Shown here: piece by piece, positions 1-64,000 of the stretch
How positions within the stretch are numbered: the stretch's first letter is position 1
Layout of the letters: each line of letters opens with the position of its first letter
NCBI RefSeq assembly: GCF_002872335.1
Contig: NZ_NJAG01000021.1
Span: 1-64,000, forward strand
Source: Siphonobacter sp. BAB-5405
GTDB lineage: Bacteria; Bacteroidota; Bacteroidia; Cytophagales; Spirosomataceae
Length of the DNA: 64,000 bases
Direction of reading: 5' to 3'
The notes under the pieces: model-generated
Database searches by the model: none
Told to the model about the DNA's origin: nothing
What the model saw: the letters and a program-made list of their open reading frames with translations, nothing else
Program-made: the position numbers and the translations under genes

Positions 1-951
1 TTCAATTCCAACTAGGTACGATTAAGACTATAGGCAATAGCAATCCAGCATCACTCGAATACAATTTCAATTCCAACTAGGTACGATTAAGACCGCCCGC
101 GGCCATGGCCTTTTCATACAGGGTCCCGTATTTCAATTCCAACTAGGTACGATTAAGACTCTTCGCCGAACGTCCCTCGCAATGGGAGCTTCTGAATTTC
201 AATTCCAACTAGGTACGATTAAGACTTTACGAGGCGAAACGCAGGGGCATTAAGTTACGGGTATTTCAATTCCAACTAGGTACGATTAAGACCGAAATAA
301 TTAACTCCTTAATGTCGGAATCTACTTATTTCAATTCCAACTAGGTACGATTAAGACTGATAAGGCACTCTATATCGCTAACAAGTATCCAAAATTTCAA
401 TTCCAACTAGGTACGATTAAGACATTTGGCAACCAACTCTTCTGCCTGCTTGAGCTTTTATTTCAATTCCAACTAGGTACGGTTAAGACTCCATAACACT
501 GGCCTCGATCACAAAAGGCTTGGCTATTTCAATTCCAACTAGGTACGATTAAGACTTCATGCCGAAGGTCGTTTCTGCTTCCCGTTTCTTCTATTTCAAT
601 TCCAACTAGGTACGATTAAGACAAATATGCCCTTTGCCTCTTTTCGGGCCGTCAACGTATTTCAATTCCAACTAGGTACGATTAAGACAAGAACAAACGG
701 CTCTTTATGCCCAAGGCAGAAAGAATTTCAATTCCAACTAGGTACGATTAAGACTCTGATTCTCAAGACTCCTGTAACCGCTCTAATATTATTTCAATTC
801 CAACTAGGTACGATTAAGACCAGAATGTGCCTAATCGTGATCTAATCCTGATTCATATTTCAATTCCAACTAGGTACGATTAAGACTATAGAAGCATATA
901 GGTATAAAAGCGTTCTCATAGATTTCAATTCCAACTAGGTACGATTAAGAC
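1..951 (-). CRISPR. CRISPR array, 15 repeats and 14 spacers, truncated at window start
   Basis: A 30-base repeat starts at 64, 130, 196, 263, 328, 394, 460, 526, 593, 659, 725, 791, 857 and 922. A truncated copy lies at 1-28. Spacers are 35-37 bases and all different. Repeats are identical except for an A-to-G change at 482 in the copy at 460-489. On the plus strand the repeat begins ATTTCAATTCC and ends GATTAAGAC. Its reverse complement therefore ends in ATTGAAAT, which resembles the 8-base crRNA 5' handle of type I-B and type III systems. This implies transcription on the minus strand with the newest spacers near 922. No cas gene is visible in the window, so the subtype is not assigned; cas genes may lie beyond position 1 or elsewhere. 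Confidence 0.98.
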
Positions 952-1100
952 CCCCTTAAATTACAGCTTAAAACCCCCTTTTCTAAACTCCTGTGAAAGT
1001 TTTTATTTCATTCCAAAAATTAAAATAGTCGTCGATTGCCAATGATAGGAAAACCCCTGGCGATCGACGACTGTTAGTAATCAGTTACTTATGAAGATCT
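952..1100 (-). promoter_or_regulatory. Probable CRISPR leader
   Basis: This AT-rich, gene-free stretch directly follows the last intact repeat, on the side where the inferred crRNA orientation places the leader. It has runs of C and A next to the repeat. A repeat-like fragment (ATTTCATTCC, 1005-1014) differs from the repeat end by one missing A. A long hairpin lies at 1027-1072. The leader role is inferred from position and orientation only. Confidence 0.6.
1027..1072. repeat. 14-bp inverted repeat beside the CRISPR leader
   Basis: The arms at 1027-1040 and 1059-1072 are complementary with one G-T type mismatch and enclose 18 bases. The core GATCGACGAC of the right arm (1062-1071) occurs again at 1150-1159. 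This could be a regulator-binding site or an RNA hairpin in the leader transcript. Confidence 0.6.
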
Positions 1101-1120
1101 TAGTTCAGAACTAAGCTATT
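1099..1120 (+). terminator. Short perfect dyad followed by a T-rich run
   Basis: CTTAGTTC at 1099-1106 and GAACTAAG at 1108-1115 form a perfect 8-bp dyad around one base. On the plus strand it is followed by CTATTTTT. It could be a weak plus-strand terminator or an operator. No plus-strand gene precedes it. Confidence 0.3.
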
Positions 1121-1216
1121 TTTACTTGGTACGGAGAAATCTCCAAGGTGATCGACGACAAAACCACCTTTCGAAAGCTTCCGTTAACGGGTACGCTCGG
1201 ATGAAAAATTGCTTTT

Positions 1217-1864
1217 CTAATCCAGCACTTTCATGGAGAACTTCACAATTTCGGTTGGCCGTTCGAAACCGCCGAGGGGCATTTGAGCAATCTTGTCGAC
1301 AATGTCCAGGCCCTTGGTTACTTCACCGAAAACGGTATACTCCTGATCAAAAATGATTTCGCCCCCTTGCTTCAGGTAAATGGATTTCAGGGCCGGTGGG
1401 TACTTGGCAAGTTCTTCTTCATTATAGAAAATGCCCTTCGTGACGATAAAAAATTCCGTAGAAGAGGAGCGTTTCTCCGGATTATTGTCCGAGTACCGAG
1501 CCATCGAAAGCGTACCTTTTTTATGAATAAGGTTGGGCCGGAATTCCGCTGGAACCGTATAGTTCAACTGATCCCGCTGCTCGCCACCCCCCTGAATACA
1601 GACGCCTTTGACCAGTCGGTAAAAACCCCGGTCGTCGTAATAGCCGCTGTTGATCATACGGATAAAATTGGCCCGGTGAAGCGGCGTTTCGTCGTACAGC
1701 TTGATCTCAATATCCCCGAATCGGGTGTGTATACTAACACGGTTCTCCGGATGTTCCTTGCCGTATTCGGTTAGGGTTTGTACAACTTCATCCTGAGGTA
1801 TTTCGCGGTTTTTACAGGCTGAAAAGACCACTAAGCCGAAGCAAAACAGAAGCAGATTTCGCAT
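1217..1864 (-). CDS. Cyclophilin-type peptidylprolyl isomerase lipoprotein
   Basis: A 215-residue protein that catalyses cis-trans isomerisation of Xaa-Pro bonds during folding of exported proteins. The N-terminus has a hydrophobic segment ending in a lipobox (FSAC) with Cys17 as the lipidation site, so it should sit in the envelope facing the periplasm. The cyclophilin fold is recognisable from RFGDIEIKLYDETPLHRANF (about 48-67), FYRLVKGVCIQGG (81-93), SSTEFFIVT (134-142) and FGEVTKGLDIVDKI (179-192). The usual GSQFFI segment is replaced by SSTEFFI, as seen in many divergent bacterial cyclophilins. It lies 8 bases downstream of the adenine deaminase gene on the same strand and is probably cotranscribed, although the two functions are unrelated. 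Confidence 0.92.
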   Translation of the reverse strand: MRNLLLFCFGLVVFSACKNREIPQDEVVQTLTEYGKEHPENRVSIHTRFGDIEIKLYDETPLHRANFIRMINSGYYDDRGFYRLVKGVCIQGGGEQRDQLNYTVPAEFRPNLIHKKGTLSMARYSDNNPEKRSSSTEFFIVTKGIFYNEEELAKYPPALKSIYLKQGGEIIFDQEYTVFGEVTKGLDIVDKIAQMPLGGFERPTEIVKFSMKVLD

Positions 1865-1872
1865 GAAAACAA

Positions 1873-3510
1873 TCAGTTGAATACGTTGGTAAATTGAAAA
1901 GTATCGCCGTTAAACAGTCCTTTGTCACTAAGCTTCAGGCTCGGAATGACCAACAGGGCCATAAAAGAAAGCGACATAAACGGCGACGCCAGCGTACAGC
2001 CCAGTTGTTGTTTGGCAAAGGCATCCAGCGTCGCGTATTGCTCGGCCACCCAGTACCCATCTTCACCACTAAGAATACCCGCGACGGGCAAGGGCAGGAC
2101 CAGAGCTTCCAGTTCATCAACCGCAGCAATACCTCCTTTTTCCTGAATGATCAGGTTGACGGCCTGGGCAATGGACTCGTCGTCAACGCCCACGGCTACA
2201 ATGTTGTGTGAATCGTGAGCGACGCAGGACGCCAGGGCTCCTTTTTTCAGACCAAAGTTGCGAATGAAGGCCACCGCCGGAGGTACATCCGCGTACCGAT
2301 TGATTACGGCAATTTTCAGAACGTCTCGTTCGGTATCCGTTCCTACCAGATCATTCGTTACAGCTACTGTTTCGGTTAGAGCATTGGTAATCAACTGTCC
2401 GTCCAGTACTTCAATGACGCGTACCTGAGCCTCACTACCCGGGAATGGTATCTGAAAATCAGCCGGTGATTTTTCGGTTGCCTGGAAGTGATTGATGGGT
2501 TCACTCAGGTAACTGGGAATGCGGGACTGGCCCGATTCGGCTACGCATTCGCCTTTGATGAACGTTTGCAGAATATTGAAATCCGTCAGGGAATCAACGA
2601 CAATGAAATCCGCCGAATCACCTTCGCGTAACTGGCCGACGGGGAGTCGGTAGTGCTCGACGGGATTGAGGCAGGCCATTAGCAGGATTTCAAAGAGGCG
2701 ATCGGGGTATAGAGCCAGGGCCCGTTTGACCAGTAAGTTGATATGGCCGAGTACCAGTCCGTCGGGATGTTTGTCATCCGAGCAGAACATGAGGTTGGCG
2801 TAATGTTCCGGCAACAGGGGAATCAACGCATCAAAGTTCTTGGCCGCCGAGCCCTCCCGAATCAGAATCTTCATGCCGTACTGCAATTTATCGAGTGCTT
2901 CCTCGGCCGTAAAACATTCGTGATCCGTCTGGCAACCCGCCGCAATGTACTGTCTGGCCGCTTCACCCCGTAAGCCGGGAGCGTGCCCATCGACGGGATA
3001 ACCCAGTTCCTGAGCAATACTGATTTTAGCCCGCATATCCGGATCGCCGTTGATGACGCCGGGAAAATTCATGACTTCTGCCAGATAACCCACTTCCGGG
3101 TACTGGCTCAGTAAGTACTCTACATCACTAGGCGTTACGACAGCTCCGGCTGTTTCGAAGGGCGTAGCAGGTACGCAGCTCGGTGCTCCAAAACAAAAGT
3201 GGAAAGGCACTTTTCGGGCACTGTCAATCATCCATTCCACGCCCGGCACACCGAGTACGTTAGCAATTTCGTGGGGATCTGAAACGGTGCCGACGGTACC
3301 GTGCGGTACAGCCAGTCGGGCAAACTGGGCGGGACTGAGCATCGAACTCTCGACGTGCACGTGAGCATCCACAAAGCCCGGCATCAGATACTGAAGCGGA
3401 GCCTGGGGATTATCCTGTATTTGGCTAATCACGCCGTTTTCAATCAAAATTGTAACCGGACGAATCACTCGACCCGGAATATCAACAAGCTGACCACTGA
3501 TCTCTGTCAT
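1873..3510 (-). CDS. ade: Adenine deaminase
   Basis: A 545-residue cytoplasmic amidohydrolase that converts adenine to hypoxanthine and ammonia in purine salvage. The metal-binding motif DAHVHVESS gives H50 and H52. E145 (YLAEVMNF), H176 (DGHAPGL), H197 (TDHECF) and the CSDDKHPDG segment at 243-251 match the adenine deaminase family, whose members are usually 540-600 residues. The C-terminal half carries the family's second domain, including the stretch ASCVAHDSHNIVAVG. The start chosen gives a complete N-terminal beta-sandwich segment (MTEISGQLVDIPGRVIRP). It is the upstream member of a probable two-gene unit with the cyclophilin gene. No promoter was clear in the 246 bases shared with divergent cmk. 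Confidence 0.95.
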   Translation of the reverse strand: MTEISGQLVDIPGRVIRPVTILIENGVISQIQDNPQAPLQYLMPGFVDAHVHVESSMLSPAQFARLAVPHGTVGTVSDPHEIANVLGVPGVEWMIDSARKVPFHFCFGAPSCVPATPFETAGAVVTPSDVEYLLSQYPEVGYLAEVMNFPGVINGDPDMRAKISIAQELGYPVDGHAPGLRGEAARQYIAAGCQTDHECFTAEEALDKLQYGMKILIREGSAAKNFDALIPLLPEHYANLMFCSDDKHPDGLVLGHINLLVKRALALYPDRLFEILLMACLNPVEHYRLPVGQLREGDSADFIVVDSLTDFNILQTFIKGECVAESGQSRIPSYLSEPINHFQATEKSPADFQIPFPGSEAQVRVIEVLDGQLITNALTETVAVTNDLVGTDTERDVLKIAVINRYADVPPAVAFIRNFGLKKGALASCVAHDSHNIVAVGVDDESIAQAVNLIIQEKGGIAAVDELEALVLPLPVAGILSGEDGYWVAEQYATLDAFAKQQLGCTLASPFMSLSFMALLVIPSLKLSDKGLFNGDTFQFTNVFN

Positions 3511-3690
3511 AATGCATTCAATTTTCGGATGGAAGTTTACCGTAAGCGGATCAACAGCAATAACCTGCCCTTTTACGTTTAAACTAATTCAAACTCGGTT
3601 CAAACCTGAAACCAAGAATCAAACCCTCAAACATTAAACCTCCACCCGGGTTTACTCAAAAATAGCCCTCCAACGCTGGCTTAAACTTTC

Positions 3691-3698
3691 TACCTTTG
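3691..3698 (+). promoter_or_regulatory. -7 element (TACCTTTG) upstream of cmk
   Basis: This is an exact match to the Bacteroidota -7 consensus TAnnTTTG, 58 bases before the cmk start. No clear -33 TTG lies at the expected spacing, so it is supported by the -7 box alone. Transcription would start near 3704. Confidence 0.5.
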
Positions 3699-3756
3699 CC
3701 AAAGTTCTATACAGAAAGAACTTCCCAGGTGCTTTTCGAAGCAATTTCTGATAAAA

Positions 3757-4443
3757 ATGCCAAAAATAATCATTGCCATCGACGGGTACTCCAGCTGTGG
3801 AAAAAGCTCGACTGCCAAATCTCTGGCGGCTCAGCTCGGGTACGGCTACATTGATACCGGAGCTATGTACCGGGCCGTGAGCCTGTATTTTCACCAACAC
3901 TACGTATCGCGAACGAACCCCCACGAAGTGGAAAAGGCGTTGGCAGATATTCACATTTCATTTCAGTTCAATCCGGAGAAACGATTGAATGAAACGTATC
4001 TGAATGGCCTGTGTGTAGAGGAGGAAATCCGTAAGATGTACATTTCCCAGATGGTGAGCGAGGTAAGTGCCGTAGTGGAAGTGCGTCGGGCGATGGTGGC
4101 CCTCCAACAGCGGATGGGCAAACACAAAGGGATTGTCATGGATGGGCGTGATATTGGCACCGTCGTGTTTCCGCAGGCGGAACTGAAAGTGTTCATGACC
4201 GCCGATCCACTGATTCGGGCCCAGCGTCGGCAGGCGGAATTACTGGAAAAAGGCGATCTGGTAGACTTGAATGAAGTACTCGAAAATCTAACCAAACGCG
4301 ACCACATCGATATGAACCGCTCGGAAGGGCCGCTCCGTCAGGCCGAAGATGCCCGGGTATTGGATAATTCCTACCTGACGTTTGATGAACAGGTAGCCCT
4401 GATCAAAGGCTGGGCTGACGAGAAAATCGCTCAGACTTTATAA
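3757..4443 (+). CDS. cmk: (d)CMP kinase
   Basis: A 228-residue cytoplasmic enzyme that phosphorylates CMP and dCMP with ATP to the diphosphates, in pyrimidine nucleotide recycling. The P-loop GYSSCGKSS (10-18) is followed by the substrate-site motif YIDTGAMYRA (31-40) and by DGRDIGTVVFP (129-139), which is highly conserved in cytidylate kinases. RAQRRQAE in the lid region also fits. The length matches the family (220-230). The ATG at 3757 gives a start directly before the first beta strand (MPKIIIAIDG). It is monocistronic, with a hairpin terminator straight after the stop. Confidence 0.97.
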   Translation: MPKIIIAIDGYSSCGKSSTAKSLAAQLGYGYIDTGAMYRAVSLYFHQHYVSRTNPHEVEKALADIHISFQFNPEKRLNETYLNGLCVEEEIRKMYISQMVSEVSAVVEVRRAMVALQQRMGKHKGIVMDGRDIGTVVFPQAELKVFMTADPLIRAQRRQAELLEKGDLVDLNEVLENLTKRDHIDMNRSEGPLRQAEDARVLDNSYLTFDEQVALIKGWADEKIAQTL

Positions 4444-4446
4444 GCG

Positions 4447-4482
4447 AAAGAAGTCCGTTCCGAAAGAGCGGACTTCTTTGCT
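4447..4482. terminator. Terminator after cmk
   Basis: Perfect 11-bp arms AAAGAAGTCCG (4447-4457) and CGGACTTCTTT (4469-4479) enclose an 11-base loop. The A- and T-rich ends make it usable from both strands. Confidence 0.85.
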
Positions 4483-4524
4483 TTGATGGGTTTCCGGGCT
4501 GATAACCCCGTTGATGTGAGAGAA

Positions 4525-4662
4525 TCTTTTTCAAACCTCACATTTCCTCAAACTCTTTCAAACCATAGTAAACCCTGTAATGGGTGAGAAAAGTCTTTTT
4601 CAAACCTTACACTCCCTAAAATCTTTCAAACCACAATACCCCTTCACTACGAGAGAAAACCC
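4525..4662. repeat. Two imperfect 69-bp tandem units
   Basis: Units at 4525-4593 and 4594-4662 both begin TCTTTTTCAAACC and both contain CTTTCAAACCA. They differ by scattered substitutions and a small shift. The second unit runs up to the M14 peptidase stop codon. Bases 4511-4524 resemble the end of a unit, so a third partial copy is possible. Similar CAAACC-rich sequence lies at about 3590-3640, on the other side of cmk. Confidence 0.6.
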
Positions 4663-6573
4663 CTATTTACCAATCGTGATTTCTTTCTCCTGATAGCCGC
4701 CCCGCGTAGAGAGAAGTTTAACTTTCGCTTTTACGCTTCCCTTCTGATTGAGTTTTACCTTGAAAGTCGCTTCCTTTTTCTCGCCCGGTCCGGTATAGCC
4801 CGCGTAGATGGTTTTGTCAAAGAGGGAAGGTTCTGTGACGATGACTTTAGCCTGAGCATCGCCTTTCAGAAGAGCCTTGTCGAGGTCCAGCATGATTCGG
4901 TCTTCCTGTACAATTTTGATGCGTTGAGCCTGTTCCAGTGCAACGGGTAATTTGCCGGAATTAGTCCAGTTTACCTTGATTTCGTATTCGTCCGTACCCA
5001 ACGGTTTAACGGTTACGTTCGTGAGTTCAATTTGGGGGAGTTCAAAAGCCATGCTCAGGTTGAATTTGGCCTGCTTGGAAATCCAGTGTTCAAGTACCGT
5101 CGGCGGACCATTCTGAGCAAAGAATTTTGGGTGAAAACCACCAATTTCGACTTCACCCAGTTGCGGGTGCGTAAACTTGGTCCAGGGCTTAAATCCTTTT
5201 TTGCCGTTGGCTTCATCGTCCCAGCGAAGGCCGTCGTATTCATCGTACTGCCCGTCGCCATCGTAATCTTTCATGGCTCCGCCATTCCAGAGTTCATCCC
5301 CGTACCAGATCGAACCGTAGTAAAAATAGCCGAAATCCGGACCGTGCCCGAATAAGGGTTCGGGTTTGCTGGGGTCTCCGGTCATTCGGTTGGTTTTGCT
5401 CCGGGTGCTGTAGGTATGGTACACATCACCCGCCCAGGGGTAGCCCGTATGAGCCAGGCCGAGACTATCCATGTGGCGATAGATGGCCAAATCTGCCGGA
5501 AACATACTTTCGGTATCTTTTGACGTCGAAGGCGGTCGCAGGTGCATGGGTACCCGCGTGTCCATGGAGTTGACGACCGAAATATGCGGATGTCCCAGCA
5601 GCCACAGTACCGTCGAGCGGGTTTCCACTTCGCTGAGCGGATAGGCTCCGGCACCACCCTGCGTGTAGCCGCGTCCGGTAAAGTCGCCGCCCTGATCCGG
5701 ACGCCAGTTTTCAGGGTAGTTCCGGTGATTGTCCAGGCCGCCCACGCCATCCTCGTTGAACTTGCCATCCCCGTCATTATCGATCCCTTCCGTATACACC
5801 AGCCAGTCACCTTTACCTTCCAGTACCCGTTTCATTAATCGTGGATCCCGGGGGTCGATGACGTAATTGGCCTTTTCCCGTTCATTCGTACTGGCTTTCT
5901 TCCGAATCTGATAAATCACGCCGTCGCCATCCAGATCTTCCTCCGGATCTTCGTCCAGCAGGCCGTCCCGGTCGTCATCTTTGGGGTGTACCGTGCTGCG
6001 GTTTCGCTGGGCCGTAAACAGGTACATCGTCGAACCGTCTGGGTTATTTTCGGGTCGCAGGTAAATGGTTTTGGTATCCAGTAGCTTGGTAATGGCCGCG
6101 TCTTTACCGTAGTTTTCAATCAAATGCTTCGCCATCCACAGTACCGATTCGCTACTGGTGACTTCGCCGCTGTGCCGTCCGCCTTCAAAATACGCCGCGG
6201 GCTTGTCCGTATGCTTGCCGGTTTTCTTATTGGTCAGGGTCATCTGTAAAATGGGCCGACCTTCGTAACTCCTGGCTACCTCGTACAGATCCACGAGGTT
6301 GGGATACTGGGCAGCCCAGGTCCGGCACCAGTGATAAATGACATCCGGCGAATGATAAGTATTGAACGTCAGGGTTTTGCCGGGTTTGTATTCTACTTCT
6401 TTAAACTGATGTTTTCTGAAAAAGCTAACCCCATGGCGTTCACCTTTTACGGTGTAAAACTTACTGGTGGTATCCTGTTCCGGCCATTTCTCCTCCGTTC
6501 CGTAGTACGACCGCTGGGCGTAGGCACTGGCTAATTGGGTAAGACATAAAATGAAAGTAAGGCGTTTTTTCAT
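4663..6573 (-). CDS. Secreted M14-family zinc carboxypeptidase
   Basis: A 636-residue exported metallopeptidase. Residues 1-20 form a signal peptide ending AYAQ. The catalytic domain covers roughly 65-380. EGGRHSGEVTSSES (130-143) supplies the zinc ligands H134 and E137 (HxxE), and NPDGS follows at about 177. A later His in the SVVNSMDTRVPMHLRPP segment is a candidate third ligand. Aspartate-rich stretches (about 199-218, a second around 265 and a third around 435) look like calcium-binding loops of the DxDxDG type. The last 120 residues look like an immunoglobulin-like domain. The substrate cannot be read from sequence; hydrolysis of C-terminal residues of environmental peptides is the family role. 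It has no operon partners. The stop abuts the tandem repeat. Confidence 0.9.
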   Translation of the reverse strand: MKKRLTFILCLTQLASAYAQRSYYGTEEKWPEQDTTSKFYTVKGERHGVSFFRKHQFKEVEYKPGKTLTFNTYHSPDVIYHWCRTWAAQYPNLVDLYEVARSYEGRPILQMTLTNKKTGKHTDKPAAYFEGGRHSGEVTSSESVLWMAKHLIENYGKDAAITKLLDTKTIYLRPENNPDGSTMYLFTAQRNRSTVHPKDDDRDGLLDEDPEEDLDGDGVIYQIRKKASTNEREKANYVIDPRDPRLMKRVLEGKGDWLVYTEGIDNDGDGKFNEDGVGGLDNHRNYPENWRPDQGGDFTGRGYTQGGAGAYPLSEVETRSTVLWLLGHPHISVVNSMDTRVPMHLRPPSTSKDTESMFPADLAIYRHMDSLGLAHTGYPWAGDVYHTYSTRSKTNRMTGDPSKPEPLFGHGPDFGYFYYGSIWYGDELWNGGAMKDYDGDGQYDEYDGLRWDDEANGKKGFKPWTKFTHPQLGEVEIGGFHPKFFAQNGPPTVLEHWISKQAKFNLSMAFELPQIELTNVTVKPLGTDEYEIKVNWTNSGKLPVALEQAQRIKIVQEDRIMLDLDKALLKGDAQAKVIVTEPSLFDKTIYAGYTGPGEKKEATFKVKLNQKGSVKAKVKLLSTRGGYQEKEITIGK

Positions 6574-6878
6574 GCGTAGCGTGCGAATAGAAAGGATTAA
6601 AGTTCAAAAAGGAGGCGACCCGAAATTTTGCAGCCTGATTTTAATGAAAGATTGTCGTTAGACAAAACGGATGCGACGAATAAAAAAGAAAGATTATATG
6701 GCTAAAAACATAAAAGTTAAACTTATGTATGGCTATGTATTTTGATTGCCATACAATATTCTAAGGGTAGTTTGAAATTTTTTAAGCATAACCCGCGTGT
6801 TTTTGTCAGGGCTTCCAAAAACGCTGCAACAGGGCCGTTCTTTTTGTCGTATTTTGAAACTGTATTTGAATAGTAAGT
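6574..6878. other. Intergenic region between divergent genes
   Basis: These 305 bases separate the M14 peptidase gene (leftward) from the FAD oxidoreductase gene (rightward). The central part (about 6690-6790) is AT-rich. Both promoters must be here, but no full TTTG/TAnnTTTG pair was found on either strand, and no short gene could be supported. Confidence 0.5.
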
Positions 6879-7952
6879 ATGCAAACAGTTGATTACTTGA
6901 TCGTGGGCCAGGGGATTGCCGGGTCGGTACTAGCCTGGACCCTCCGGCAGCGGGGCTACAGTATACGTGTCATCGATGACCTGCGTCCGTCTTCTTCGCG
7001 GGTGGCCGCGGGGATCTGCAATCCCGTCACGGGCCGTAAGCTGTCCAAGACCTGGCTGGCGGATGATTTATTTCCCTATCTGCATCAGTTTTACCCCGCA
7101 CTGGAGCAGGAATTACAGGCATCCTTTTTTTATCCCATTCCGGTTTATCGCCCGTATCAATCCATTGAGGAACAGAACTTTTTTATTGCCCAAACGGCCA
7201 ATCCGGTTCTGGAAGGATACATTCGTTTGGCGGAAAATAACGAAGCCTACGCTGGTCTGATCCATAACGCGTTAGGCGGACTCGAAACCCTGCAAGCGGC
7301 CTGGGTAGATTTGCCCACCTTATTATCGGCCATTCGTAAAATTTTAGTACAGGAAGATTCGTTGGTAGAGACCGAATTTCGGTGGGAAGAAGTCGTACCG
7401 GGTTCGGACTCCGTTACCTGGCGTACCTACGAAGCCCGCCAAATCATCAGTTGCGAGGGAGCATATGGTCGGTTCAATCCGTATTTCAGCTGGCTTCCCT
7501 GGGCCGTTGTGAAGGGAGAAATCCTGACGCTACAGCTCCCGGAAGAAGCAGTACCGGGCATTGTCAACCAGAGCGTCTGGATTCAACCGCAGGGAGCGGG
7601 CCTTTACCGGTCCGGAGCCACTTACGAATGGAACGACCTTACCTGGGATCCTTCGGAGAAAGGGCGGGCGTACCTAACGGAAAAGCTGAACAAGCTGCTT
7701 CAGGTACCCTACCAGATTCAGCAACAGGTGGCCGGAATACGTCCGGCTACGCAAGGACGCAGGCCGTTTATGGGTCTCCATCCGGTGTATCGCAGTATTG
7801 GAATCTTTAATGGATTAGGCTCCAAGGGCACCTCGATGGCACCCTTTCTGGCTAAACAATTCGCTGATTTTCTGGTTCATACGAAAGAACTGGCTCCCGA
7901 AGCGAATATCCAGCGGTTCCATTCGTTATATTTCAGCAAAATCAACGAATAA
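6879..7952 (+). CDS. FAD-dependent oxidoreductase, DAO family
   Basis: A 357-residue cytoplasmic flavoprotein. The N-terminal dinucleotide fold starts at once with VDYLIVGQGIAGSVLAW, giving the FAD-binding GxGxxG at residues 10-15 followed by a conserved acidic residue in IRVIDD. AAGICNPVTGRKLSKTW (about 44-60) and the C-terminal GLGSKGTSMAPFLA (about 325) are typical of D-amino-acid-oxidase-like proteins such as glycine oxidase and the oxidase half of MnmC. The length fits a stand-alone DAO enzyme. The substrate is not known. It lies 48 bases upstream of the TolB/barrel gene on the same strand, and cotranscription is possible. Confidence 0.85.
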   Translation: MQTVDYLIVGQGIAGSVLAWTLRQRGYSIRVIDDLRPSSSRVAAGICNPVTGRKLSKTWLADDLFPYLHQFYPALEQELQASFFYPIPVYRPYQSIEEQNFFIAQTANPVLEGYIRLAENNEAYAGLIHNALGGLETLQAAWVDLPTLLSAIRKILVQEDSLVETEFRWEEVVPGSDSVTWRTYEARQIISCEGAYGRFNPYFSWLPWAVVKGEILTLQLPEEAVPGIVNQSVWIQPQGAGLYRSGATYEWNDLTWDPSEKGRAYLTEKLNKLLQVPYQIQQQVAGIRPATQGRRPFMGLHPVYRSIGIFNGLGSKGTSMAPFLAKQFADFLVHTKELAPEANIQRFHSLYFSKINE

Positions 7953-8000
7953 CTGTATGCTTCTGTGGGTGAGTGTACAGAGTAGACCCAGCCCTACACC

Positions 8001-11000
8001 ATGAATTGGACCAATACTATTAAAGTTTCTTTATTGAGTGGAATCCTGCTGGGAGCGGCTACTAGCCAGGCCCAAGTATTCATGCCTTCCATGGAGGAAT
8101 TCGGGAAGAATCGAATCCAGCGGGAACGCTTCGAATGGCAGGTTTACACCACCCCTAACTTTGAAGTATACTTTCACGGAAACAGCCGCTCGCTGGCGAC
8201 GTATACAGCACAAATGGCCGAGTCGGAATTCGATCGAATCACCGATATTCTGAGCTATACGCCCTACAGCCGTACCAAGATATTTCTGTACGACTCGCCC
8301 AGCGACCTCAAGCAGAGCAACATTGGTATTTCACTCAATTCCGAAACAGCCATTCGGGAAGAAAACCTTTCCAAATCCCGCGTACAAATTGCCTTCACAG
8401 CCGATCATATTGCCTTTCGGCAGAAGTTAGCCAAGGAAGTATCGTCGGTGTTTGTGTACGATATGCTCTACGGCGGCAGTCTGAAAGACGCATTGCAAAG
8501 TCAGTTGCTGCTGTCGCTGCCCGAATGGTTTATTTCGGGAATCACGGCTTACGTAGCCGAAGGCTGGAGCCGCGAGCTTGACGACTACATGCGGGATGTG
8601 GCCCTGAACAAAAAATTCAAGAAACCCGCTCACCTCAGCGGACCTGAAGCGACCCGCGTCGGACAGTCGATCTGGAACTTTATCGCGGAGCGTTATGGGC
8701 GGGATAATATCTCGAATATCCTGAACCTGACCCGGATCATCCGGACGGAGCAAACCAGTATTTCCAGTACACTTGGCATTTCCTATAACCGTTTCCTGAG
8801 CGACTGGCGGGACTATTATACGCAAATGGCGACGTCTTCCGCGGCGGCTTTCAAGAGTCCTTCCGGTAGTACGTTAGCCAGCTATCCGCTCTTTACGGGT
8901 CACAAAATCGAGCAGGTGAAATTAAGCCCCAACCGGCAGTGGATCGCCTATTCGGTCATGGATAACGGACAGTACCACGTGTACCTGACCGATACGCAGG
9001 GGCAGCAGAAAACGCAGTTACTGAAAGGTGGCGACCGTTTTCTAACGCGGGAACTTCCCGTATCGGCACCCTTGCTGGCCTGGCAGGCTAACGGTACGCT
9101 GAACGTGCTCGAACAAAAAGATGACCGTACCCTGTTGCATCAGTTTGTAGAAAGCGAAAAGAAAGGCTTACGCCTGAAAGCTCGCCGGACGGTACGCGGA
9201 TTTACTCAAATCGCCGGGTTCGATATTTCGCAGGACGGTTCAGTACTGGCCATCAGCGGCGACCGTAAAGGACAAAATGATCTGTTTTTGTATAACCTGA
9301 GTCGGAACTCCGTATTACAACTCACCAACGATTTGTACGACGACCTGACGCCTGCCTTCGTAGGCCGTTCGACGACCCGCGTGCTTTTTGCTTCCAACCG
9401 GACCAACGATACGCTTTCAACGGCGGCTCCCAAAATACTGCCCAATCGCTTTAATCTGTATTTGCACGACGGTAATCCACGAAGTCAGGTGTTGGAACGG
9501 CTGGCGGATCAGGCCCTGCAACCCATGGCTTCCAATGGCGAACGCATGTTTTACCTGAGTGATCAGCAGGGCATTCAAAATCTGTTCACGTATGATACGA
9601 CCTCGCGGCAAGCCCGACCCCTGAGTCAGTTTGTTGAAAGCATGACGGCCTACGATTATCATCCAGCCAGTGGAGCACTGGCGTACGTAAGTATTGAAAA
9701 CGGTCGGCAGGCCGTGAAATTCTTGCCCCGACTTGCTCCCGTAGAAGCCAGTGAAACAACCGCTACCGGACGGAGTATTCGACTAAATGGGGGCGTAGCC
9801 CGCACGAATCAGCCTGCCAGTGGTGCCACCGATCCGACCAGAGCTCCCGTAGGGGTGGGGACGCCCTCGCGACTTAATTCTTTGCGTCCGGGTGAGATTG
9901 ATACGGATAATTATCAGTTTGATCTGGAAGGACTGAAAGTAACGGAACGCCGTACCGACAAGCCTTCGTCTTCGCCACGGGTGATTACGAACTCCCGTAG
10001 CCGAACGACCGTAGTACGCCGCGATGCCACGCGTTTGAAAGGTCCGACTGCGTATAAGGATGTCTTTGTCGTTAACAATACCAATAACCAGTTTCTGGTT
10101 CTGCCGTATCTGGTGAATCAAAGTGGCTTTGGCTGGCAGAATACCATTACAGTCAACGACTTACTCGAAAATAACATCATTAAAGGGGGCCTGTTCATTA
10201 CACCGACCTTCCGGACCAGCGAAATCTTTGCCGAATATCAGTACCTCGTTCATCGGATTGACTTCAGTGCCCGCTTTGACCGGCGAGCCTTTACCGATGG
10301 TTTCCCCGCTTCAGGACTTTTTACCAAGTATCGCTACAACCGGCTGACGTTAACGGCGGCGTATCCAATTACGGAAGCCTTGCGAGTATCCGCTTCCCCG
10401 ATGTATACGCGTCTGAACCGCGTAGATGGTTCGCAGGGAGGGATTGGCCTACCCGACGCCGTGTCGAGTTTTGTCGGATTACAGGGTGAGGTAGTCTATG
10501 ACGATACGCGGAGCAGCGGTATGAATCTACTCGAAGGAACCCGGGTGAAACTGCGGGCTCAGCAGCAGCAGGGTATGCGGTCGAACGCCGAAAGCTTCTT
10601 CAAGATTACGCTGGATGCTCGTAACTATACCAAAGTCTATCGTGATCTGACGCTGGCCACTCGTATATCGTTGGGTCACTCGGGTGGAAAAGCTCCGAAA
10701 CAAAGTATACTCGGCGGAATTGATAACTGGATCCCGTTCGGTACCGTGCGGGAAGTGCGGAATGCCGAAAACCCTCTGAATCCGTTTAACATGGATTACC
10801 GCAACGTATTCTTTACGGATTTTGTAACGCCTTTACGGGGTTTCCGGATGAATAAACTGTCGGGTGAAAGCTACGCGTTGTTCAACGCTGAATTACGCTG
10901 GCCGGTATTTAAAGTACTGAGCCGCGGTCCAATTACGTCTACGTTCCTGCAGAACTTCCAGCTGACGGCCTTTACGGATATTGGTACCGCCTGGACGGGA

Positions 11001-11231
11001 AGTGGGCCGTTTAGTCGGCAAAACAGTCTGAACACCGAGATCATCAACCCGCAGGGAAGTCCCTGGTACGCTTCCGTCAATAACTTCAAAAACCCGTATC
11101 TGATTGGTTACGGCGTTGGGGTACGGACGTTATTCCTGGGTTACTACGTGAAAGGCGATCTGGCCTGGGGTATCGAAGACACGGCAGTGCAAACGCCCAT
11201 TTTACACGTTTCGCTTGGTTATGATTTTTAA
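8001..11231 (+). CDS. Outer-membrane fusion protein: peptidase-MA-like, TolB-like propeller and BamA-like barrel
   Basis: A 1076-residue exported protein with a signal peptide (1-25, ending SQAQ). Residues about 40-275 resemble the peptidase MA-like gluzincin fold (WQVYTTPNFEVYFHG at the start, LPEWFISGITAYVAEG at 173-188), but the expected HExxH helix (around 140-155) reads KLAKEVSSVFVYD. The zinc-binding histidines are absent and the domain is probably inactive. Residues about 285-600 look like a TolB/PD40 beta-propeller. A low-complexity linker (about 600-700) leads to a C-terminal surface-antigen (D15/Omp85-type) beta-barrel (about 720-1076) ending in the aromatic HVSLGYDF. Such proteins are annotated in Bacteroidota as TolB-like or BamA/TamA family. 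The biological role is not established; outer-membrane assembly or transport is inference. Confidence 0.8.
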   Translation: MNWTNTIKVSLLSGILLGAATSQAQVFMPSMEEFGKNRIQRERFEWQVYTTPNFEVYFHGNSRSLATYTAQMAESEFDRITDILSYTPYSRTKIFLYDSPSDLKQSNIGISLNSETAIREENLSKSRVQIAFTADHIAFRQKLAKEVSSVFVYDMLYGGSLKDALQSQLLLSLPEWFISGITAYVAEGWSRELDDYMRDVALNKKFKKPAHLSGPEATRVGQSIWNFIAERYGRDNISNILNLTRIIRTEQTSISSTLGISYNRFLSDWRDYYTQMATSSAAAFKSPSGSTLASYPLFTGHKIEQVKLSPNRQWIAYSVMDNGQYHVYLTDTQGQQKTQLLKGGDRFLTRELPVSAPLLAWQANGTLNVLEQKDDRTLLHQFVESEKKGLRLKARRTVRGFTQIAGFDISQDGSVLAISGDRKGQNDLFLYNLSRNSVLQLTNDLYDDLTPAFVGRSTTRVLFASNRTNDTLSTAAPKILPNRFNLYLHDGNPRSQVLERLADQALQPMASNGERMFYLSDQQGIQNLFTYDTTSRQARPLSQFVESMTAYDYHPASGALAYVSIENGRQAVKFLPRLAPVEASETTATGRSIRLNGGVARTNQPASGATDPTRAPVGVGTPSRLNSLRPGEIDTDNYQFDLEGLKVTERRTDKPSSSPRVITNSRSRTTVVRRDATRLKGPTAYKDVFVVNNTNNQFLVLPYLVNQSGFGWQNTITVNDLLENNIIKGGLFITPTFRTSEIFAEYQYLVHRIDFSARFDRRAFTDGFPASGLFTKYRYNRLTLTAAYPITEALRVSASPMYTRLNRVDGSQGGIGLPDAVSSFVGLQGEVVYDDTRSSGMNLLEGTRVKLRAQQQQGMRSNAESFFKITLDARNYTKVYRDLTLATRISLGHSGGKAPKQSILGGIDNWIPFGTVREVRNAENPLNPFNMDYRNVFFTDFVTPLRGFRMNKLSGESYALFNAELRWPVFKVLSRGPITSTFLQNFQLTAFTDIGTAWTGSGPFSRQNSLNTEIINPQGSPWYASVNNFKNPYLIGYGVGVRTLFLGYYVKGDLAWGIEDTAVQTPILHVSLGYDF

Positions 11232-11251
11232 TGATTTCGTATCCTGAAAAG

Positions 11252-11283
11252 AAAGCAGCTCTCCACAGGGGGCTGCTTTTTTG
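11252..11283 (+). terminator. Terminator after the barrel fusion gene
   Basis: AAAGCAGC (11252-11259) pairs with GCTGCTTT (11272-11279) and is followed by a T run to 11283. Confidence 0.85.
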
Positions 11284-11397
11284 TTGATAGAGGTGCGTCA
11301 TAAAAACCCCGAGTGAGGAGTAGCCAGAAACCGGAACGGGCTATTTGCCTACTGGCACAGCTTTTACGATCATCAATCTAATCCCAACCCTGAATCT

Positions 11398-12612
11398 ATG
11401 CCGCTTACGTTTCCGCTGATCTGCTTGTTGCTCGGCTTTTTCCTGTTTTTTGGTATCATCCTAACCAAATCATCGCATCGTTTAGGGGTACCCAGTTTAG
11501 TAATATACCTGGCTTTGGGCATTTTTTTAGGAAACGGCGGCCCCTTCGATTTTATCTACGACTACCCTGAATTTACTCATTCCTTCAGCAATCTGGCCCT
11601 GGCCATTATCCTGTTCATTGGCGGGCTGGAAACCGATTTTCGGCATATCAAACCCATTTTGGGCCGAGGGCTGGTCTTGTCCACCGTAGGCGTTCTGCTG
11701 ACGGCGGGTTCTGTTGCGTTGTTTCTCCACGTCGCTTTTGGCATTCGGTATCTGGAAGGATTTCTGATTGGTTCCGTGCTATCTTCTACCGACGCCGCCG
11801 CTGTATTTTCCATTCTGAATTCGAAAGGCCTGCGACTGAAAGAAAACATTTCAGAAACCCTGGAGCTGGAGTCCGGTACGAATGACCCCATGGCCTTTTT
11901 CCTGACGACCATGTTTACCAGTATGCTTCACGAGCCGGAGATTCATATTGGGCCCTGGCTCTGGTTATTCGTCAAGGAAATGTCCATTGGCTTGCTGGCG
12001 GGCGGCTCGCTGGGGCTGGCTACGAGTCTGATTTTGCAGCGATTGCAATTGGTCAATCGGGGCATGTATCCGGTACTGATTCTGGCGACGATTCTGATTG
12101 GGATCGGTGCCCTTATGATGTGGCACGGTAATGTACTGCTGGGCATGTACGTAACCGGTATGGTGATTAGCAGTCACCGCGAAAAATGGCTGGGCCGTAA
12201 GGAAACGTATCTTTTCTTCGAAAGCATTTCCTGGCTGATGGAAATCAGTCTCTTCGTCCTACTGGGCTTACAGGTATTTCCGCGTAACATGGTAGCCTAT
12301 CTGCCCCAGGCCCTCATCGTTTGTCTCTTCCTGATTCTGATTGCCCGACCGCTCAGCGTCTTCGTATCACTCGCCCCGTTCAAAGCCAGTTTGCAGAAAA
12401 AAGTATTTGTAAGCTGGGTGGGGTTACGGGGAGCGACGCCCATTGTGTTTAGCCTGATTCCGCTCATTGCCCGGGTACGGGTGGCCGACGTCATTTTCAA
12501 TATCGTCTTTGCCGTGGTATTGATTTCCGTACTGCTGCAGGGAACAACGCTGGGCTGGCTGGCGAACAAATTAGGGTTGAATGAAGACCAGCCCGCCTCC
12601 AGTCAGACCTGA
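11398..12612 (+). CDS. CPA1-type potassium or sodium/proton antiporter (NhaP2/CvrA-like), membrane domain only
   Basis: A 404-residue inner-membrane antiporter with about 11-12 hydrophobic segments. TDAAAV (131-136) and ESGTNDP (158-164) are the conserved ion-binding motifs of the monovalent cation/proton antiporter family, and LFIGGLETDF (72-81) is also characteristic. NhaP2/CvrA-type proteins are usually 490-580 residues and carry a cytoplasmic TrkA-C or CorC-like regulatory tail. This one stops after the last membrane helix (NKLGLNEDQPASSQT), so it should lack that control domain. The frame is open and clean, so this looks like a short natural variant rather than a truncation. Ion preference cannot be read from the sequence. 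Confidence 0.87.
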   Translation: MPLTFPLICLLLGFFLFFGIILTKSSHRLGVPSLVIYLALGIFLGNGGPFDFIYDYPEFTHSFSNLALAIILFIGGLETDFRHIKPILGRGLVLSTVGVLLTAGSVALFLHVAFGIRYLEGFLIGSVLSSTDAAAVFSILNSKGLRLKENISETLELESGTNDPMAFFLTTMFTSMLHEPEIHIGPWLWLFVKEMSIGLLAGGSLGLATSLILQRLQLVNRGMYPVLILATILIGIGALMMWHGNVLLGMYVTGMVISSHREKWLGRKETYLFFESISWLMEISLFVLLGLQVFPRNMVAYLPQALIVCLFLILIARPLSVFVSLAPFKASLQKKVFVSWVGLRGATPIVFSLIPLIARVRVADVIFNIVFAVVLISVLLQGTTLGWLANKLGLNEDQPASSQT

Positions 12613-12710
12613 TAAGGACCATCTTTAATCCATTGTATTAATTATTAGATTCGTAATAAGTTAATAGTTCTGTCATCATTTTTTAACAATTTGATGATTC
12701 GGGTTAATAT

Positions 12711-12748
12711 TTTGGTAATATTCTTCTTGCTCAAGCGAAATACTTTTG
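12711..12748 (+). promoter_or_regulatory. Candidate promoter of the first SusC gene
   Basis: TACTTTTG at 12741-12748 matches the -7 consensus TAnnTTTG. TTTG at 12711-12714 is the nearest upstream -33 candidate, but its 26-base spacing is longer than usual. Transcription would start near 12755 and give a leader of about 154 bases. Confidence 0.55.
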
Positions 12749-12850
12749 CAGCATCTTTCGACGAGTAGTCTTGTGAAGAGTGCTTCTGCTGCATCCGCCG
12801 ATCGTCGTTAGATACTTATTTCCAACTTCCTGATTTAATGCTGAAGGCCA

Positions 12851-12870
12851 GTCACACCCACCCGTGTGAC
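12851..12870 (+). promoter_or_regulatory. Hairpin in the 5' leader of the SusC gene
   Basis: GTCACAC (12851-12857) and GTGTGAC (12864-12870) are perfectly complementary around CCACCC. The hairpin ends 38 bases before the ATG, inside the predicted leader. It could be an RNA control element or a DNA operator. Confidence 0.5.
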
Positions 12871-12908
12871 GGAAGAATTCTATTGTTTTTACACTAACCA
12901 TTACCGGA

Positions 12909-15900
12909 ATGAAACACCCTGTACCACCGGGTTTTTTACCAGGCCTAAGTCTCAAACAGTGCATTATTCTTGCCTGTCTGAGCGTAAGTGCTACGCCGTT
13001 GGCGAACGCAACGCCGATTTTTGCCCCACTGTATATTACCAATCGACAAGCGATCATCATTAGAGGTACCGTAAGCGACGGAAAAGACAATTTGCCCGGC
13101 GTGAACGTGGGAATTAAAGGGACTAACAAAGGCGTCACTACGGATGTAAATGGAGCATTTACGATCTCTGTACCTGACACCGACGTAACGCTCGTTTTCA
13201 GTTACATTGGTTACACAACGCAGGAAATCAACGTAGGAAATCTGACGACGCTGAACGTTACGTTGCAATCGGACTCGAAAGCACTCGACGAAGTAGTCGT
13301 CGTAGGCTATGGTACGCAGAAAAAAGTAAACCTGACGGGTGCCGTAGATCAGGTGACGAGTGAAGTACTCGACAACCGGGCCTTACCCAACCTGACGCAG
13401 GGTTTACAGGGGGTGATTCCCAACCTGAACCTGTTACCGGGTGATGGAAAACCCATTCAGTCGCCTGCGTACAACATTCGCGGTACGACCTCGATTGGTC
13501 AGGGCGGTAACGCACTGGTACTGATTGACGGCGTGGAAGGCGATCCCAGCCGACTCAACCCGAATGATATTGCCAGTGTTTCCGTCCTGAAAGATGCGGC
13601 TTCGGCAGCGATTTATGGAGCAAGAGCGGCTTTCGGAGTAGTACTGATCACGACGAAGAACCCAACGAAGGATAAGACGAGTCTGACGTACACCTTCAAC
13701 CAGTCGATCAAGTCACCGACGACTCTGCCGGACTTTGTTACCGATGGTTACACCTTTGCCCGGATGTTCAACGAAAGCTGGTCGGCCTGGAACGATTACT
13801 CGCAGACGCCCCAGAACGTAAACAAAACGGTTCGTTTTTCGCCGGCGTATCTGGCAGAGTTCGAGCGTCGGGCGAATGATCCCAGCTTACCCAAAACCAT
13901 CGTCAATTCCGCCGGTGAATACGAATATTATGAGAATACCGACTGGAACAAGCTGCTTTACAAAGACCGTACGAGTGCTCAGGAACACAACCTTTCGTTT
14001 TCGGGAAGTAGCGGCAAGTCAGACTTTTACATTACGGGACGGTATTTCAATCAGCCCGGTTTGTTTCGGTATAATTCTGATGACTACCGCGTCTATAACC
14101 TGCGGGCCAAAGGTTCAGTACAGGTATTCCCCTGGTTGAAAGTGACAAATAACGCCGATTATTCGTCGTTGAAATACCACAATCCGCTGAACGTGGGCGA
14201 AGGTGGGGGCATCTGGCGGAACATTCAGGATGAAGGCCATACGATGGCTCCGATGTTCAATCCCGATGGTACGCTGACGTATTCGGCCGCGTACAGTGTC
14301 GGTGATTTCTGGTACGGCAAAAACGGAATCGACATGGACCGCCGGGTGTTCCGGAATACGGTCAGTTTCGCGACGCAGTTTTTCAACGATCAGTTGCGGG
14401 TGAACGGAAACTTTACCTTCCAAAATACGGATAACAACGAACAGCGGTTGCGGGTACCCGTACCTTACAGCCGCCGACCGGGCGTAATTGAGTACGTGGG
14501 TACGACTACGAACGACATTCAGAACCTGAACCGGGAAACGGTGTATACGGCCTCCAACCTATACGCCGAGTATGAACCGCACTTGCTGAACAAGAATCAT
14601 TACCTGAAAGCCCTGGTGGGTCTGAACAGCGAACAGTCAACTTTCAAGCGACTTGAAGCCGTTCGGAACGGATTGATTTCTGAGAATGCGACGGATATTA
14701 ACCTGGCTCTGGGCCAATCGATTACGACGAGTGGGGGCTGGGAAAAATGGGCGATTCTAGGTGGTTTCTACCGACTCAATTATTCGTTTAAAGAACGGTA
14801 TCTGCTGGAATTAAACGGTCGGTACGATGGCTCATCCAAGTTTCCGTCCAACCAGCGGTATGCCTTCTTCCCCTCCGTTTCGGCGGGCTGGCGGGTGGCC
14901 AACGAGTCCTTCTGGCACGTTTCACCTAAAGCCATTAGCGACCTGAAAATCCGGGCTTCGTATGGGTCACTCGGTAACGGAAACATCAGTTCCTACGCGT
15001 TTCAGGAACAGTTTGCCATTTCCCAATCAAACCGCGTGCTGGGCGGCGTACGGCCCCAGCAAACGCTGCAACCGGGCGTGATTCCGAATGGACTGACCTG
15101 GGAGACGTCTACGACGACAAACGTGGGAATCGACCTGGGCTTACTGTCCAACCGATTGACGCTGGTAGCCGATGCCTACACGCGGAAAACGACGGATATG
15201 TTCACCGTGGGCATGAGCTTACCTGCCGTCTTTGGCACTGACGTACCGAAAGGAAACTACGCTGATTTACGGACGAACGGTTGGGAGGCCATCGTTACCT
15301 GGCGGGATCAGTTTACGGTAGCTACCAAGCCACTGAACTACGAAATCCGCTTCAATGTGAGCGATTACCAGTCGACAATTCTGAAATACAACAACGAGAA
15401 GAAGTTACTGACGGATTATTACGCCGGTCAGAAGGTCGGTGAAATCTGGGGCTTCGAAACGGCGGGCTTTTTCACCTCAGCCACTGACGTAGCCGAATCG
15501 CCTAAGCAAACCCTATACAAGGCGTCCACGAGCGGCCAATACCTGCCCGGCGACATCAAATTCCGCGATCTGAACGGTGATGGGGTAATTAATAACGGGG
15601 ACAATACCGTAGGAAACCCCGGTGACCGCCGCATCATCGGTAACTCTACGCCTCGGTACTCGTTTGGCGTTGCGGGGAATGCCAGTTGGAATAACTTCTT
15701 CGTTTCGCTGTTCTTCCAGGGCGTGGGCAAACGCGATTACTGGCCCGGAGCCGAAAACTCAAACTTCTGGGGACAGTACAATCGTCCGTACAACAAAATT
15801 CCGACCTGGCATCTGAATAACATCTGGTCGGAAGAAAACCCGAACGCGTATCTGCCCCGCTACCGGGGCTACACGTCCCAGAATGGCTCGGGCGTACTCA

Positions 15901-16193
15901 ACCAGACGCAAACCAAGTACCTGCAAAACCTGGCGTATATCCGTCTGAAAAATATTCAGCTCGGTTACAACCTGCCTGCCCGCTGGATTCAGCGACTGGG
16001 CATGGAGACGGCCCGCGTGTATACGTCTGGAGAAAACCTCTGGAGCTGGTCGCCCTTCTACCGCATCACCCGGGATATGGACGTGGAAAATACGGGAGAA
16101 TCGGACAGGGTATTAACCAACGGTGGAAATGGGAACGGTAACAACTACCCCATGCTGAAGAGCCTGACCTTCGGCCTTTCTGTAACTTTTTAA
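12909..16193 (+). CDS. SusC/RagA-family TonB-linked outer membrane transporter
   Basis: A 1094-residue TonB-dependent outer-membrane transporter. After an unusually long N-terminus with a signal-like segment (about 15-35) comes a carboxypeptidase-regulatory-like beta-sandwich domain (about 51-122; RGTVSDGKDNLPGVNVGIKG). The SusC signature DEVVVVGYGTQKK (127-139) marks the TonB-box/plug boundary. The plug domain covers about 140-250 (SIGQGGNALVLIDGVEGDP, SVLKDAASAAIYGARAAFGVV), followed by the 22-strand barrel ending TFGLSVTF. With the following SusD-like lipoprotein it should import an oligomeric nutrient. The substrate is unknown; the neighbouring EEP-family enzyme is the only clue. Confidence 0.95.
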   Translation: MKHPVPPGFLPGLSLKQCIILACLSVSATPLANATPIFAPLYITNRQAIIIRGTVSDGKDNLPGVNVGIKGTNKGVTTDVNGAFTISVPDTDVTLVFSYIGYTTQEINVGNLTTLNVTLQSDSKALDEVVVVGYGTQKKVNLTGAVDQVTSEVLDNRALPNLTQGLQGVIPNLNLLPGDGKPIQSPAYNIRGTTSIGQGGNALVLIDGVEGDPSRLNPNDIASVSVLKDAASAAIYGARAAFGVVLITTKNPTKDKTSLTYTFNQSIKSPTTLPDFVTDGYTFARMFNESWSAWNDYSQTPQNVNKTVRFSPAYLAEFERRANDPSLPKTIVNSAGEYEYYENTDWNKLLYKDRTSAQEHNLSFSGSSGKSDFYITGRYFNQPGLFRYNSDDYRVYNLRAKGSVQVFPWLKVTNNADYSSLKYHNPLNVGEGGGIWRNIQDEGHTMAPMFNPDGTLTYSAAYSVGDFWYGKNGIDMDRRVFRNTVSFATQFFNDQLRVNGNFTFQNTDNNEQRLRVPVPYSRRPGVIEYVGTTTNDIQNLNRETVYTASNLYAEYEPHLLNKNHYLKALVGLNSEQSTFKRLEAVRNGLISENATDINLALGQSITTSGGWEKWAILGGFYRLNYSFKERYLLELNGRYDGSSKFPSNQRYAFFPSVSAGWRVANESFWHVSPKAISDLKIRASYGSLGNGNISSYAFQEQFAISQSNRVLGGVRPQQTLQPGVIPNGLTWETSTTTNVGIDLGLLSNRLTLVADAYTRKTTDMFTVGMSLPAVFGTDVPKGNYADLRTNGWEAIVTWRDQFTVATKPLNYEIRFNVSDYQSTILKYNNEKKLLTDYYAGQKVGEIWGFETAGFFTSATDVAESPKQTLYKASTSGQYLPGDIKFRDLNGDGVINNGDNTVGNPGDRRIIGNSTPRYSFGVAGNASWNNFFVSLFFQGVGKRDYWPGAENSNFWGQYNRPYNKIPTWHLNNIWSEENPNAYLPRYRGYTSQNGSGVLNQTQTKYLQNLAYIRLKNIQLGYNLPARWIQRLGMETARVYTSGENLWSWSPFYRITRDMDVENTGESDRVLTNGGNGNGNNYPMLKSLTFGLSVTF

Positions 16194-16204
16194 GCTTTCA
16201 AGAA

Positions 16205-16244
16205 CAGGAATTCAGTACACGATTCAGTTAGTACTGAATTCCTG
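16205..16244 (+). promoter_or_regulatory. Intercistronic hairpin between susC-like and susD-like genes
   Basis: Perfect 14-bp arms at 16205-16218 and 16231-16244 (core GGAATTCAGTAC) enclose 12 bases. No T run follows, so it is more likely an RNA-stability or partial attenuation element than a full terminator. Confidence 0.5.
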
Positions 16245-16259
16245 AAAACGATACTTTTC

Positions 16260-18050
16260 ATGAGAAATCAAGTGTTGGGTATACTACTGGCGGGCGTGTT
16301 ACTGGCCGGATGTAGTGATCTCGAACAAATGCCCCAGTCGACGGCCACGGGTTCCGTAGTTTTTGGCAGTGAAAACGGGCTGGCCCTGTACGCCAATTCC
16401 TTTTATACGACGGACGATAACCTGAAAATTCTACCCACCTCGGGCGACATCATCCGGGGCGATGCGTTAGCCGATTATTCGGCCCGTTCGCAGGTCGATG
16501 ATTTTCTGCGGGAAGGTGCCTACGGTCCCCGGCAAAGTACGGGCTGGAACTGGCGACCGCTGCGGAACATCAATTACTTCCTGGAAAATAACACGAATCC
16601 CAATGTATCGGCGGAAACCCGGCGGCATTACAACGCCCTGGCTCGCTTTTTCCGGGCCTGGTTTTACTTTGATAAAGTGAAGCGTTTCGGGGATGTGCCC
16701 TGGTATGGAAAGACGCTGGCCATCGACAATCAGGAATTGTACAAAGCCCGCGATCCGCGGACGATGGTGATGGATTCCGTACTGGCTGATTTGAATTATG
16801 CTGCTGCGAATCTTCGGACGACTACGGATAATTCCCGCAGCCAGATTACTAAATCCATTGTGTACGGACTCAAATCCCGGATCTGTTTGTTCGAAGGAAC
16901 TTTCCGCAAGTACCATACGAGCTACAACCTGCAAAATACCGCCAATAGCTGGCTGAGCGAAGCGGCTTCGGCGGCGGAAACGGTCATCAAAACGGGCGGC
17001 TTTACGCTTAACGAAGCGGGTGGTTCCGAAGCTTCGTATCGTCAGTTGTTCATTAGTACAACGCCGGTCACGAACGAAATCATGCTCTCCAGCGTGGCCG
17101 ACGCGACGCTGAACGTCTTACACGATGCTAACTGGTGGTGGACGAGTGCCACCTACGGTTCCCGCGTGAGTTTCATCCGTACCTTCGTGAATACGTATCT
17201 CAACACGGATGGTACGCCGTTTACGTCCAAGGAAGGGTATCAGACCTTACCGTTTGCCGAGGAGGTTAAAAACCGGGATAAACGCTTGCAGCAAACCATT
17301 CGCATGGGTAATTACAAGCGAATCAACGGGAACGTACAGGAGCCCGCTCCGCCCGTATTCTCGTACACGTACACGGGATACCAGCCCATCAAATGGACGC
17401 TCGACGATGTTTTCTACGACGGTGGCTCACGTAATACCAACTCCATCTCACTGATGCGTTACGCCGAAATTCTGCTGAACTATGCCGAAGCCAAAGCCGA
17501 GCTGGGCACCTTTACCGACGCCGACTGGACTCTGACGGTGGGAGCCTTACGCAAACGGGCGGGCATCACGGCGGGACTAACGGCCAAACCAACCGTAGCC
17601 GATCCGTATCTGCAAACCAATTATTTTCCGGGTATTTCGGATGCAGCCTTGCTGGAAATCCGCCGGGAACGGGGGATTGAACTGGCCCTGGAAGGGTTCC
17701 GGTTTTATGACATTGTACGCTGGAATCGGGGATCCTTGATGGATCAGAAATGGAACGGTTTCTACGTACCGGCCCTGAATACGCCGCTGGATCTGAACAG
17801 CGATGGCATCAACGATGTATTATTTTATAAGGTAAGACCCGCAACGCAACTACCCGGCGTAACGTATATCAACGTGGCCGAAACGGTAAACGGCGTGGTC
17901 AATCCCCAACGCTTGTCCAACGATACCTCGGGCGAACTGACCTGGCTGAACAACATTCCACGTCGCTGGGAAGCAAAACATTACCTGTATCCCATTCCCG
18001 AAGCGGATCGTCAGATGAACCCGGCTCTGGGACAAAATCCGGGCTGGTAA
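16260..18050 (+). CDS. RagB/SusD-family nutrient-binding lipoprotein
   Basis: A 596-residue surface lipoprotein that caps the SusC transporter and binds its ligand. The signal peptide ends in LLAGC with Cys18 as the lipidation site. Typical SusD features are the early RNINYFLENN segment (about 102-111), ARFFRAWFYFDKVKRFGDVPW (about 127-147) in the TPR-like region, and the C-terminal ALLEIRRERGIELALEGFRFYDIVRW (about 460-485). The length is normal for the RagB/SusD family. It is 66 bases downstream of its SusC partner, with a hairpin between them. Confidence 0.95.
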   Translation: MRNQVLGILLAGVLLAGCSDLEQMPQSTATGSVVFGSENGLALYANSFYTTDDNLKILPTSGDIIRGDALADYSARSQVDDFLREGAYGPRQSTGWNWRPLRNINYFLENNTNPNVSAETRRHYNALARFFRAWFYFDKVKRFGDVPWYGKTLAIDNQELYKARDPRTMVMDSVLADLNYAAANLRTTTDNSRSQITKSIVYGLKSRICLFEGTFRKYHTSYNLQNTANSWLSEAASAAETVIKTGGFTLNEAGGSEASYRQLFISTTPVTNEIMLSSVADATLNVLHDANWWWTSATYGSRVSFIRTFVNTYLNTDGTPFTSKEGYQTLPFAEEVKNRDKRLQQTIRMGNYKRINGNVQEPAPPVFSYTYTGYQPIKWTLDDVFYDGGSRNTNSISLMRYAEILLNYAEAKAELGTFTDADWTLTVGALRKRAGITAGLTAKPTVADPYLQTNYFPGISDAALLEIRRERGIELALEGFRFYDIVRWNRGSLMDQKWNGFYVPALNTPLDLNSDGINDVLFYKVRPATQLPGVTYINVAETVNGVVNPQRLSNDTSGELTWLNNIPRRWEAKHYLYPIPEADRQMNPALGQNPGW

Positions 18051-18094
18051 TCGGTGGTTCCCGGTTTTTGCTCGTAAGTTTACTTTCGTATTTG

Positions 18095-18126
18095 GCGGCC
18101 TCTGACTGAATCACGGCGGAGGCCGC
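18095..18126 (+). terminator. GC-rich hairpin after the SusD-like gene
   Basis: GCGGCCTC (18095-18102) pairs with GAGGCCGC (18119-18126) across 16 bases. There is no T tract. It lies 20 bases before the next start codon and may attenuate readthrough into the phosphatase-family gene. Confidence 0.4.
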
Positions 18127-18145
18127 TCCGTAATCTCTCTATGCA

Positions 18146-18988
18146 ATGAAAAAAGTACTCTTTACCTTTCTGGCTGCGGTGTGTATGATCTCGGCCACGT
18201 TTGCTCAGAAAAACAACGCCATTACCGTGGCTTCCTACAACATTCGATACAACAATCCCGGCGATGGCGAAAATGCCTGGCCCAATCGTAAAGACAATCT
18301 GAAAGCTCAGGTTCGCTACCATGATTTCGATATCTTCGGGGTACAGGAAGCTCTGGTAGGTCAGTTGAAAGACATTGCCGAAGGCAGCGAATATACCTAC
18401 TTCGGAGCAGGCCGTGACGACGGAAAAGAAGGGGGTGAACACTCCGCGATTTTCTACAAAAAAGACCGCTTCAAAGTACTGGACTCGGGAAATTTCTGGC
18501 TGAGCGAAACGCCCGAGAAACCCGGCAAGGGCTGGGATGCAACCTGCTGTAACCGTATCTGTTCCTGGGTGAAATTACAGGATCAGCAGACCAAAAAGCA
18601 GTTTTACTTTTTCAACGTACACTTTGATCATGAGGGCGTGGTTGCTCGTCGGGAATCGGGGAAATTGATGGTGAAAAAAATCAAGGAAATCGCCAAAGGA
18701 GCACCGACCATCTGTACGGGAGACTTCAACTCAACGCCCGAAACCGAGCAGATCAAGGAAATGCAGACCTTGCTGAATGATTCCCGCGAAGTAACTAAAA
18801 TGCCGCCGTACGGTCCGGTAGGAACGTTCAATGCCTTTAAATTCGACGCTCCGATGAAAGACCGGATTGATTACGTCTTTACAAGCAAGTCCATTCAGGT
18901 ACTCAGCTACGCTACCTTTAACCAATCCCTGAATCAGCGTTATTTCTCTGATCACCAGCCGGTGGTCGTGAAACTGGTGATTCAGTAA
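18146..18988 (+). CDS. Secreted endonuclease/exonuclease/phosphatase family protein
   Basis: A 280-residue exported metal-dependent phosphodiesterase or phosphatase. A signal peptide covers residues 1-20 (ending TFAQ). EEP-fold motifs are in order: YNIRYNNPGDGENAW with N32, FGVQEAL with the metal ligand E68, NVHFDHEG with H159, TGDFNSTPETEQ with D193 and N195, and SDHQPVVV with D269 and H270. All catalytic residues are present. The fold covers DNases, sphingomyelinases and inositol-phosphate phosphatases, so the exact substrate is open. It sits 95 bases after the SusC/SusD pair on the same strand, suggesting that it processes the imported nutrient or releases it from a phosphodiester. Confidence 0.9.
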   Translation: MKKVLFTFLAAVCMISATFAQKNNAITVASYNIRYNNPGDGENAWPNRKDNLKAQVRYHDFDIFGVQEALVGQLKDIAEGSEYTYFGAGRDDGKEGGEHSAIFYKKDRFKVLDSGNFWLSETPEKPGKGWDATCCNRICSWVKLQDQQTKKQFYFFNVHFDHEGVVARRESGKLMVKKIKEIAKGAPTICTGDFNSTPETEQIKEMQTLLNDSREVTKMPPYGPVGTFNAFKFDAPMKDRIDYVFTSKSIQVLSYATFNQSLNQRYFSDHQPVVVKLVIQ

Positions 18989-19007
18989 CGCAAGGCACTA
19001 ATTGATC

Positions 19008-19042
19008 GAACTTCCCGGAGCGATTCGGGAAGTTCTTTTTTT
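19008..19042 (+). terminator. Terminator after the EEP-family gene
   Basis: GAACTTCCCG (19008-19017) and CGGGAAGTTC (19026-19035) form a perfect 10-bp stem followed by seven T. Confidence 0.93.
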
Positions 19043-19105
19043 GCCGGAATTTCTGGTAAGGCAGCTTTATTCCCTTTCTTTGCGACGAACCTTAGTAACG
19101 GACGA

Positions 19106-19867
19106 ATGAGTCATTCTGCGTACACCCCCAAGCAACTGGAAGACATGTTGGGACGCCATCGAAAAAAATGGCACGAAAAGAAAATTCTGCGGATCATTTA
19201 TTCCGAGTGGTATCAGATGATTCTTAAGGATTTGAGTCCCGTATCCGGTCCGACTGTAGAGCTGGGGGGCGGGGGCGGTAATTTCAAGGAGTTCAAACCC
19301 GACGTCATCACCTCCGACATCGAGCCGCATCCCTGGATCGATCTGGTTTTCGATGCTCATCAGATGCCTTTTCAGACGGGGGAGGTGAGTAATCTGGTGA
19401 TGGTGGACGTGTTGCACCATTTGTCCAATCCGGTCCATTTTCTGGAAGAAGCCTATCGGGTGTTACAGCCGGGCGGGCGTCTGATCATGCTGGAACCGTA
19501 TCCGTCGCCGTTTTCGCTGCCCGTATACCGGAAGTTTCACCCCGAGCCTTTCATCATGGACGTCGATTATTTCAACAAAACCGGTATCGATCAGAAAGAC
19601 CCCTGGGACGCTAATCAGGCTATCCCGTACCTGCTTTTTTACCGGGACCGAAAGAAATTCCAGGAGCAATTCAAAGGCCGTTTTCAGATCAAACAGCAAA
19701 ACCGCTTAAGCTGCCTTCTGTACCCCGCTTCGGGTGGTTTCGAAAACAAATCTTTCATTCCCGACGGTCTGATTCCGCTATTCCAGTTTGTCGAAAAAAT
19801 ACTTACGCCGGTACGATCGTTGCTGGCCTTTCGGTGTTACGTGGTATTGGAAAAGAAGGGTAATTAA
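19106..19867 (+). CDS. Class I SAM-dependent methyltransferase
   Basis: A 253-residue cytoplasmic methyltransferase of the methyltransferase type 11 (UbiE-like) group. The SAM-binding motif I is VELGGGGGNF (51-60), an unusually glycine-rich form. The acidic end of strand 2 follows in ITSDIEPHPW (68-77). VDVLHHLSNPVHFLEEAYRVLQPGGRLIMLEP (about 100-131) contains the usual motif after strand 4 and the strand 5 region. The C-terminal third is probably a substrate cap. The acceptor is unknown. It converges with the GT-C membrane protein gene, whose stop is only 3 bases away on the opposite strand. Confidence 0.88.
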   Translation: MSHSAYTPKQLEDMLGRHRKKWHEKKILRIIYSEWYQMILKDLSPVSGPTVELGGGGGNFKEFKPDVITSDIEPHPWIDLVFDAHQMPFQTGEVSNLVMVDVLHHLSNPVHFLEEAYRVLQPGGRLIMLEPYPSPFSLPVYRKFHPEPFIMDVDYFNKTGIDQKDPWDANQAIPYLLFYRDRKKFQEQFKGRFQIKQQNRLSCLLYPASGGFENKSFIPDGLIPLFQFVEKILTPVRSLLAFRCYVVLEKKGN

Positions 19868-19870
19868 TCG

Positions 19871-21640
19871 TTAAGGAATCGGTTGATAAACTTTATAAAC
19901 CAAGGCTCCCCGGTGACTCAAAGCCAGAACTTTATGATAGTTGGGGTAAGAAGGAACCGTCTGATCGGGACTTAAAATCAGATAATCGTAACGTACCGGC
20001 AGGGGCTGGTTCATGTCAACGATCAATGAATTAGAGGCCTGTACGTCTTTTTCGAACAGAATCATGTGGAGCATGTGGTACTCGCTGACGAAGATCCGTT
20101 TCGGTGCGGTACGTACCAGTTGCCGGGCCAACTGCTGAGTGGTTCGGGACAAGTTTCCGGATCCTGGAAAATATAAATTGGAGATCGCATCCTGATACAC
20201 GCGGAAGCTGTAGACGGAAAGCAGAAGGAGCCCGATCGCCATCCCGATCCAAAGGAGTTTTGGGGGTACATTCGCCCGTAAGAGTTGATACAGAAAATTA
20301 CCCAAAGCCAAGCTCAGCCATACGCCCAAATACGTCCATACCCGACCTCCGGGAATAATGCCCTGCAACGCTACGACGATCATTCCCCCTAGGATTCCAC
20401 ACAGAAAAAGAATCGCCCAGGCGTTATCCGAAAATAGGTGAAAGAGTAGTCTGTTTCGATAGCGATAACCCACGATGATTATCGCTAGCAAAACAACAAC
20501 GAAGGTGAGTTGCTGCCAGAAAAACAGGGCATGCCACCGCCTTAAAAAGGTCTTTTCATAAACGTTGGTAATAATTTCAAATACACTGAGCTTTTCAAAA
20601 AAACTATTGGCCTGAAAGAGTACATCCCAGCCATTGAATAAGAAGATGGGCAGGTACAAAAAGAAGATTCCCAAGCCAATGGCTAATCCTGTCCAGATGA
20701 TTGCTGGCAAATGCTGATACAGGCGATTTTTCAGGAGTGTATACGCAATAAACAGAAGCAAACCCAGGAAGGTATAAATGTACACGGGAATCGCATAGGC
20801 CCCCAAAACCGTACAAAAAACCAGCAGATGCAGGTAAAAAGGCTGGAATGATTTCAACCAGGCTCGTACGCTAAAGGCCGAGAGTAAAGCCAATAAACTA
20901 ATCAGGGTATAACCTCGTCCGTGGTGAGCAAATTGGCTGCTCAAGGGCAGGATCAGAACCGTCAGCGTGGTAAAGAGGCTGCAAAGCAATCCCCATTTTT
21001 TCAGGCTGTAAGTATACACCAACACTAAAGTCAGGAGAAAATAAACCAGCGAAACGCCACGAATCAAAACAAGTGGATTGATCAGGGACGTGTCGAGTAA
21101 AGCATTGATCAGGTTATAAAAAACGTGATTATTGCCCTTCTGATAGTAGACCAACGTGAGCAGGAATCCGGGTTTGCTACAGTTATAATACGAGTAGAGT
21201 TCATCAATGTAAGGAGCGTACTGAGTCAGGTAATAGATCCATCGGAAAATAGCCAGAGCGAGTATTCCCAGTAAAAAAAGAGTACTGAATTGATGCTGTA
21301 GAAAAACGGTACGCAGGGCAAGAAGATGAGTCGTTGCTGTATGAATAAAGCTAATGAAGGAAAAATTCAGCTTCTTTAGGCAGAAAAGAAAAGCCACCAG
21401 AGTTACGAGTCCGTAACCGAAGAAAAATAAAGAAAAATGGGTATACCGATCTTGCGTTAAGTCCAGAGGAAGCAAATGAATGGCCGGGACATCTGCATAC
21501 CGAGTGAGTATCCAGCAGATGGCCTGCGGGTACGAATAATCGCTGGTAAGTTTATAGAGGAAAGCAGAAAGACTGACAAAAAAAAACAAAATTCCTAAAT
21601 CCCAGCGGGTGATCTTTACTAGAGGGGAAGCTTGTTGCAT
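19871..21640 (-). CDS. Polytopic membrane protein, probable GT-C glycosyltransferase
   Basis: A 589-residue integral membrane protein with about 11-13 hydrophobic helices and a soluble C-terminal portion of about 100 residues. An acidic pair in YAPYIDELYSYYN (D146, E147) falls in an extracytoplasmic loop, as expected for the catalytic DE motif of PMT/ArnT-like GT-C enzymes. That motif usually follows the first helix but here follows several. GT-C enzymes transfer sugars from polyprenyl-phosphate donors outside the membrane. Donor and acceptor are unknown, and annotation as a hypothetical membrane protein would also be defensible. It is not in an operon with recognisable glycan genes. Confidence 0.6.
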   Translation of the reverse strand: MQQASPLVKITRWDLGILFFFVSLSAFLYKLTSDYSYPQAICWILTRYADVPAIHLLPLDLTQDRYTHFSLFFFGYGLVTLVAFLFCLKKLNFSFISFIHTATTHLLALRTVFLQHQFSTLFLLGILALAIFRWIYYLTQYAPYIDELYSYYNCSKPGFLLTLVYYQKGNNHVFYNLINALLDTSLINPLVLIRGVSLVYFLLTLVLVYTYSLKKWGLLCSLFTTLTVLILPLSSQFAHHGRGYTLISLLALLSAFSVRAWLKSFQPFYLHLLVFCTVLGAYAIPVYIYTFLGLLLFIAYTLLKNRLYQHLPAIIWTGLAIGLGIFFLYLPIFLFNGWDVLFQANSFFEKLSVFEIITNVYEKTFLRRWHALFFWQQLTFVVVLLAIIIVGYRYRNRLLFHLFSDNAWAILFLCGILGGMIVVALQGIIPGGRVWTYLGVWLSLALGNFLYQLLRANVPPKLLWIGMAIGLLLLSVYSFRVYQDAISNLYFPGSGNLSRTTQQLARQLVRTAPKRIFVSEYHMLHMILFEKDVQASNSLIVDMNQPLPVRYDYLILSPDQTVPSYPNYHKVLALSHRGALVYKVYQPIP

Positions 21641-21663
21641 TATGTTTGAATGGAACTACGTCA

Positions 21664-21712
21664 TAAAAAAATGAATCCCTAAATTAAGTAGTTACGCTTA
21701 ACTTAGGGACTC
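21664..21712 (-). terminator. Terminator of glnS
   Basis: Arms 21673-21688 and 21697-21712 form a 16-bp stem with two G-U type pairs. On the minus strand the stem is followed by a run of T (plus-strand A at 21665-21670). It starts 20 bases beyond the glnS stop. Confidence 0.9.
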
Positions 21713-21731
21713 GTTTTTAATGAAAAAGGTA

Positions 21732-23411
21732 TTATTTCTTCTTCTGATCTTTCGCCCAGGAGTCTTTCAGCCCTACGGTACGGTTAAAAATCAGACGATC
21801 TTCCGTCGAATCCGTATCCAGGCAGAAATAGCCTTTCCGCAGAAACTGATACGCTTTACCGCTGGCATCCCGCAGACTAGGTTCGGCAAAGGCCTGTACC
21901 ACTTGCAGTGAATTTGGGTTCAGGTGATCTTTGAAATCGCCTGCTGCTTCCGCTAAATCTTCTACCTGGAACAGACGGTCGTACAAGCGAACTTCTACAG
22001 GTACCGCATCCGCCGCATTAACCCAGTGAATGGTGCCTTGTACTTTCAAACCGGAAGTATCCGAACCGGATTTACTTTCGGGAATATAAGTACAGTGCAG
22101 TTCCGTCACTTTGCCTTCGGCGTCTTTCACCACCTCGTTGCATTCGATGATGTATGCTCCTTTCAGGCGTACGCGGTTTCCGGGAGCCAACCGGAAGAAT
22201 TTCTTCGGTGGGTTTTCCATGAAATCTTCACGTTCAACCAGAATTTCGCGGGAGAACGTGACAGCCCGATTGCCTTCTTCAGGGTTCTCGGGATTGTTTT
22301 CGATGGAAAGTTCCTCCGTTTGTCCCTCGGCATAGTTCGTGATGACTACTTTGATCGGATCGGGATCGAGTACGACCATCACTCGCGTGGCCGTTTTGTT
22401 CAGCTGTTCGCGTACGCAAAATTCCAGTAAGCCGACATCGATCAGGTTATCACGTTTGGCTACGCCGATGCGTTCGCAGAAATCGCGAATGGCTTCGGGC
22501 GTATAGCCCCGACGACGAGCACCCGAAAGTGTTGGCATTCGCGGGTCGTCCCAGCCTGCTACGTGTCCTTCTTCCACTAATTGCTTGAGTTTACGCTTGC
22601 TCATGACCGTATAGGTCAGGTTTAGACGGGCAAACTCGTACTGGTGGGAGGGGAAAATTTCCAGCTTATTAATAAACCAGTCGTACAACGGACGGTGCGG
22701 AATGAATTCCAGCGTACAGATCGAATGGGTAATGTTTTCAATCGAATCCGATTGCCCGTGGGCAAAATCGTACATTGGATAGATGCACCATTCGTTGCCC
22801 GTCCGGTGGTGATGGGCGTGTTTAATACGGTAAATCACCGGATCGCGGAAGTGCATGTTGGGCGAAGCCATGTCGATTTTGGCCCGCAGTACCCGACTGC
22901 CATCCGGAAATTCGCCGGCTTTCATTCGCTCAAATAGATCCAGGTTTTCCTCGATTGAACGATGCCGGAACGGGCTTTCCTGACCGGGTTCGGTAGGGGT
23001 ACCTTTCTGGCTGGCAATGGCCTCTGGCGTAGAATCATCCACGTAAGCCAGGCCCATCTGGATCAATTTTTTTGCGAACTCGTACAGCTGAGCGAAATAG
23101 TCGGAAGCGTACAGTTCAGCGGCCCAGTCGAAGCCAAGCCAGCGAACGTCTGCCTTAATAGAATCTACGTATTCGGTATCCTCCGTAATGGGATTGGTAT
23201 CGTCAAAGCGTAAATTGGTTTGTCCTCCGTATTTTTGGGCTAGTCCAAAATTCAGGCAAATGCTTTTGGCGTGACCCAGGTGTAGATACCCGTTTGGTTC
23301 GGGTGGAAAACGCGTCAGGACACGGCCTCCGTTTTTATTTTCACGGAGATCGTTTTCAACAATTTCTTCTAAGAAATTTAGGGACTTAACTTCTTTGGTC
23401 TCTTCCGTCAT
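21732..23411 (-). CDS. glnS: Glutaminyl-tRNA synthetase
   Basis: A 559-residue class I aminoacyl-tRNA synthetase that charges tRNA-Gln with glutamine. The HIGH-type motif is in [16 protein letters not shown] (35-50), and the KMSKS-type motif is VMSKRKL (269-275). [17 protein letters not shown] (69-85) is typical of the GlnRS/GluRS catalytic core. The C-terminal part (about 330-550) is the beta-barrel anticodon-binding region of true GlnRS. The length matches bacterial GlnRS (about 550). The following [19 protein letters not shown] region is also typical. It is monocistronic with a strong terminator. Confidence 0.97.
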
Positions 23412-23524
23412 ACTCGGTGCGGCTCGTTTGGAAAGGCGAAAATAAAAACCTTCCTGTAATTTAATATGAAAAGGGTCATCACTATCCCTGATTTTCGTGA
23501 AATGATGACAATTTTTTAACCTGT

Positions 23525-23532
23525 TACCTTTG
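23525..23532 (+). promoter_or_regulatory. -7 element (TACCTTTG) upstream of the stress protein gene
   Basis: This is an exact TAnnTTTG match 50 bases before the ATG. No convincing -33 element was seen. Transcription would start near 23538. Confidence 0.5.
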
Positions 23533-23581
23533 TCCTGCTAACAAAAAATTAGTCATTTCGGCTCGTTAATCCTCAACTTCT

Positions 23582-24418
23582 ATGAAAAATATTCTTGTCG
23601 CGGTTGATTTTACCGAAAATTCACGGCCTGCTCTCGAATCAGCCATTTTTCTGGCCTCCAAAAGCGGAGCAACGTTGCATGTGTTGCATACGTATCTGCC
23701 GGTTTACCCCATGACCGAAACCGTAAGCGGTCCGCCCGTGACGGTGGAATGGGAGGAAACCTATCGGCTGTCCGCTCAGACCCAACTGGATACTCTGACC
23801 GAAGAAATGCGGGGGCGGGGCCTGGCTCCGGAAATCTACCTCGAACTTGGCCCCGTAGGGCCCGTAGTGAAAGACATGGTGCAATCTCACGCCATTGATC
23901 TGGTCGTTCTGGGTCGGAGTGAATCCGATAGTTGGCTGTCAGACTTATTTGGCAGTACTGCTACGCAGTTGGTGAATGATTTGACCGTACCTCTGCTGAT
24001 GGTGCCTTCGGAGTTTTCGCAACGCGGATTTACCAGGATTGCCTACGCTACCCAGCTTGAATTTACGGAAACGCACGTACTGAAGGATTTGTATCGCTGG
24101 GCCGATTACATGGGAGCGACGGTACAGATCATCAACGTGCAGGCCGATCACGAACCCAGCATTAACTCCGATGAAGAGCTAATGAACGAAATTCGAACGG
24201 CGTTTCCCGATCGGCATACTACGGTATTACAACGGAAAGCGGACTCCGTGGAAGACGGTATTCAGGAGCTGCTGCACGATACAGAAGCCGATTTACTGGT
24301 GATGAGCTCACACCACCGGAATCTGTTTACGCAGATCGTGAATCCCAGTAAGTCTAAAAAGTTATTGCTGCATAGCCCAGTGCCTACACTGATTTTCCCG
24401 CTGGGCCGACTGGATTAA
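23582..24418 (+). CDS. Universal stress protein, tandem UspA domains
   Basis: A 278-residue cytoplasmic protein with two Usp folds, about 1-142 and 148-278. The first begins MKNILVAVDFTENSRPALESA and carries the nucleotide-loop pattern VVLGRSESDSWLSDLFGSTA, close to the G2xG9xGS/T ATP-binding signature. The second ends DLLVMSSHHRNLFTQIVNPS, followed by a basic segment in place of a perfect loop, so ATP binding by domain 2 is doubtful. Tandem UspA proteins of 270-290 residues are common in Bacteroidota. Their roles lie in stress survival and are not defined here. The gene has its own promoter and terminator. Confidence 0.92.
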   Translation: MKNILVAVDFTENSRPALESAIFLASKSGATLHVLHTYLPVYPMTETVSGPPVTVEWEETYRLSAQTQLDTLTEEMRGRGLAPEIYLELGPVGPVVKDMVQSHAIDLVVLGRSESDSWLSDLFGSTATQLVNDLTVPLLMVPSEFSQRGFTRIAYATQLEFTETHVLKDLYRWADYMGATVQIINVQADHEPSINSDEELMNEIRTAFPDRHTTVLQRKADSVEDGIQELLHDTEADLLVMSSHHRNLFTQIVNPSKSKKLLLHSPVPTLIFPLGRLD

Positions 24419-24423
24419 TGGTG

Positions 24424-24487
24424 TTCTGTATAAAAAGCAAGAAGTCCGAAGCGGTACCGCTTCGGACTTCTTACTTTTTATACAGAA
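24424..24487. terminator. 64-bp near-perfect palindrome, bidirectional terminator
   Basis: The whole stretch is self-complementary around 24455/24456 with a single mismatched pair. The inner 30 bases (24441-24470) are perfect. The arms also contain matched A and T runs. It sits between the convergent stress-protein and C25-peptidase genes and serves both. Confidence 0.88.
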
Positions 24488-24489
24488 TA

Positions 24490-24612
24490 TCAGCGAACGA
24501 TAACCACACGACCCGTTGCTTTAAAAGCCGGATCAATGATCGGATAGGTTTGTCCGTTCTGGCTCAATTTCAGTCGGTAGATATACGTGCCGGGCGGAAG
24601 GCGGTTGCCTGA
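24490..24612 (-). pseudogene. Out-of-frame C-terminal tail of the C25 peptidase gene
   Basis: Shifting frame by one base near 24608 continues the protein as GNRLPPGTYIYRLKLSQNG and on to a stop at 24490-24492, ending VVIVR. That is the expected type IX secretion sorting-like C-terminus, matching the preceding YFWNGTDHQ. In the existing frame the gene instead ends early with ATAFRPARISTD. One missing G in the minus-strand CAGG/GCAAC context explains it. This is either a true frameshift or a sequence error. Confidence 0.85.
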
Positions 24613-27600
24613 TGGTCGGTACCGTTCCAGAAATACTCGTTGGTTCCTACTCGCAGCGGCTGGCTTTCGTTGCTAAGTACGCGTAGCAATTGTCCCTGCA
24701 TACTCATGATCTCAACCGTCATGGCATCGGGGAGACTGTCGCCCGTCAGTACCAGATGGAAGCGGGTATACAGCTCCAGCGGGTTCGGGCTAACCAGAAA
24801 CTGCTGAAGTCCCGTTTCCGCCTTGACCTGGAAACGAATGGCGTAAGGCAAAGCTCCGGCATTGTTACCAGCCACATCACTCCCCTGGGCCTGGAAGAAA
24901 TACGTGCCCTCGGCCAGGTTTTTAGGCTGGTAGGTAACCCGTACTTCATTACCGGCCAGCGTATCCCATTTCATAGCCGGGTTTTTGTAGGAAAGGCGTT
25001 GTAACGCACCTTCCGGTTTTTGCCAGTATAAATCGATTCCCACGGTATCCTTCTTGATTGCGTATTTATTCGAATCTTTCACACGAACGACAATCACGGG
25101 ATTCGCCGAAACGTAGTCTCCTTCGCGGATCGTTCGGCCATCAAACGTCACTTCCAGCGTGGGTGCCGTGCGGTCGGCCTGCACGTTCAGAGCAAACGTA
25201 ACGGTGTTGTTGGTATAACTTACTTCAGGTAACACCTGTGGATTGACACTAATCGAAAGACGATTTTCTCCGGCCTGCAAATTCCGGTACGTCAGCGACA
25301 GGGGAATCGACTTGGCGGCGGCTACCCGGTATTGTTTCGTAGTGGTAACACTGGCGGCGGCATTCGTGAGGGTTTCGGTAACCAGCAGTGAATCCGTAAA
25401 GGTAGCCGTGCTGAGTACATTGAAATTCAGAGCCTGCGTAAAGGAAGCCCCTTCTTCCAGTGTCAGCGGTAGTGTGGACAGGTACGAAGTACGTCCCTGT
25501 ACGTACAAGGCTCCTTCAGGAACGCCCTGATACGAAACCAGCCAGCGTTTCAGTTGTGGAGCCGTAGGACCACTGATTTTTTCCCGTAATCGCAAATACG
25601 GATATTGCCTGGCGTCAATCTTGCTGATGTCAATCAGCGTTGACGTAAGATTAGTAATTAGCAGCGTTTCATTGCCACGGGCATCTACCCCGTACACGTC
25701 GAGCGAAGACTTCTGCTGAGCGTTTTTGGTGACCTGCTGGCGAATGGCACCCCAGCGAGTGGTAGGACCAATCAGCGAAGAAGTCAGCACACCCGACGTC
25801 GCCGAGCCCGAAAAATCCCAGCGGCCGTTCCGCAACAGTACCTGATCGGTCAGTACGTTTTCGAACTGGTTTGACTGGCTTTGAGCCCAGCCGTCTTCCA
25901 CCCCTTTGATGTACGTGAATGAATACGTAGACCACTGGTTGGTACCACTTACGGCCTGATCGGCATCGCGTACCCGCCAGTAATAGACGGTGCTGTCAGA
26001 AGCAAGCAGAGCTACTTTCCAGCCTTCGACATTGCTGGAAGGCAACGTCGTTGTTTTCTTGAACGTACTGGTGAAGGCCGCCGACGTATCCAGTTCGAAA
26101 AGGATATTTCCCGCAGTTACGCTGGCATTCGTTGGCGTATAGTCCGCCATCAGACGAGCCGTCGGAGCACCGTTTTCCTGCGTTCCTACAATGGCAAAAT
26201 CGTGCGGCAATACGGGCCGGGCTAACGAACCGGGCAGGGCGAGGCTAATGAATGCTTTGTTGTTCTGTTTGTTTAATTCATCAATCTGATTGGCCGCGTC
26301 GATCGTCACATCAAAGCGGTTGGTTCCACCACTGTTTGCGGCATTGGTTACGGTGAAGTACAGCGTATCCTGATAGGCAACCGGAGCGTATCGACGCGAA
26401 CCCAGGTCAATTTCGCGGCCATTAGAAAGTGTCCGCTTCAGGCTGATGGTAAAAGGTTTAACCAGATTCCGACCCAGGTTACTGACCACCATTCCTACGC
26501 GGAACGAATCCGCACTGGCTACGACCTCTTTTCCATCAAAACCTTTCAGAAACAGGCCAGAGTTCGTAACGGCGTAATCGGGTTTGGTATAAGGGAAGGG
26601 AACAATAGCAGGATCGCCCTGAAGGACAAATTGTTGAGAATGTCCTAAAGCCATTTCACCCGGATAAGCTTTGAGATAACTACGGATGGTCGTGAGCAGG
26701 GAACTACCAAAGGATTTGCCCAGACCTAATTCGTTTTTGAACATCTGTTCGTAGAGGGTCGTAGAATAGCCGTTCAAATAGGTAGGGAACCCACTAAAAC
26801 TGGTGGCAAGAGCCAGAATTGCTCCCCGATCGGCTGTATTTACCCAGTCGGAACTGAGTGGTATGGCCGCCAGGTTGTTATCGAAAATGTTGCCGGCATC
26901 ACAACCATTAATAATCATAATGGGATACTTTCCTTTGTTCCGATAGCCGAGTGACTCATTCGTCACATATCCTACATCGATGTCCGAGATTTGAGCTGCG
27001 GCGTGACCGAAAAAAGTAATGAAGCCCAGGCCTTGATTGACGGAGCTGGAGATGTTGATAAACTCAACCGGATCATCCGTTTTTTTAGAAGTAATGGATA
27101 CTTTTCCGCCTAGATTATTCTTTTCAGCAATCGTTTTGTAGTTCTCAACGTAGTTGCGAAATAAGTTGAGTTCTCCAGTAGTTTTACCACCACTCAGGTG
27201 AAGGAAGGATTTACGCCACAATGCGGGTTCCTGCCGTTCATATTCTTTGACTTTATTTAGATAGGCTAATACTTCTTCCGGCTTGGTTACGCTCAAACGG
27301 CCCACCGGAACGCCCGGAATATCCTTTTCACCCGTCAGACCTTCAACGGTAACCCAATCGGATCCCGGCCAGCCGCCCGCAGGTACGAGGTTATTCTGGT
27401 AGAAATCAGGAATAAAACGGTAAAACTGAGGAGCCAGAGCTTTGCCAATCAGGAACAGGTGCTCGGGTTTGCCATGTTGAATCATGTAATCCGCAAAGTG
27501 GCGAACAGCCACGCCACTACGCTCACCGTAGTTAAACTGATCGGCTAAAAAGTCAATATCGACAACCAGTGTATCGTGTTTACCACCCGCTGCTGATGCT

Positions 27601-28913
27601 CGGTAGGTGGCGTATTCTTTGACAATATCTGCATAACCCCCTGCAGGTTTCTGCAGACGTTTATTCGTAACAATGAGGTAGTTGCTTTTAGCCGGATCAA
27701 TCTTGCGGAAGCCGGTCGGTTTGATAGTAGCTACATTCTTTAATTGTCGATTCACCCAGAGACTACGTCCAGAGCTGGTTTGTGAAATGACAGCTGATAA
27801 AACACCATTCGTCAGCGTACCTGTAATACGACGTATCTGGTCGGGTTGGGTAATGTCGTAAATCTGATCGGTTGCGGAGGCGGAACCAAGCTGAACAAAC
27901 GAAGTGCCTGTAGTATTGGCTCGTAAACGGAACGTTTTACCCGTATTCACTCCCTGCAGCGTCAGGGCTTGCGGGTACGAAAGTTGCGTGTAAACCACGT
28001 AGTTATATTCATTATCGAAAGAACCCTTGGTAGAAGCAACCGTTAAAACGTGTGATTGAGCTGACAAATCACTCCAGTCGAGGTCGGCCTTGAATAGCTG
28101 AAGATCGTAATTTTTGAAATCGATTGTTCCCAAAAGTCGGTTTTGGGTCGAGCTGGTTCCTCCTCGGATCTCAAGTTTATGGGGATCGGGTGTACCTCCG
28201 TAGATTGACAGCTCCAATTTAGGTTTGTCCCCTGCGGTATAGGGATTGGTAAGGGAAAAGGTATAGCTTTTACTTTGCCCGTTATTGATCCTTGCGTCGG
28301 TATAGCCTTTGCCTACTTCATAAGAGCTAATCGTCATTCCTGAAAGGTACCGTACGCCAATTGGATACGTAGGCCCCACGGGATAACCCGCTTTAAACAA
28401 CAGAAGCTCATCCTGCCAGTGAAAGGGTTCCGCCTGCAAGGTTCCGGGAGCCTGTGCTGCCACCGTTTCCATTCGTTTTCCGGGCTGACTGTCCAGTCGG
28501 TAGGTTAAATAGTAGTACGTTGTATCACTGAATAAACTTACTTTCGGATTGGTTTGAAGCTTCGGATCCCGGTACAAAGAAGCATCCCGACTACCGTCAT
28601 TGGGAACACCGTAAAATTCAACGTAATCGTTGCTGTCAAACTTGCCATCTTCCTGTCCACTAACCGTTATAGCTTGCTCCGTACCTTGTTTAAAAAGTTG
28701 ATAGGAAACGGGGTTCTTTTCAACAGGAAAACCGGCTTGCCGTAGCTGGTCATAAGGAATACGATAAACGCCTTTTTCCCAGACCGGAATTTTAAAATAC
28801 GTTTGTTCGTAGTTAATCCATTCATTCCCAAATCGGCCCTGCTGAGCATGACTTCGACTAAATAGGAGCAAGCCAATAAAAAGAATATATAAAGTATAAC
28901 GGTTGGCTAACAT
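24570..28913 (-). CDS. PorU-like C25-family cysteine peptidase (PorU2 type), 3' end frameshifted
   Basis: A 1447-residue exported protein related to the type IX secretion C-terminal signal peptidase/sortase PorU. A signal peptide covers residues 1-23 (ending SHAQ). The N-terminal half (about 25-400) is beta-rich. The gingipain-like C25 domain covers about 405-760 and retains the catalytic dyad: H637 in ITFFGHAAAQ and C671 in IMIINGCDAGN. Beyond it lie CARDB/Ig-like domains (about 780-1350) and a sorting-domain-like end that is cut by a frameshift near 24608. The C-terminal repeats and size fit proteins annotated PorU2 better than PorU itself. It is the last gene of a leftward run with a GT-C protein (9-base gap) and an acyltransferase. 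Confidence 0.85.
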   Translation of the reverse strand: MLANRYTLYILFIGLLLFSRSHAQQGRFGNEWINYEQTYFKIPVWEKGVYRIPYDQLRQAGFPVEKNPVSYQLFKQGTEQAITVSGQEDGKFDSNDYVEFYGVPNDGSRDASLYRDPKLQTNPKVSLFSDTTYYYLTYRLDSQPGKRMETVAAQAPGTLQAEPFHWQDELLLFKAGYPVGPTYPIGVRYLSGMTISSYEVGKGYTDARINNGQSKSYTFSLTNPYTAGDKPKLELSIYGGTPDPHKLEIRGGTSSTQNRLLGTIDFKNYDLQLFKADLDWSDLSAQSHVLTVASTKGSFDNEYNYVVYTQLSYPQALTLQGVNTGKTFRLRANTTGTSFVQLGSASATDQIYDITQPDQIRRITGTLTNGVLSAVISQTSSGRSLWVNRQLKNVATIKPTGFRKIDPAKSNYLIVTNKRLQKPAGGYADIVKEYATYRASAAGGKHDTLVVDIDFLADQFNYGERSGVAVRHFADYMIQHGKPEHLFLIGKALAPQFYRFIPDFYQNNLVPAGGWPGSDWVTVEGLTGEKDIPGVPVGRLSVTKPEEVLAYLNKVKEYERQEPALWRKSFLHLSGGKTTGELNLFRNYVENYKTIAEKNNLGGKVSITSKKTDDPVEFINISSSVNQGLGFITFFGHAAAQISDIDVGYVTNESLGYRNKGKYPIMIINGCDAGNIFDNNLAAIPLSSDWVNTADRGAILALATSFSGFPTYLNGYSTTLYEQMFKNELGLGKSFGSSLLTTIRSYLKAYPGEMALGHSQQFVLQGDPAIVPFPYTKPDYAVTNSGLFLKGFDGKEVVASADSFRVGMVVSNLGRNLVKPFTISLKRTLSNGREIDLGSRRYAPVAYQDTLYFTVTNAANSGGTNRFDVTIDAANQIDELNKQNNKAFISLALPGSLARPVLPHDFAIVGTQENGAPTARLMADYTPTNASVTAGNILFELDTSAAFTSTFKKTTTLPSSNVEGWKVALLASDSTVYYWRVRDADQAVSGTNQWSTYSFTYIKGVEDGWAQSQSNQFENVLTDQVLLRNGRWDFSGSATSGVLTSSLIGPTTRWGAIRQQVTKNAQQKSSLDVYGVDARGNETLLITNLTSTLIDISKIDARQYPYLRLREKISGPTAPQLKRWLVSYQGVPEGALYVQGRTSYLSTLPLTLEEGASFTQALNFNVLSTATFTDSLLVTETLTNAAASVTTTKQYRVAAAKSIPLSLTYRNLQAGENRLSISVNPQVLPEVSYTNNTVTFALNVQADRTAPTLEVTFDGRTIREGDYVSANPVIVVRVKDSNKYAIKKDTVGIDLYWQKPEGALQRLSYKNPAMKWDTLAGNEVRVTYQPKNLAEGTYFFQAQGSDVAGNNAGALPYAIRFQVKAETGLQQFLVSPNPLELYTRFHLVLTGDSLPDAMTVEIMSMQGQLLRVLSNESQPLRVGTNEYFWNGTDHQATAFRPARISTD

Positions 28914-28922
28914 AAAGGTGAA

Positions 28923-30083
28923 TTATAGATTAGGGATAATAAGCTGGAATAAAGTACGCAATTTAAACAATTCTTTGGGTAGTAAATTAGTCAGCGGAAT
29001 CATTATAAAAAATAGTAATACCGGTCGTTTTACTTTTTCCCAGTACCGGGCTTGTAAGGGTGAGGAAAGCCAGTCCAGGGCAGCCAGACATCCAAGCAGG
29101 GTAGTGGGAGCGAGGAGTCGATAATTTAAGGGATCAAACGGACTAATCAAGCGTAAGAAGGTAATGATCAGGCCATACACTCCTCCCACGTAAAGGTATA
29201 TACCAGCTCTGGAAAGGTTGAACGTCGTCCCTTTCCAGGAATAAACATTAAAGATGTAAATGAAAAGAGCCAGCTCTATCAATAGACTTACCCAGAGCAA
29301 GGGGTCATCTACGGCAGCGTCCCGCAGTACTATAAATTCATTGAACCATCCCTGAGCTATTCCACCCAGGAGAGCAGGTAAAGGCTCGGTTTCCACGAAA
29401 CGTGCTCCACCCCATAGTGAATCGCCCTGCCAGAGATTTACTCCAAAATACAAGCCATAGCCCACTGCTAACGTAGAGAACATACGTAAGGACCATTGAG
29501 CCTGTAGATGTAGTCGGTTCTGCTGAAAATACACGGTTGCAATTGCCAGACTCACACCCACAAAGCCGCCCATGTAACGTACTAAAAAGGCAGCGTAGCT
29601 TAAGCCAAGAAAGGCAAAAGAGTTGGCCGCCTCATGCGTCCAGTGGCGGTAAAGTTGCAGGCAGACTAAAACCAGAATGACGATGAATAAGGTTTCCGAC
29701 CAGGTGTAAATAGCCATCTTCGTTAGATAACCCAGGGCCGAACCCAGCACGTATGCCCGGTTACCGTAGGTTCGGTGTAATACATACAGGAGCCCATAAA
29801 TAGCAAGGAGATTAACCAGTTTGGACGCCCACAAAAGAGATACTGGCAGCAGCCAATGAACGAAGGCAATAAAGGCCGAATAGCCCAGGGGCCAGAGAGT
29901 ATTCCAGCCACCGTGCCATTGGTACCCTTCTCCGCTCGATAAAGCCAAGGCTGATTCGAGATAAGCGTACGAATCAGGTGTGCACCCCTGGTCAGGGACG
30001 AAGCGGAGGCCTTCGCAAATCAGCAAACTGTAAAAAGCTGCCAAAGCCAGTAGCTTACACAGGGGAGAAAAAACGAGCTTCAT
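28923..30083 (-). CDS. Polytopic membrane protein, probable GT-C glycosyltransferase
   Basis: A 386-residue membrane protein with about 9-10 helices. The loop after the first helix reads FVPDQGCTPDSYAYLESALALSSGEGY, with D31 and D37 as candidate acidic catalytic residues. NTLWPLGYSAFIA follows in the position typical of PMT/ArnT-like and mannosyltransferase-like GT-C proteins. The most likely role is transfer of a sugar from a polyprenyl-phosphate carrier on the periplasmic face. The target is unknown. It overlaps the upstream acyltransferase gene by 4 bases (ATGA) and is followed after 9 bases by the C25 peptidase gene, so the three are probably translated from one message. Confidence 0.65.
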   Translation of the reverse strand: MKLVFSPLCKLLALAAFYSLLICEGLRFVPDQGCTPDSYAYLESALALSSGEGYQWHGGWNTLWPLGYSAFIAFVHWLLPVSLLWASKLVNLLAIYGLLYVLHRTYGNRAYVLGSALGYLTKMAIYTWSETLFIVILVLVCLQLYRHWTHEAANSFAFLGLSYAAFLVRYMGGFVGVSLAIATVYFQQNRLHLQAQWSLRMFSTLAVGYGLYFGVNLWQGDSLWGGARFVETEPLPALLGGIAQGWFNEFIVLRDAAVDDPLLWVSLLIELALFIYIFNVYSWKGTTFNLSRAGIYLYVGGVYGLIITFLRLISPFDPLNYRLLAPTTLLGCLAALDWLSSPLQARYWEKVKRPVLLFFIMIPLTNLLPKELFKLRTLFQLIIPNL

Positions 30084-31078
30084 GACAGATACATCCTTCT
30101 GAAGAGAACATTTTTAAATCTTCTTTGGAAAAACTTCTCGACCGTATGGTGAAAAAGGTAGGCAAAGGCGATACATACCACAACCCCCAGCATTAAAATA
30201 ACCAGGCGGGATTCTATGCTTGCATAATAGCGGCTGGCTAAATGGGTGAAACGGGTACCAATGGGTAAGTGGGTTAAAAACAAGGCATACGAAATCTGAC
30301 CCAGGAACCGGGGCAGGCGAAGCGGTAGTCGAAAAACAATAGCGAAAAAAGCGAACAGGACGCCCAGCAAATGGATGAGATCAGATCGGTGGGTGTAGAC
30401 CGAAATACATAGCAGGGCAGAAAACGTCCACCAAAACGTCGAGGGTACCAGGGCCGTACGGTGTCGTTGCCACGCTAAAATTCCCAAGGCATATAAGGAG
30501 CAGTCATGAAATACGGAAAGATGATTATCCGTGAAGAAGCCTAAACTGGACAGTAGCACCAGTCCGACGCTTTGCCCAGTGGGAGAGGCTCTGAAAAAAG
30601 AAGGTGCGGCTAACCCTATCAACAGATAAAACTGCCACTCTACAAACAAGGTCCAGTACGAGGCATTCAGAAAAGGGTAATCAAACAAAGAGTTGATATG
30701 TACCAAGTTGGTGAAAATGACGGGTACGTTGAGCTGAAAGGCAGAACCCGCATACGTTGGAGCTATGGAAGAAAGGTAGTTGAGAAAAACGACCAGGAAT
30801 ACGGAAAGTATAAAGGCAGGTTCTAAACGTAAGTAGCGTCGTTTCAGGAATGAGCCAAGGTGACGCCACTGGTATGGGTGATCAGATAAGGATTGAATAA
30901 TGACATAACCGCTAATGACACGAAAGACCAGCACATTAAATGGATTGTGATACAGGAGTCTTACAAATACAGATTCTGGAGAAAATAACTGATCTGTGCC
31001 CAGATGCAATACGCAGATCGACAGCGAAGCTATTGCCCGAAGAGCATCAATATTCTGTAGTCGCTGGGTTGATGTCAT
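30080..31078 (-). CDS. Acyltransferase 3 family membrane protein (OafA/YrhL-like)
   Basis: A 332-residue inner-membrane protein with about 10 helices. The N-terminus RLQNIDALRAIASLSICVLHLG is the family signature, with the conserved His at residue 25 and R14 in the first helix. A conserved-type segment SYALFLTHLPIG lies near residue 260. Members O-acetylate or acylate sugars of lipopolysaccharide, capsule or exopolysaccharide. The length is that of a stand-alone membrane domain without the C-terminal SGNH domain. It is the first gene of the operon with the GT-C protein and the C25 peptidase, which suggests modification of a surface glycan. Confidence 0.85.
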   Translation of the reverse strand: MTSTQRLQNIDALRAIASLSICVLHLGTDQLFSPESVFVRLLYHNPFNVLVFRVISGYVIIQSLSDHPYQWRHLGSFLKRRYLRLEPAFILSVFLVVFLNYLSSIAPTYAGSAFQLNVPVIFTNLVHINSLFDYPFLNASYWTLFVEWQFYLLIGLAAPSFFRASPTGQSVGLVLLSSLGFFTDNHLSVFHDCSLYALGILAWQRHRTALVPSTFWWTFSALLCISVYTHRSDLIHLLGVLFAFFAIVFRLPLRLPRFLGQISYALFLTHLPIGTRFTHLASRYYASIESRLVILMLGVVVCIAFAYLFHHTVEKFFQRRFKNVLFRRMYLS

Positions 31079-31199
31079 GCTGGCAAAAATAGAATGTTTT
31101 CCTGAAAAGAGAGCTTTTAGTACTCACTTCCATCTCATCCCGTATTTGAGCCATTCTTACTATATATAAACTACGATAAAATTTATTTTGCCAACTACC

Positions 31200-31230
31200 T
31201 TGCATAACAAAGTACCTGCTATTACTTTTG
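31200..31230 (+). promoter_or_regulatory. Promoter of the padR-like/pspC-like unit
   Basis: TTG at 31200-31202, a 20-base spacer, and TACTTTTG at 31223-31230 match the Bacteroidota promoter consensus. Transcription should begin near 31236, giving a leader of about 95 bases. Confidence 0.7.
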
Positions 31231-31331
31231 TTTCAGAAACCGGATTAGGCTTCGGGACGAATAGCCTGCTCAGTCCACTTGATCAAGGAATGAAATGAGC
31301 TCTTCCCGAACCTGTTTAAACATTACGCGAA

Positions 31332-31673
31332 ATGAACCTGGAAAATGCTCAAGTGCAAATGCGGAAGGGAATCCTGGAATACTGCATTCTGCACATCATC
31401 TCGCGGGGAGAGGTTTACGCCTCTACGATGCTAGAGGAGCTGACTGCGGCCAAAATCATGGTCGTAGAAGGTACTCTCTACCCGCTTCTTACCCGCCTCA
31501 AAAACTCGGGTTTGCTGGATTATAAATGGGTAGAGTCTTCTTCCGGGCCCCCACGAAAATATTATATCCTGACTGAAAGCGGTCGCCAGTTCCTGTCTCA
31601 GCTACAGACTACCTGGGAAGAACTTCAGTTTTCAGTAAATGAAATTGTGGCGAAAGAATCGAAGGGCGAATAA
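31332..31673 (+). CDS. PadR-family transcriptional regulator
   Basis: A 113-residue winged-helix DNA-binding protein. The N-terminus MNLENAQVQMRKGILEYCILHIISRGEVYASTMLEEL and VVEGTLYPLLTRLKNSGLLDYKWVESSSGPPRKYYILTESGRQFL (about 50-95) are the classic PadR helix-turn-helix and wing. The length of 110 places it in the short PadR-s2 group, with a single C-terminal dimerisation helix. It lies 58 bases upstream of the PspC-domain gene on the same strand. PadR genes commonly control such neighbouring membrane-protein genes, usually as repressors; that is inference here. Confidence 0.93.
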   Translation: MNLENAQVQMRKGILEYCILHIISRGEVYASTMLEELTAAKIMVVEGTLYPLLTRLKNSGLLDYKWVESSSGPPRKYYILTESGRQFLSQLQTTWEELQFSVNEIVAKESKGE

Positions 31674-31731
31674 GACCGACGGCGTACCCCGTTCCTGTCT
31701 GCTATCATGCTAACATTCAGTCATTGAACCA

Positions 31732-34212
31732 ATGAAAAAGACCATATCCATCACCATTGCGGGAGTTGTTTTCTACATCGAAGAAGACGGCTACGACCGC
31801 CTGCAAGGCTATCTGGAGTCCATTAAACGCTATTTTTCTTCGTACGAAGGCAGTGCCGAAATCATCGAGGACATTGAAGCCCGTATCGCCGAAAAATTCT
31901 ACGAGAAGGTCAAAAAAGACGAAAAACGGGCCATCACTTCCGAGGATGTCGAGGAGCTGATTCAGGCCATGGGTACCGTAGCCGATTTTGAAGCCTTGGA
32001 AGAGGATGAAGATTTCGGTACGCCCAAAACCTCGTCGCAGTCCACGTACACGACGGCAGGACCGGCTCAAACGACGGTTCCCCCCGTTCAGAAACGCCTG
32101 TACCGGGATACCAAACGTAAAGTCCTGGGAGGCGTATGTTCCGGGATTGCACACTACCTCAACGTCGATCCACTCTGGGTTCGGCTGGCGGCTCTGGTGC
32201 TGTTCATTGGTACGCCCGTCTTTGGTGGCATGTCCGGCTTGGGCGACGTTTTTGGCCCCCTCAGTGGTATTATCTTTATTATCTACATAGCCTGCTGGGT
32301 ATCGTTCCCCGGTAATGCTAACCTGGAAGAAGATGAAAAATTACGGAAACTCTACCGTGATCCCGAAAAAAAGGCCTTAGGTGGGGTTGCCGCTGGGGTT
32401 GCTGCCTACACAGGTTGGGATCTGGGAATCATTCGCTTTGTATGGGTACTGAGTATTCTGCTGTTTGGCTCAGGGCTTATTCTGTACTTCGTTCTTTGGA
32501 TCATTACGCCACAGGCCAAGACCCTCACGGATCGCATGAAAATGCAGGGGGAGCCTATTACGCTTACCAATATTGAAACCAATATCAAGAAGACGCTGAA
32601 CGTAGAAAATCAGCCCATAGAAAGTACGGCTACGAAGATTCTGCTGTTCCCTTTCCGGGCTATTGCGGCCATCTTCGAGGGTTTAGGACCGTTTTTTAAC
32701 TTCCTGTTCGTACTTATTCGCATTGCCGCTGGAGTGATGCTGATTGTCATCAGTTTATCGTTTATTCTGGGCCTGGTAGTAACCCTGGGCATTGCTCTGG
32801 GCCTTTCCGGACTCGACCACTCGCGTATGGGCATGGATATTCCCGTGGGTTTGCTGAGTGATGCTTCGCCCTGGATGTTCGTGTTCAGCTTTTTGGGACT
32901 GGTTGCTCCGGCTATTGCCTTGGGTGTCGCTGGATTGTCTTTACTAGGTCGGCAGAATTACTTCCGGCCCGTGGTTTGGCAAACGCTACTGGGCGTCTTT
33001 CTGATCGGTACCATTGGTTCGTCGGTGATGATTCCACAGTACGTGTCCAATTTTTCCCGACGCGGAACGGTTGAAAAAACGACGTTTTTGCCCACGGCTC
33101 AAACGCCTGTATTCGACATGAACGACGACGATTATGACGAGCATCGCAACGGTAGCCTAAGCATGGAAGCCTACGACGGCACGGAAATTAAACTGATCGA
33201 AGAATTTTCCAGCCGTGGCCAGAGCCGGAAAGATGCCGAACGGTTAGCGTCGCAAATCACGCATAAAGTCAGTCAGCGGGATTCCATCATTGTCTTTGAT
33301 CAGTATTTTGATCTACCCGAAGGCACGCCGTTCCGGGCACAGGAACTCCGGATGAAATTGTACATCCCGTACGAAAAAACCTTCAGTATGTCGGAGCGTT
33401 TCGCCCAGTACGTAACCAACGTATTCCCCCGGCAGCTTTTCGACGAAAATCAGTTTGAAGGTTCTCTCTGGCAATACACGCGGGATGGCGAGCTGATTTG
33501 CCTGAACCGTAACGTTCCGCAGCAAGAAGAATCCTACAACGAAGATGAAAATGACCATTCGTACGAAAGCCAAATCGGCAGAGGTACGCCTCAGGAATAT
33601 AACCTGGATGGCTTTTCCAAACTGGATATTTCCGGTGGATACGCCGTCGAAGTGAAACGTGGAAGCAGTTACAAAGTGACGGTGTACGCTGAAAATGAAC
33701 GCCAGCTCGATGATATAAACGTACGGGTTTCGGGAAATACGCTGGTAATAAACCGGAAAAACCGACTTGGATTTGGCTTCCGCAACCGGCGTCAAAGCAT
33801 TCGGATTGAAATGCCGGAGCTGGAAAACGTAGAATTTACCGGAGCCGTATCGGCCATCGTGAAAGGCTTTGATAATGTCGGCGACATTGAACTGGCGGGA
33901 GCTTCCAAAGCCACGTTCTCGGGACTTAACGCCGAGAAAATGGAAGTAACGGTACACGGAGCTGCGGGCCTTACGTTACTGGGTTCAGCTCAGATACTCA
34001 AGGCGGATGTTTCCGGAGCTTCACAGTTAGAAGCTTTCTCACTCAAAGCAAATGAAGTAGAAGTAGATGCTTCCGGGGCCTCTAAAGCTCATGTCATGGC
34101 TAATACCATTCTGAATGCCACGGCTTCCGGAGCCAGCCGGATTCAATACAAAGGCAACGCGAAAGTGGAAGAAAACCATTCAGGGGGCAGCTCAATAGAC
34201 CGCGAAGAGTAA
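31732..34212 (+). CDS. Tandem PspC-domain membrane protein with C-terminal GIN (DUF2807) head
   Basis: An 826-residue membrane protein. Residues 1-90 are a charged helical domain common in Bacteroidota PspC proteins. Two PspC domains follow: 121-195 (KRLYRDTKRKVLGGVCSG) and about 205-262 (RKLYRDPEKKALGGVAAG), each with a hydrophobic segment. Three or four more membrane helices lie at about 300-440. The extracytoplasmic C-terminus (about 610-820) is a GIN/DUF2807 beta-helix with repeated short strands such as DVSGASQLEAF and VDASGASKAHV. The design joins a PspC stress-sensing membrane module to an adhesin-like surface or periplasmic head. It is probably an envelope-stress protein under control of the adjacent PadR regulator. 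Confidence 0.9.
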   Translation: MKKTISITIAGVVFYIEEDGYDRLQGYLESIKRYFSSYEGSAEIIEDIEARIAEKFYEKVKKDEKRAITSEDVEELIQAMGTVADFEALEEDEDFGTPKTSSQSTYTTAGPAQTTVPPVQKRLYRDTKRKVLGGVCSGIAHYLNVDPLWVRLAALVLFIGTPVFGGMSGLGDVFGPLSGIIFIIYIACWVSFPGNANLEEDEKLRKLYRDPEKKALGGVAAGVAAYTGWDLGIIRFVWVLSILLFGSGLILYFVLWIITPQAKTLTDRMKMQGEPITLTNIETNIKKTLNVENQPIESTATKILLFPFRAIAAIFEGLGPFFNFLFVLIRIAAGVMLIVISLSFILGLVVTLGIALGLSGLDHSRMGMDIPVGLLSDASPWMFVFSFLGLVAPAIALGVAGLSLLGRQNYFRPVVWQTLLGVFLIGTIGSSVMIPQYVSNFSRRGTVEKTTFLPTAQTPVFDMNDDDYDEHRNGSLSMEAYDGTEIKLIEEFSSRGQSRKDAERLASQITHKVSQRDSIIVFDQYFDLPEGTPFRAQELRMKLYIPYEKTFSMSERFAQYVTNVFPRQLFDENQFEGSLWQYTRDGELICLNRNVPQQEESYNEDENDHSYESQIGRGTPQEYNLDGFSKLDISGGYAVEVKRGSSYKVTVYAENERQLDDINVRVSGNTLVINRKNRLGFGFRNRRQSIRIEMPELENVEFTGAVSAIVKGFDNVGDIELAGASKATFSGLNAEKMEVTVHGAAGLTLLGSAQILKADVSGASQLEAFSLKANEVEVDASGASKAHVMANTILNATASGASRIQYKGNAKVEENHSGGSSIDREE

Positions 34213-34235
34213 CATTCCAAATTCAGAATACAGGT

Positions 34236-34275
34236 AAAACCCTGCTTCGGTTCGATGGCCGAGGCAGGGTTTTTT
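34236..34275 (+). terminator. Terminator after the PspC-GIN gene
   Basis: A 15-bp stem (34236-34250 with 34259-34273, one G-U pair) is flanked by A and T runs, 24 bases after the stop. Confidence 0.92.
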
Positions 34276-34367
34276 CGTTACTTGCCCAGATTATCAACCA
34301 GGCATTTACAGGACAGAAGCCGAAAATTCTGGACGTAGTAGCGGCCCTTTTAACTCGAAATATAATC

Positions 34368-35855
34368 ATGAAACTTTTTACCGTAGAGCAGATACGCCAG
34401 TGGGATGCGTATACGATCGCGAATGAACCCATTACTTCGGTGGATTTAATGGAACGGGCTGCGGCGGCTTTTACCGAATGGTTGCTGCGTACGGGACTGG
34501 CCGAGACACACCGGGAAATTTTCATTCTCTGCGGTATGGGTAATAATGGTGGAGATGGGCTGGCCATTGCCCGACTCCTGCATCAGGCGGGGTATCGGCC
34601 TCACGTATATGTGGTTCGCCATTCCGAACGCAGTTCAGACGACTTCAATGTCAATCTGCAACGCTACGAATCACTAGCTAGTGTACAGTGGCTGAGCGAT
34701 CAGCAAGCCCTGCCTCTAAGCCAAACGAGCGTAATTATTGACGCTCTGCTAGGTTCTGGTCTGACCCGACCCGCTTCGGGCTTACTGGCTCATACCATTC
34801 AGCAAATCAATACTAGTAAGGCAGAAGTAATCTCTGTAGATATTGCTTCGGGTCTTTTTGCCGATCAGGCTAATGGAGCGGATGACGTCATCGTACAGCC
34901 TTCGCATACGGTAAGTTTCCAGGTACCGAAATTAGCTTTTCTTCAACCTAAGAATACCTTGTACGTAGGCAAATGGCATCTGGTAGACATTGGATTGAGT
35001 CAAGCGTACGCCGAACAAACGCCTAGTCCGTATTTCTATACCGATACCCGGGCTGTACCCGAGCTCCCGGATCGCGATTCGTTTTCCAATAAAGGAACGT
35101 TCGGACACGCTTTGTTGATGGCTGGTAGTTACGGTAAAATTGGAGCCGCCGTACTGGCTTCACGGTCCTGCCTGCGGAGTGGGGTCGGATTACTAACGGT
35201 TCAGGTGCCCCAGTGCGGTTATATGATTATCCAGACTTCCGTGCCGGAGGCAATGTGCCTGACGGACGAGCACGAAACGGAATTATCGCAATTGCATGAG
35301 TTGAGCAAGTATTCGGCGGTCGGCATTGGTCCTGGTATGGGGCAGTCGGAGCGAAACCAGCATGTACTCCGCCAATTCATTACCCAGGCTCAGGATATTC
35401 CCTGCGTGATCGACGCGGATGCTCTCAACATGCTGTCGCAGGAGCGGGATTTGTTAGAACAACTACCACCCAAAACAATCCTGACGCCCCATCCGAAAGA
35501 GTTTGAACGCCTATTAGGTAAACCCTGGAAAGATGATTACGAAAAACTACAATTGCTTCAGGATTTTAGTACTCGCTACCGGGTAGTGGTAGTACTGAAA
35601 GGTCAGCATACGGTCGTAGCCTCGCCCGATGGCGAATTTCATTTTAATTCCACGGGTAATGCCGGAATGGCAACGGGCGGTACGGGCGATGTCCTGACGG
35701 GAGTACTGACCGCCTTACTAGCTCAAAAACTGGAACCCAAAGAAGCGGCTATTCTGGGGGTATACCGTCACGGTGAGGCTGGCGATCGAGCCGCTGCCCG
35801 TCGGGGAATGGTTGCTCTCACTGCCGGGGATGTAATCGATGGATTACGGTGGTGA
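34368..35855 (+). CDS. nnr: Bifunctional NAD(P)H-hydrate epimerase / ADP-dependent NAD(P)H-hydrate dehydratase
   Basis: A 495-residue cytoplasmic repair enzyme for hydrated NADH and NADPH. The N-terminal YjeF-type epimerase domain (1 to about 215) interconverts R- and S-NAD(P)HX. Its nucleotide-binding motif is ILCGMGNNGGDGLAIAR (53-69). The C-terminal ribokinase-like dehydratase domain (about 230-495) restores NAD(P)H using ADP. Its motifs are GSYGKIGAAVLASRSCLRSGVGLLT (about 252-276), CVIDADALN (about 345-353), ILTPHPKEFERLLG (about 372-385) and NAGMATGGTGDVLTGVL (about 435-451). Fusion of both domains at about 500 residues is the normal bacterial form. It is monocistronic. Confidence 0.95.
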   Translation: MKLFTVEQIRQWDAYTIANEPITSVDLMERAAAAFTEWLLRTGLAETHREIFILCGMGNNGGDGLAIARLLHQAGYRPHVYVVRHSERSSDDFNVNLQRYESLASVQWLSDQQALPLSQTSVIIDALLGSGLTRPASGLLAHTIQQINTSKAEVISVDIASGLFADQANGADDVIVQPSHTVSFQVPKLAFLQPKNTLYVGKWHLVDIGLSQAYAEQTPSPYFYTDTRAVPELPDRDSFSNKGTFGHALLMAGSYGKIGAAVLASRSCLRSGVGLLTVQVPQCGYMIIQTSVPEAMCLTDEHETELSQLHELSKYSAVGIGPGMGQSERNQHVLRQFITQAQDIPCVIDADALNMLSQERDLLEQLPPKTILTPHPKEFERLLGKPWKDDYEKLQLLQDFSTRYRVVVVLKGQHTVVASPDGEFHFNSTGNAGMATGGTGDVLTGVLTALLAQKLEPKEAAILGVYRHGEAGDRAAARRGMVALTAGDVIDGLRW

Positions 35856-36009
35856 ATCGTAGGTTTCTGATTAATAGCCTTTTATGATCTTTTCAGAGGC
35901 ATGAAAAGAGATTTTTAAAGGGAGTTGAATTTTAATGTTACCAAATTGTTAAATTTTAATGAATTAATGGTTAAGTTCGGGTCTACGTCACATTTAACGC
36001 TGACTCGCG

Positions 36010-36525
36010 ATGAAAACATTTATTTATCTGGTTGCCTGCACGTTGCTGATCTCCGCCTGTACTACGAGTAAAGTACGAGTCGATACTACTTTGGACGAAC
36101 AAGTTTCATTAGCCTATAACCGTACGTATTCTATCCTGAAAAGTTCTGATTTAAAGAACCTCGGCGAATACGAGCAGGGAATTATTTTACAGGAAATTGA
36201 AAAACAGATGAATGCCCGTGGCTACAAAGCCCTGGAAGAAGGAGGGGATTTATCCGTTCTGTTTTCCGTATACACGGATCAGTTTAAACTCAAACAAAGC
36301 AGTCCCGCCTACGCGAATCAAAAACTGAAGAAAGGTACGCTGTTGATTCATCTGGTCGATGAAACCCTCAACCGCTCCGTGTGGATGGGCTATGCTTCGG
36401 GCCTTTTTGAAAAGGAAACGACTTTATCCGAACGCGAATTACGGGCGGCTACGCGGCGTATCATGGATCAGTACCCGGCTCTGGCTTATGGTTATGCTCC
36501 GGCAAAAATGGTAGTCAAGCAGTAA
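36010..36525 (+). CDS. DUF4136-type lipoprotein
   Basis: A 171-residue lipoprotein with a signal peptide ending in LLISAC (Cys17). The mature part, beginning TTSKVRVDTTLDEQVSLAYNRTYSIL and including IEKQMNARGYKALEEGGDLSVLFSV, matches the DUF4136 pattern: a short beta-alpha domain of about 150 residues found in envelope lipoproteins. RSVWMGYASGLFEKE near residue 130 is also typical. Function unknown; location is the periplasmic side of a membrane. It is monocistronic with a strong terminator. Confidence 0.8.
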   Translation: MKTFIYLVACTLLISACTTSKVRVDTTLDEQVSLAYNRTYSILKSSDLKNLGEYEQGIILQEIEKQMNARGYKALEEGGDLSVLFSVYTDQFKLKQSSPAYANQKLKKGTLLIHLVDETLNRSVWMGYASGLFEKETTLSERELRAATRRIMDQYPALAYGYAPAKMVVKQ

Positions 36526-36547
36526 GCAGTCTTTAGTTAGTTCAGGT

Positions 36548-36590
36548 AAAAAGCCCCAACGCAGGATTTATCCACGTTGGGGCTTTTTTT
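36548..36590 (+). terminator. Terminator after the DUF4136 gene
   Basis: The 14-bp perfect stem AAAAAGCCCCAACG (36548-36561) with 36575-36588 is followed by more T. Confidence 0.93.
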
Positions 36591-36618
36591 ATGGGTACGC
36601 AATAATTAGTGACTGTAC

Positions 36619-36720
36619 CTAAAACAAAAATTCGCCGATCTCAGAGAGATCGGCGAATCCATTATTGGTCTTTCTTCCCATTTGAAAACCATATCGTTTA
36701 CGTCGCTGAATGTCATTCAT
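36619..36720 (-). CDS. Candidate 33-codon small ORF
   Basis: The minus strand encodes a 33-residue peptide from ATG (36718-36720) to TAG (36619-36621). Its N-terminal half is strongly basic (MNDIQRRKRYGFQMGRK) and its end is acidic and hydrophobic (LSEIGEFLF). I do not recognise it. The last 11 codons lie inside a strong terminator hairpin, so this may not be a protein gene at all but the 3' part of a small RNA. The only support for coding is the intact frame and the lack of any other explanation for a minus-strand terminator here. Confidence 0.3.
   Translation of the reverse strand: MNDIQRRKRYGFQMGRKTNNGFADLSEIGEFLF
36622..36658 (-). terminator. Strong minus-strand terminator with no annotated gene upstream
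   Basis: TTCGCCGATCTC (36631-36642) pairs perfectly with 36646-36657 around a 3-base loop, plus a flanking A-T pair. On the minus strand the stem is followed by TTTTTGTTTT. No minus-strand gene ends here, so it marks an unannotated transcript coming from about 36660-36890. Confidence 0.75.
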
Positions 36721-36892
36721 TGACGATTGGTATCAGTTTTAGTGAACCGTTGCGGCGTTGTCCGTAACAATTCTTATGCAATGATACGAATAATATTGAA
36801 ACATCTAAAGAAATAGTTGAATTTTTTTACGTAAATTTTTTTAAAGAATAAATCGCAAAATTTCTCAGGGTGCTCATGCTAGGTTTAATGGA

Positions 36893-36900
36893 TACTTTTG
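36893..36900 (+). promoter_or_regulatory. -7 element (TACTTTTG) that decides the start of the Omp85-type gene
   Basis: This exact TAnnTTTG match overlaps the TTG at 36898 that would otherwise be the upstream start codon. If this is the promoter, transcription begins near 36906 and the ATG at 36919 is the true start. No clear -33 box was seen. Confidence 0.5.
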
Positions 36901-36918
36901 AGGTATAGTCCAACCCTT

Positions 36919-38322
36919 ATGCTGGCCACCTTATTAAGTACTTTGCTTCATTTTCAGGGACTTAGCCCTGCGTTGCCTGATTCGAACTACGTAGTGGTGC
37001 GGGAAATTCGGCTGGTAGGGAATCGACGTACGAAAGACTACATTATTCGTAGAGAGCTGGATTTCAGGGAAGGGGATACGCTATCGCTGCAAATGCTACC
37101 GGAGCGACTGGAAAAAAATCGTCGGAAAGTCTTCAATACTAACCTGTTCGTAACGGCGGAAGCAAAAGTCAACCTGGAACCTCGGGTCGATTCGATACGT
37201 ACGGCAACCATTGAATTTGACTTGCGGGAGCAATGGTACATTCTGGGCTTTCCCATTTTTCAGCTGGCTGACCGAAATTTTAATGAATGGTGGACTGAGC
37301 GTAACCGCGATTTGAGCCGTACCATTTACGGCGTAAACCTGCGGCATTACAACTTTCGGGGTCGGGCTGAGCAGCTGAAAATCAATCTTGAGTTTGGGTT
37401 TGCCCGCTATTTTGACTTTTCGTACCGCATTCCATACATCGACCGTAAACAGAAGCTGGGCGTCACCTTTGGCATTTCATACAACACTACTAAAAACCTG
37501 CCGTACCGTACCAATCAGGACAAGCTAATCTATCTGCACAGCGAAAATCTGTTACGGGAGCGGTTCTATACCAATGTAATCTTCAGCCGTCGTAATCACT
37601 ATTATGACTTTCAGAATCTGGAGATTCGCTACGCAACGCATACTGTTGCGGATACAGTAGTAGATCTAAATCCTAATTATTTTCTGCAGCAAAGAACCCG
37701 ACAACGCTATTTCTTGGTCTCCTACGGCTATACGTACGATTTTCGGGACAAGGCTCAGTATCCCCTGCGAGGTTTTGTCTTTCAGGCGGTAGCCAATCGC
37801 TATGGGATACTGCCTAAGGATCAAATCAACCTGACCGACCTGACGCTGAGCTTTGCCCGGTATCGACCCCTGGGGGGCAAGTGGTATTTCGGGGCAATTG
37901 CCGAAGGGAAGACGTCCTACCCACAATTACAACCGTACTTACAAACGAGGGGATTGGGTTATCTGAATGACCTGGTTCGCGGCTACGAGCTTTTTACAGT
38001 AGATGGGCAACATTACCTGTATCTGAAAAATACGCTGCGGTATCAGTTGCTGGAGCGAAAGATATTCCTGAAACCGCTGCGAAAAATCAGGCAGTTCAAT
38101 ACGCTGCCGATTGAAGTTTATCCCAATATTTTCCTCGACGGCGGGCAGGCCTGGAATCAGTATCGCGGTTACTACAATAGCCGCTTCGCCAACCACTTTA
38201 TGCTAGGCTACGGCGTAGGCTTGGATATTGTCACCTGGTATAATGCGGTTTTCCGCTTTCATTACGCCTTTACCCGGGATGGGGTAGGGGGCTTTCGATT
38301 CAATGTAGCAAGGGAATTTTAA
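36919..38322 (+). CDS. BamA/TamA (Omp85)-family outer membrane protein
   Basis: A 467-residue outer-membrane protein. After a short signal-like segment a POTRA-type domain covers about 18-100 (VVREIRLVGNRRTKDYIIRRELDFREGDTLSL). A bacterial surface-antigen beta-barrel follows from about 145 to the C-terminal aromatic-rich FRFNVAREF. Only one POTRA is recognisable, fewer than the five of BamA, so this is an accessory Omp85 protein rather than the main assembly factor. I prefer the ATG at 36919 over the in-frame TTG at 36898, which overlaps a promoter -7 box. Its role in membrane-protein or lipid export is inferred from the family. It is monocistronic. Confidence 0.87.
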   Translation: MLATLLSTLLHFQGLSPALPDSNYVVVREIRLVGNRRTKDYIIRRELDFREGDTLSLQMLPERLEKNRRKVFNTNLFVTAEAKVNLEPRVDSIRTATIEFDLREQWYILGFPIFQLADRNFNEWWTERNRDLSRTIYGVNLRHYNFRGRAEQLKINLEFGFARYFDFSYRIPYIDRKQKLGVTFGISYNTTKNLPYRTNQDKLIYLHSENLLRERFYTNVIFSRRNHYYDFQNLEIRYATHTVADTVVDLNPNYFLQQRTRQRYFLVSYGYTYDFRDKAQYPLRGFVFQAVANRYGILPKDQINLTDLTLSFARYRPLGGKWYFGAIAEGKTSYPQLQPYLQTRGLGYLNDLVRGYELFTVDGQHYLYLKNTLRYQLLERKIFLKPLRKIRQFNTLPIEVYPNIFLDGGQAWNQYRGYYNSRFANHFMLGYGVGLDIVTWYNAVFRFHYAFTRDGVGGFRFNVAREF

Positions 38323-38325
38323 ATG

Positions 38326-38356
38326 AAAAAAGCCGGGTAAGACACCCGGCTTTTTT
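38326..38356. terminator. Bidirectional terminator
   Basis: The perfect 13-bp stem AAAAAAGCCGGGT (38326-38338) with 38344-38356 has A and T runs at both ends. It lies between the convergent Omp85-type and DUF1735 genes. Confidence 0.95.
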
Positions 38357-38377
38357 CAAATGAAAACGGTTTCAAAC

Positions 38378-39337
38378 TTAGGGTCTGGCACCGGTATACT
38401 CCCATTTTTCTTTCAGGAACAGAATGTCTACGCCGCCCTGAACCATGATGTAGCTCACTTCCATTACTTTGGAATTTCCACTAATCGTAATCTTGTTCAC
38501 ACCACTGGGATCCAACCGAGCCGTTCTTCTATTTGCATTAGTTGGATCGTTCACGGCTACTGAATTTGTAACGCTGGTGACATTTCCTGCATCATCAAAC
38601 GCGAATACGGGAGAGAATGCTCCAAAATAGCTTCCAGAACCATTATTCAAGAAGCTGAAGAAAGCAGAGCCGCCGTTCAGGTTCGGATCGAATAAATAGT
38701 TAGAATTCGCACTAAGCGTTACCAGATCACGCGTACGTGGCGTGTTGGCCGAGAATGCGGCATTCGTAGTGTGTCTAAAGGTGATGTTCGTTACGCGGTA
38801 CCGTCCATCATATTTATTCTTCACGCTTACATTCAGAAGAATAGTACCGAAATTTCCGCTAACGGTTCCCGAAGAAGTCGATTGAATCTGAATGGGCAGT
38901 ACGTAGTTTTTGGTAAAATCGAAACTACTGCTTTTCACCTTCAAATTCACCGTTGCCGTACGCTGTCCTTTAGGAATGACTACGGAAGCAGGTAGCGTAT
39001 ACAGGGAGCTGGGAATGAGATCATAATGGGCTTGCTGCTCGGTATTATACTGCGTAAGAGCCGTAGGGTCTGTTCCCAGATTAACAGTAATATCCTGAGG
39101 AGCTACGTGTGCACCTGAATAGCTTACAGTAATAGGATAATCGTTTTCTGTTGCGAGATCGAAAGCTCTACTGTACAAAGAATACTTGCTTCCGTATGGA
39201 GAAACGAAGTTGCTAGGATTTTTAAACTCAATTACGTTAACAGAATTATCTGGATCAAGAGCTGCTTCATCTTTCAGACAGGAGGAAAATCCTGAAGCCA
39301 GCAATACAAACCCAATGAATTTTATGATTGATTTCAT
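38378..39337 (-). CDS. DUF1735-domain lipoprotein
   Basis: A 319-residue surface or periplasmic lipoprotein with a lipobox ending in SSC (Cys20). Residues about 50-175 fit the DUF1735 (BT_3987-type N-terminal) immunoglobulin-like domain: VSYSGAHVAPQDITVNLGTDPTALTQYN, ASVVIPKGQRTATVNLKVKSSSFDFTKNYVLPIQI. The rest is beta-rich and was not recognised. DUF1735 lipoproteins are typical third members of SusC/SusD loci and are thought to bind glycan at the surface. It is 8 bases downstream of the SusD-like gene and is the last gene of that operon. Confidence 0.87.
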   Translation of the reverse strand: MKSIIKFIGFVLLASGFSSCLKDEAALDPDNSVNVIEFKNPSNFVSPYGSKYSLYSRAFDLATENDYPITVSYSGAHVAPQDITVNLGTDPTALTQYNTEQQAHYDLIPSSLYTLPASVVIPKGQRTATVNLKVKSSSFDFTKNYVLPIQIQSTSSGTVSGNFGTILLNVSVKNKYDGRYRVTNITFRHTTNAAFSANTPRTRDLVTLSANSNYLFDPNLNGGSAFFSFLNNGSGSYFGAFSPVFAFDDAGNVTSVTNSVAVNDPTNANRRTARLDPSGVNKITISGNSKVMEVSYIMVQGGVDILFLKEKWEYTGARP

Positions 39338-39345
39338 GTGTAATA

Positions 39346-40935
39346 TCAGTTAGGATCCCAGAAAATACGGTCTGAGAATTGGTTAACAGTTATGTAATTA
39401 CCAGCGTTGTACGATTGCTCAGACGAAGGATACAGTACGCGAGTTGGTAATTTATCAGGACGAGTAGAGTTGGATTTGTTGGAAGCAATGTTGGTATAAC
39501 CATTACCTGACGGATTCGTCCGGGGGTAACCCGTTCTACGGTATTCATTCCATCCCTCATCCGAGTTAATCATATTAACGGCGATGTATTTCTGGGTGAT
39601 GATCGCCTCAAGCTTCTGCTCATTGGTAGTCGCCAGTTCAAAGTTAACCAGGTAGCTTTCTGGGTTATCTTTTTTATACGTAGCCACATCCGTAGCCACG
39701 TTTTTAGAAGCAGATACCGTATTGGTTACATCTTTGTACAGGTACGTAAATGAATCCGTAATGCCCTGGTTAAAGCTAGCTGCCGGGTCACCACTCAGGA
39801 AACCTTTCAAACGAGCTTCGGCCTGGAGAAAACGTGACTCAGCTGCCAGCATGATAGGCTGTCCCTGACCGGGGCCTTTCAGAACACCCAGGGAGTTAGA
39901 GATGCTGGTAGCACTGCTAAACGTACCCGTATACCAGGTGGAGTAGTTGGTAATGATCGTCGGAGCGTTCGTCTCGTTACCCAGTTGGTTAACGGGCGTT
40001 GGAGCACTCGCAGACGTGAAGTTTTTGTAGATGACACTACCGCGACCGTTATCCGTCAATTTCTGACCCTTGTAGAATCCAAACGCGAATTGCGTAGGAA
40101 TACGTGAGGAATTCGACAGGGTACCGGTGGTTGTATAACCGAAGGTATTCCAGGAAGGATTGGGCTTGTTTTTTTCGTAACCGGGATTAACAATCGCATC
40201 GCCGGTGATGAAGCCTAAGGTCTGATCCAGTGCCGCAAACTTGGTGGTCACAAAAGAAGACAGGGAAGATACGCCTGACATTCGAATGAGAATACGAAGT
40301 TTAATGGTATTGGCAAATCGCTTCCACTGGGCCATGTCTCCACCGAACATCGGATCAGCCGAGGAGTTTAACGCAACCGGTGATTTAGCATTGTCAATCG
40401 TAGCAATGGCCTGATCTAACTGGTTAATTAAATCCTGATAGATAACCGAACCTTCGTCGTATTTAGGAGCCAGGTTGCCATTGCCCTGTAGAGCTTCCGT
40501 GTAAGGAACATTATTGAACGCATCTACCAAACGCTGGTAATTGAAGGCTGTCATAATGCGAGCAACCGCGTTCAGGTAGGATTGTTCATCAATACCCTGC
40601 GTCTGATTCAGTACGTATTTGTAATCCTGCAGGTTATCGTATGAGCTAGTCCAGAGGAAGTTATAATCACCCGGAACGATGTTATAGTTCAACAAGTTGC
40701 CAAATCCGGAGAAACCACCAGCATTCGCTACATAGCCCCCGAAGTGTGCTCCGTAACTGAAGTTAAAAGAAGACGTGGTGGCAGCAGTACCTACGATAGC
40801 CTGGGGAAGCACCAGTTGGGCAGAGGCTTCGGTAGGATCATTAGGGTTTTGGTTAATATCCAGATACTTATCGCAGGAGGTTGTGACCAGAATGACAAAA
40901 GTCAGCAACCAGTACAAGTTATATTTTTTCATCAA
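39346..40935 (-). CDS. SusD/RagB-family nutrient-binding lipoprotein
   Basis: A 529-residue surface lipoprotein. The signal peptide ends VTTSC (Cys21), followed by DKYLDINQNPNDPTEAS, the typical start of the SusD-like group 2 family. Later landmarks are LQDYKYVLNQTQGIDEQSYLNAVARIMTAFNYQRLVDAFNNVPYTEAL (about 104-151) and AESRFLQAEARLKG (about 364-377). It should deliver ligand to the adjacent SusC-like transporter, whose gene ends 7 bases upstream. The substrate is unknown and no glycoside hydrolase lies in this operon. Confidence 0.93.
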   Translation of the reverse strand: MMKKYNLYWLLTFVILVTTSCDKYLDINQNPNDPTEASAQLVLPQAIVGTAATTSSFNFSYGAHFGGYVANAGGFSGFGNLLNYNIVPGDYNFLWTSSYDNLQDYKYVLNQTQGIDEQSYLNAVARIMTAFNYQRLVDAFNNVPYTEALQGNGNLAPKYDEGSVIYQDLINQLDQAIATIDNAKSPVALNSSADPMFGGDMAQWKRFANTIKLRILIRMSGVSSLSSFVTTKFAALDQTLGFITGDAIVNPGYEKNKPNPSWNTFGYTTTGTLSNSSRIPTQFAFGFYKGQKLTDNGRGSVIYKNFTSASAPTPVNQLGNETNAPTIITNYSTWYTGTFSSATSISNSLGVLKGPGQGQPIMLAAESRFLQAEARLKGFLSGDPAASFNQGITDSFTYLYKDVTNTVSASKNVATDVATYKKDNPESYLVNFELATTNEQKLEAIITQKYIAVNMINSDEGWNEYRRTGYPRTNPSGNGYTNIASNKSNSTRPDKLPTRVLYPSSEQSYNAGNYITVNQFSDRIFWDPN

Positions 40936-40942
40936 TGATCAA

Positions 40943-43900
40943 TTAAAACGTTAAGGATAAGGTACCTCCGAAGTAACGAGCAGGAGGCGTTTGCCCTAAG
41001 TTGGTGATACCAACGGCATTGCTATCCGTACCATTGGCACTGTATTCTGGGTCCGTATACAGGTTGGTTTTAGGTACCCAGATAAACAGGTTTCTACCCT
41101 GAACACTAACCGTAGCAGCCTTGATGAAGTTGGCTTTAGAGAGGATAGAAGCGGGGAAGTTATACGCCACTACCAATTCCCGCAACTTCCAGAAACCAGC
41201 CGAGTTTGCATAGTTTTCTCCAATGCTCGTATTACGGGTTCCATCAGTCCAGAAGTCAGCACCACCGCTACGTACGGCAATATTATTATTGGCTACGTAA
41301 TTGCCATCGGCCGTCTGGTAAGAAGAGTTCGGAATAACAAAGCGATCCCGGTTGTACCAGGCCGTACGAATACCTGCTCCTGAGAAATCATAACCCGTTG
41401 AAATGGCATTGTAGATGTAATGGCCATTCCGGTATTCAAACAACGCAGAGAGTCGCAGACCCTTGTACTTGATTCCGGTGTTTAAACCTAACACGTGCGG
41501 AGGAGTAGTAATTCCCAAGTCACTAAAAGTACCGTTGCTGGCGGGATAACCCGTGGTCGGATCAACGATGATACGGCCCTGAGGATCGCGATTATAAGTC
41601 GTTACCTGTAACAGGGGGAACGGAGAACCTTTTTTAGCTAATACGCGGGAAGCAGTACCAACCGATGATAATACTAACTCATTCAGCTGATCAGCCAGAG
41701 AAATAACTTCGTTCTGGTTGTACGTATAGTTAGCTCCCAGGGATACTTCAAAGCCACTCGCTGTGCGGATGGGAGTGATGTTCAGGTAAGACTCTAACCC
41801 TTTATTCTGCACTTCACCAACGTTGGTCCGCAGGCTTGAGAAACCACTGGCAGAAGATACGTTAACCGTAATCGTCTGGTCAACCGTATTGGTTTTGTAA
41901 AGGGTGATACCACCATTAATACCAAGCTTTTTCAGTTCGAAGTCGAAACCGACTTCTGCACCCGTCGTCATTTCAGGTTTGATATTAGAAGCAACCAGGG
42001 TATTACCTAAAGTGAAACCGGCTCCGCTTGCGTAAGGATAGCCATACGCCTGACTGAACGTAGTAGCTAAAGCATAGGCACCAAAGTTCGTAAAGTTACC
42101 CAGGTTGACCTGACCTACTTTCGAGTAACCACCGCGAAGTTTCAAGCTTTGTAACCAGTTGCTCTGGCTCAACGCTGGAATAGCGTCAGAAGCAATGAAA
42201 GAAAGATCCGCAGCAGGGTAGAAGAAGGAGCGGTTATCTTTTGCCAGTACCGAACGCCAGTCGTTACGACCCGTTACGTGCAGGTAAAGGTATTCTTTGA
42301 AGCCTAACCGAACATCTCCGTACACACCCAACTGACGAGCTTTAAAATTACTCTCACCTGCCGTAGGGTTATTCAGGCTATTACCTACGTTGTACAAATC
42401 GGAGATAACCAGTCCACTAGCTCCGACGCTAACATCCTTTGAAGAGTTATCACGGGAGCTAATCCCGGCTACTACGTTCAAAGAAAAATTAGAACCCAGG
42501 CTCGTATTGTACTGAGCAATCAGGTCATTGACTAACTGCGTATTGAAGCCACTGTAATCACTTACAGAACCAGGAATATCCGTTTTTGAGCTTCCGGAAA
42601 TGCTCTTCGTATAGTCGGTGAACGTAAACTTGCCAACGGTGCTCTTATTGGAAACGTTACGCGTACTCAAACCTACCCGATACGTAATCGATAAAGGTTT
42701 GATGGGATTCCATTTCAATTCAACGTTACCCTGGAAATAATCATTACGCGTATTAACGCGGTTATTTTCTAAAGTAAAGTAAGGGTTCGTATAGTATTCA
42801 TTATAGTAACCATTCGGATTGGCAAAGGGATTGTTCCGCCAGTCTGAATACTGCGTAACATCTACCTGTCCGGGAGACATCAGGAGGTTTTGGTACACCG
42901 TAGCCGCCTGACTACTTTGGTCGTAACGGTTAGCGATAAAGTTGGTGTTAAAAGTAGCCGTCAGCTTATCGCTAATTTTACGCGTACTATTGGCCCGTAC
43001 GCTATAGCGTTGGTATTTATCGTAAGGAACCGTAGACTTTTGATCAAAGAACTGGCCTGAGATATAATAGGTCGATTTTTCGTCGCCAGAAGAGATGCTG
43101 AAGTCCGTCTGATTTTGAACACCAGTCTCCCAGAAATCTTCCCGTGAGCCTTTGTAAGAATAGGGAACCGACTGGATAGAACCATCCTGCAGAGGCTTAC
43201 CAATGTTAACCATTGAGCCATCGAAAGCCGGACCATACTGCTGGTTTTCGTAAGGCGTATAGCTGGGGACATCATCAGGCGTTGTTCCTGAACCGAATTG
43301 CTTCTGTAACTGGGGTAAGAAACTTACTTTCTCCAGCGTAGTAGTATGAGCGATTTTTACTTCCGTCCGTCCGGCCTTACCTTTCTTCGTCGTCACAATC
43401 AAGGCACCGTTCGAAGCATCAGAACCGTATAATGCAGCCGCACCGGCTCCATTCAATACCTGAATGTCTTCAATATCTTCAGGGTTAAGGTTACCCAGGA
43501 TACTGTTTGGCGAGATAATATTATCAATGATAACCAGTGCCTGGTTATTACCCGTCAACGAACGGTTTCCCCGCAGTACCAGACGGTAGTTAGGGTTCAA
43601 ACCACTACTAACGGCTGAAATCAACAAACCAGGAACTTTACCGGATAAACCTGCCGCGAGGTTAGCCGCTTTTCCCTGGGTAATTTCAGTGTTTTTGATG
43701 GTAGTAGCCTGCGTACCGAGCTCTCTCCGTTGAGCCGTAAGACCCCCTGCGGTGACAACGACCTCATTTAAATCACTTTGGTTTACTTCCAGGCTTACAT
43801 TAACCACATTGTTAGCCGGAATATCAAGAACTGAGGTTTTGAAACCAACGAAGGAAAAAGAAAGGGATTTGACGGAGGAAGGAACATTTAAGCTGTAAGA

Positions 43901-44080
43901 TCCATCCTGGTTGGTGGTAGTACCCACCGCCGTAGAGCCAACTGCCCGGACGGTTACACCGATCAGGCCGGAACCATCCTCTAGAGCAGTGACTTTTCCA
44001 GTCACAACACGACTCTGGCCGTACGCATGCATAACAAGCGTACTGAGCAACATAACCGTTGCCAGTAGAATTTTTCTCAT
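40943..44080 (-). CDS. SusC/RagA-family TonB-linked outer membrane transporter
   Basis: A 1045-residue TonB-dependent outer-membrane transporter. A signal peptide covers residues 1-21. A carboxypeptidase-regulatory-like domain follows (about 24-102; VTGKVTALEDGSGLIGVTVRA). The SusC signature LNEVVVTAGGLTAQRRELG lies at 103-121 and the plug domain at about 122-235 (VLRGNRSLTGNNQALVIIDN, IQVLNGAGAAALYGSDASNGALIVTTKKG). The barrel ends GGTLSLTF. It is the first gene of a three-gene SusC/SusD/DUF1735 operon with a consensus promoter upstream. It differs clearly from the SusC at 12909, so it should handle another nutrient. Confidence 0.95.
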   Translation of the reverse strand: MRKILLATVMLLSTLVMHAYGQSRVVTGKVTALEDGSGLIGVTVRAVGSTAVGTTTNQDGSYSLNVPSSVKSLSFSFVGFKTSVLDIPANNVVNVSLEVNQSDLNEVVVTAGGLTAQRRELGTQATTIKNTEITQGKAANLAAGLSGKVPGLLISAVSSGLNPNYRLVLRGNRSLTGNNQALVIIDNIISPNSILGNLNPEDIEDIQVLNGAGAAALYGSDASNGALIVTTKKGKAGRTEVKIAHTTTLEKVSFLPQLQKQFGSGTTPDDVPSYTPYENQQYGPAFDGSMVNIGKPLQDGSIQSVPYSYKGSREDFWETGVQNQTDFSISSGDEKSTYYISGQFFDQKSTVPYDKYQRYSVRANSTRKISDKLTATFNTNFIANRYDQSSQAATVYQNLLMSPGQVDVTQYSDWRNNPFANPNGYYNEYYTNPYFTLENNRVNTRNDYFQGNVELKWNPIKPLSITYRVGLSTRNVSNKSTVGKFTFTDYTKSISGSSKTDIPGSVSDYSGFNTQLVNDLIAQYNTSLGSNFSLNVVAGISSRDNSSKDVSVGASGLVISDLYNVGNSLNNPTAGESNFKARQLGVYGDVRLGFKEYLYLHVTGRNDWRSVLAKDNRSFFYPAADLSFIASDAIPALSQSNWLQSLKLRGGYSKVGQVNLGNFTNFGAYALATTFSQAYGYPYASGAGFTLGNTLVASNIKPEMTTGAEVGFDFELKKLGINGGITLYKTNTVDQTITVNVSSASGFSSLRTNVGEVQNKGLESYLNITPIRTASGFEVSLGANYTYNQNEVISLADQLNELVLSSVGTASRVLAKKGSPFPLLQVTTYNRDPQGRIIVDPTTGYPASNGTFSDLGITTPPHVLGLNTGIKYKGLRLSALFEYRNGHYIYNAISTGYDFSGAGIRTAWYNRDRFVIPNSSYQTADGNYVANNNIAVRSGGADFWTDGTRNTSIGENYANSAGFWKLRELVVAYNFPASILSKANFIKAATVSVQGRNLFIWVPKTNLYTDPEYSANGTDSNAVGITNLGQTPPARYFGGTLSLTF

Positions 44081-44124
44081 TTGTTTTGGTTAAGGAGTTA
44101 AGGATTTATATTGAATCCTGTCTA

Positions 44125-44157
44125 CAAACATAATATAATATTTGCATTCTATCAAAA
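44125..44157 (-). promoter_or_regulatory. Promoter of the second SusC/SusD operon
   Basis: Read on the minus strand, TTTTG (44153-44157), a 20-base spacer and TATGTTTG (44125-44132) match the Bacteroidota consensus. The predicted start near 44118 gives a leader of about 38 bases before the SusC ATG. Confidence 0.75.
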
Positions 44158-44422
44158 TGTAAAATTTATTGTAAGGTAAAGATTTGAAGTATTTTAAAAA
44201 TAATCCCCTGTTTTTTGTGAAGATTACAAAACAAAAGAGGCCTCTTTAATAATATGTACAAAAAAAATAGAATAAACGATTTTGAAATTTTCTGCGGTCC
44301 CTCAAAAGCTTAAATAGGATAATTTCAGTATTTGACTTTTTATAAGATAAAATGAAGTATACGTCAGATAGTGAACGACTTAGACATTAAGTATGCATCC
44401 ATTTATTGATCCACTCTAACGC
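44158..44422. other. AT-rich intergenic region
   Basis: This region lies upstream of the SusC-operon promoter and downstream of lutC. It is very AT-rich (44158-44390), with no open frame or repeat that could be supported. Operator sites for the SusC operon could be here but none was identified. Confidence 0.4.
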
Positions 44423-44469
44423 GAAAGAGCCAGGGCCGGATGAAATTCTCATCCGGCCCTGGCTCTTTC
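44423..44469. terminator. Terminator of the lutBC unit
   Basis: A perfect 21-bp stem (44423-44443 with 44449-44469) with a 5-base loop lies 16 bases beyond the lutC stop. It lacks a long T tract, but the stem is exceptionally stable. Confidence 0.85.
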
Positions 44470-44485
44470 TGGAAATAGTAATCTT

Positions 44486-45082
44486 TTAAGCAATAATAAA
44501 CACGACCAAACTCCGGGCTCCGTGAGCTCCTACCACCAGCGATTGCTCAATATCAGCGGTTTTGGACGGGCCGGCGATGAACGTGCCAAAACCCGTCTCG
44601 TCGACCTGAATCCGTCGGTAAGCTTCGTGCATATTCGGTACAATGGTTTCCGCCCGAATAACCAGCACCAGATGCTGAGTAATGAAAGGCAGTGCTCGGT
44701 GCTGCATTTCCTGTTCCGTTACCCAGATGGCTCCGTTTTCGGCCACGCCGTACCGCCCCGGAATCACTGCCAATTGAATAGCTTCCAGTTCGTGAGGGTC
44801 ACTTACCGCCAGATTGGCGTCGGCCAGATGGGCTAGCTCGGGTATGGTAATGGCGATGTGCGTAAGATCCGGGTAAATTTCCTGTAAACGTTCGGCAACC
44901 TTGGCCAGATCCGGTACTACCTCCACGGTGCCGCCAATCATTTGCAGCGTTTGCTGATACTGGGCCAGTACATCCGGATAGTTCGATTCGAAGGTATACA
45001 CGGATGGTAGCGGCAACAAATCGGGTTTATTGGCCCGAATGGCCTGTAATATGATTTCTCGACTCGAGGACATGGCTAACAA
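44486..45082 (-). CDS. lutC: LutC-type lactate utilisation protein (LUD domain)
   Basis: A 198-residue cytoplasmic LUD-domain (YkgG) protein, the third component of the LutABC L-lactate oxidation complex that feeds pyruvate formation. Landmarks are the helical N-terminus SSREIILQAIRANKP and the C-terminal ENGAIWVTEQEMQHRALPFITQHLVLVI followed by FGTFIAGPSKTADIEQSLVVGAHGARSLVVFII, which is the most conserved LUD stretch (GPSxTxDIE). The length is typical. It lies 3 bases downstream of lutB. The protein begins MLAMSSS; the M at residue 4 is an equally possible start. Confidence 0.93.
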   Translation of the reverse strand: MLAMSSSREIILQAIRANKPDLLPLPSVYTFESNYPDVLAQYQQTLQMIGGTVEVVPDLAKVAERLQEIYPDLTHIAITIPELAHLADANLAVSDPHELEAIQLAVIPGRYGVAENGAIWVTEQEMQHRALPFITQHLVLVIRAETIVPNMHEAYRRIQVDETGFGTFIAGPSKTADIEQSLVVGAHGARSLVVFIIA

Positions 45083-45085
45083 TGT

Positions 45086-46459
45086 TTATTTACGATTCTT
45101 CTCCCACCACTGCCGGAAACTGTCTTTGGGAGCATCGGGCAATTCGCGGTGAATACTCCAGGCATTCAGCGGATTGTTGGCCGCCCAGGGAGCAATCCGT
45201 AAGGCCGTACGAGCCGCGTTGAAACTCAGTTTAAATAAGGTAGGAGAGGCCAGTACCTTCGAAGCCAGTTGTAAGCTGGTTTTTTTGATGCCGCCCACGT
45301 AGCCTTCCTGAGCCAGTACCTGCCGCCATTTATAGAGCTGGTCGTGAATATCGATTTTCACCGGACACACATTCGAACAACTGCCGCAGAGGGTACTGGC
45401 GAAAGGCAGATCCGCATTTTTCCGCATATCCAGATTCGGAGCCAGGATTGAGCCAATCGGTCCTGCCACGGCGTTGTGATAACTATGACCGCCACTTCGC
45501 CGGTATACGGGGCAGGTGTTCATACAGGCTCCACAGCGAATACACTTTAAGGAATTCCGGAAATCGGGTCGGCCCAATTGCGTAGTACGGCCATTATCAA
45601 CAATGACAATGTGCATCTCCTGACCGGGCCGGGGACGGTGAAAGTGACTGGAATACGCCGTCACGGGTTGTCCGGTTGCACTGCGGGTCAGTAAGCGGAG
45701 AAACACGCCCAAATGATCAGCTCGCGGGATGATTTTCTCGAAGCCCATACTGGCAATGTGAATCTCGGCCAGGTGAGCCCCCATGTCGGCATTACCTTCA
45801 TTGGTACAGACCACAAAGCCGCCCGTTTCGGCAATGGCGAAGTTGACGCCCGTCAGGGCTGCCCGTCGGGTCAGGAAGGTTTCGCGGAGGTGTTGCCGGG
45901 CTGCTTCCGTGAGGTACTGCGGATCGGTCGCTCCTTTTTCCGTACCCAGGTGCTCGTGGAAAGTATCCCCCACGTCCGATTTCTTCAGGTGGATGGCCGG
46001 GAGTACAATATGACTGGGCGGTTCCTGCCGAAGCTGTACAATGCGTTCGCCCAAATCCGTATCGATCACTTCGATACCCTTGCTCCGGAGAAAGTCGTTG
46101 AGGTGACATTCTTCGGTAAGCATGGACTTGGATTTAATCATCCGATCGATGCCCTTTTTGTGGAGTAATGACCAGACGATCTCATTATGTTCCTGAGCAT
46201 TCGCGGCCCAGTGTACCGTAATGCCGTTTTCCTGAGCCTTGCGTTCAAAGTTTTCCAGCAGGGTATCCAGGTTCGATAAAACGTGGTGCTTGATTTGCGA
46301 CGCTGCTTCCCGTAAAGCTTCCCATTCGGGCAATTGCATGGCCGCCCGGTCGCGTTTCTGGCGTACCCACCACAGGGTTTCATCGTGCCAGTCTACCCGG
46401 GGCTCGTCTCTATTGAATACTTCCGAGGCGGCAGCGTGATCAAGTGTATGCGGACTCAT
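45086..46459 (-). CDS. lutB: LutB-type L-lactate oxidation iron-sulfur protein
   Basis: A 457-residue iron-sulfur protein of the LutABC complex. The N-terminal 300 residues form a LUD domain (KSKSMLTEECHLNDFLRSKGIEVIDTDLGERIVQL; ETGGFVVCTNEGNADM). Two cysteine clusters follow at about 304-318 (CIRCGACMNTCPVYR) and 354-364 (CGSCSNVCPV), each fit for a 4Fe-4S centre. The C-terminal tail matches the LutB/LldF family. It transfers electrons from L-lactate oxidation towards the respiratory chain. lutC follows after 3 bases, while lutA is separated by a gene on the other strand. An inverted repeat at 46518-46539 may be an operator. Confidence 0.95.
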   Translation of the reverse strand: MSPHTLDHAAASEVFNRDEPRVDWHDETLWWVRQKRDRAAMQLPEWEALREAASQIKHHVLSNLDTLLENFERKAQENGITVHWAANAQEHNEIVWSLLHKKGIDRMIKSKSMLTEECHLNDFLRSKGIEVIDTDLGERIVQLRQEPPSHIVLPAIHLKKSDVGDTFHEHLGTEKGATDPQYLTEAARQHLRETFLTRRAALTGVNFAIAETGGFVVCTNEGNADMGAHLAEIHIASMGFEKIIPRADHLGVFLRLLTRSATGQPVTAYSSHFHRPRPGQEMHIVIVDNGRTTQLGRPDFRNSLKCIRCGACMNTCPVYRRSGGHSYHNAVAGPIGSILAPNLDMRKNADLPFASTLCGSCSNVCPVKIDIHDQLYKWRQVLAQEGYVGGIKKTSLQLASKVLASPTLFKLSFNAARTALRIAPWAANNPLNAWSIHRELPDAPKDSFRQWWEKNRK

Positions 46460-46483
46460 GGCGTTGATGTTAGATTACTGGAA

Positions 46484-46539
46484 GAAGAAGATCTTCTTCG
46501 TTTCATACTATTATATACTTAAACTAAAAACAGTTTAAG
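46484..46539. promoter_or_regulatory. Dyads upstream of lutB
   Basis: GAAGAAGATCTTCTTC (46484-46499) is a perfect 16-bp palindrome. CTTAAACT (46518-46525) and AGTTTAAG (46532-46539) form an 8-bp dyad around 6 bases. Both lie 25-80 bases before the lutB start, where an operator would act. No regulator gene is adjacent. Confidence 0.4.
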
Positions 46540-46929
46540 CATTCCAATGAAGCTTTCTTTTTCAGTACATCCAGTTGTGTGAATTTAATTTTTCCCAGAA
46601 TGTAAAGAGAGAGCTTGATTTCTTGTTTTTAAGAACAGATGGGGCTGAAACCATTCGAAAAATACGTAAAAAGCGTATTTAGTAAAATTTATGAAGCTCA
46701 AAAATCCATTACACAGAGCTTTTTTAAAGTTTTCTTCCGGTAATCATTAGAACTTTTCTAAGTCACACCTTTTAGTGCGAAGCTTTTTTTACTCAACTAT
46801 TCCAAAAAACGGCCAAAAAAACCATTGGACTTTTTAAACAACTTTCGGCACTAAAAATAGAAATGTTGTATTATTCTAAGTTTATGGTGGCACCGTAAGA
46901 GGAACTTTTCGGATTTAACATTTAGGTAA
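46540..46929. other. AT-rich intergenic region
   Basis: This lies between divergent lutB and the small secreted protein gene. It is rich in A and T runs and holds a 7-bp hairpin (46660-46666 with 46674-46680). A 19-codon frame starts at 46691 (MKLKNPLHRAFLKF) but has no other support. No RNA gene or repeat family was recognised. Confidence 0.4.
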
Positions 46930-46960
46930 TTGACTCATAATCAAACTATGTGCACCTTTG
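46930..46960 (+). promoter_or_regulatory. Promoter of the small secreted protein gene
   Basis: TTG (46930-46932), a 20-base spacer and CACCTTTG (46953-46960) match the consensus with one change (CA for TA). The leader would be about 75 bases. Confidence 0.55.
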
Positions 46961-47041
46961 TATCACCCAAACGGCAAAACACAATCAAAAAGCTGTTTGC
47001 ACTTGTTTTGTATTTTTCCCATTTGAAAAACATATCATCCC

Positions 47042-47431
47042 ATGAAAAAGTCCATCAACTTCATCCTTGCAGCCTTCGTGGCTTTTAGTAGTGTAGCTTT
47101 CAACGCCACTGCTGCCGTAAATTCTGATCCTGCGAAAGAAACGGTAAAAGCAAATCCGTACAACGCACAACTGGCTCAGGATTCTCAACTGCGTTTCCAA
47201 TTGACGTTCCAAAATCCTGATAAAAAGAAATTGACGATTGCTATCAAGGATAAGGAAAACACGACGCTGTTCACTGAAACGACTACTAACGAAAACTACC
47301 TGCGTCTGTTCGATCTTTCGACCTTAGGCGATGGCAAATACACGTTCGAAGTATTGGGTGGCAAAAATCGCTACACGCAATCATTCGAAATCGCTACGCA
47401 AACGAACCGTACGGTTTTAGCTCGTAACTAA
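47042..47431 (+). CDS. Small secreted beta-sandwich-like protein of unknown function
   Basis: A 129-residue exported protein I do not recognise by name. Residues 1-24 are a clear signal peptide (MKKSINFILAAFVAFSSVAF, then NATA). The mature part of about 100 residues alternates beta-strand-like segments (SQLRFQLTFQNPDKKKLTIAIKDKENTTLFTETTTNENYLRLFDLSTLGDGKYTFEVLGGKNRYTQSFEIAT). This pattern resembles a single immunoglobulin-like or secretion-system sorting-type beta-sandwich domain. It is alone on the plus strand between lutB and lutA, with its own promoter and terminator. It is probably periplasmic or surface-exposed; no link to lactate metabolism can be shown. Confidence 0.8.
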   Translation: MKKSINFILAAFVAFSSVAFNATAAVNSDPAKETVKANPYNAQLAQDSQLRFQLTFQNPDKKKLTIAIKDKENTTLFTETTTNENYLRLFDLSTLGDGKYTFEVLGGKNRYTQSFEIATQTNRTVLARN

Positions 47432-47453
47432 TTAGAATCCCCCATTTTTTGCA

Positions 47454-47491
47454 GCGTCCTGTAAGCCATGGCTTACGGGACGCCTTTTTTT
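47454..47491. terminator. Bidirectional terminator between the secreted protein gene and lutA
   Basis: A 14-bp stem (47454-47467 with 47470-47483, one G-U pair) has a 2-base centre and T7 after it. It is shared by the convergent genes. Confidence 0.9.
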
Positions 47492-48227
47492 ATTCCTGGG
47501 CGTTCAGAATTTCGGCGATATGTACAATCCGAACCGGACTTTTCTGGCGTTTTAGAATACCTTCCAGGTGCATCAGGCACGACATGTCGCCCGCCGTGAT
47601 GTACTCAGCTCCGTGGCGTTGGTGATCCGCGACGCGGTCTTTCCCCATTTTCGAGGAAATTGATTCTTCACTGACGGCGAACGTACCACCAAAACCGCAG
47701 CACTCGTCCTTACGGTCCAGCTCAACCAGTTGCAGGTCTTTTACCATGCCAAGCAGTTTGCCGGGTTTGGAAAAGGCCGGGCAGTTCAATTCGCTCATCT
47801 GTGAGGTTTTGAGTCCCCGCTGGCCGTGGCAGCTTTGGTGAACGCCTACCTTATGCGGAAAGCGGGCTTCCAGTTTTTCGACCTTTAGGATGTCCGTCAA
47901 AAATTCCGTGAGTTCGTACACCCGGTGCCGAATGGTATCCGCCAGCGACTGATTTTCGGGATAGTGCAAATGTTCCTTGACGTGCAGTACGCAGGAACCG
48001 GAAGGAGCTACGATGTAATCATACCCCGTAAAATTGCGTACAAAATTGGCGTCGCAACCGACGTTGAGGTAGGCAAAGCCCGAATTGGCCATGGGCTGCC
48101 CGCAACAGGTCTGATTACGGGGGAAATCGACTTCACAACCAAATTTCTCAAGTAATTCCAGGGTAGCAACGGCTACCTTCGGATAAAATTGATCGACGTA
48201 GCAGGGAACAAAAAGAGCAACTTTCAT
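47490..48227 (-). CDS. lutA: LutA-type L-lactate dehydrogenase complex protein (CCG domains)
   Basis: A 245-residue cytoplasmic protein with two cysteine-rich CCG domains, a component of LutABC L-lactate oxidation. The first domain contains CCGQPMANSG (41-50), with C9 upstream. The second contains HQSCHGQRG (C133) and DECCGFGGTFAVSE (C176, C177). All expected cysteines are present. The length equals that of B. subtilis-type LutA. It lies downstream of the rhamnulokinase gene on the same strand (80-base gap), which connects lactate oxidation to rhamnose breakdown. lutBC lie beyond the 129-residue secreted protein gene. Confidence 0.94.
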   Translation of the reverse strand: MKVALFVPCYVDQFYPKVAVATLELLEKFGCEVDFPRNQTCCGQPMANSGFAYLNVGCDANFVRNFTGYDYIVAPSGSCVLHVKEHLHYPENQSLADTIRHRVYELTEFLTDILKVEKLEARFPHKVGVHQSCHGQRGLKTSQMSELNCPAFSKPGKLLGMVKDLQLVELDRKDECCGFGGTFAVSEESISSKMGKDRVADHQRHGAEYITAGDMSCLMHLEGILKRQKSPVRIVHIAEILNAQE

Positions 48228-48242
48228 CAGCTTTGAGCTTGT

Positions 48243-48305
48243 CGCTATTGGCTGTGTACTCGGGTTTCTGCTTTCGGATCAGCGAAAAGCGGACGGCCAA
48301 TAACG
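48243..48305. repeat. Inverted repeat between rhaB and lutA
   Basis: CGCTATTGGC (48243-48252) and GCCAATAACG (48296-48305) are complementary with one mismatch across 43 bases. It fills the whole 80-base gap, as other inverted repeats fill gaps in this operon. Confidence 0.45.
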
Positions 48306-48307
48306 AT

Positions 48308-49693
48308 TTATAATTCCGTACAAACTGTTTTCTTCAACGTAAATAAACTCCCATCAAAGGGCTTTTCCTTATTCCAGGCGTCCTCGATAACCAGAGCCGC
48401 TCCCAGAGCCGAAGCCTGAGCAATTTCCGAAGCCAGTACTTCACATTCCGGAAAAGCCTGAGCCAGCAGATTCAGGTAAATTTCGTTTCGGCTGAAACCA
48501 CCGTCCACAAAAATTCGCCGGATGGCCGTGTTGCCTTTGGCTAACTTGACCGAAGCGATTTGCTGAGCCATCAAATCCAGAATCAACTGATGGTACGCTT
48601 CTTCGTAACTACTGAATTCGTTCAGGTTTCGTTCCGAAAAAGTGGAATCTTCCAGCGAACCCAGCCGTACCGAATCGGGCGAAGCCTGGGTGAAGCGACT
48701 GCGTAAGGACAAAAGAATCGCTTCGTCGTATGATACTCGCTGATACTGCGAAAGATCCGTTTGGAAATAATCCGCCAGGTGTTTAACGGCCCGTTCGTGT
48801 TCATTTCCGGCAAACAGTCGGGAAGCTTTGACCGGATCGCCCCGGAAGGTGAGGTAACTGAGACAATCCTGACGTAACTCGCTGATCGTAAGGGGTTCGT
48901 CGCTGAACGGGTTCATGGTAATACACCAGGTACCCGTTGAAATCAGCAGAAAAGGTTCCTGCCCGAACGCCCGCAGGTACGGTACCAGAGCCGCCGAACT
49001 GTCGTGAATCCCCACGCCCACCTGCATATCGTCTTTTTCTACGGCGGGGGAGGTCAGAAAGGAAGGCAGTACCATCTGCCCCAGCGAATGAAAACCTTCT
49101 TCGAATACCCAGCGGTGGTACTTGCGTTGCGTAAAATCCCAAAGCCCCGTATGGCAACCGACGCTGGTAATTTCAGAAACCGGACGCCTGGTAAAAAGAT
49201 AACTGGCGTACTGGGGTAGATGCAGCGAGTGCTCAATCTGCCAGTACAACTCGGATTTTTCGTACTTGAGCCAGTACAACTGCATCCCTGAATTCAGCAT
49301 ACCCAAAACGGGCGAAGCCGTACGGGCCGACCATTCCAAACCCGGACCGTAATGATCGTTAAAGCGTTGCTGAAGTTCCAGTGGGAACGTTTTCAGGTAA
49401 TTATAAAGTGGCGTGACAGGTTTTCCGTCGGCGTTAATATGAACGAAACTCGCCCCGTACGCGGAAAAATTCAGAGCCCGTACGTCAAATCGGCCTTCGT
49501 TCAACACTTCCGCCAGACTGTCGATCAGCCAATTGCTCAATAACTGTAAATCATCCCCGTGGAATCCGTCATCGTCCGGAATTTCTTCGAAAGGTGTCTG
49601 CTTCTGGTACACGATCTGGTAGTCCTGATCAAAGAGAAGCAGTTTCTTATTGGTTTTCCCAATATCAAAAATGGCGACGCAGGGGATAGACAT
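48308..49693 (-). CDS. rhaB: FGGY-family carbohydrate kinase, probable rhamnulokinase
   Basis: A 461-residue cytoplasmic sugar kinase. The N-terminal phosphate motif is VAIFDIGKTNKKLLLFD (6-22), with D10. ARTASPVLGMLNSGMQLYWLKYE (about 120-142) and the C-terminal IRRIFVDGGFSRNEIYLNLLAQAFPECEVLASEIAQASALGAALV (about 393-437) place it in the FGGY family, whose fold resembles actin and hexokinase. The product would be L-rhamnulose 1-phosphate. The specificity is assigned from neighbours: rhamnose isomerase upstream, rhamnose mutarotase and the rhamnulose-1-phosphate aldolase fusion beyond. The sequence alone could also be another ketose kinase. A terminator-like hairpin separates it from rhaI. 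Confidence 0.87.
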   Translation of the reverse strand: MSIPCVAIFDIGKTNKKLLLFDQDYQIVYQKQTPFEEIPDDDGFHGDDLQLLSNWLIDSLAEVLNEGRFDVRALNFSAYGASFVHINADGKPVTPLYNYLKTFPLELQQRFNDHYGPGLEWSARTASPVLGMLNSGMQLYWLKYEKSELYWQIEHSLHLPQYASYLFTRRPVSEITSVGCHTGLWDFTQRKYHRWVFEEGFHSLGQMVLPSFLTSPAVEKDDMQVGVGIHDSSAALVPYLRAFGQEPFLLISTGTWCITMNPFSDEPLTISELRQDCLSYLTFRGDPVKASRLFAGNEHERAVKHLADYFQTDLSQYQRVSYDEAILLSLRSRFTQASPDSVRLGSLEDSTFSERNLNEFSSYEEAYHQLILDLMAQQIASVKLAKGNTAIRRIFVDGGFSRNEIYLNLLAQAFPECEVLASEIAQASALGAALVIEDAWNKEKPFDGSLFTLKKTVCTEL

Positions 49694-49727
49694 GGGGCGT
49701 ACAGAATGAATTAATGAATGGGTGGAT

Positions 49728-49768
49728 TAAAAAAAACGTCAGGTACAGGGAAGGCCTGTACCTGACGT
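49728..49768 (-). terminator. Terminator-like hairpin after rhaI
   Basis: The perfect 14-bp stem (49737-49743 onwards with 49755-49768; core CAGGTACAGG) is followed on the minus strand by T8. It lies between rhaI and rhaB, so transcription into rhaB-lutA may be reduced or start anew. Confidence 0.85.
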
Positions 49769-49773
49769 AGCTA

Positions 49774-51054
49774 TTAGAGACCAGTAGCCACGGCTTTCAG
49801 ACCACGGGCTTCGATCAGTTTGTTGCGAAGGGATAACTCACGATACAGGCCGACTGGATTCAGAGCGGCATCGGCCCGCAAACGGGCTTCGGCCAGCAAG
49901 GGCCGTAAATCCGTACGGAAGGCATTCTGTAACAACTCCTGAGCGGCGGCTACATCATTATTAGTACGGGCTTCTTCCAGAGCCACGCGATCCACGAGCA
50001 GTGCCTGAGCGTAGGCGAGCTTGATAGCTTCTACCGATTGCAGCAAATCTTCCAGCGGGTCTTTTACGTTGTGTGACGCATCAATCATCCAGCCCAGATC
50101 CGAGGCGTGATTCATGCCCCGAGTGTCCATCCCATCGACCAGTTCGTTGAAAATCAGGAACAACTGATACGGTTTGATGCTGCCGGCCGTCAGATCGTCG
50201 TCGCCGTATTTCGAATCGTTGAAGTGGAAACCACCCAGCTTTTCTTCCATCAGCAATAGCGATACAATTTGCTCGATGTTGGCATTGGGCAGGTGGTGAC
50301 CCAGATCGACCAGCGTGTAGGCTTTGGGTCCTAACTTGCTGGCATACAAGAACGACTGTCCCCAATCACCCACCGTAGTTGAGTAGAAGTTGGGTTCGAA
50401 GGCTTTGTATTCGACGAAAATCTTCCAGTCGGCGGGAAGAGCCGCGTAGATTTCCTGCAAACCTTCTAAGGTACGCTGGAAGGCCTTGCGGAAGTTCAGT
50501 TGTCCGGGGAAGCTCGAACCATCGGATAACCAGACCGTCAGGGATTTGGAACCCAGAGCTTCGCCGTAACGAATCACGTCGATGTTATGATTGATAGCTT
50601 GTGTGCGAACAGCAGCATCGGTATGTTGCAGCGAACCAAACTTGTAGCTCAGTTCCTGATTCGGCTGATCCTGAAACGTATTCGAGTTCATGGCATCGAA
50701 TACGAGTCCGTAGCTGGCCGCCAGTTGTTTGATGGCCTCGCCGTCGGTCGGAATATCCCAGGGAATATGCAGGGAGATGGCTCCGCTCGAACGGTTCAGA
50801 GCGTGTAGCAGGCCTACATCAGCAATTTTTTCTTCGAGATTCCGGGGTTCTCCACCACCCGCAAAGCGACCAAAGCGGGTACCACCCGTACCCAAAGCCC
50901 AGCTGGGGATGGCAATCTGAAAATCAATGAGTTTACCAAGGATACGCTCGGTTGTTTCGGAGCCCAGTTCTTCGGCTAAAAACTCAAACTTCCGGCGATG
51001 AGCAACTTCATGCTGCTGGTTATATTGGGCTATTTGATAGGATTCGAGAGGCAT
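49774..51054 (-). CDS. rhaI: L-rhamnose isomerase (RhaI type)
   Basis: A 426-residue cytoplasmic metal-dependent isomerase that converts L-rhamnose to L-rhamnulose. It is the TIM-barrel RhaI type known from Pseudomonas and Bacteroidota. Landmarks are FEFLAEELGSETTERILGKLIDFQIAIPSWALGTGGTRFGRF (about 23-66), SLTVWLSDGSSFPGQLNFRKAF (about 170-191), IFVEYKAFEPNFYSTTVGDWGQS (about 211-233), LVDLGHHLPNANIEQIVSLL (about 244-263) and GGFHFNDSKYGDDDLTAGSIKPYQLF (about 271-296). The E, D and H residues in the last three are the metal ligands. The length is normal. It sits between rhaM and rhaB. Confidence 0.94.
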   Translation of the reverse strand: MPLESYQIAQYNQQHEVAHRRKFEFLAEELGSETTERILGKLIDFQIAIPSWALGTGGTRFGRFAGGGEPRNLEEKIADVGLLHALNRSSGAISLHIPWDIPTDGEAIKQLAASYGLVFDAMNSNTFQDQPNQELSYKFGSLQHTDAAVRTQAINHNIDVIRYGEALGSKSLTVWLSDGSSFPGQLNFRKAFQRTLEGLQEIYAALPADWKIFVEYKAFEPNFYSTTVGDWGQSFLYASKLGPKAYTLVDLGHHLPNANIEQIVSLLLMEEKLGGFHFNDSKYGDDDLTAGSIKPYQLFLIFNELVDGMDTRGMNHASDLGWMIDASHNVKDPLEDLLQSVEAIKLAYAQALLVDRVALEEARTNNDVAAAQELLQNAFRTDLRPLLAEARLRADAALNPVGLYRELSLRNKLIEARGLKAVATGL

Positions 51055-51080
51055 ATGTTGGTTAGTGTTAGCGTGTTGAG

Positions 51081-51197
51081 TTTTGGGTTTAGGGTTTTGA
51101 GTTTTATCACGTCAGAAATAGGGATAGTTAGATTCACTCATTTATTCAAAATGGACGATAACCGCAGCGGCGGCCACTCAAAACCCTAAACTCAAAA
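51081..51197. repeat. Long inverted repeat between rhaM and rhaI
   Basis: Arms 51081-51101 and 51177-51197 (21 bp, one mismatch) enclose 75 bases. The arms are simple GGGTTTAGGGTTTTGAG-like sequence. It fills most of the 151-base gap. Confidence 0.7.
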
Positions 51198-51205
51198 CAC
51201 CAAAC

Positions 51206-51520
51206 TCATTTCAGGTAAAAAACTTCCGGTAAAGCGACCTGTACGGGTGACTGATCAGGATTGGTTTCCATGAGATCAGCCATGTACGCCCACCACTTCT
51301 GCATGACGGGATTTTCGGGTAACTTCCCTGTAACGCTCAGATCATCGACTTCCTGTACCCCGAAAAGCGTATTCGTGCTTTCGTCCAGAAAAATTGAATA
51401 GTTATGAATGCCGCTGGACTGGAGTAATTCCACCAGTTCCGGCCAGATTTCGTCGTGTCTCCGGCGGTATTCGTCCACGTTTCCCGGAAACAACTGCATT
51501 TTAAAAGCAACGCGAGGCAT
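51206..51520 (-). CDS. rhaM: L-rhamnose mutarotase
   Basis: A 104-residue cytoplasmic enzyme that interconverts the alpha and beta anomers of L-rhamnose. The start is the ATG giving MPRVAFKMQLFPGNVDEYRRRHDEIWPELVELL, which is the canonical RhaM N-terminus with the catalytic-site H22. The frame stays open further upstream (to 51673), but that extension overlaps the 3' end of the aldolase-dehydrogenase gene and translates an inverted repeat, so it is rejected. The C-terminal KWWAYMADLMETNPDQSPVQVALPEVFYL is the other family hallmark. The length matches E. coli RhaM. It lies within the rha operon. Confidence 0.95.
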   Translation of the reverse strand: MPRVAFKMQLFPGNVDEYRRRHDEIWPELVELLQSSGIHNYSIFLDESTNTLFGVQEVDDLSVTGKLPENPVMQKWWAYMADLMETNPDQSPVQVALPEVFYLK

Positions 51521-51541
51521 GATGGGAAAGATTATAGTTGT

Positions 51542-51632
51542 CAGTTTGCGGTTTTCAGTTTTCAATAGTGAACCACTGGATGATTCAACCTTGTATGGCG
51601 AGATCAAACTGAAAACAGAAAACCGCAAACTG
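51542..51632. repeat. Long inverted repeat between the aldolase-dehydrogenase gene and rhaM
   Basis: Arms 51542-51564 and 51610-51632 (23 bp, one mismatch; core TTTGCGGTTTTC) enclose 45 bases. They fill the gap between the two genes. Confidence 0.8.
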
Positions 51633-51641
51633 GAAACTTGC

Positions 51642-53753
51642 TTATCGATAAAAGCCCATTGCAACCCCACCATCTACATTCAGGGCGTTGCCGGTGGACT
51701 TGTTGAGAAGTCCGCCTACGAACGCGAAGCAGGCATTGGCGATGTCTTCCGGTAAAATGATTTCGTTCAACAAGGTCCGCTTGGCGTAGAAGGCGGGCAG
51801 CTCTTCCACCGTGATACCGTACGCTTTAGCCCGACCTTCGGCCCAGGCACCCGCCCAGATCTTCGAATCGGCAATGACAGCGTCGGGGTTGATGGTGTTG
51901 ACCCGGATGCGTTCGGGACCGACTTCCGCCGCCAGCAGACGCGTACCGTGGGCCTGAGCCGCTTTCGCAGAGCCGTACCCCAGGTTGTTGGGACCACTCA
52001 CGACAGCATTTTTCGAAGCAATATTGAGGATGTCACCCCCCAGAGCCTGCTTCCGCATGACAGCTACGGCGGCTTGCGATACCAGGAACTGACCTTTGAC
52101 GAGAATATCGAAGAGTAAATCCCAGTCCTTTTCCGTATGATCTTCGATGGATTTGGAAATGGAAATACCGGCGTTATTCACGACAATATCCACGCCACCG
52201 AAAGCCAGTGAGCAGGCATCGAAGGCCTTGGCGATGGATTCCGCCGAGGTGACGTCGAGCAACTCGGAAGCGGAAGAATCTTTCCCATAGCTTTTCAGGA
52301 ACTCTTCCTTGGCTCCGGCCAGACGATCCGCGTCGTTATCATTCAGGAATACAACGGCACCTTCGGCCTGTAATTTTTTGGCAATGGCTTTTCCAATACC
52401 ACCCGCCGAACCCGTGATCAGGGCAATTTTACCCGAAAGCGGCTTAGGCTTGGGCATGCGTTGCAGCTTAGCTTCTTCCAGCAACCAGTATTCGATGTCA
52501 AAAGCTTCCTGACGGGGCAGGGACGTATATTCCGAAATAGCCTCGGCACCCCGCATCACGTTGATGGCGTTGACGTAAAATTCCGATGCTACGCGAGCGG
52601 TTTGTTTGTCTTTCGCAAATGTAAACTGACCCACGCCCGGCCACAGAATCACCACCGGATTGGGGTCACGCATGGCGGGACTGTTGCTGCGTTTGCAGCT
52701 TTCGTAGTACTCGGTGTACATGGCCCGGTACGCTTCGAAGGCCGGAGCCAGTTTTTCCTTCAGAGCTTTGGTATCCGAAAGATCCGCGTCGGCGGGCAGG
52801 TCGAGTACCAGCGGCTGGATTTTCGTACGCAGGAAATGGTCGGGGCAGGAGGTGCCCAGGGGAGCCAGCTTGTCCAGGTCATTGGAATTAATGAATTGGA
52901 GTACGCGTTCATCATCCGTAAAATGACCGATCATGCGTACGTAGCTGGAGCAGAAACCCCGCAGTACGGGAGCCAGTTTAGCTGCCTGGTCTTTCCGATT
53001 TTCAACGGTTTGCACTTTCTGACCACCGAATACGGGGCCTTTTTTGCCGTAGTTTTCTTCCAGATATTCCGCACAACGTTCGATCACCTCGAGCGTGTTG
53101 ATGTAGCTTTCATAGGCCGTATCACCCCAGGTAAATAAGCCGTGGCTGCCCAGGAAAATGCCGCGAATACCCGGATTTTCGGACAGACAGCGTTCCAGTT
53201 GCAGACCCAGATCGAAGCCGGGACGCTGCCAGGGGACCCAGCCGAGCGTACCGCCAAACAGGTCTTTTACGATTTGCTCGCCGTCTTTCGCTGCTGCAAT
53301 GGCAATGGCCGCATCGGGGTGCAGGTGATCGACGTGATTGAACGGCAAAAAGGCGTGTAAGGGGGTATCGATGGAAGGAGCTTTCGAGTCCAGATCGTAA
53401 ATGCAGTGGTTGAACAATTCAACCATCTCATCTTCAAATTCAAGACCCCGGTACCGATTCTTCAAGGCGTGCAGACGATCCAGATACAAAGCCGCCAGGC
53501 CCGATTTCTTCAGCGTACCTAAGTCACCACCGGAGCCTTTCACCCACATCACGCGGGTATCGTCGCCCGTCAGCGGATCGGGAGAGGTCACTTTGCAGGA
53601 CGTGTTGCCACCTCCGTAGTTGGTCAGGCGAAGGTCGGCACCTAACAGGTTGGAACGGTAAATCAGGAGAGCGACTTCATCGCCAGCCAGTTCGGCGGCT
53701 TTCGCATCATCCCATAAATAACTTACGTGCTTGAAAGAGGTAGTCTCGGTCAT
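51642..53753 (-). CDS. rhaEW: Bifunctional rhamnulose-1-phosphate aldolase / short-chain alcohol dehydrogenase
   Basis: A 703-residue cytoplasmic fusion. The N-terminal class II aldolase/adducin domain (about 1-380) should split L-rhamnulose 1-phosphate into dihydroxyacetone phosphate and L-lactaldehyde. LTNYGGGNTSCK and FNHVDHLHPDAAIAIAAAKDG (with the metal-binding histidines) identify it. The C-terminal short-chain dehydrogenase domain (about 435-703) carries TGSAGGIGKAIAKKL for NAD binding, NNAGIS, and the catalytic YGSAK (near 590); it should oxidise lactaldehyde to L-lactate. I start at the ATG giving MTETTSF; the frame is open for four more codons upstream (to 53765). Such fusions are typical of Bacteroidota and Bacillus rhamnose operons. 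It is the first gene of the rha operon. Confidence 0.93.
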   Translation of the reverse strand: MTETTSFKHVSYLWDDAKAAELAGDEVALLIYRSNLLGADLRLTNYGGGNTSCKVTSPDPLTGDDTRVMWVKGSGGDLGTLKKSGLAALYLDRLHALKNRYRGLEFEDEMVELFNHCIYDLDSKAPSIDTPLHAFLPFNHVDHLHPDAAIAIAAAKDGEQIVKDLFGGTLGWVPWQRPGFDLGLQLERCLSENPGIRGIFLGSHGLFTWGDTAYESYINTLEVIERCAEYLEENYGKKGPVFGGQKVQTVENRKDQAAKLAPVLRGFCSSYVRMIGHFTDDERVLQFINSNDLDKLAPLGTSCPDHFLRTKIQPLVLDLPADADLSDTKALKEKLAPAFEAYRAMYTEYYESCKRSNSPAMRDPNPVVILWPGVGQFTFAKDKQTARVASEFYVNAINVMRGAEAISEYTSLPRQEAFDIEYWLLEEAKLQRMPKPKPLSGKIALITGSAGGIGKAIAKKLQAEGAVVFLNDNDADRLAGAKEEFLKSYGKDSSASELLDVTSAESIAKAFDACSLAFGGVDIVVNNAGISISKSIEDHTEKDWDLLFDILVKGQFLVSQAAVAVMRKQALGGDILNIASKNAVVSGPNNLGYGSAKAAQAHGTRLLAAEVGPERIRVNTINPDAVIADSKIWAGAWAEGRAKAYGITVEELPAFYAKRTLLNEIILPEDIANACFAFVGGLLNKSTGNALNVDGGVAMGFYR

Positions 53754-53972
53754 GATTGTATACAAAAAATGATATAGGCCTTAGTTAGCGGTACAAATGA
53801 ACCAAAGGAAAAAGAATGAGCTGTCATGGTCTGTTAGGGTGAACCATCCTGCTCTGTATGGCTGCTCGTTCGAAGGAGTTCGTAGCCAGAAGGTTAGAAA
53901 AAGGCTGTTTGAGTGGGGATCAGGTTTGAAGAGTGGTTTAAGGTTTCAGTAGCATAAAGTCCGATCTTCTAA

Positions 53973-54020
53973 AAACCCCAACGGGGTTTAATTTAATTAG
54001 CCCGGGGTTATAACCCCGGG
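53973..54020. repeat. Double-hairpin interspersed repeat, copy 1
   Basis: AAACCCC (53973-53979) pairs with GGGGTTT (53983-53989). An AT-rich linker ending in TTAG follows. Then a perfect 20-bp palindrome of C, G and central TTATAA lies at 54001-54020. The layout equals that of copy 2 at 59213-59259. It lies between the rha operon and the TolB-like lipoprotein gene, in a 286-base gap. Confidence 0.75.
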
Positions 54021-54039
54021 CATACAGATCGCTTCCTTA

Positions 54040-54987
54040 TTATCGCAACATCGCCTGCGAACGGCTGGAAAGCTCAGTATATCCATCCGGATGATCGGGC
54101 CATTTTTCATGCAGCATAATAGCATCGCGACTGTTTTCGGAAACTTCCACTGGTGTATTTTGAACCGGAATCAGAAAGACCTTGGGTGAACCCAGATGAT
54201 TCCGTTCCTGACTGGCGGACCATAATACCGACATGTGTTTCCCATCCGCACTCCAGCTGGGAGCAAAAACCTCCAGTGAAGAAGTAGTATGCTGCTTTAA
54301 ATCACTGCCATCCAGTTTCATAGACCAGACGTTTCCGGCATTGTAAAACGCCACGCGTTGTCCGTCAGGACTCACGTCCGGTTCGCGTACGGGAGAACTT
54401 AATTTTTTTATCAGTGAACCCGCCGTCAGCGAAGCATCGGTCAGGAAAATGCTGCCCAATTCCGACGTCAGAATAATCCGGTTATCGGGCGTCCAAGCGA
54501 AGTAACGAGCCCCCTGCATATCCGTAATCATTTTTCCCTGCCGATCGAACACGACGGAAATATCCTGCGTCGTGCTTTGGCAGATGAATTTAGATTTGTC
54601 GGGGGAAATCTTGATCCGGTTGAAACTTTCGGGTAAAGGAATGGTACTGAGGCGTTTGCCCTTAGTGTCCATCACTCGGATTTCGCGAATGTCTTTTCCC
54701 TGTTGCGAATCGTAGCCAAAATAGATAAAGGCAATTTCGCTGCCATCCCTCGAAACATCTACCGCCATCGACTGGTCGGGCTTGTCTCCACTACCGCCGA
54801 TGTTGGAAATCTGGCCGGTACCCAGATTTGCTTTCTGAATGTTCCCGGAAGAGAAATAAAACAGGTTGCTTTTGACGGGCAGATTGGGCCAGTTGCCGAC
54901 GGTTTCGTTCTTATCATTTGAACAGGCCAGCAGCAGAGCGAAGCAAAGCATCCCGGATAGATTACACACGTTAATCCAATGAGTCAT
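54040..54987 (-). CDS. TolB-like beta-propeller lipoprotein
   Basis: A 315-residue lipoprotein with a lipobox LLLAC (Cys22). The mature protein consists of repeated propeller blades of the PD40/WD40-like kind: GDKPDQSMAVDVSRDGSEIAFIYFG, FNRIKISPDKSKFICQST, GARYFAWTPDNRIILTSE, REPDVSPDGQRVAFYNAG and FAPSWSADGKHMSVLWS. Five or six blades are recognisable, as in the C-terminal half of TolB. There is no N-terminal TolB domain and no tol-pal neighbours, so it is not TolB itself. It could bind a protein or glycan partner in the envelope. It lies 209 bases downstream of the alpha-L-rhamnosidase gene on the same strand. Confidence 0.83.
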   Translation of the reverse strand: MTHWINVCNLSGMLCFALLLACSNDKNETVGNWPNLPVKSNLFYFSSGNIQKANLGTGQISNIGGSGDKPDQSMAVDVSRDGSEIAFIYFGYDSQQGKDIREIRVMDTKGKRLSTIPLPESFNRIKISPDKSKFICQSTTQDISVVFDRQGKMITDMQGARYFAWTPDNRIILTSELGSIFLTDASLTAGSLIKKLSSPVREPDVSPDGQRVAFYNAGNVWSMKLDGSDLKQHTTSSLEVFAPSWSADGKHMSVLWSASQERNHLGSPKVFLIPVQNTPVEVSENSRDAIMLHEKWPDHPDGYTELSSRSQAMLR

Positions 54988-55078
54988 AAGCTTACCGATT
55001 AAGAATGAATAACGTATGGATTCGTTGCCTGCATAAAAACCGATCCACGCGAATACGTAAAACCGCTTTTATACGATC

Positions 55079-55125
55079 ACTTCAACGAACACGACTCGAA
55101 ATTTTCAAGGAGTGTTCGTTGAAGT
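55079..55125. repeat. 14-bp inverted repeat downstream of the rhamnosidase gene
   Basis: Arms 55079-55092 and 55112-55125 (core TTCAACGAACAC) are perfectly complementary around 19 bases. It lies between the GH78 and TolB-like genes, possibly an attenuator. There is no T tract. Confidence 0.55.
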
Positions 55126-55196
55126 AACGAATCTTACCCTCGTTCGGATTGGTAGTTTACGAACTAACCAGGATTTCTGACCTAACGCGATTCGAC

Positions 55197-57929
55197 CTAC
55201 TGAATTTCCACTCGGTACGACCCCGGAGCCAGCGTAGTCGCATTGGTTTTGAGTTTCTTCCCGGCCAGCGTAGCAGTTTGGCCCGCTGTCAGGGGCAGTA
55301 CCAGTTCGGCCTGCGTATTGGGGGGTACGGTGACGTTCAACTGCAGCTTCCCGTTTTTGCGTTCCCAGTTGGACACAATCGGGCCGTACAGCGACTGATA
55401 CGAAAACTTCACCCAGTTGAGGTCTTTCGGTGGCTTGGGAGCAATACGGAAGGTTTTGAAGCCCGGATCAATCGGTTCCACACCGGCCAGATACCGGAAA
55501 TACCACTCAATGACGGAACCGTACGCAAAGTGATTGCGGGAGTTCATGCCTTCGGGTTTTTCCTTGTCCGAATTCCAAAGTTCCCACATCGTCGTAGCTC
55601 CATTTTCGGCCATATAGCCCCAGCTCGGGTACGTTTTCTGCGTAGCTACCTGATAGGCCAGGTCATTGTACCCGTAATCCGACAGGCGGGGCAGAATCTG
55701 CTGGGAAGCGATGAAACCGGTCGTCAGGTGATTGTCGTGAGCCTTCACATCATCGGCTACGTTCTGAGCAATGCGGGCTCGCAGATTTTCTGGTACAATG
55801 CCGAAGGTAAGCGGCATCAGGTTGGCCGCCTGGGTTTTGCCTTCGTAATTGTTGTCCTTGAAATAGAGATCGTTGTACTTCGAGGTGTACTGTTTGGCCA
55901 AGGCTGCGTACTTCGTAGCATCTTCCGTTTTGCTAAGAACCGTAGCCGCTTTCGCCAGGAGCGTATTGGAATAAACCTGATACGCCCCGCCAATGGGCTT
56001 ACTGGGCGAGGCCACGACGGGAACCCAGTCGCCGTAGCCGAACCATTTTTCACTGGGATCAGCGAAATAGTACAGTCCCGTTTTTTTCGTGGAAGCGTGC
56101 TGGTTCATGTACTCCACCCAGGCTTTCATGCTGGCGTAATTGGTTTCCAGGATTCGTTTGTCGCCGAAAAATTCGTAGGAAGTCCAGGGAACAATCAGCG
56201 TCGCATCGCCCCAGGCGGGTTTCGACGGGCCACCCACTACCATCTTCGGATTAACGTCGTACACGTACCCCGAAGGGTGCTGGGAATCCGCAATATCCCT
56301 GGAATACTTAGCCCAGAAACTGTTGATGTCCATCAGATAGCAGGAAGAAGCCACGAAAATCTGAGCGTCACCCATCCAACCCAGTCGTTCGTCGCGTTGC
56401 GGGCAATCGGTGGGAATGGACAGGGCATTGCTCTTCAGCGTCCAGCGGGCGTTTGAGTAGATTTTGTTGAGAATATCCTCGGAGGTAGAGAATTCGCCAA
56501 TCGGCTCAAAATCCGTATGAATGACTTTCGCTACGACCTGGTCGGCAGTGGGCTTCCCCGGAAAACCGATTACTTCGACGTAACGGAATCCGTGGTACAA
56601 AAACATGGGTTCCCATTCTTCTTTTCCGCCATTGCTTTTGCAGATGTACCGATCCGTAGACTTGGCCGAACGCAGGTTTTCCTGAGCTACGGTTCCATCG
56701 TCGTGGAGCAACTCCGCGAAATGCAGAGCTACTTCCTGCCCGTACACGCCTTTCGGAATACTCAGATGCACAATCCCCGCCATGTTCTGGCCAAAGTCAA
56801 AAACGAAATGGCCGGGTTTGGGTTCCGTCACTTTTACGGCTTTGCGGGTTTCCGTAACGCGGATTGGAGGAGCCTCCTGAGCCACCACCTGTAAGGTACT
56901 CATGTCGAACGTGGCTGCTTGTTCGTTCGCGTTGGCGTCGGCATTGGGGCCAAACAGGGTCGTCTGGTTTTTGGCCGTGTTCAGTACGACGGGCGTTACC
57001 CAGCCGTCTGCCTCCGTACCTTTTGCTTCCTGCCGGGCATCGTAATGCTCGCCGTGGTACATGGAGTCGTAAATGACGGGCGACAACCGAATTTTCCAGC
57101 TGGGATTCGAAGTAATCAGCTCCCGCGTACCATCGGTGTAGGTCAATTCCAGTTGGCATAATAGCCGTAGCGGGCCCTGTGAATACCGATGAAAACCGCC
57201 GCCCCAGCCGAGGCCACCGCTCCACCAGCCGTTCCCCAGAAAAGCGTCGATCTGGTTGTTGCCTTCCTTGAGTAGCTCCGTGACGTCGTAGGTCTGGTAG
57301 TATACTTTCTTGAGATAGTCCGTCCAGCCGGGCGTTAGCAGCATATCACCTACGCGTTGGCCGTTGATTTGCAGGGCGTAATCACCCAAACCTGTAGCAT
57401 AAATACGGGCTTTCACGAGTTTGCCGCGTACCGGAAATTCCTTCCGGGCCTGCGTCGAGCGGGGCGGTTCGCCCACCACGCCCGCCATACCGATCCAGTC
57501 CGCTTTCCAGTCGTCTTTGGCCAGCAGGCCCATTTCCCACCAGTCGGGTTTGGACCAGCCCGAGGCTTTTCCTTTTTCATCCCAGATTTTTACCTTCCAG
57601 AAATACCGTTGCCGACTTTCCAGATTTTTTCCCTGATAATCGACGTAGACGGATTGCGAAGTATTGATCTTACCCGAATCCCAGACATCCCCCTGATTTT
57701 TAGCCAGAGCTTCTGCGGAGGAGGCTACCAGGATTTGATAGGCCGTCTGGCGGGCTCCGGCCTGCGTAGATGCAAGCTGCCAGCTTAGGCGAGGCTTCCT
57801 GACGCCGGTTCCCAGGCGAATATCGCCGTATTCGTAACGAAGTTTGTGAGGGGCCTGTTGGGCCTGAACCTGTGACAAGAGCCCAACTAAAACCAGGCAC
57901 AGCCAGGTGTGAAGAAAACGTTTAAGCAT
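55197..57929 (-). CDS. Alpha-L-rhamnosidase, glycoside hydrolase family 78
   Basis: A 910-residue exported hydrolase that removes terminal alpha-L-rhamnose from glycans or glycosides. A signal peptide covers residues 1-23 (ending VQAQ). Beta-sandwich domains occupy about 25-420 (PRLSWQLASTQAGARQTAYQILVASS; ARIYATGLGDYALQINGQRVGDMLLTPGWTDY). The catalytic alpha/alpha barrel (about 430-840) contains TDCPQRDERLGWMGDAQIF (about 504-522), whose acidic residues include the proposed general acid. WELWNSD and SRNHFAYGSVIEWYFRYLAG follow. A C-terminal beta-domain ends the protein. The length is typical for GH78. It is divergent from a GntR regulator and upstream of the rhamnose catabolic genes, which it should feed. 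Confidence 0.94.
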   Translation of the reverse strand: MLKRFLHTWLCLVLVGLLSQVQAQQAPHKLRYEYGDIRLGTGVRKPRLSWQLASTQAGARQTAYQILVASSAEALAKNQGDVWDSGKINTSQSVYVDYQGKNLESRQRYFWKVKIWDEKGKASGWSKPDWWEMGLLAKDDWKADWIGMAGVVGEPPRSTQARKEFPVRGKLVKARIYATGLGDYALQINGQRVGDMLLTPGWTDYLKKVYYQTYDVTELLKEGNNQIDAFLGNGWWSGGLGWGGGFHRYSQGPLRLLCQLELTYTDGTRELITSNPSWKIRLSPVIYDSMYHGEHYDARQEAKGTEADGWVTPVVLNTAKNQTTLFGPNADANANEQAATFDMSTLQVVAQEAPPIRVTETRKAVKVTEPKPGHFVFDFGQNMAGIVHLSIPKGVYGQEVALHFAELLHDDGTVAQENLRSAKSTDRYICKSNGGKEEWEPMFLYHGFRYVEVIGFPGKPTADQVVAKVIHTDFEPIGEFSTSEDILNKIYSNARWTLKSNALSIPTDCPQRDERLGWMGDAQIFVASSCYLMDINSFWAKYSRDIADSQHPSGYVYDVNPKMVVGGPSKPAWGDATLIVPWTSYEFFGDKRILETNYASMKAWVEYMNQHASTKKTGLYYFADPSEKWFGYGDWVPVVASPSKPIGGAYQVYSNTLLAKAATVLSKTEDATKYAALAKQYTSKYNDLYFKDNNYEGKTQAANLMPLTFGIVPENLRARIAQNVADDVKAHDNHLTTGFIASQQILPRLSDYGYNDLAYQVATQKTYPSWGYMAENGATTMWELWNSDKEKPEGMNSRNHFAYGSVIEWYFRYLAGVEPIDPGFKTFRIAPKPPKDLNWVKFSYQSLYGPIVSNWERKNGKLQLNVTVPPNTQAELVLPLTAGQTATLAGKKLKTNATTLAPGSYRVEIQ

Positions 57930-57960
57930 AAGTTTAGAGTGATTAAATACTAACCATACA

Positions 57961-58030
57961 GGCTTGAGTTTAAATGTACGTAACCTGTCTATTCGGTAAG
58001 TGTAGCCAGTGGTTTTTTTCTACTCAAGCC
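57961..58030. promoter_or_regulatory. Paired 9-bp half-sites between GH78 and gntR
   Basis: GGCTTGAGT (57961-57969) and ACTCAAGCC (58022-58030) are perfectly complementary and 52 bases apart, within the 174-base divergent control region. They may be operator halves for the GntR regulator. Confidence 0.4.
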
Positions 58031-58103
58031 ACACGGAAAATATTCTATGGGGTATTTAGGACGTAACTTACGATCTTTACGGTTCAGATTGCCTCCTATT
58101 CGC

Positions 58104-59141
58104 ATGAAACAAACGGTTCGTCAGGTCTTTGAAATCATCCAGATCGATGAGTATTCAACGACCCCTAAATACAAGCAGATTGTCAATTCAGTAATCGCGG
58201 CCATCGAGAAGGGGCTGATCAAGACCAAGCAGGGATTGCCGTCGATTAATGAATTGTCGATGCTGTATGACATTTCCCGGGATACGGCTGAAAAGGCGTA
58301 TAATGAACTCAAGAAGCTGGGGATTCTGGGCTCCGTGCCCGGAAAGGGCTTTTATATTGCCAGTGCCAGCTACCGGCAGAAGCGTCGGATTTTTCTACTT
58401 TTCAATAAGTTAAGTCCCCACAAAAAAATCATCTACGACGCGATGGTGGAGATGCTGGGCGAAGAAACGGCGGTTGATTTTTACATCTACAACAACAACT
58501 TCCGACTGTTTAAAGAACTGATTCAGAACCGAGCCGGGCATTATACGCATTACGTCATCATTGCTCATTTTCTGGAAGGTGGCGAAACGGCGGCGGAACT
58601 GATTAATCAGTTTCCCAAGGATCAGCTACTGATTCTGGATAAACTGGTTCCCGGTGTGGAAGGCCCGTATGCGGCGGTGTATCAGGATTTTGAACGGGAC
58701 ATTTTTACAGCTCTAACCGAAGGGGAGGAATTGTTACGAAAGTATCAGGTACTCAAGCTGGTTTTTCCGCTGTATACCTACCACGCCCGCGAAATCCTGA
58801 TTGGTTTTCAGAAATTTTGTACCGAATACGGCTTTCCCTACAAGATCATTTCGGACGTATCGAAAGAAGTGATGTCGCCGGGCGATGTATACATTAACTT
58901 AATGGAAGACGATCTGGTGACGCTGGTGAAGCAGGCGAAAACCAACGGCTATCGGGTAGGCAAGGAAGTAGGGATTATCTCCTACAACGAAAATCCGCTC
59001 AAGGAAATCATTCTCGACGGAATCACGGTACTTTCCACGGATTTTGAAGCCATGGGTAAACAGGCCGCCGAACTGATTCTCAACAATTCGACCCAAAAGT
59101 TAGCGAATCCATTCCGGTTGATTGTTCGGCAGTCGGTGTAG
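58104..59141 (+). CDS. GntR-family regulator with LacI-like ligand domain
   Basis: A 345-residue DNA-binding regulator. Residues about 10-82 form the GntR winged helix (STTPKYKQIVNSVIAAIEKG, then INELSMLYDISRDTAEKAYNELKKLGILGSVPGKGFYI). Residues about 95-345 resemble a periplasmic-binding-protein-like sugar-sensing domain as in LacI or AraR (HKKIIYDAMVEMLG; YRVGKEVGIISYNENPLKEIILDGITVLSTDFEAMGKQAAELIL). I prefer the ATG at 58104 because the upstream in-frame stretch from 58047 is untypical and 19 residues longer. Its position divergent from GH78 and next to the rha operon suggests control by rhamnose or a derivative. Confidence 0.92.
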   Translation: MKQTVRQVFEIIQIDEYSTTPKYKQIVNSVIAAIEKGLIKTKQGLPSINELSMLYDISRDTAEKAYNELKKLGILGSVPGKGFYIASASYRQKRRIFLLFNKLSPHKKIIYDAMVEMLGEETAVDFYIYNNNFRLFKELIQNRAGHYTHYVIIAHFLEGGETAAELINQFPKDQLLILDKLVPGVEGPYAAVYQDFERDIFTALTEGEELLRKYQVLKLVFPLYTYHAREILIGFQKFCTEYGFPYKIISDVSKEVMSPGDVYINLMEDDLVTLVKQAKTNGYRVGKEVGIISYNENPLKEIILDGITVLSTDFEAMGKQAAELILNNSTQKLANPFRLIVRQSV

Positions 59142-59212
59142 TAAAATATGGGAGGTACGGTACAGGTTTGGAAACCTGCACCAGTGTTCGTCCCTCTTTC
59201 AGCGAGTACCCT

Positions 59213-59259
59213 AACCCCGGAGGGGTTCAATCTGAATAGCCCCCGCATACCATGCGGGG
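59213..59259. repeat. Double-hairpin interspersed repeat, copy 2
   Basis: AACCCC (59213-59218) pairs with GGGGTT (59222-59227). The linker CAATCTGAATAGC follows, then CCCCGCAT (59241-59248) pairs with ATGCGGGG (59252-59259). The stems differ in sequence from copy 1 but keep pairing, and the linker is similar. Confidence 0.8.
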
Positions 59260-59295
59260 AACAAATAAACCGACTGCATCTAACGCAAAACATAG

Positions 59296-59333
59296 AAAAA
59301 AGGGTACGCTGTTTCTGAACGGCGTACCCTTTT
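59296..59333 (-). terminator. Terminator of the AAA ATPase gene
   Basis: The perfect 12-bp stem AAAAGGGTACGC (59298-59309) with 59322-59333 is followed on the minus strand by a T run, 24 bases beyond the stop. Confidence 0.9.
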
Positions 59334-59356
59334 GGTAATCAACTAAAAACGACCCA

Positions 59357-60913
59357 TTACCGTCTCCGGCGACCGCCGAAATCTTCTTCGTCATCATCTT
59401 CCTCCTCGTCGTCATCGTCAAAGTTCATGCCGGCAATGAGACTGTCGGTCAGATCCTTGAATTGTAAGCCTTTGTCGAGGGGTTTCTTACTGATAAGCGA
59501 AAACTCGGCCATTCCGTGCAGGGCAAATTCCATGAAGAAGAATTTTTCGTCGCCCGTGAGTTCCGGGTGAAATTCTTCCACCAGATCATCTAGGCCATCG
59601 ATGGCCAGCAGTCGGTTCTGGTAATCTTTATCGGACAGATCGCTCAGTAAGTCCAGCGAGTGTTCGCCAAACCAGGTTTGTACTTTCTGGAACGGATTCT
59701 TCTTATTTTTGATCTGTTTTTTCAGCTTTTCCGGATCGGGAAAGTACTGCAGAAACTGCGTTTTAATGGCTTTACTGACCAGATTCATCGCCACGATATA
59801 GGGCCCTTCCACTTCACCTTCGTACACCAGCTCTACCTTACCCGTAATCGCCGGAATGACTCCGTACAGATCCGCAAGACGCACGTACGTACGCTCTTCA
59901 CTGTTGAGCAAAGCCCGGCGTTCCGCGGCAGAAACCAGATTTTCGTACGCCGAAATCGTCATCCGGGCGGATACCCCCGACTTGGCATCGACGTATTCAC
60001 TTTGACGGGCTTCAATGGCAATTTGCTCGATCAAGTCTTCCGTTACTTCATTGATCGAGACGATTTCCTGACCTTCTTTCACCTTCGCTTCCTGACGCGT
60101 GATGCGTTTACCGATCTCTAGCGTACGCGGGTAGTGCGTCAGAATCTGGCTGTCGATCCGGTCTTTCAGGGGCGTTACAATGCTACCCCGGTTGGTATAA
60201 TCTTCGGGATTCGCGGTGAAGACAAACTGAATATCCAGCGGTAAGCGGAGTTTGAAACCACGAATCTGAATGTCTCCTTCCTGCAAAATATTGAAGAGTG
60301 ACACCTGAATCCGGGCCTGCAAATCCGGTAATTCGTTGATCACAAAAATGCCCCGGTGCGAACGCGGAATTAAACCAAAGTGAATCACCCGTTCATCCGA
60401 GTAGGGGAGTTTCAGCGTAGCCGCCTTGATCGGGTCGGCATCGCCAATCAAATCGGCAACGGATACGTCGGGAGTAGCGAGTTTTTCCGTATACCGCTCA
60501 TCCCGGTGCAGCCAGATCACGGGCGTTTCGTCGCCTTTTTCGGCAATCAGATCCACCGCGTAACGTGATAAAGGCTGTAGGGGATCATCGTTGAGTTCAG
60601 AACCTTCAACGACGGGAATGTACTCGTCCAACAGGTAAATCATCAGACGGGCAATCCGGGTTTTGGCCTGTCCGCGAAGACCCAGCAGGTTGATATGGTG
60701 CCGGGAAAGCAGGGCTCGTTCGACATCCGGGATTACGGTGTCTTCGTAGCCGTATACGCCGGGAAACACTTCTTCTCCCGAACGCATTTTGGTGATGAGG
60801 TTGCGACGAAGTTCGTCTTTAATGGATTCAGGCTGATAGCCAGCCGCCTTGAGCTGACCCAGCGTAGTAATAGTGAGTTTATCGGAAACGGAAAGCGAGT
60901 GATACGACATCAA
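59357..60913 (-). CDS. ChlI/MoxR-type AAA+ ATPase (magnesium chelatase subunit I-like)
   Basis: A 518-residue cytoplasmic AAA+ ATPase. The Walker A motif is LLGLRGQAKTRIARL (76-90) and the Walker B region is RGIFVINELPDL (about 203-214). FVFTANPEDYTNRGSIVTPLKDRIDSQI (about 244-271) gives sensor 1 and the arginine-finger region. It resembles ChlI/BchI, but no porphyrin genes are near, so a MoxR-like chaperone role with a von Willebrand A-domain partner is more likely. No such partner is seen here. The C-terminus is a striking run of Asp/Glu (about 495-512) ending GGRRRR. MMSY has two possible starts one codon apart. Confidence 0.87.
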   Translation of the reverse strand: MMSYHSLSVSDKLTITTLGQLKAAGYQPESIKDELRRNLITKMRSGEEVFPGVYGYEDTVIPDVERALLSRHHINLLGLRGQAKTRIARLMIYLLDEYIPVVEGSELNDDPLQPLSRYAVDLIAEKGDETPVIWLHRDERYTEKLATPDVSVADLIGDADPIKAATLKLPYSDERVIHFGLIPRSHRGIFVINELPDLQARIQVSLFNILQEGDIQIRGFKLRLPLDIQFVFTANPEDYTNRGSIVTPLKDRIDSQILTHYPRTLEIGKRITRQEAKVKEGQEIVSINEVTEDLIEQIAIEARQSEYVDAKSGVSARMTISAYENLVSAAERRALLNSEERTYVRLADLYGVIPAITGKVELVYEGEVEGPYIVAMNLVSKAIKTQFLQYFPDPEKLKKQIKNKKNPFQKVQTWFGEHSLDLLSDLSDKDYQNRLLAIDGLDDLVEEFHPELTGDEKFFFMEFALHGMAEFSLISKKPLDKGLQFKDLTDSLIAGMNFDDDDEEEDDDEEDFGGRRRR

Positions 60914-61044
60914 AAAAGGGTTTAGCTACGTAAGTGGGTAACGTTTTCAGAATCAAAAAGGTTTGGGCTGGCCGTACCGATGGGCAATTAACCCAAAGAT
61001 ATACGATGCAAGAAGCAGGCGAAATACAAAAAAATTCGAAATCA

Positions 61045-61075
61045 TTTGAGATATTGATTTTTTATTCTACGTTTG
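61045..61075 (+). promoter_or_regulatory. Consensus promoter of the blaI-like/blaR-like operon
   Basis: TTTG (61045-61048), 19 bases and TACGTTTG (61068-61075) match the Bacteroidota consensus exactly. The start should be near 61081, with a leader of about 20 bases. Confidence 0.85.
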
Positions 61076-61099
61076 TAGAGTAAAATCTATGAATGTAGA
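61066..61099. promoter_or_regulatory. Two operator dyads for the BlaI-like repressor
   Basis: TCTACGTTTGTAGA (61066-61079) and TCTATGAATGTAGA (61086-61099) share the pattern TCTAY-N4-GTAGA. Their centres are 20 bp apart, two helical turns. The first covers the -7 box and the second covers the transcription start, which is ideal for autorepression. Confidence 0.85.
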
Positions 61100-61101
61100 A
61101 T

Positions 61102-61476
61102 ATGGCTCAGTTAACGAAAGCCGAAGAGCAACTGATGGAGTTGATCTGGCAACAGGAAAAAGTATTTATGAAGGACTTACTGGAACTGTATCCGGAGCCG
61201 AAACCCGCCGTTACTACCGTGGCTACCTTACTGAAACGAATGCAGGAAAAAGGCTTCGTGGATTACACCGTCTACGGTAATTCCCGGGAGTATTACGCCC
61301 TGGTGAAGAAGGATGATTACTTCGCTAAACACGTGAAAGGAATCATTAAAAGTTATTTTGAAAACTCAGCGTTAAAGTTTGCCTCCTTTTTTACGAAAGC
61401 CTCTGATTTATCGGTTGATGAACTGGAAGATTTAAAGCGAATCGTTGACGAAGAAATCACTAAAAAGAAAAAGTAA
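61102..61476 (+). CDS. BlaI/MecI/CopY-family repressor
   Basis: A 124-residue winged-helix repressor. MAQLTKAEEQLMELIWQQEKVFMKDLLELYPEPKPAVTTVATLLKRMQEKGFVDYTVYGNSREYYAL (1-67) is the DNA-binding domain of the BlaI family. The C-terminal helices (about 75-124) form the dimerisation region, in which proteolytic inactivation by a BlaR1-type sensor occurs in known systems. The gene has a consensus promoter overlapped by two matching dyads. Its stop shares one base with the start of the metallopeptidase gene, a sign of translational coupling. The start at 61102 is preferred over an out-of-frame ATG at 61089. Confidence 0.95.
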   Translation: MAQLTKAEEQLMELIWQQEKVFMKDLLELYPEPKPAVTTVATLLKRMQEKGFVDYTVYGNSREYYALVKKDDYFAKHVKGIIKSYFENSALKFASFFTKASDLSVDELEDLKRIVDEEITKKKK

Positions 61477-62870
61477 TGGACTATATTCTGAAGTCTATAC
61501 TCTGCTCCATCCTGTTCGTATTGATCTACAAAATATTGCTGGAACGGGAGACCATGTTTGTGTTCAATCGTTTCTATTTATTAATGAGTATAGGAGCCTC
61601 CTTATCGATTCCATTACTGACGATAGAACTGGATAATTCGGAGGTAATTCCCGCAACAGAAGTAGTATACCGATTGACTGGCAACGAAGTAAATAGGCCG
61701 TTGATAACGGTTGAAAAGCAAGCTGTTACGTTCGAACAGCATGCATGGTTAGTATATGCCCTCGTTACGGGTATACTCGGCATTCGCTTTCTGAAAAATG
61801 TACTGGCCGTGGTATGGAAAATCAGGAAAGCAATGGTAATCAGGGATTCGGTGAAGATTGTTTTACTGGACGAAGATGAATTGCCGTATAGTTTCATGAA
61901 TTACGTTTTCGTCAGTAAACGTAGCTATCAAAAGCAGGAAATAGAAGCACAGATCTGGCAACACGAATTAGCCCATATCCGGCAGCGGCATACCTGGGAT
62001 ATTCTGTTCATGGAGTTAGTACAGGTATGCTGGTGGTTCAATCCGGCGGTGTATGTCTACCAGAAAATGATCCGGATGAATCATGAGTACCTGGCGGATC
62101 ACGCGGTCTTATCCATCGATCCGGAAGTGAAAAAGTACCAGCGTTTATTAGTGAGTAAAGTGAGTCAGGGCTTATTTCTTACCAGCTCGTTTAATTATGT
62201 AACCACGAAAAAAAGACTACTCATGATGACGAAAATGACTTCCCGGTTTCAACGCTTAATCAGACAGGTTAGTCTGATTCCTATCCTGGTAACAGCCTTT
62301 GTTTTATTTAGTAAATTAGAGTATGTGAAAGCTCAGCAGAGGCCAGCCGTAACCTCTCAAAAAAGTTCGCAAGTAACTGTAGGAAAGGGAGTTTCTGAAG
62401 CTTTACTAAGAGAATACGAAGCAATAGCTAATCAATTATTGGCTCCTAAGAACAGTGGCTATCGGTACAGAAGTATACCTGAAAAAGATCAGGAGAGACT
62501 TAAGACCATTTATTATCAAATGAATGAGGAACAGCAGAAGCAACAGAAGGTGACCGTGCACGAGGTTCCACCGATGAAACGGGAATCTCCCACTCAGAAA
62601 GATTTAGATATATGGAAGAACCCCAAAACGAGTGGCGTATGGATTGACGGTAAACGAGTGGCTAATTCAGTATTAAATAACTATAAGCCAGAAGATTTTT
62701 CATATGCTTTGGCAAGTAAGCTGACCGGTAAAGCAAGAAACCCTAACTATAGTTACCAGATTGACCTGATGACCAACCGTTATTTTGATGAGCAGGAAAA
62801 AAGACGAATTGGTAAGCCCAATTACGTCATTGTAGCTCGTGATGGAATGTGGGGTAAAGGCCGTAAATGA
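61476..62870 (+). CDS. BlaR1-like M56-family membrane metallopeptidase
   Basis: A 464-residue integral membrane zinc protease. Helices at about 5-20, 30-50, 90-115 and 275-295 flank the cytoplasmic-side active site. WQHELAHIRQRHTWD (161-175) gives the HExxH ligands H163 and H167 with catalytic E164. MNHEYLADHAVL (about 205-216) supplies the downstream glutamate. The extracytoplasmic C-terminus (about 300-464) is hydrophilic and not a penicillin-binding domain, so the signal is not evidently a beta-lactam. It should cleave the BlaI-like repressor after an unknown envelope signal. No effector gene follows within the operon. Confidence 0.93.
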   Translation: MDYILKSILCSILFVLIYKILLERETMFVFNRFYLLMSIGASLSIPLLTIELDNSEVIPATEVVYRLTGNEVNRPLITVEKQAVTFEQHAWLVYALVTGILGIRFLKNVLAVVWKIRKAMVIRDSVKIVLLDEDELPYSFMNYVFVSKRSYQKQEIEAQIWQHELAHIRQRHTWDILFMELVQVCWWFNPAVYVYQKMIRMNHEYLADHAVLSIDPEVKKYQRLLVSKVSQGLFLTSSFNYVTTKKRLLMMTKMTSRFQRLIRQVSLIPILVTAFVLFSKLEYVKAQQRPAVTSQKSSQVTVGKGVSEALLREYEAIANQLLAPKNSGYRYRSIPEKDQERLKTIYYQMNEEQQKQQKVTVHEVPPMKRESPTQKDLDIWKNPKTSGVWIDGKRVANSVLNNYKPEDFSYALASKLTGKARNPNYSYQIDLMTNRYFDEQEKRRIGKPNYVIVARDGMWGKGRK

Positions 62871-62881
62871 GACATTCACTG

Positions 62882-62923
62882 ACCAAGGATTACAAGGAAA
62901 TTATTGTCTTTGCAATCCTTGGT
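62882..62923. terminator. Bidirectional terminator
   Basis: A 14-bp stem (62882-62895 with 62910-62923, one mismatch; core ACCAAGGATT) lies between the convergent metallopeptidase and FAH-family genes. It lacks a long T run. Confidence 0.7.
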
Positions 62924-62930
62924 TAGATCA

Positions 62931-63767
62931 TTAACCCACTGTATTCACCAGCGTACCAATGCCATCAATGGTGATCTGTACTTCATCACCACGTTGGAGG
63001 GTGAAATCATCCGGGGGAACAATACCCGTTCCCGTCATCAGAAAACAGCCGTAAGCAAACGAACATTCGCGGAACAGGAACGAAACCAGCTCTGTATGCT
63101 GCCGCTTCATTTGGCTGATGGAAATTTTATTATCGTACACACTTTCCCGGTTCCGGTGAATTTCCAGTCGAATGTGCGTATGCGGATCAATCGGCGTACC
63201 GGGTACGTACAGGCAGGGTCCCAAGGCTGCACTACCATCGTACGATTTAGCCTGAGGTAGATACAGGGGATTTTCTCCCTCAATATCCCGTGAACTCATA
63301 TCGTTGCCGCAAGTGTACGCTACAATTTTTCCCGAAGAAGTCATGAACAAAGTCAGTTCCGGCTCCGGAACGTTCCAGTGTGAATCTTTCCGAATGCGTA
63401 CCGTACCTAGTGGGTCTACGACTCGCTCGGGAGTAGCCTTGAAGAAGATTTCGGGCCGTTCGGCGTCGTATACGCGGTCGTAAAAACTACCGCCACCGGC
63501 ATCTTGGGATTCTTCCATTCGGGCATCGCGACTCCGCAGGTACGTAACCCCGGCGGCCCAGACTTCCTGCCGACCGATGGGAGCCAGCAAATCCGTATGC
63601 AGCCAGTGGTGCAACTCCGGGGAGGAGCTTACCGATGTGGTAATCGTTTGCAATACTTCGTGCAGGTTATCCTGGTTAATGAGCTGATCCCAGTCAGTTG
63701 CTTCGATGGGATAATATTGTTCGTTGGCTTCCAGAACGATGCCCAGGCGGGTTTTGTATAATCTCAT
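62931..63767 (-). CDS. Fumarylacetoacetate hydrolase family protein
   Basis: A 278-residue cytoplasmic enzyme of the FAH superfamily. The start chosen gives [23 protein letters not shown], a typical N-terminal strand; the frame is open for 25 more codons upstream, but these have no family character. The metal-binding core includes [60 protein letters not shown] (about 140-200), with the EPE acidic ligands and the conserved [31 protein letters not shown] is the usual C-terminal motif. Members hydrolyse C-C bonds of acylpyruvates or dehydrate sugar acids. By sequence it is closest in style to sugar-acid dehydratases, but the substrate is open. Confidence 0.87.
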
Positions 63768-63949
63768 GGGTTTAGAAGAGATAGAAGAAATGATGGATGT
63801 GTTTCGAGAAAGAGGTTGGTTTGCGTACGTCACCCTGTACAAAGCGGGTATTTACTCAGGCGTCACAAGGACAAACGTACGTTGAATTTCTGATCAGAGG
63901 CGGTTCGTAGCTTTTCTAACGTAGAAAAAAGGGACGGTAATCGTTCCGC

Positions 63950-63993
63950 CCGAAAACAAAAACGCCCCGCATGACCAGGGGCAGCGGGGCGTT
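63950..63993 (-). terminator. Terminator for a minus-strand gene beyond the window
   Basis: AACGCCCCGC (63961-63970) pairs with GCGGGGCGTT (63984-63993). On the minus strand the stem is followed by TTTTTGTTTT-like sequence (plus-strand 63953-63960). No gene in the window uses it. Confidence 0.8.
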
Positions 63994-64000
63994 AGTTGCG

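Follow-up and report, generated by a model that had tools for sequence, protein, structure and literature searches.

A one-base frameshift near the 3' end of a PorU2-type peptidase gene of Siphonobacter sp. BAB-5405: most likely an error of the sequence, otherwise a trivial mutation of recent date

A gene for a putative PorU2-type peptidase of the type IX secretion system (T9SS) has lost a single base close to its 3' end relative to its counterpart in the closest sister species, and its last 39 codons consequently lie in a neighbouring frame. The frameshift is most likely an error of the sequence or, failing that, a trivial recent mutation. The gene lies in the window, that is the whole analysed stretch of 64,000 nucleotides, which corresponds to bases 1-64000 of the 112-kb contig C51 in the assembly of Siphonobacter sp. 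BAB-5405 (6.49 Mb, 246 contigs, some of them 500-700 bases long). The relatives used for comparison include five genomes from the genus Siphonobacter, whose species are the nearest named relatives of the peptidase gene. The closest sister species, referred to as G001, encodes an orthologue with 92% protein identity to the window's version. The features of the region are as follows.

24570-28913, minus strand: open reading frame of the PorU2-type (C25) peptidase, 1447 aa, assigned by profile matches and the C25 dyad
24608-24610, minus strand: loss of one base relative to G001, placed by nucleotide alignments with G001 and a further relative, G005; the exact base is not assignable
24493-24609, minus strand: displaced last 39 codons, covering sorting-domain strands 6 and 7 (tblastn, 21-member alignment and model of the intact sister protein)
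24490-24492, minus strand: original stop of the displaced frame, at the same place as in G001 (TAG there, TGA here)
24424-24487, strand not given: inverted repeat, probable terminator (self-complementary match with a 15-pair terminator-like stem)

The peptidase frame is native down to approximately position 24610, where it reads ...EYFWNGTDHQ, and then continues through 12 foreign, out-of-frame residues, ATAFRPARISTD, to a stop at 24570-24572. The whole-gene nucleotide alignment with G001 contained one single-base gap and no others. The tail encoded in the neighbouring frame matched the final 39 residues of the orthologue in G001 with 97% identity (tblastn, E 1.8e-17), which is far more than expected by chance. 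The gap and the displaced tail together uphold the one-base frameshift that the earlier note had placed near the 3' end of this gene. The same note had traced it to one G missing from a short G run; the loss of one base was confirmed, but the run amounts to two bases, GG in the window and CC when read on the plus strand, compared to AAGGG in G001 and AGG in G005, and which base was lost is not assignable. No second or alternative copy of the lesion site is present in the BAB-5405 assembly.

The peptidase belongs to a known family and is unremarkable within it. Its residues 11-885 align to positions 3-879 of the 879 positions of the NCBIfam profile NF052324.1 (putative type IX secretion system sortase PorU2) and score 954 bits where the cut-off is 450, and Pfam Peptidase_C25 gives 209 bits. 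Both residues of the C25 dyad are in place, His in a GHA motif at 636 and Cys in NGCDAG at 671, aligned to GHG and TCEFG of PorU. Profile and dyad identify the product as a PorU2-type T9SS sortase whose sortase/transpeptidase activity is putative, as the family name itself reads; the literature search found no paper on PorU2. The "PorU-like" label given to the gene beforehand is supported by these matches and by the fold of the intact sister's C-terminus described below. PorU proper (NF033707) was rejected, since the peptidase reached 187 bits, below the cut-off of 420. The canonical PorU of BAB-5405 is a separate intact gene with a 1096-codon frame above that cut-off (contig C4, 302948-306139), and a shorter PorU2-type paralogue, also intact, is located on contig C1. 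In another Siphonobacter the canonical PorU is split over two frames in a draft assembly (G002, contig C22, 168624-171820, loci L053 and L054). The NF052324.1 profile leaves out the C-terminal domain, and it is this domain that the frameshift shortens in the window whereas intact relatives retain it.

The full tail was found in all 21 aligned homologues, from the genus Siphonobacter out to other Bacteroidota, which excludes the possibility that the early stop is natural among orthologues. Six of the 21 invariant columns in the C-terminal alignment (G137, L140, G143, Y145, Y147 and G169) fall in the displaced part. Between the lesion and the original stop ten sites differ from G001, distributed 1/0/9 over codon positions 1/2/3 of the original frame, an excess at third positions that has P = 0.0004 under uniform placement. 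This pattern indicates that selection acted on the tail in its original frame almost to the present. The lost tail still bears the mark of purifying selection, and the change of frame is therefore either very recent or unreal.

The C-terminus of the intact sister protein was modelled with a mean pLDDT of 85 and pTM of 0.69 and forms seven strands after residue 68. It superimposes on residues 1054-1157 of P. gingivalis PorU (PDB 6ZA2) over 98 residues with Z 9.9 and rmsd 2.8; PorU was the top row in both fold comparisons, in which many unrelated rows stood at 8-9 as this sandwich fold commonly gives middling Z values. A plain sequence search for solved relatives returned none at E 0.001. The peptidase resembles P. 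gingivalis PorU in its C25 His/Cys dyad and, in the intact sister, in its C-terminal fold, and differs from it by its score under the PorU cut-off. The frameshift occurs after residue 136 of the modelled C-terminus, so that strands 6 (143-153) and 7 (168-173) are missing. The model of the window's version (mean pLDDT 76, pTM 0.48) has no native strand beyond residue 130, and the seven-stranded sandwich with its last strands intact is not formed, the 12 foreign residues taking the place of strands 6 and 7. The T9SS type A sorting domain profile TIGR04183 (cut-off 23) gives 21.9 bits for the intact orthologue of G001 and 27.0 bits for that of G005, in contrast to a partial match of 14.9 bits, without the second half of the profile, for the window's version. 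The loss of a sorting-type C-terminus proposed from the reading frames is supported.

When the last six residues of P. gingivalis PorU were replaced by histidines, the protein stayed periplasmic and the effect resembled that of a PorU deletion, and RgpB lacking two residues was trapped in the periplasm (PMC11285876). By analogy with these experiments, extended here to a PorU2-type protein, the peptidase product as written is probably non-functional and would not reach the surface. Should the lesion be real, C-terminal strands 6 and 7 would be absent from the product, which would then fail in folding or in type IX recognition and stay periplasmic. Automatic annotation would record the peptidase as lacking a sorting domain.

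In a survey of one-base lesions, 550 genes of G001 were compared with the DNA of BAB-5405 and 557 genes of BAB-5405 with the DNA of G001, which covered about 0.67 Mb of shared genes and about 0.84 Mb of the BAB-5405 assembly; the gene calls were mechanical, and a fixed rule excluded differences near gene starts. Interior frameshifts were found 10 times in 550 genes in BAB-5405 and 2 times in 557 in G001 (Fisher P 0.02), or 9 versus 1 (P 0.011) when a doubtful site that had entered both counts was omitted. Eight of the nine BAB-5405 lesions were losses of a single base, and the tracts concerned varied in length but were mostly short. Clear nonsense lesions were rarer, with about one late nonsense in a real-looking gene beside the 9-10 frameshifts. 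The two halves of a lesioned RND pump were 99.7% and 99.4% identical to G001. Both mutS and mutL are intact in BAB-5405, and a mismatch-repair mutator was therefore rejected as the source of the indels.

The earlier note had left a recent mutation and a sequencing error side by side as causes. Both remain, and the excess of one-base lesions together with the intact mutS and mutL favours an error of the draft over a private mutation. The pattern of the lesions fits one-base drop-outs in a draft better than decay or a mutator, real mutations being a possible source as well. We therefore consider it fairly probable that an ordinary PorU2-type T9SS peptidase gene only appears to have lost one base close to its 3' end, through an error of sequencing or draft assembly. 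The excess of lesions could also mark real mutations in a laboratory-passaged strain, and G001 is perhaps better finished or less decayed. That no lesioned gene is clearly essential would also be expected from real mutations.

A real, very recent private frameshift mutation is a possible, if rather less probable, cause. The peptidase would then be inactivated or stuck in the periplasm, and the canonical PorU and the second PorU2-type gene, both intact in the same genome, could allow this to be tolerated. The low divergence of the tail would suit such a recent event. On the other hand, the assembly-wide excess of the same type of lesion requires no story specific to this gene, and real decay usually yields nonsense lesions along with frameshifts, of which the former are the rarer here.

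Phase variation, also suggested in the earlier note, would mean that slipped-strand changes in a short tract toggle the surface-sorting signal of the peptidase, and the one-base change in a G-containing stretch does disable exactly the putative secretion signal. Frequent slippage needs a tract of roughly seven or more, whereas the tract has two to three bases in the window, G001 and G005. The aligned homologues are all full-length, and among them no tract is conserved and no relative has a variable one at this place. Phase variation is thus a very improbable cause, and a real frameshift switching in the population, with the peptidase toggling between surface-exposed and periplasmic forms, is more doubtful still. 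Programmed ribosomal frameshifting, by which short and full-length products would both be made from the two open frames overlapping at the lesion, is hardly credible, as in homologues the tail is continuous with the rest of the frame and no such shift is needed and CATCAGGCAACC contains no recognisable slippery heptamer.

One-base lesions of BAB-5405 outside the window were located on contigs C1 (about 152302-154437), C4 (about 92017 and about 167594), C2 (about 104196) and C51 (about 76514 and about 98163). The genes affected were an RND pump, a cobT-like gene, a TonB-dependent receptor, a histidine kinase, a possible nucleoside transporter and a DNA glycosylase-like gene; the names of the pump, the cobT-like gene, the kinase and the glycosylase-like gene come from reading of the sequence and not from family searches. 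Such lesions occur in BAB-5405 at about one per 70 kb of coding DNA. In view of these lesions in conserved genes, truncated genes of this assembly should not be taken as biology until the reads are checked.

The inverted repeat begins directly past the original stop, which fits a true gene end at 24490. One terminator-like 15-pair stem was found versus 0.2 expected, and the hairpin is probably a terminator common to the peptidase gene and a UspA-like gene that converges on it at 23582-24418. The repeat, which lies between these two genes, is long, nearly perfect and largely kept in the sister species.

Genome-wide, type A sorting-domain matches numbered 47 in BAB-5405 and 39 in the sister species, and BAB-5405, by its 47 matches, possesses a sizeable set of T9SS cargo proteins.
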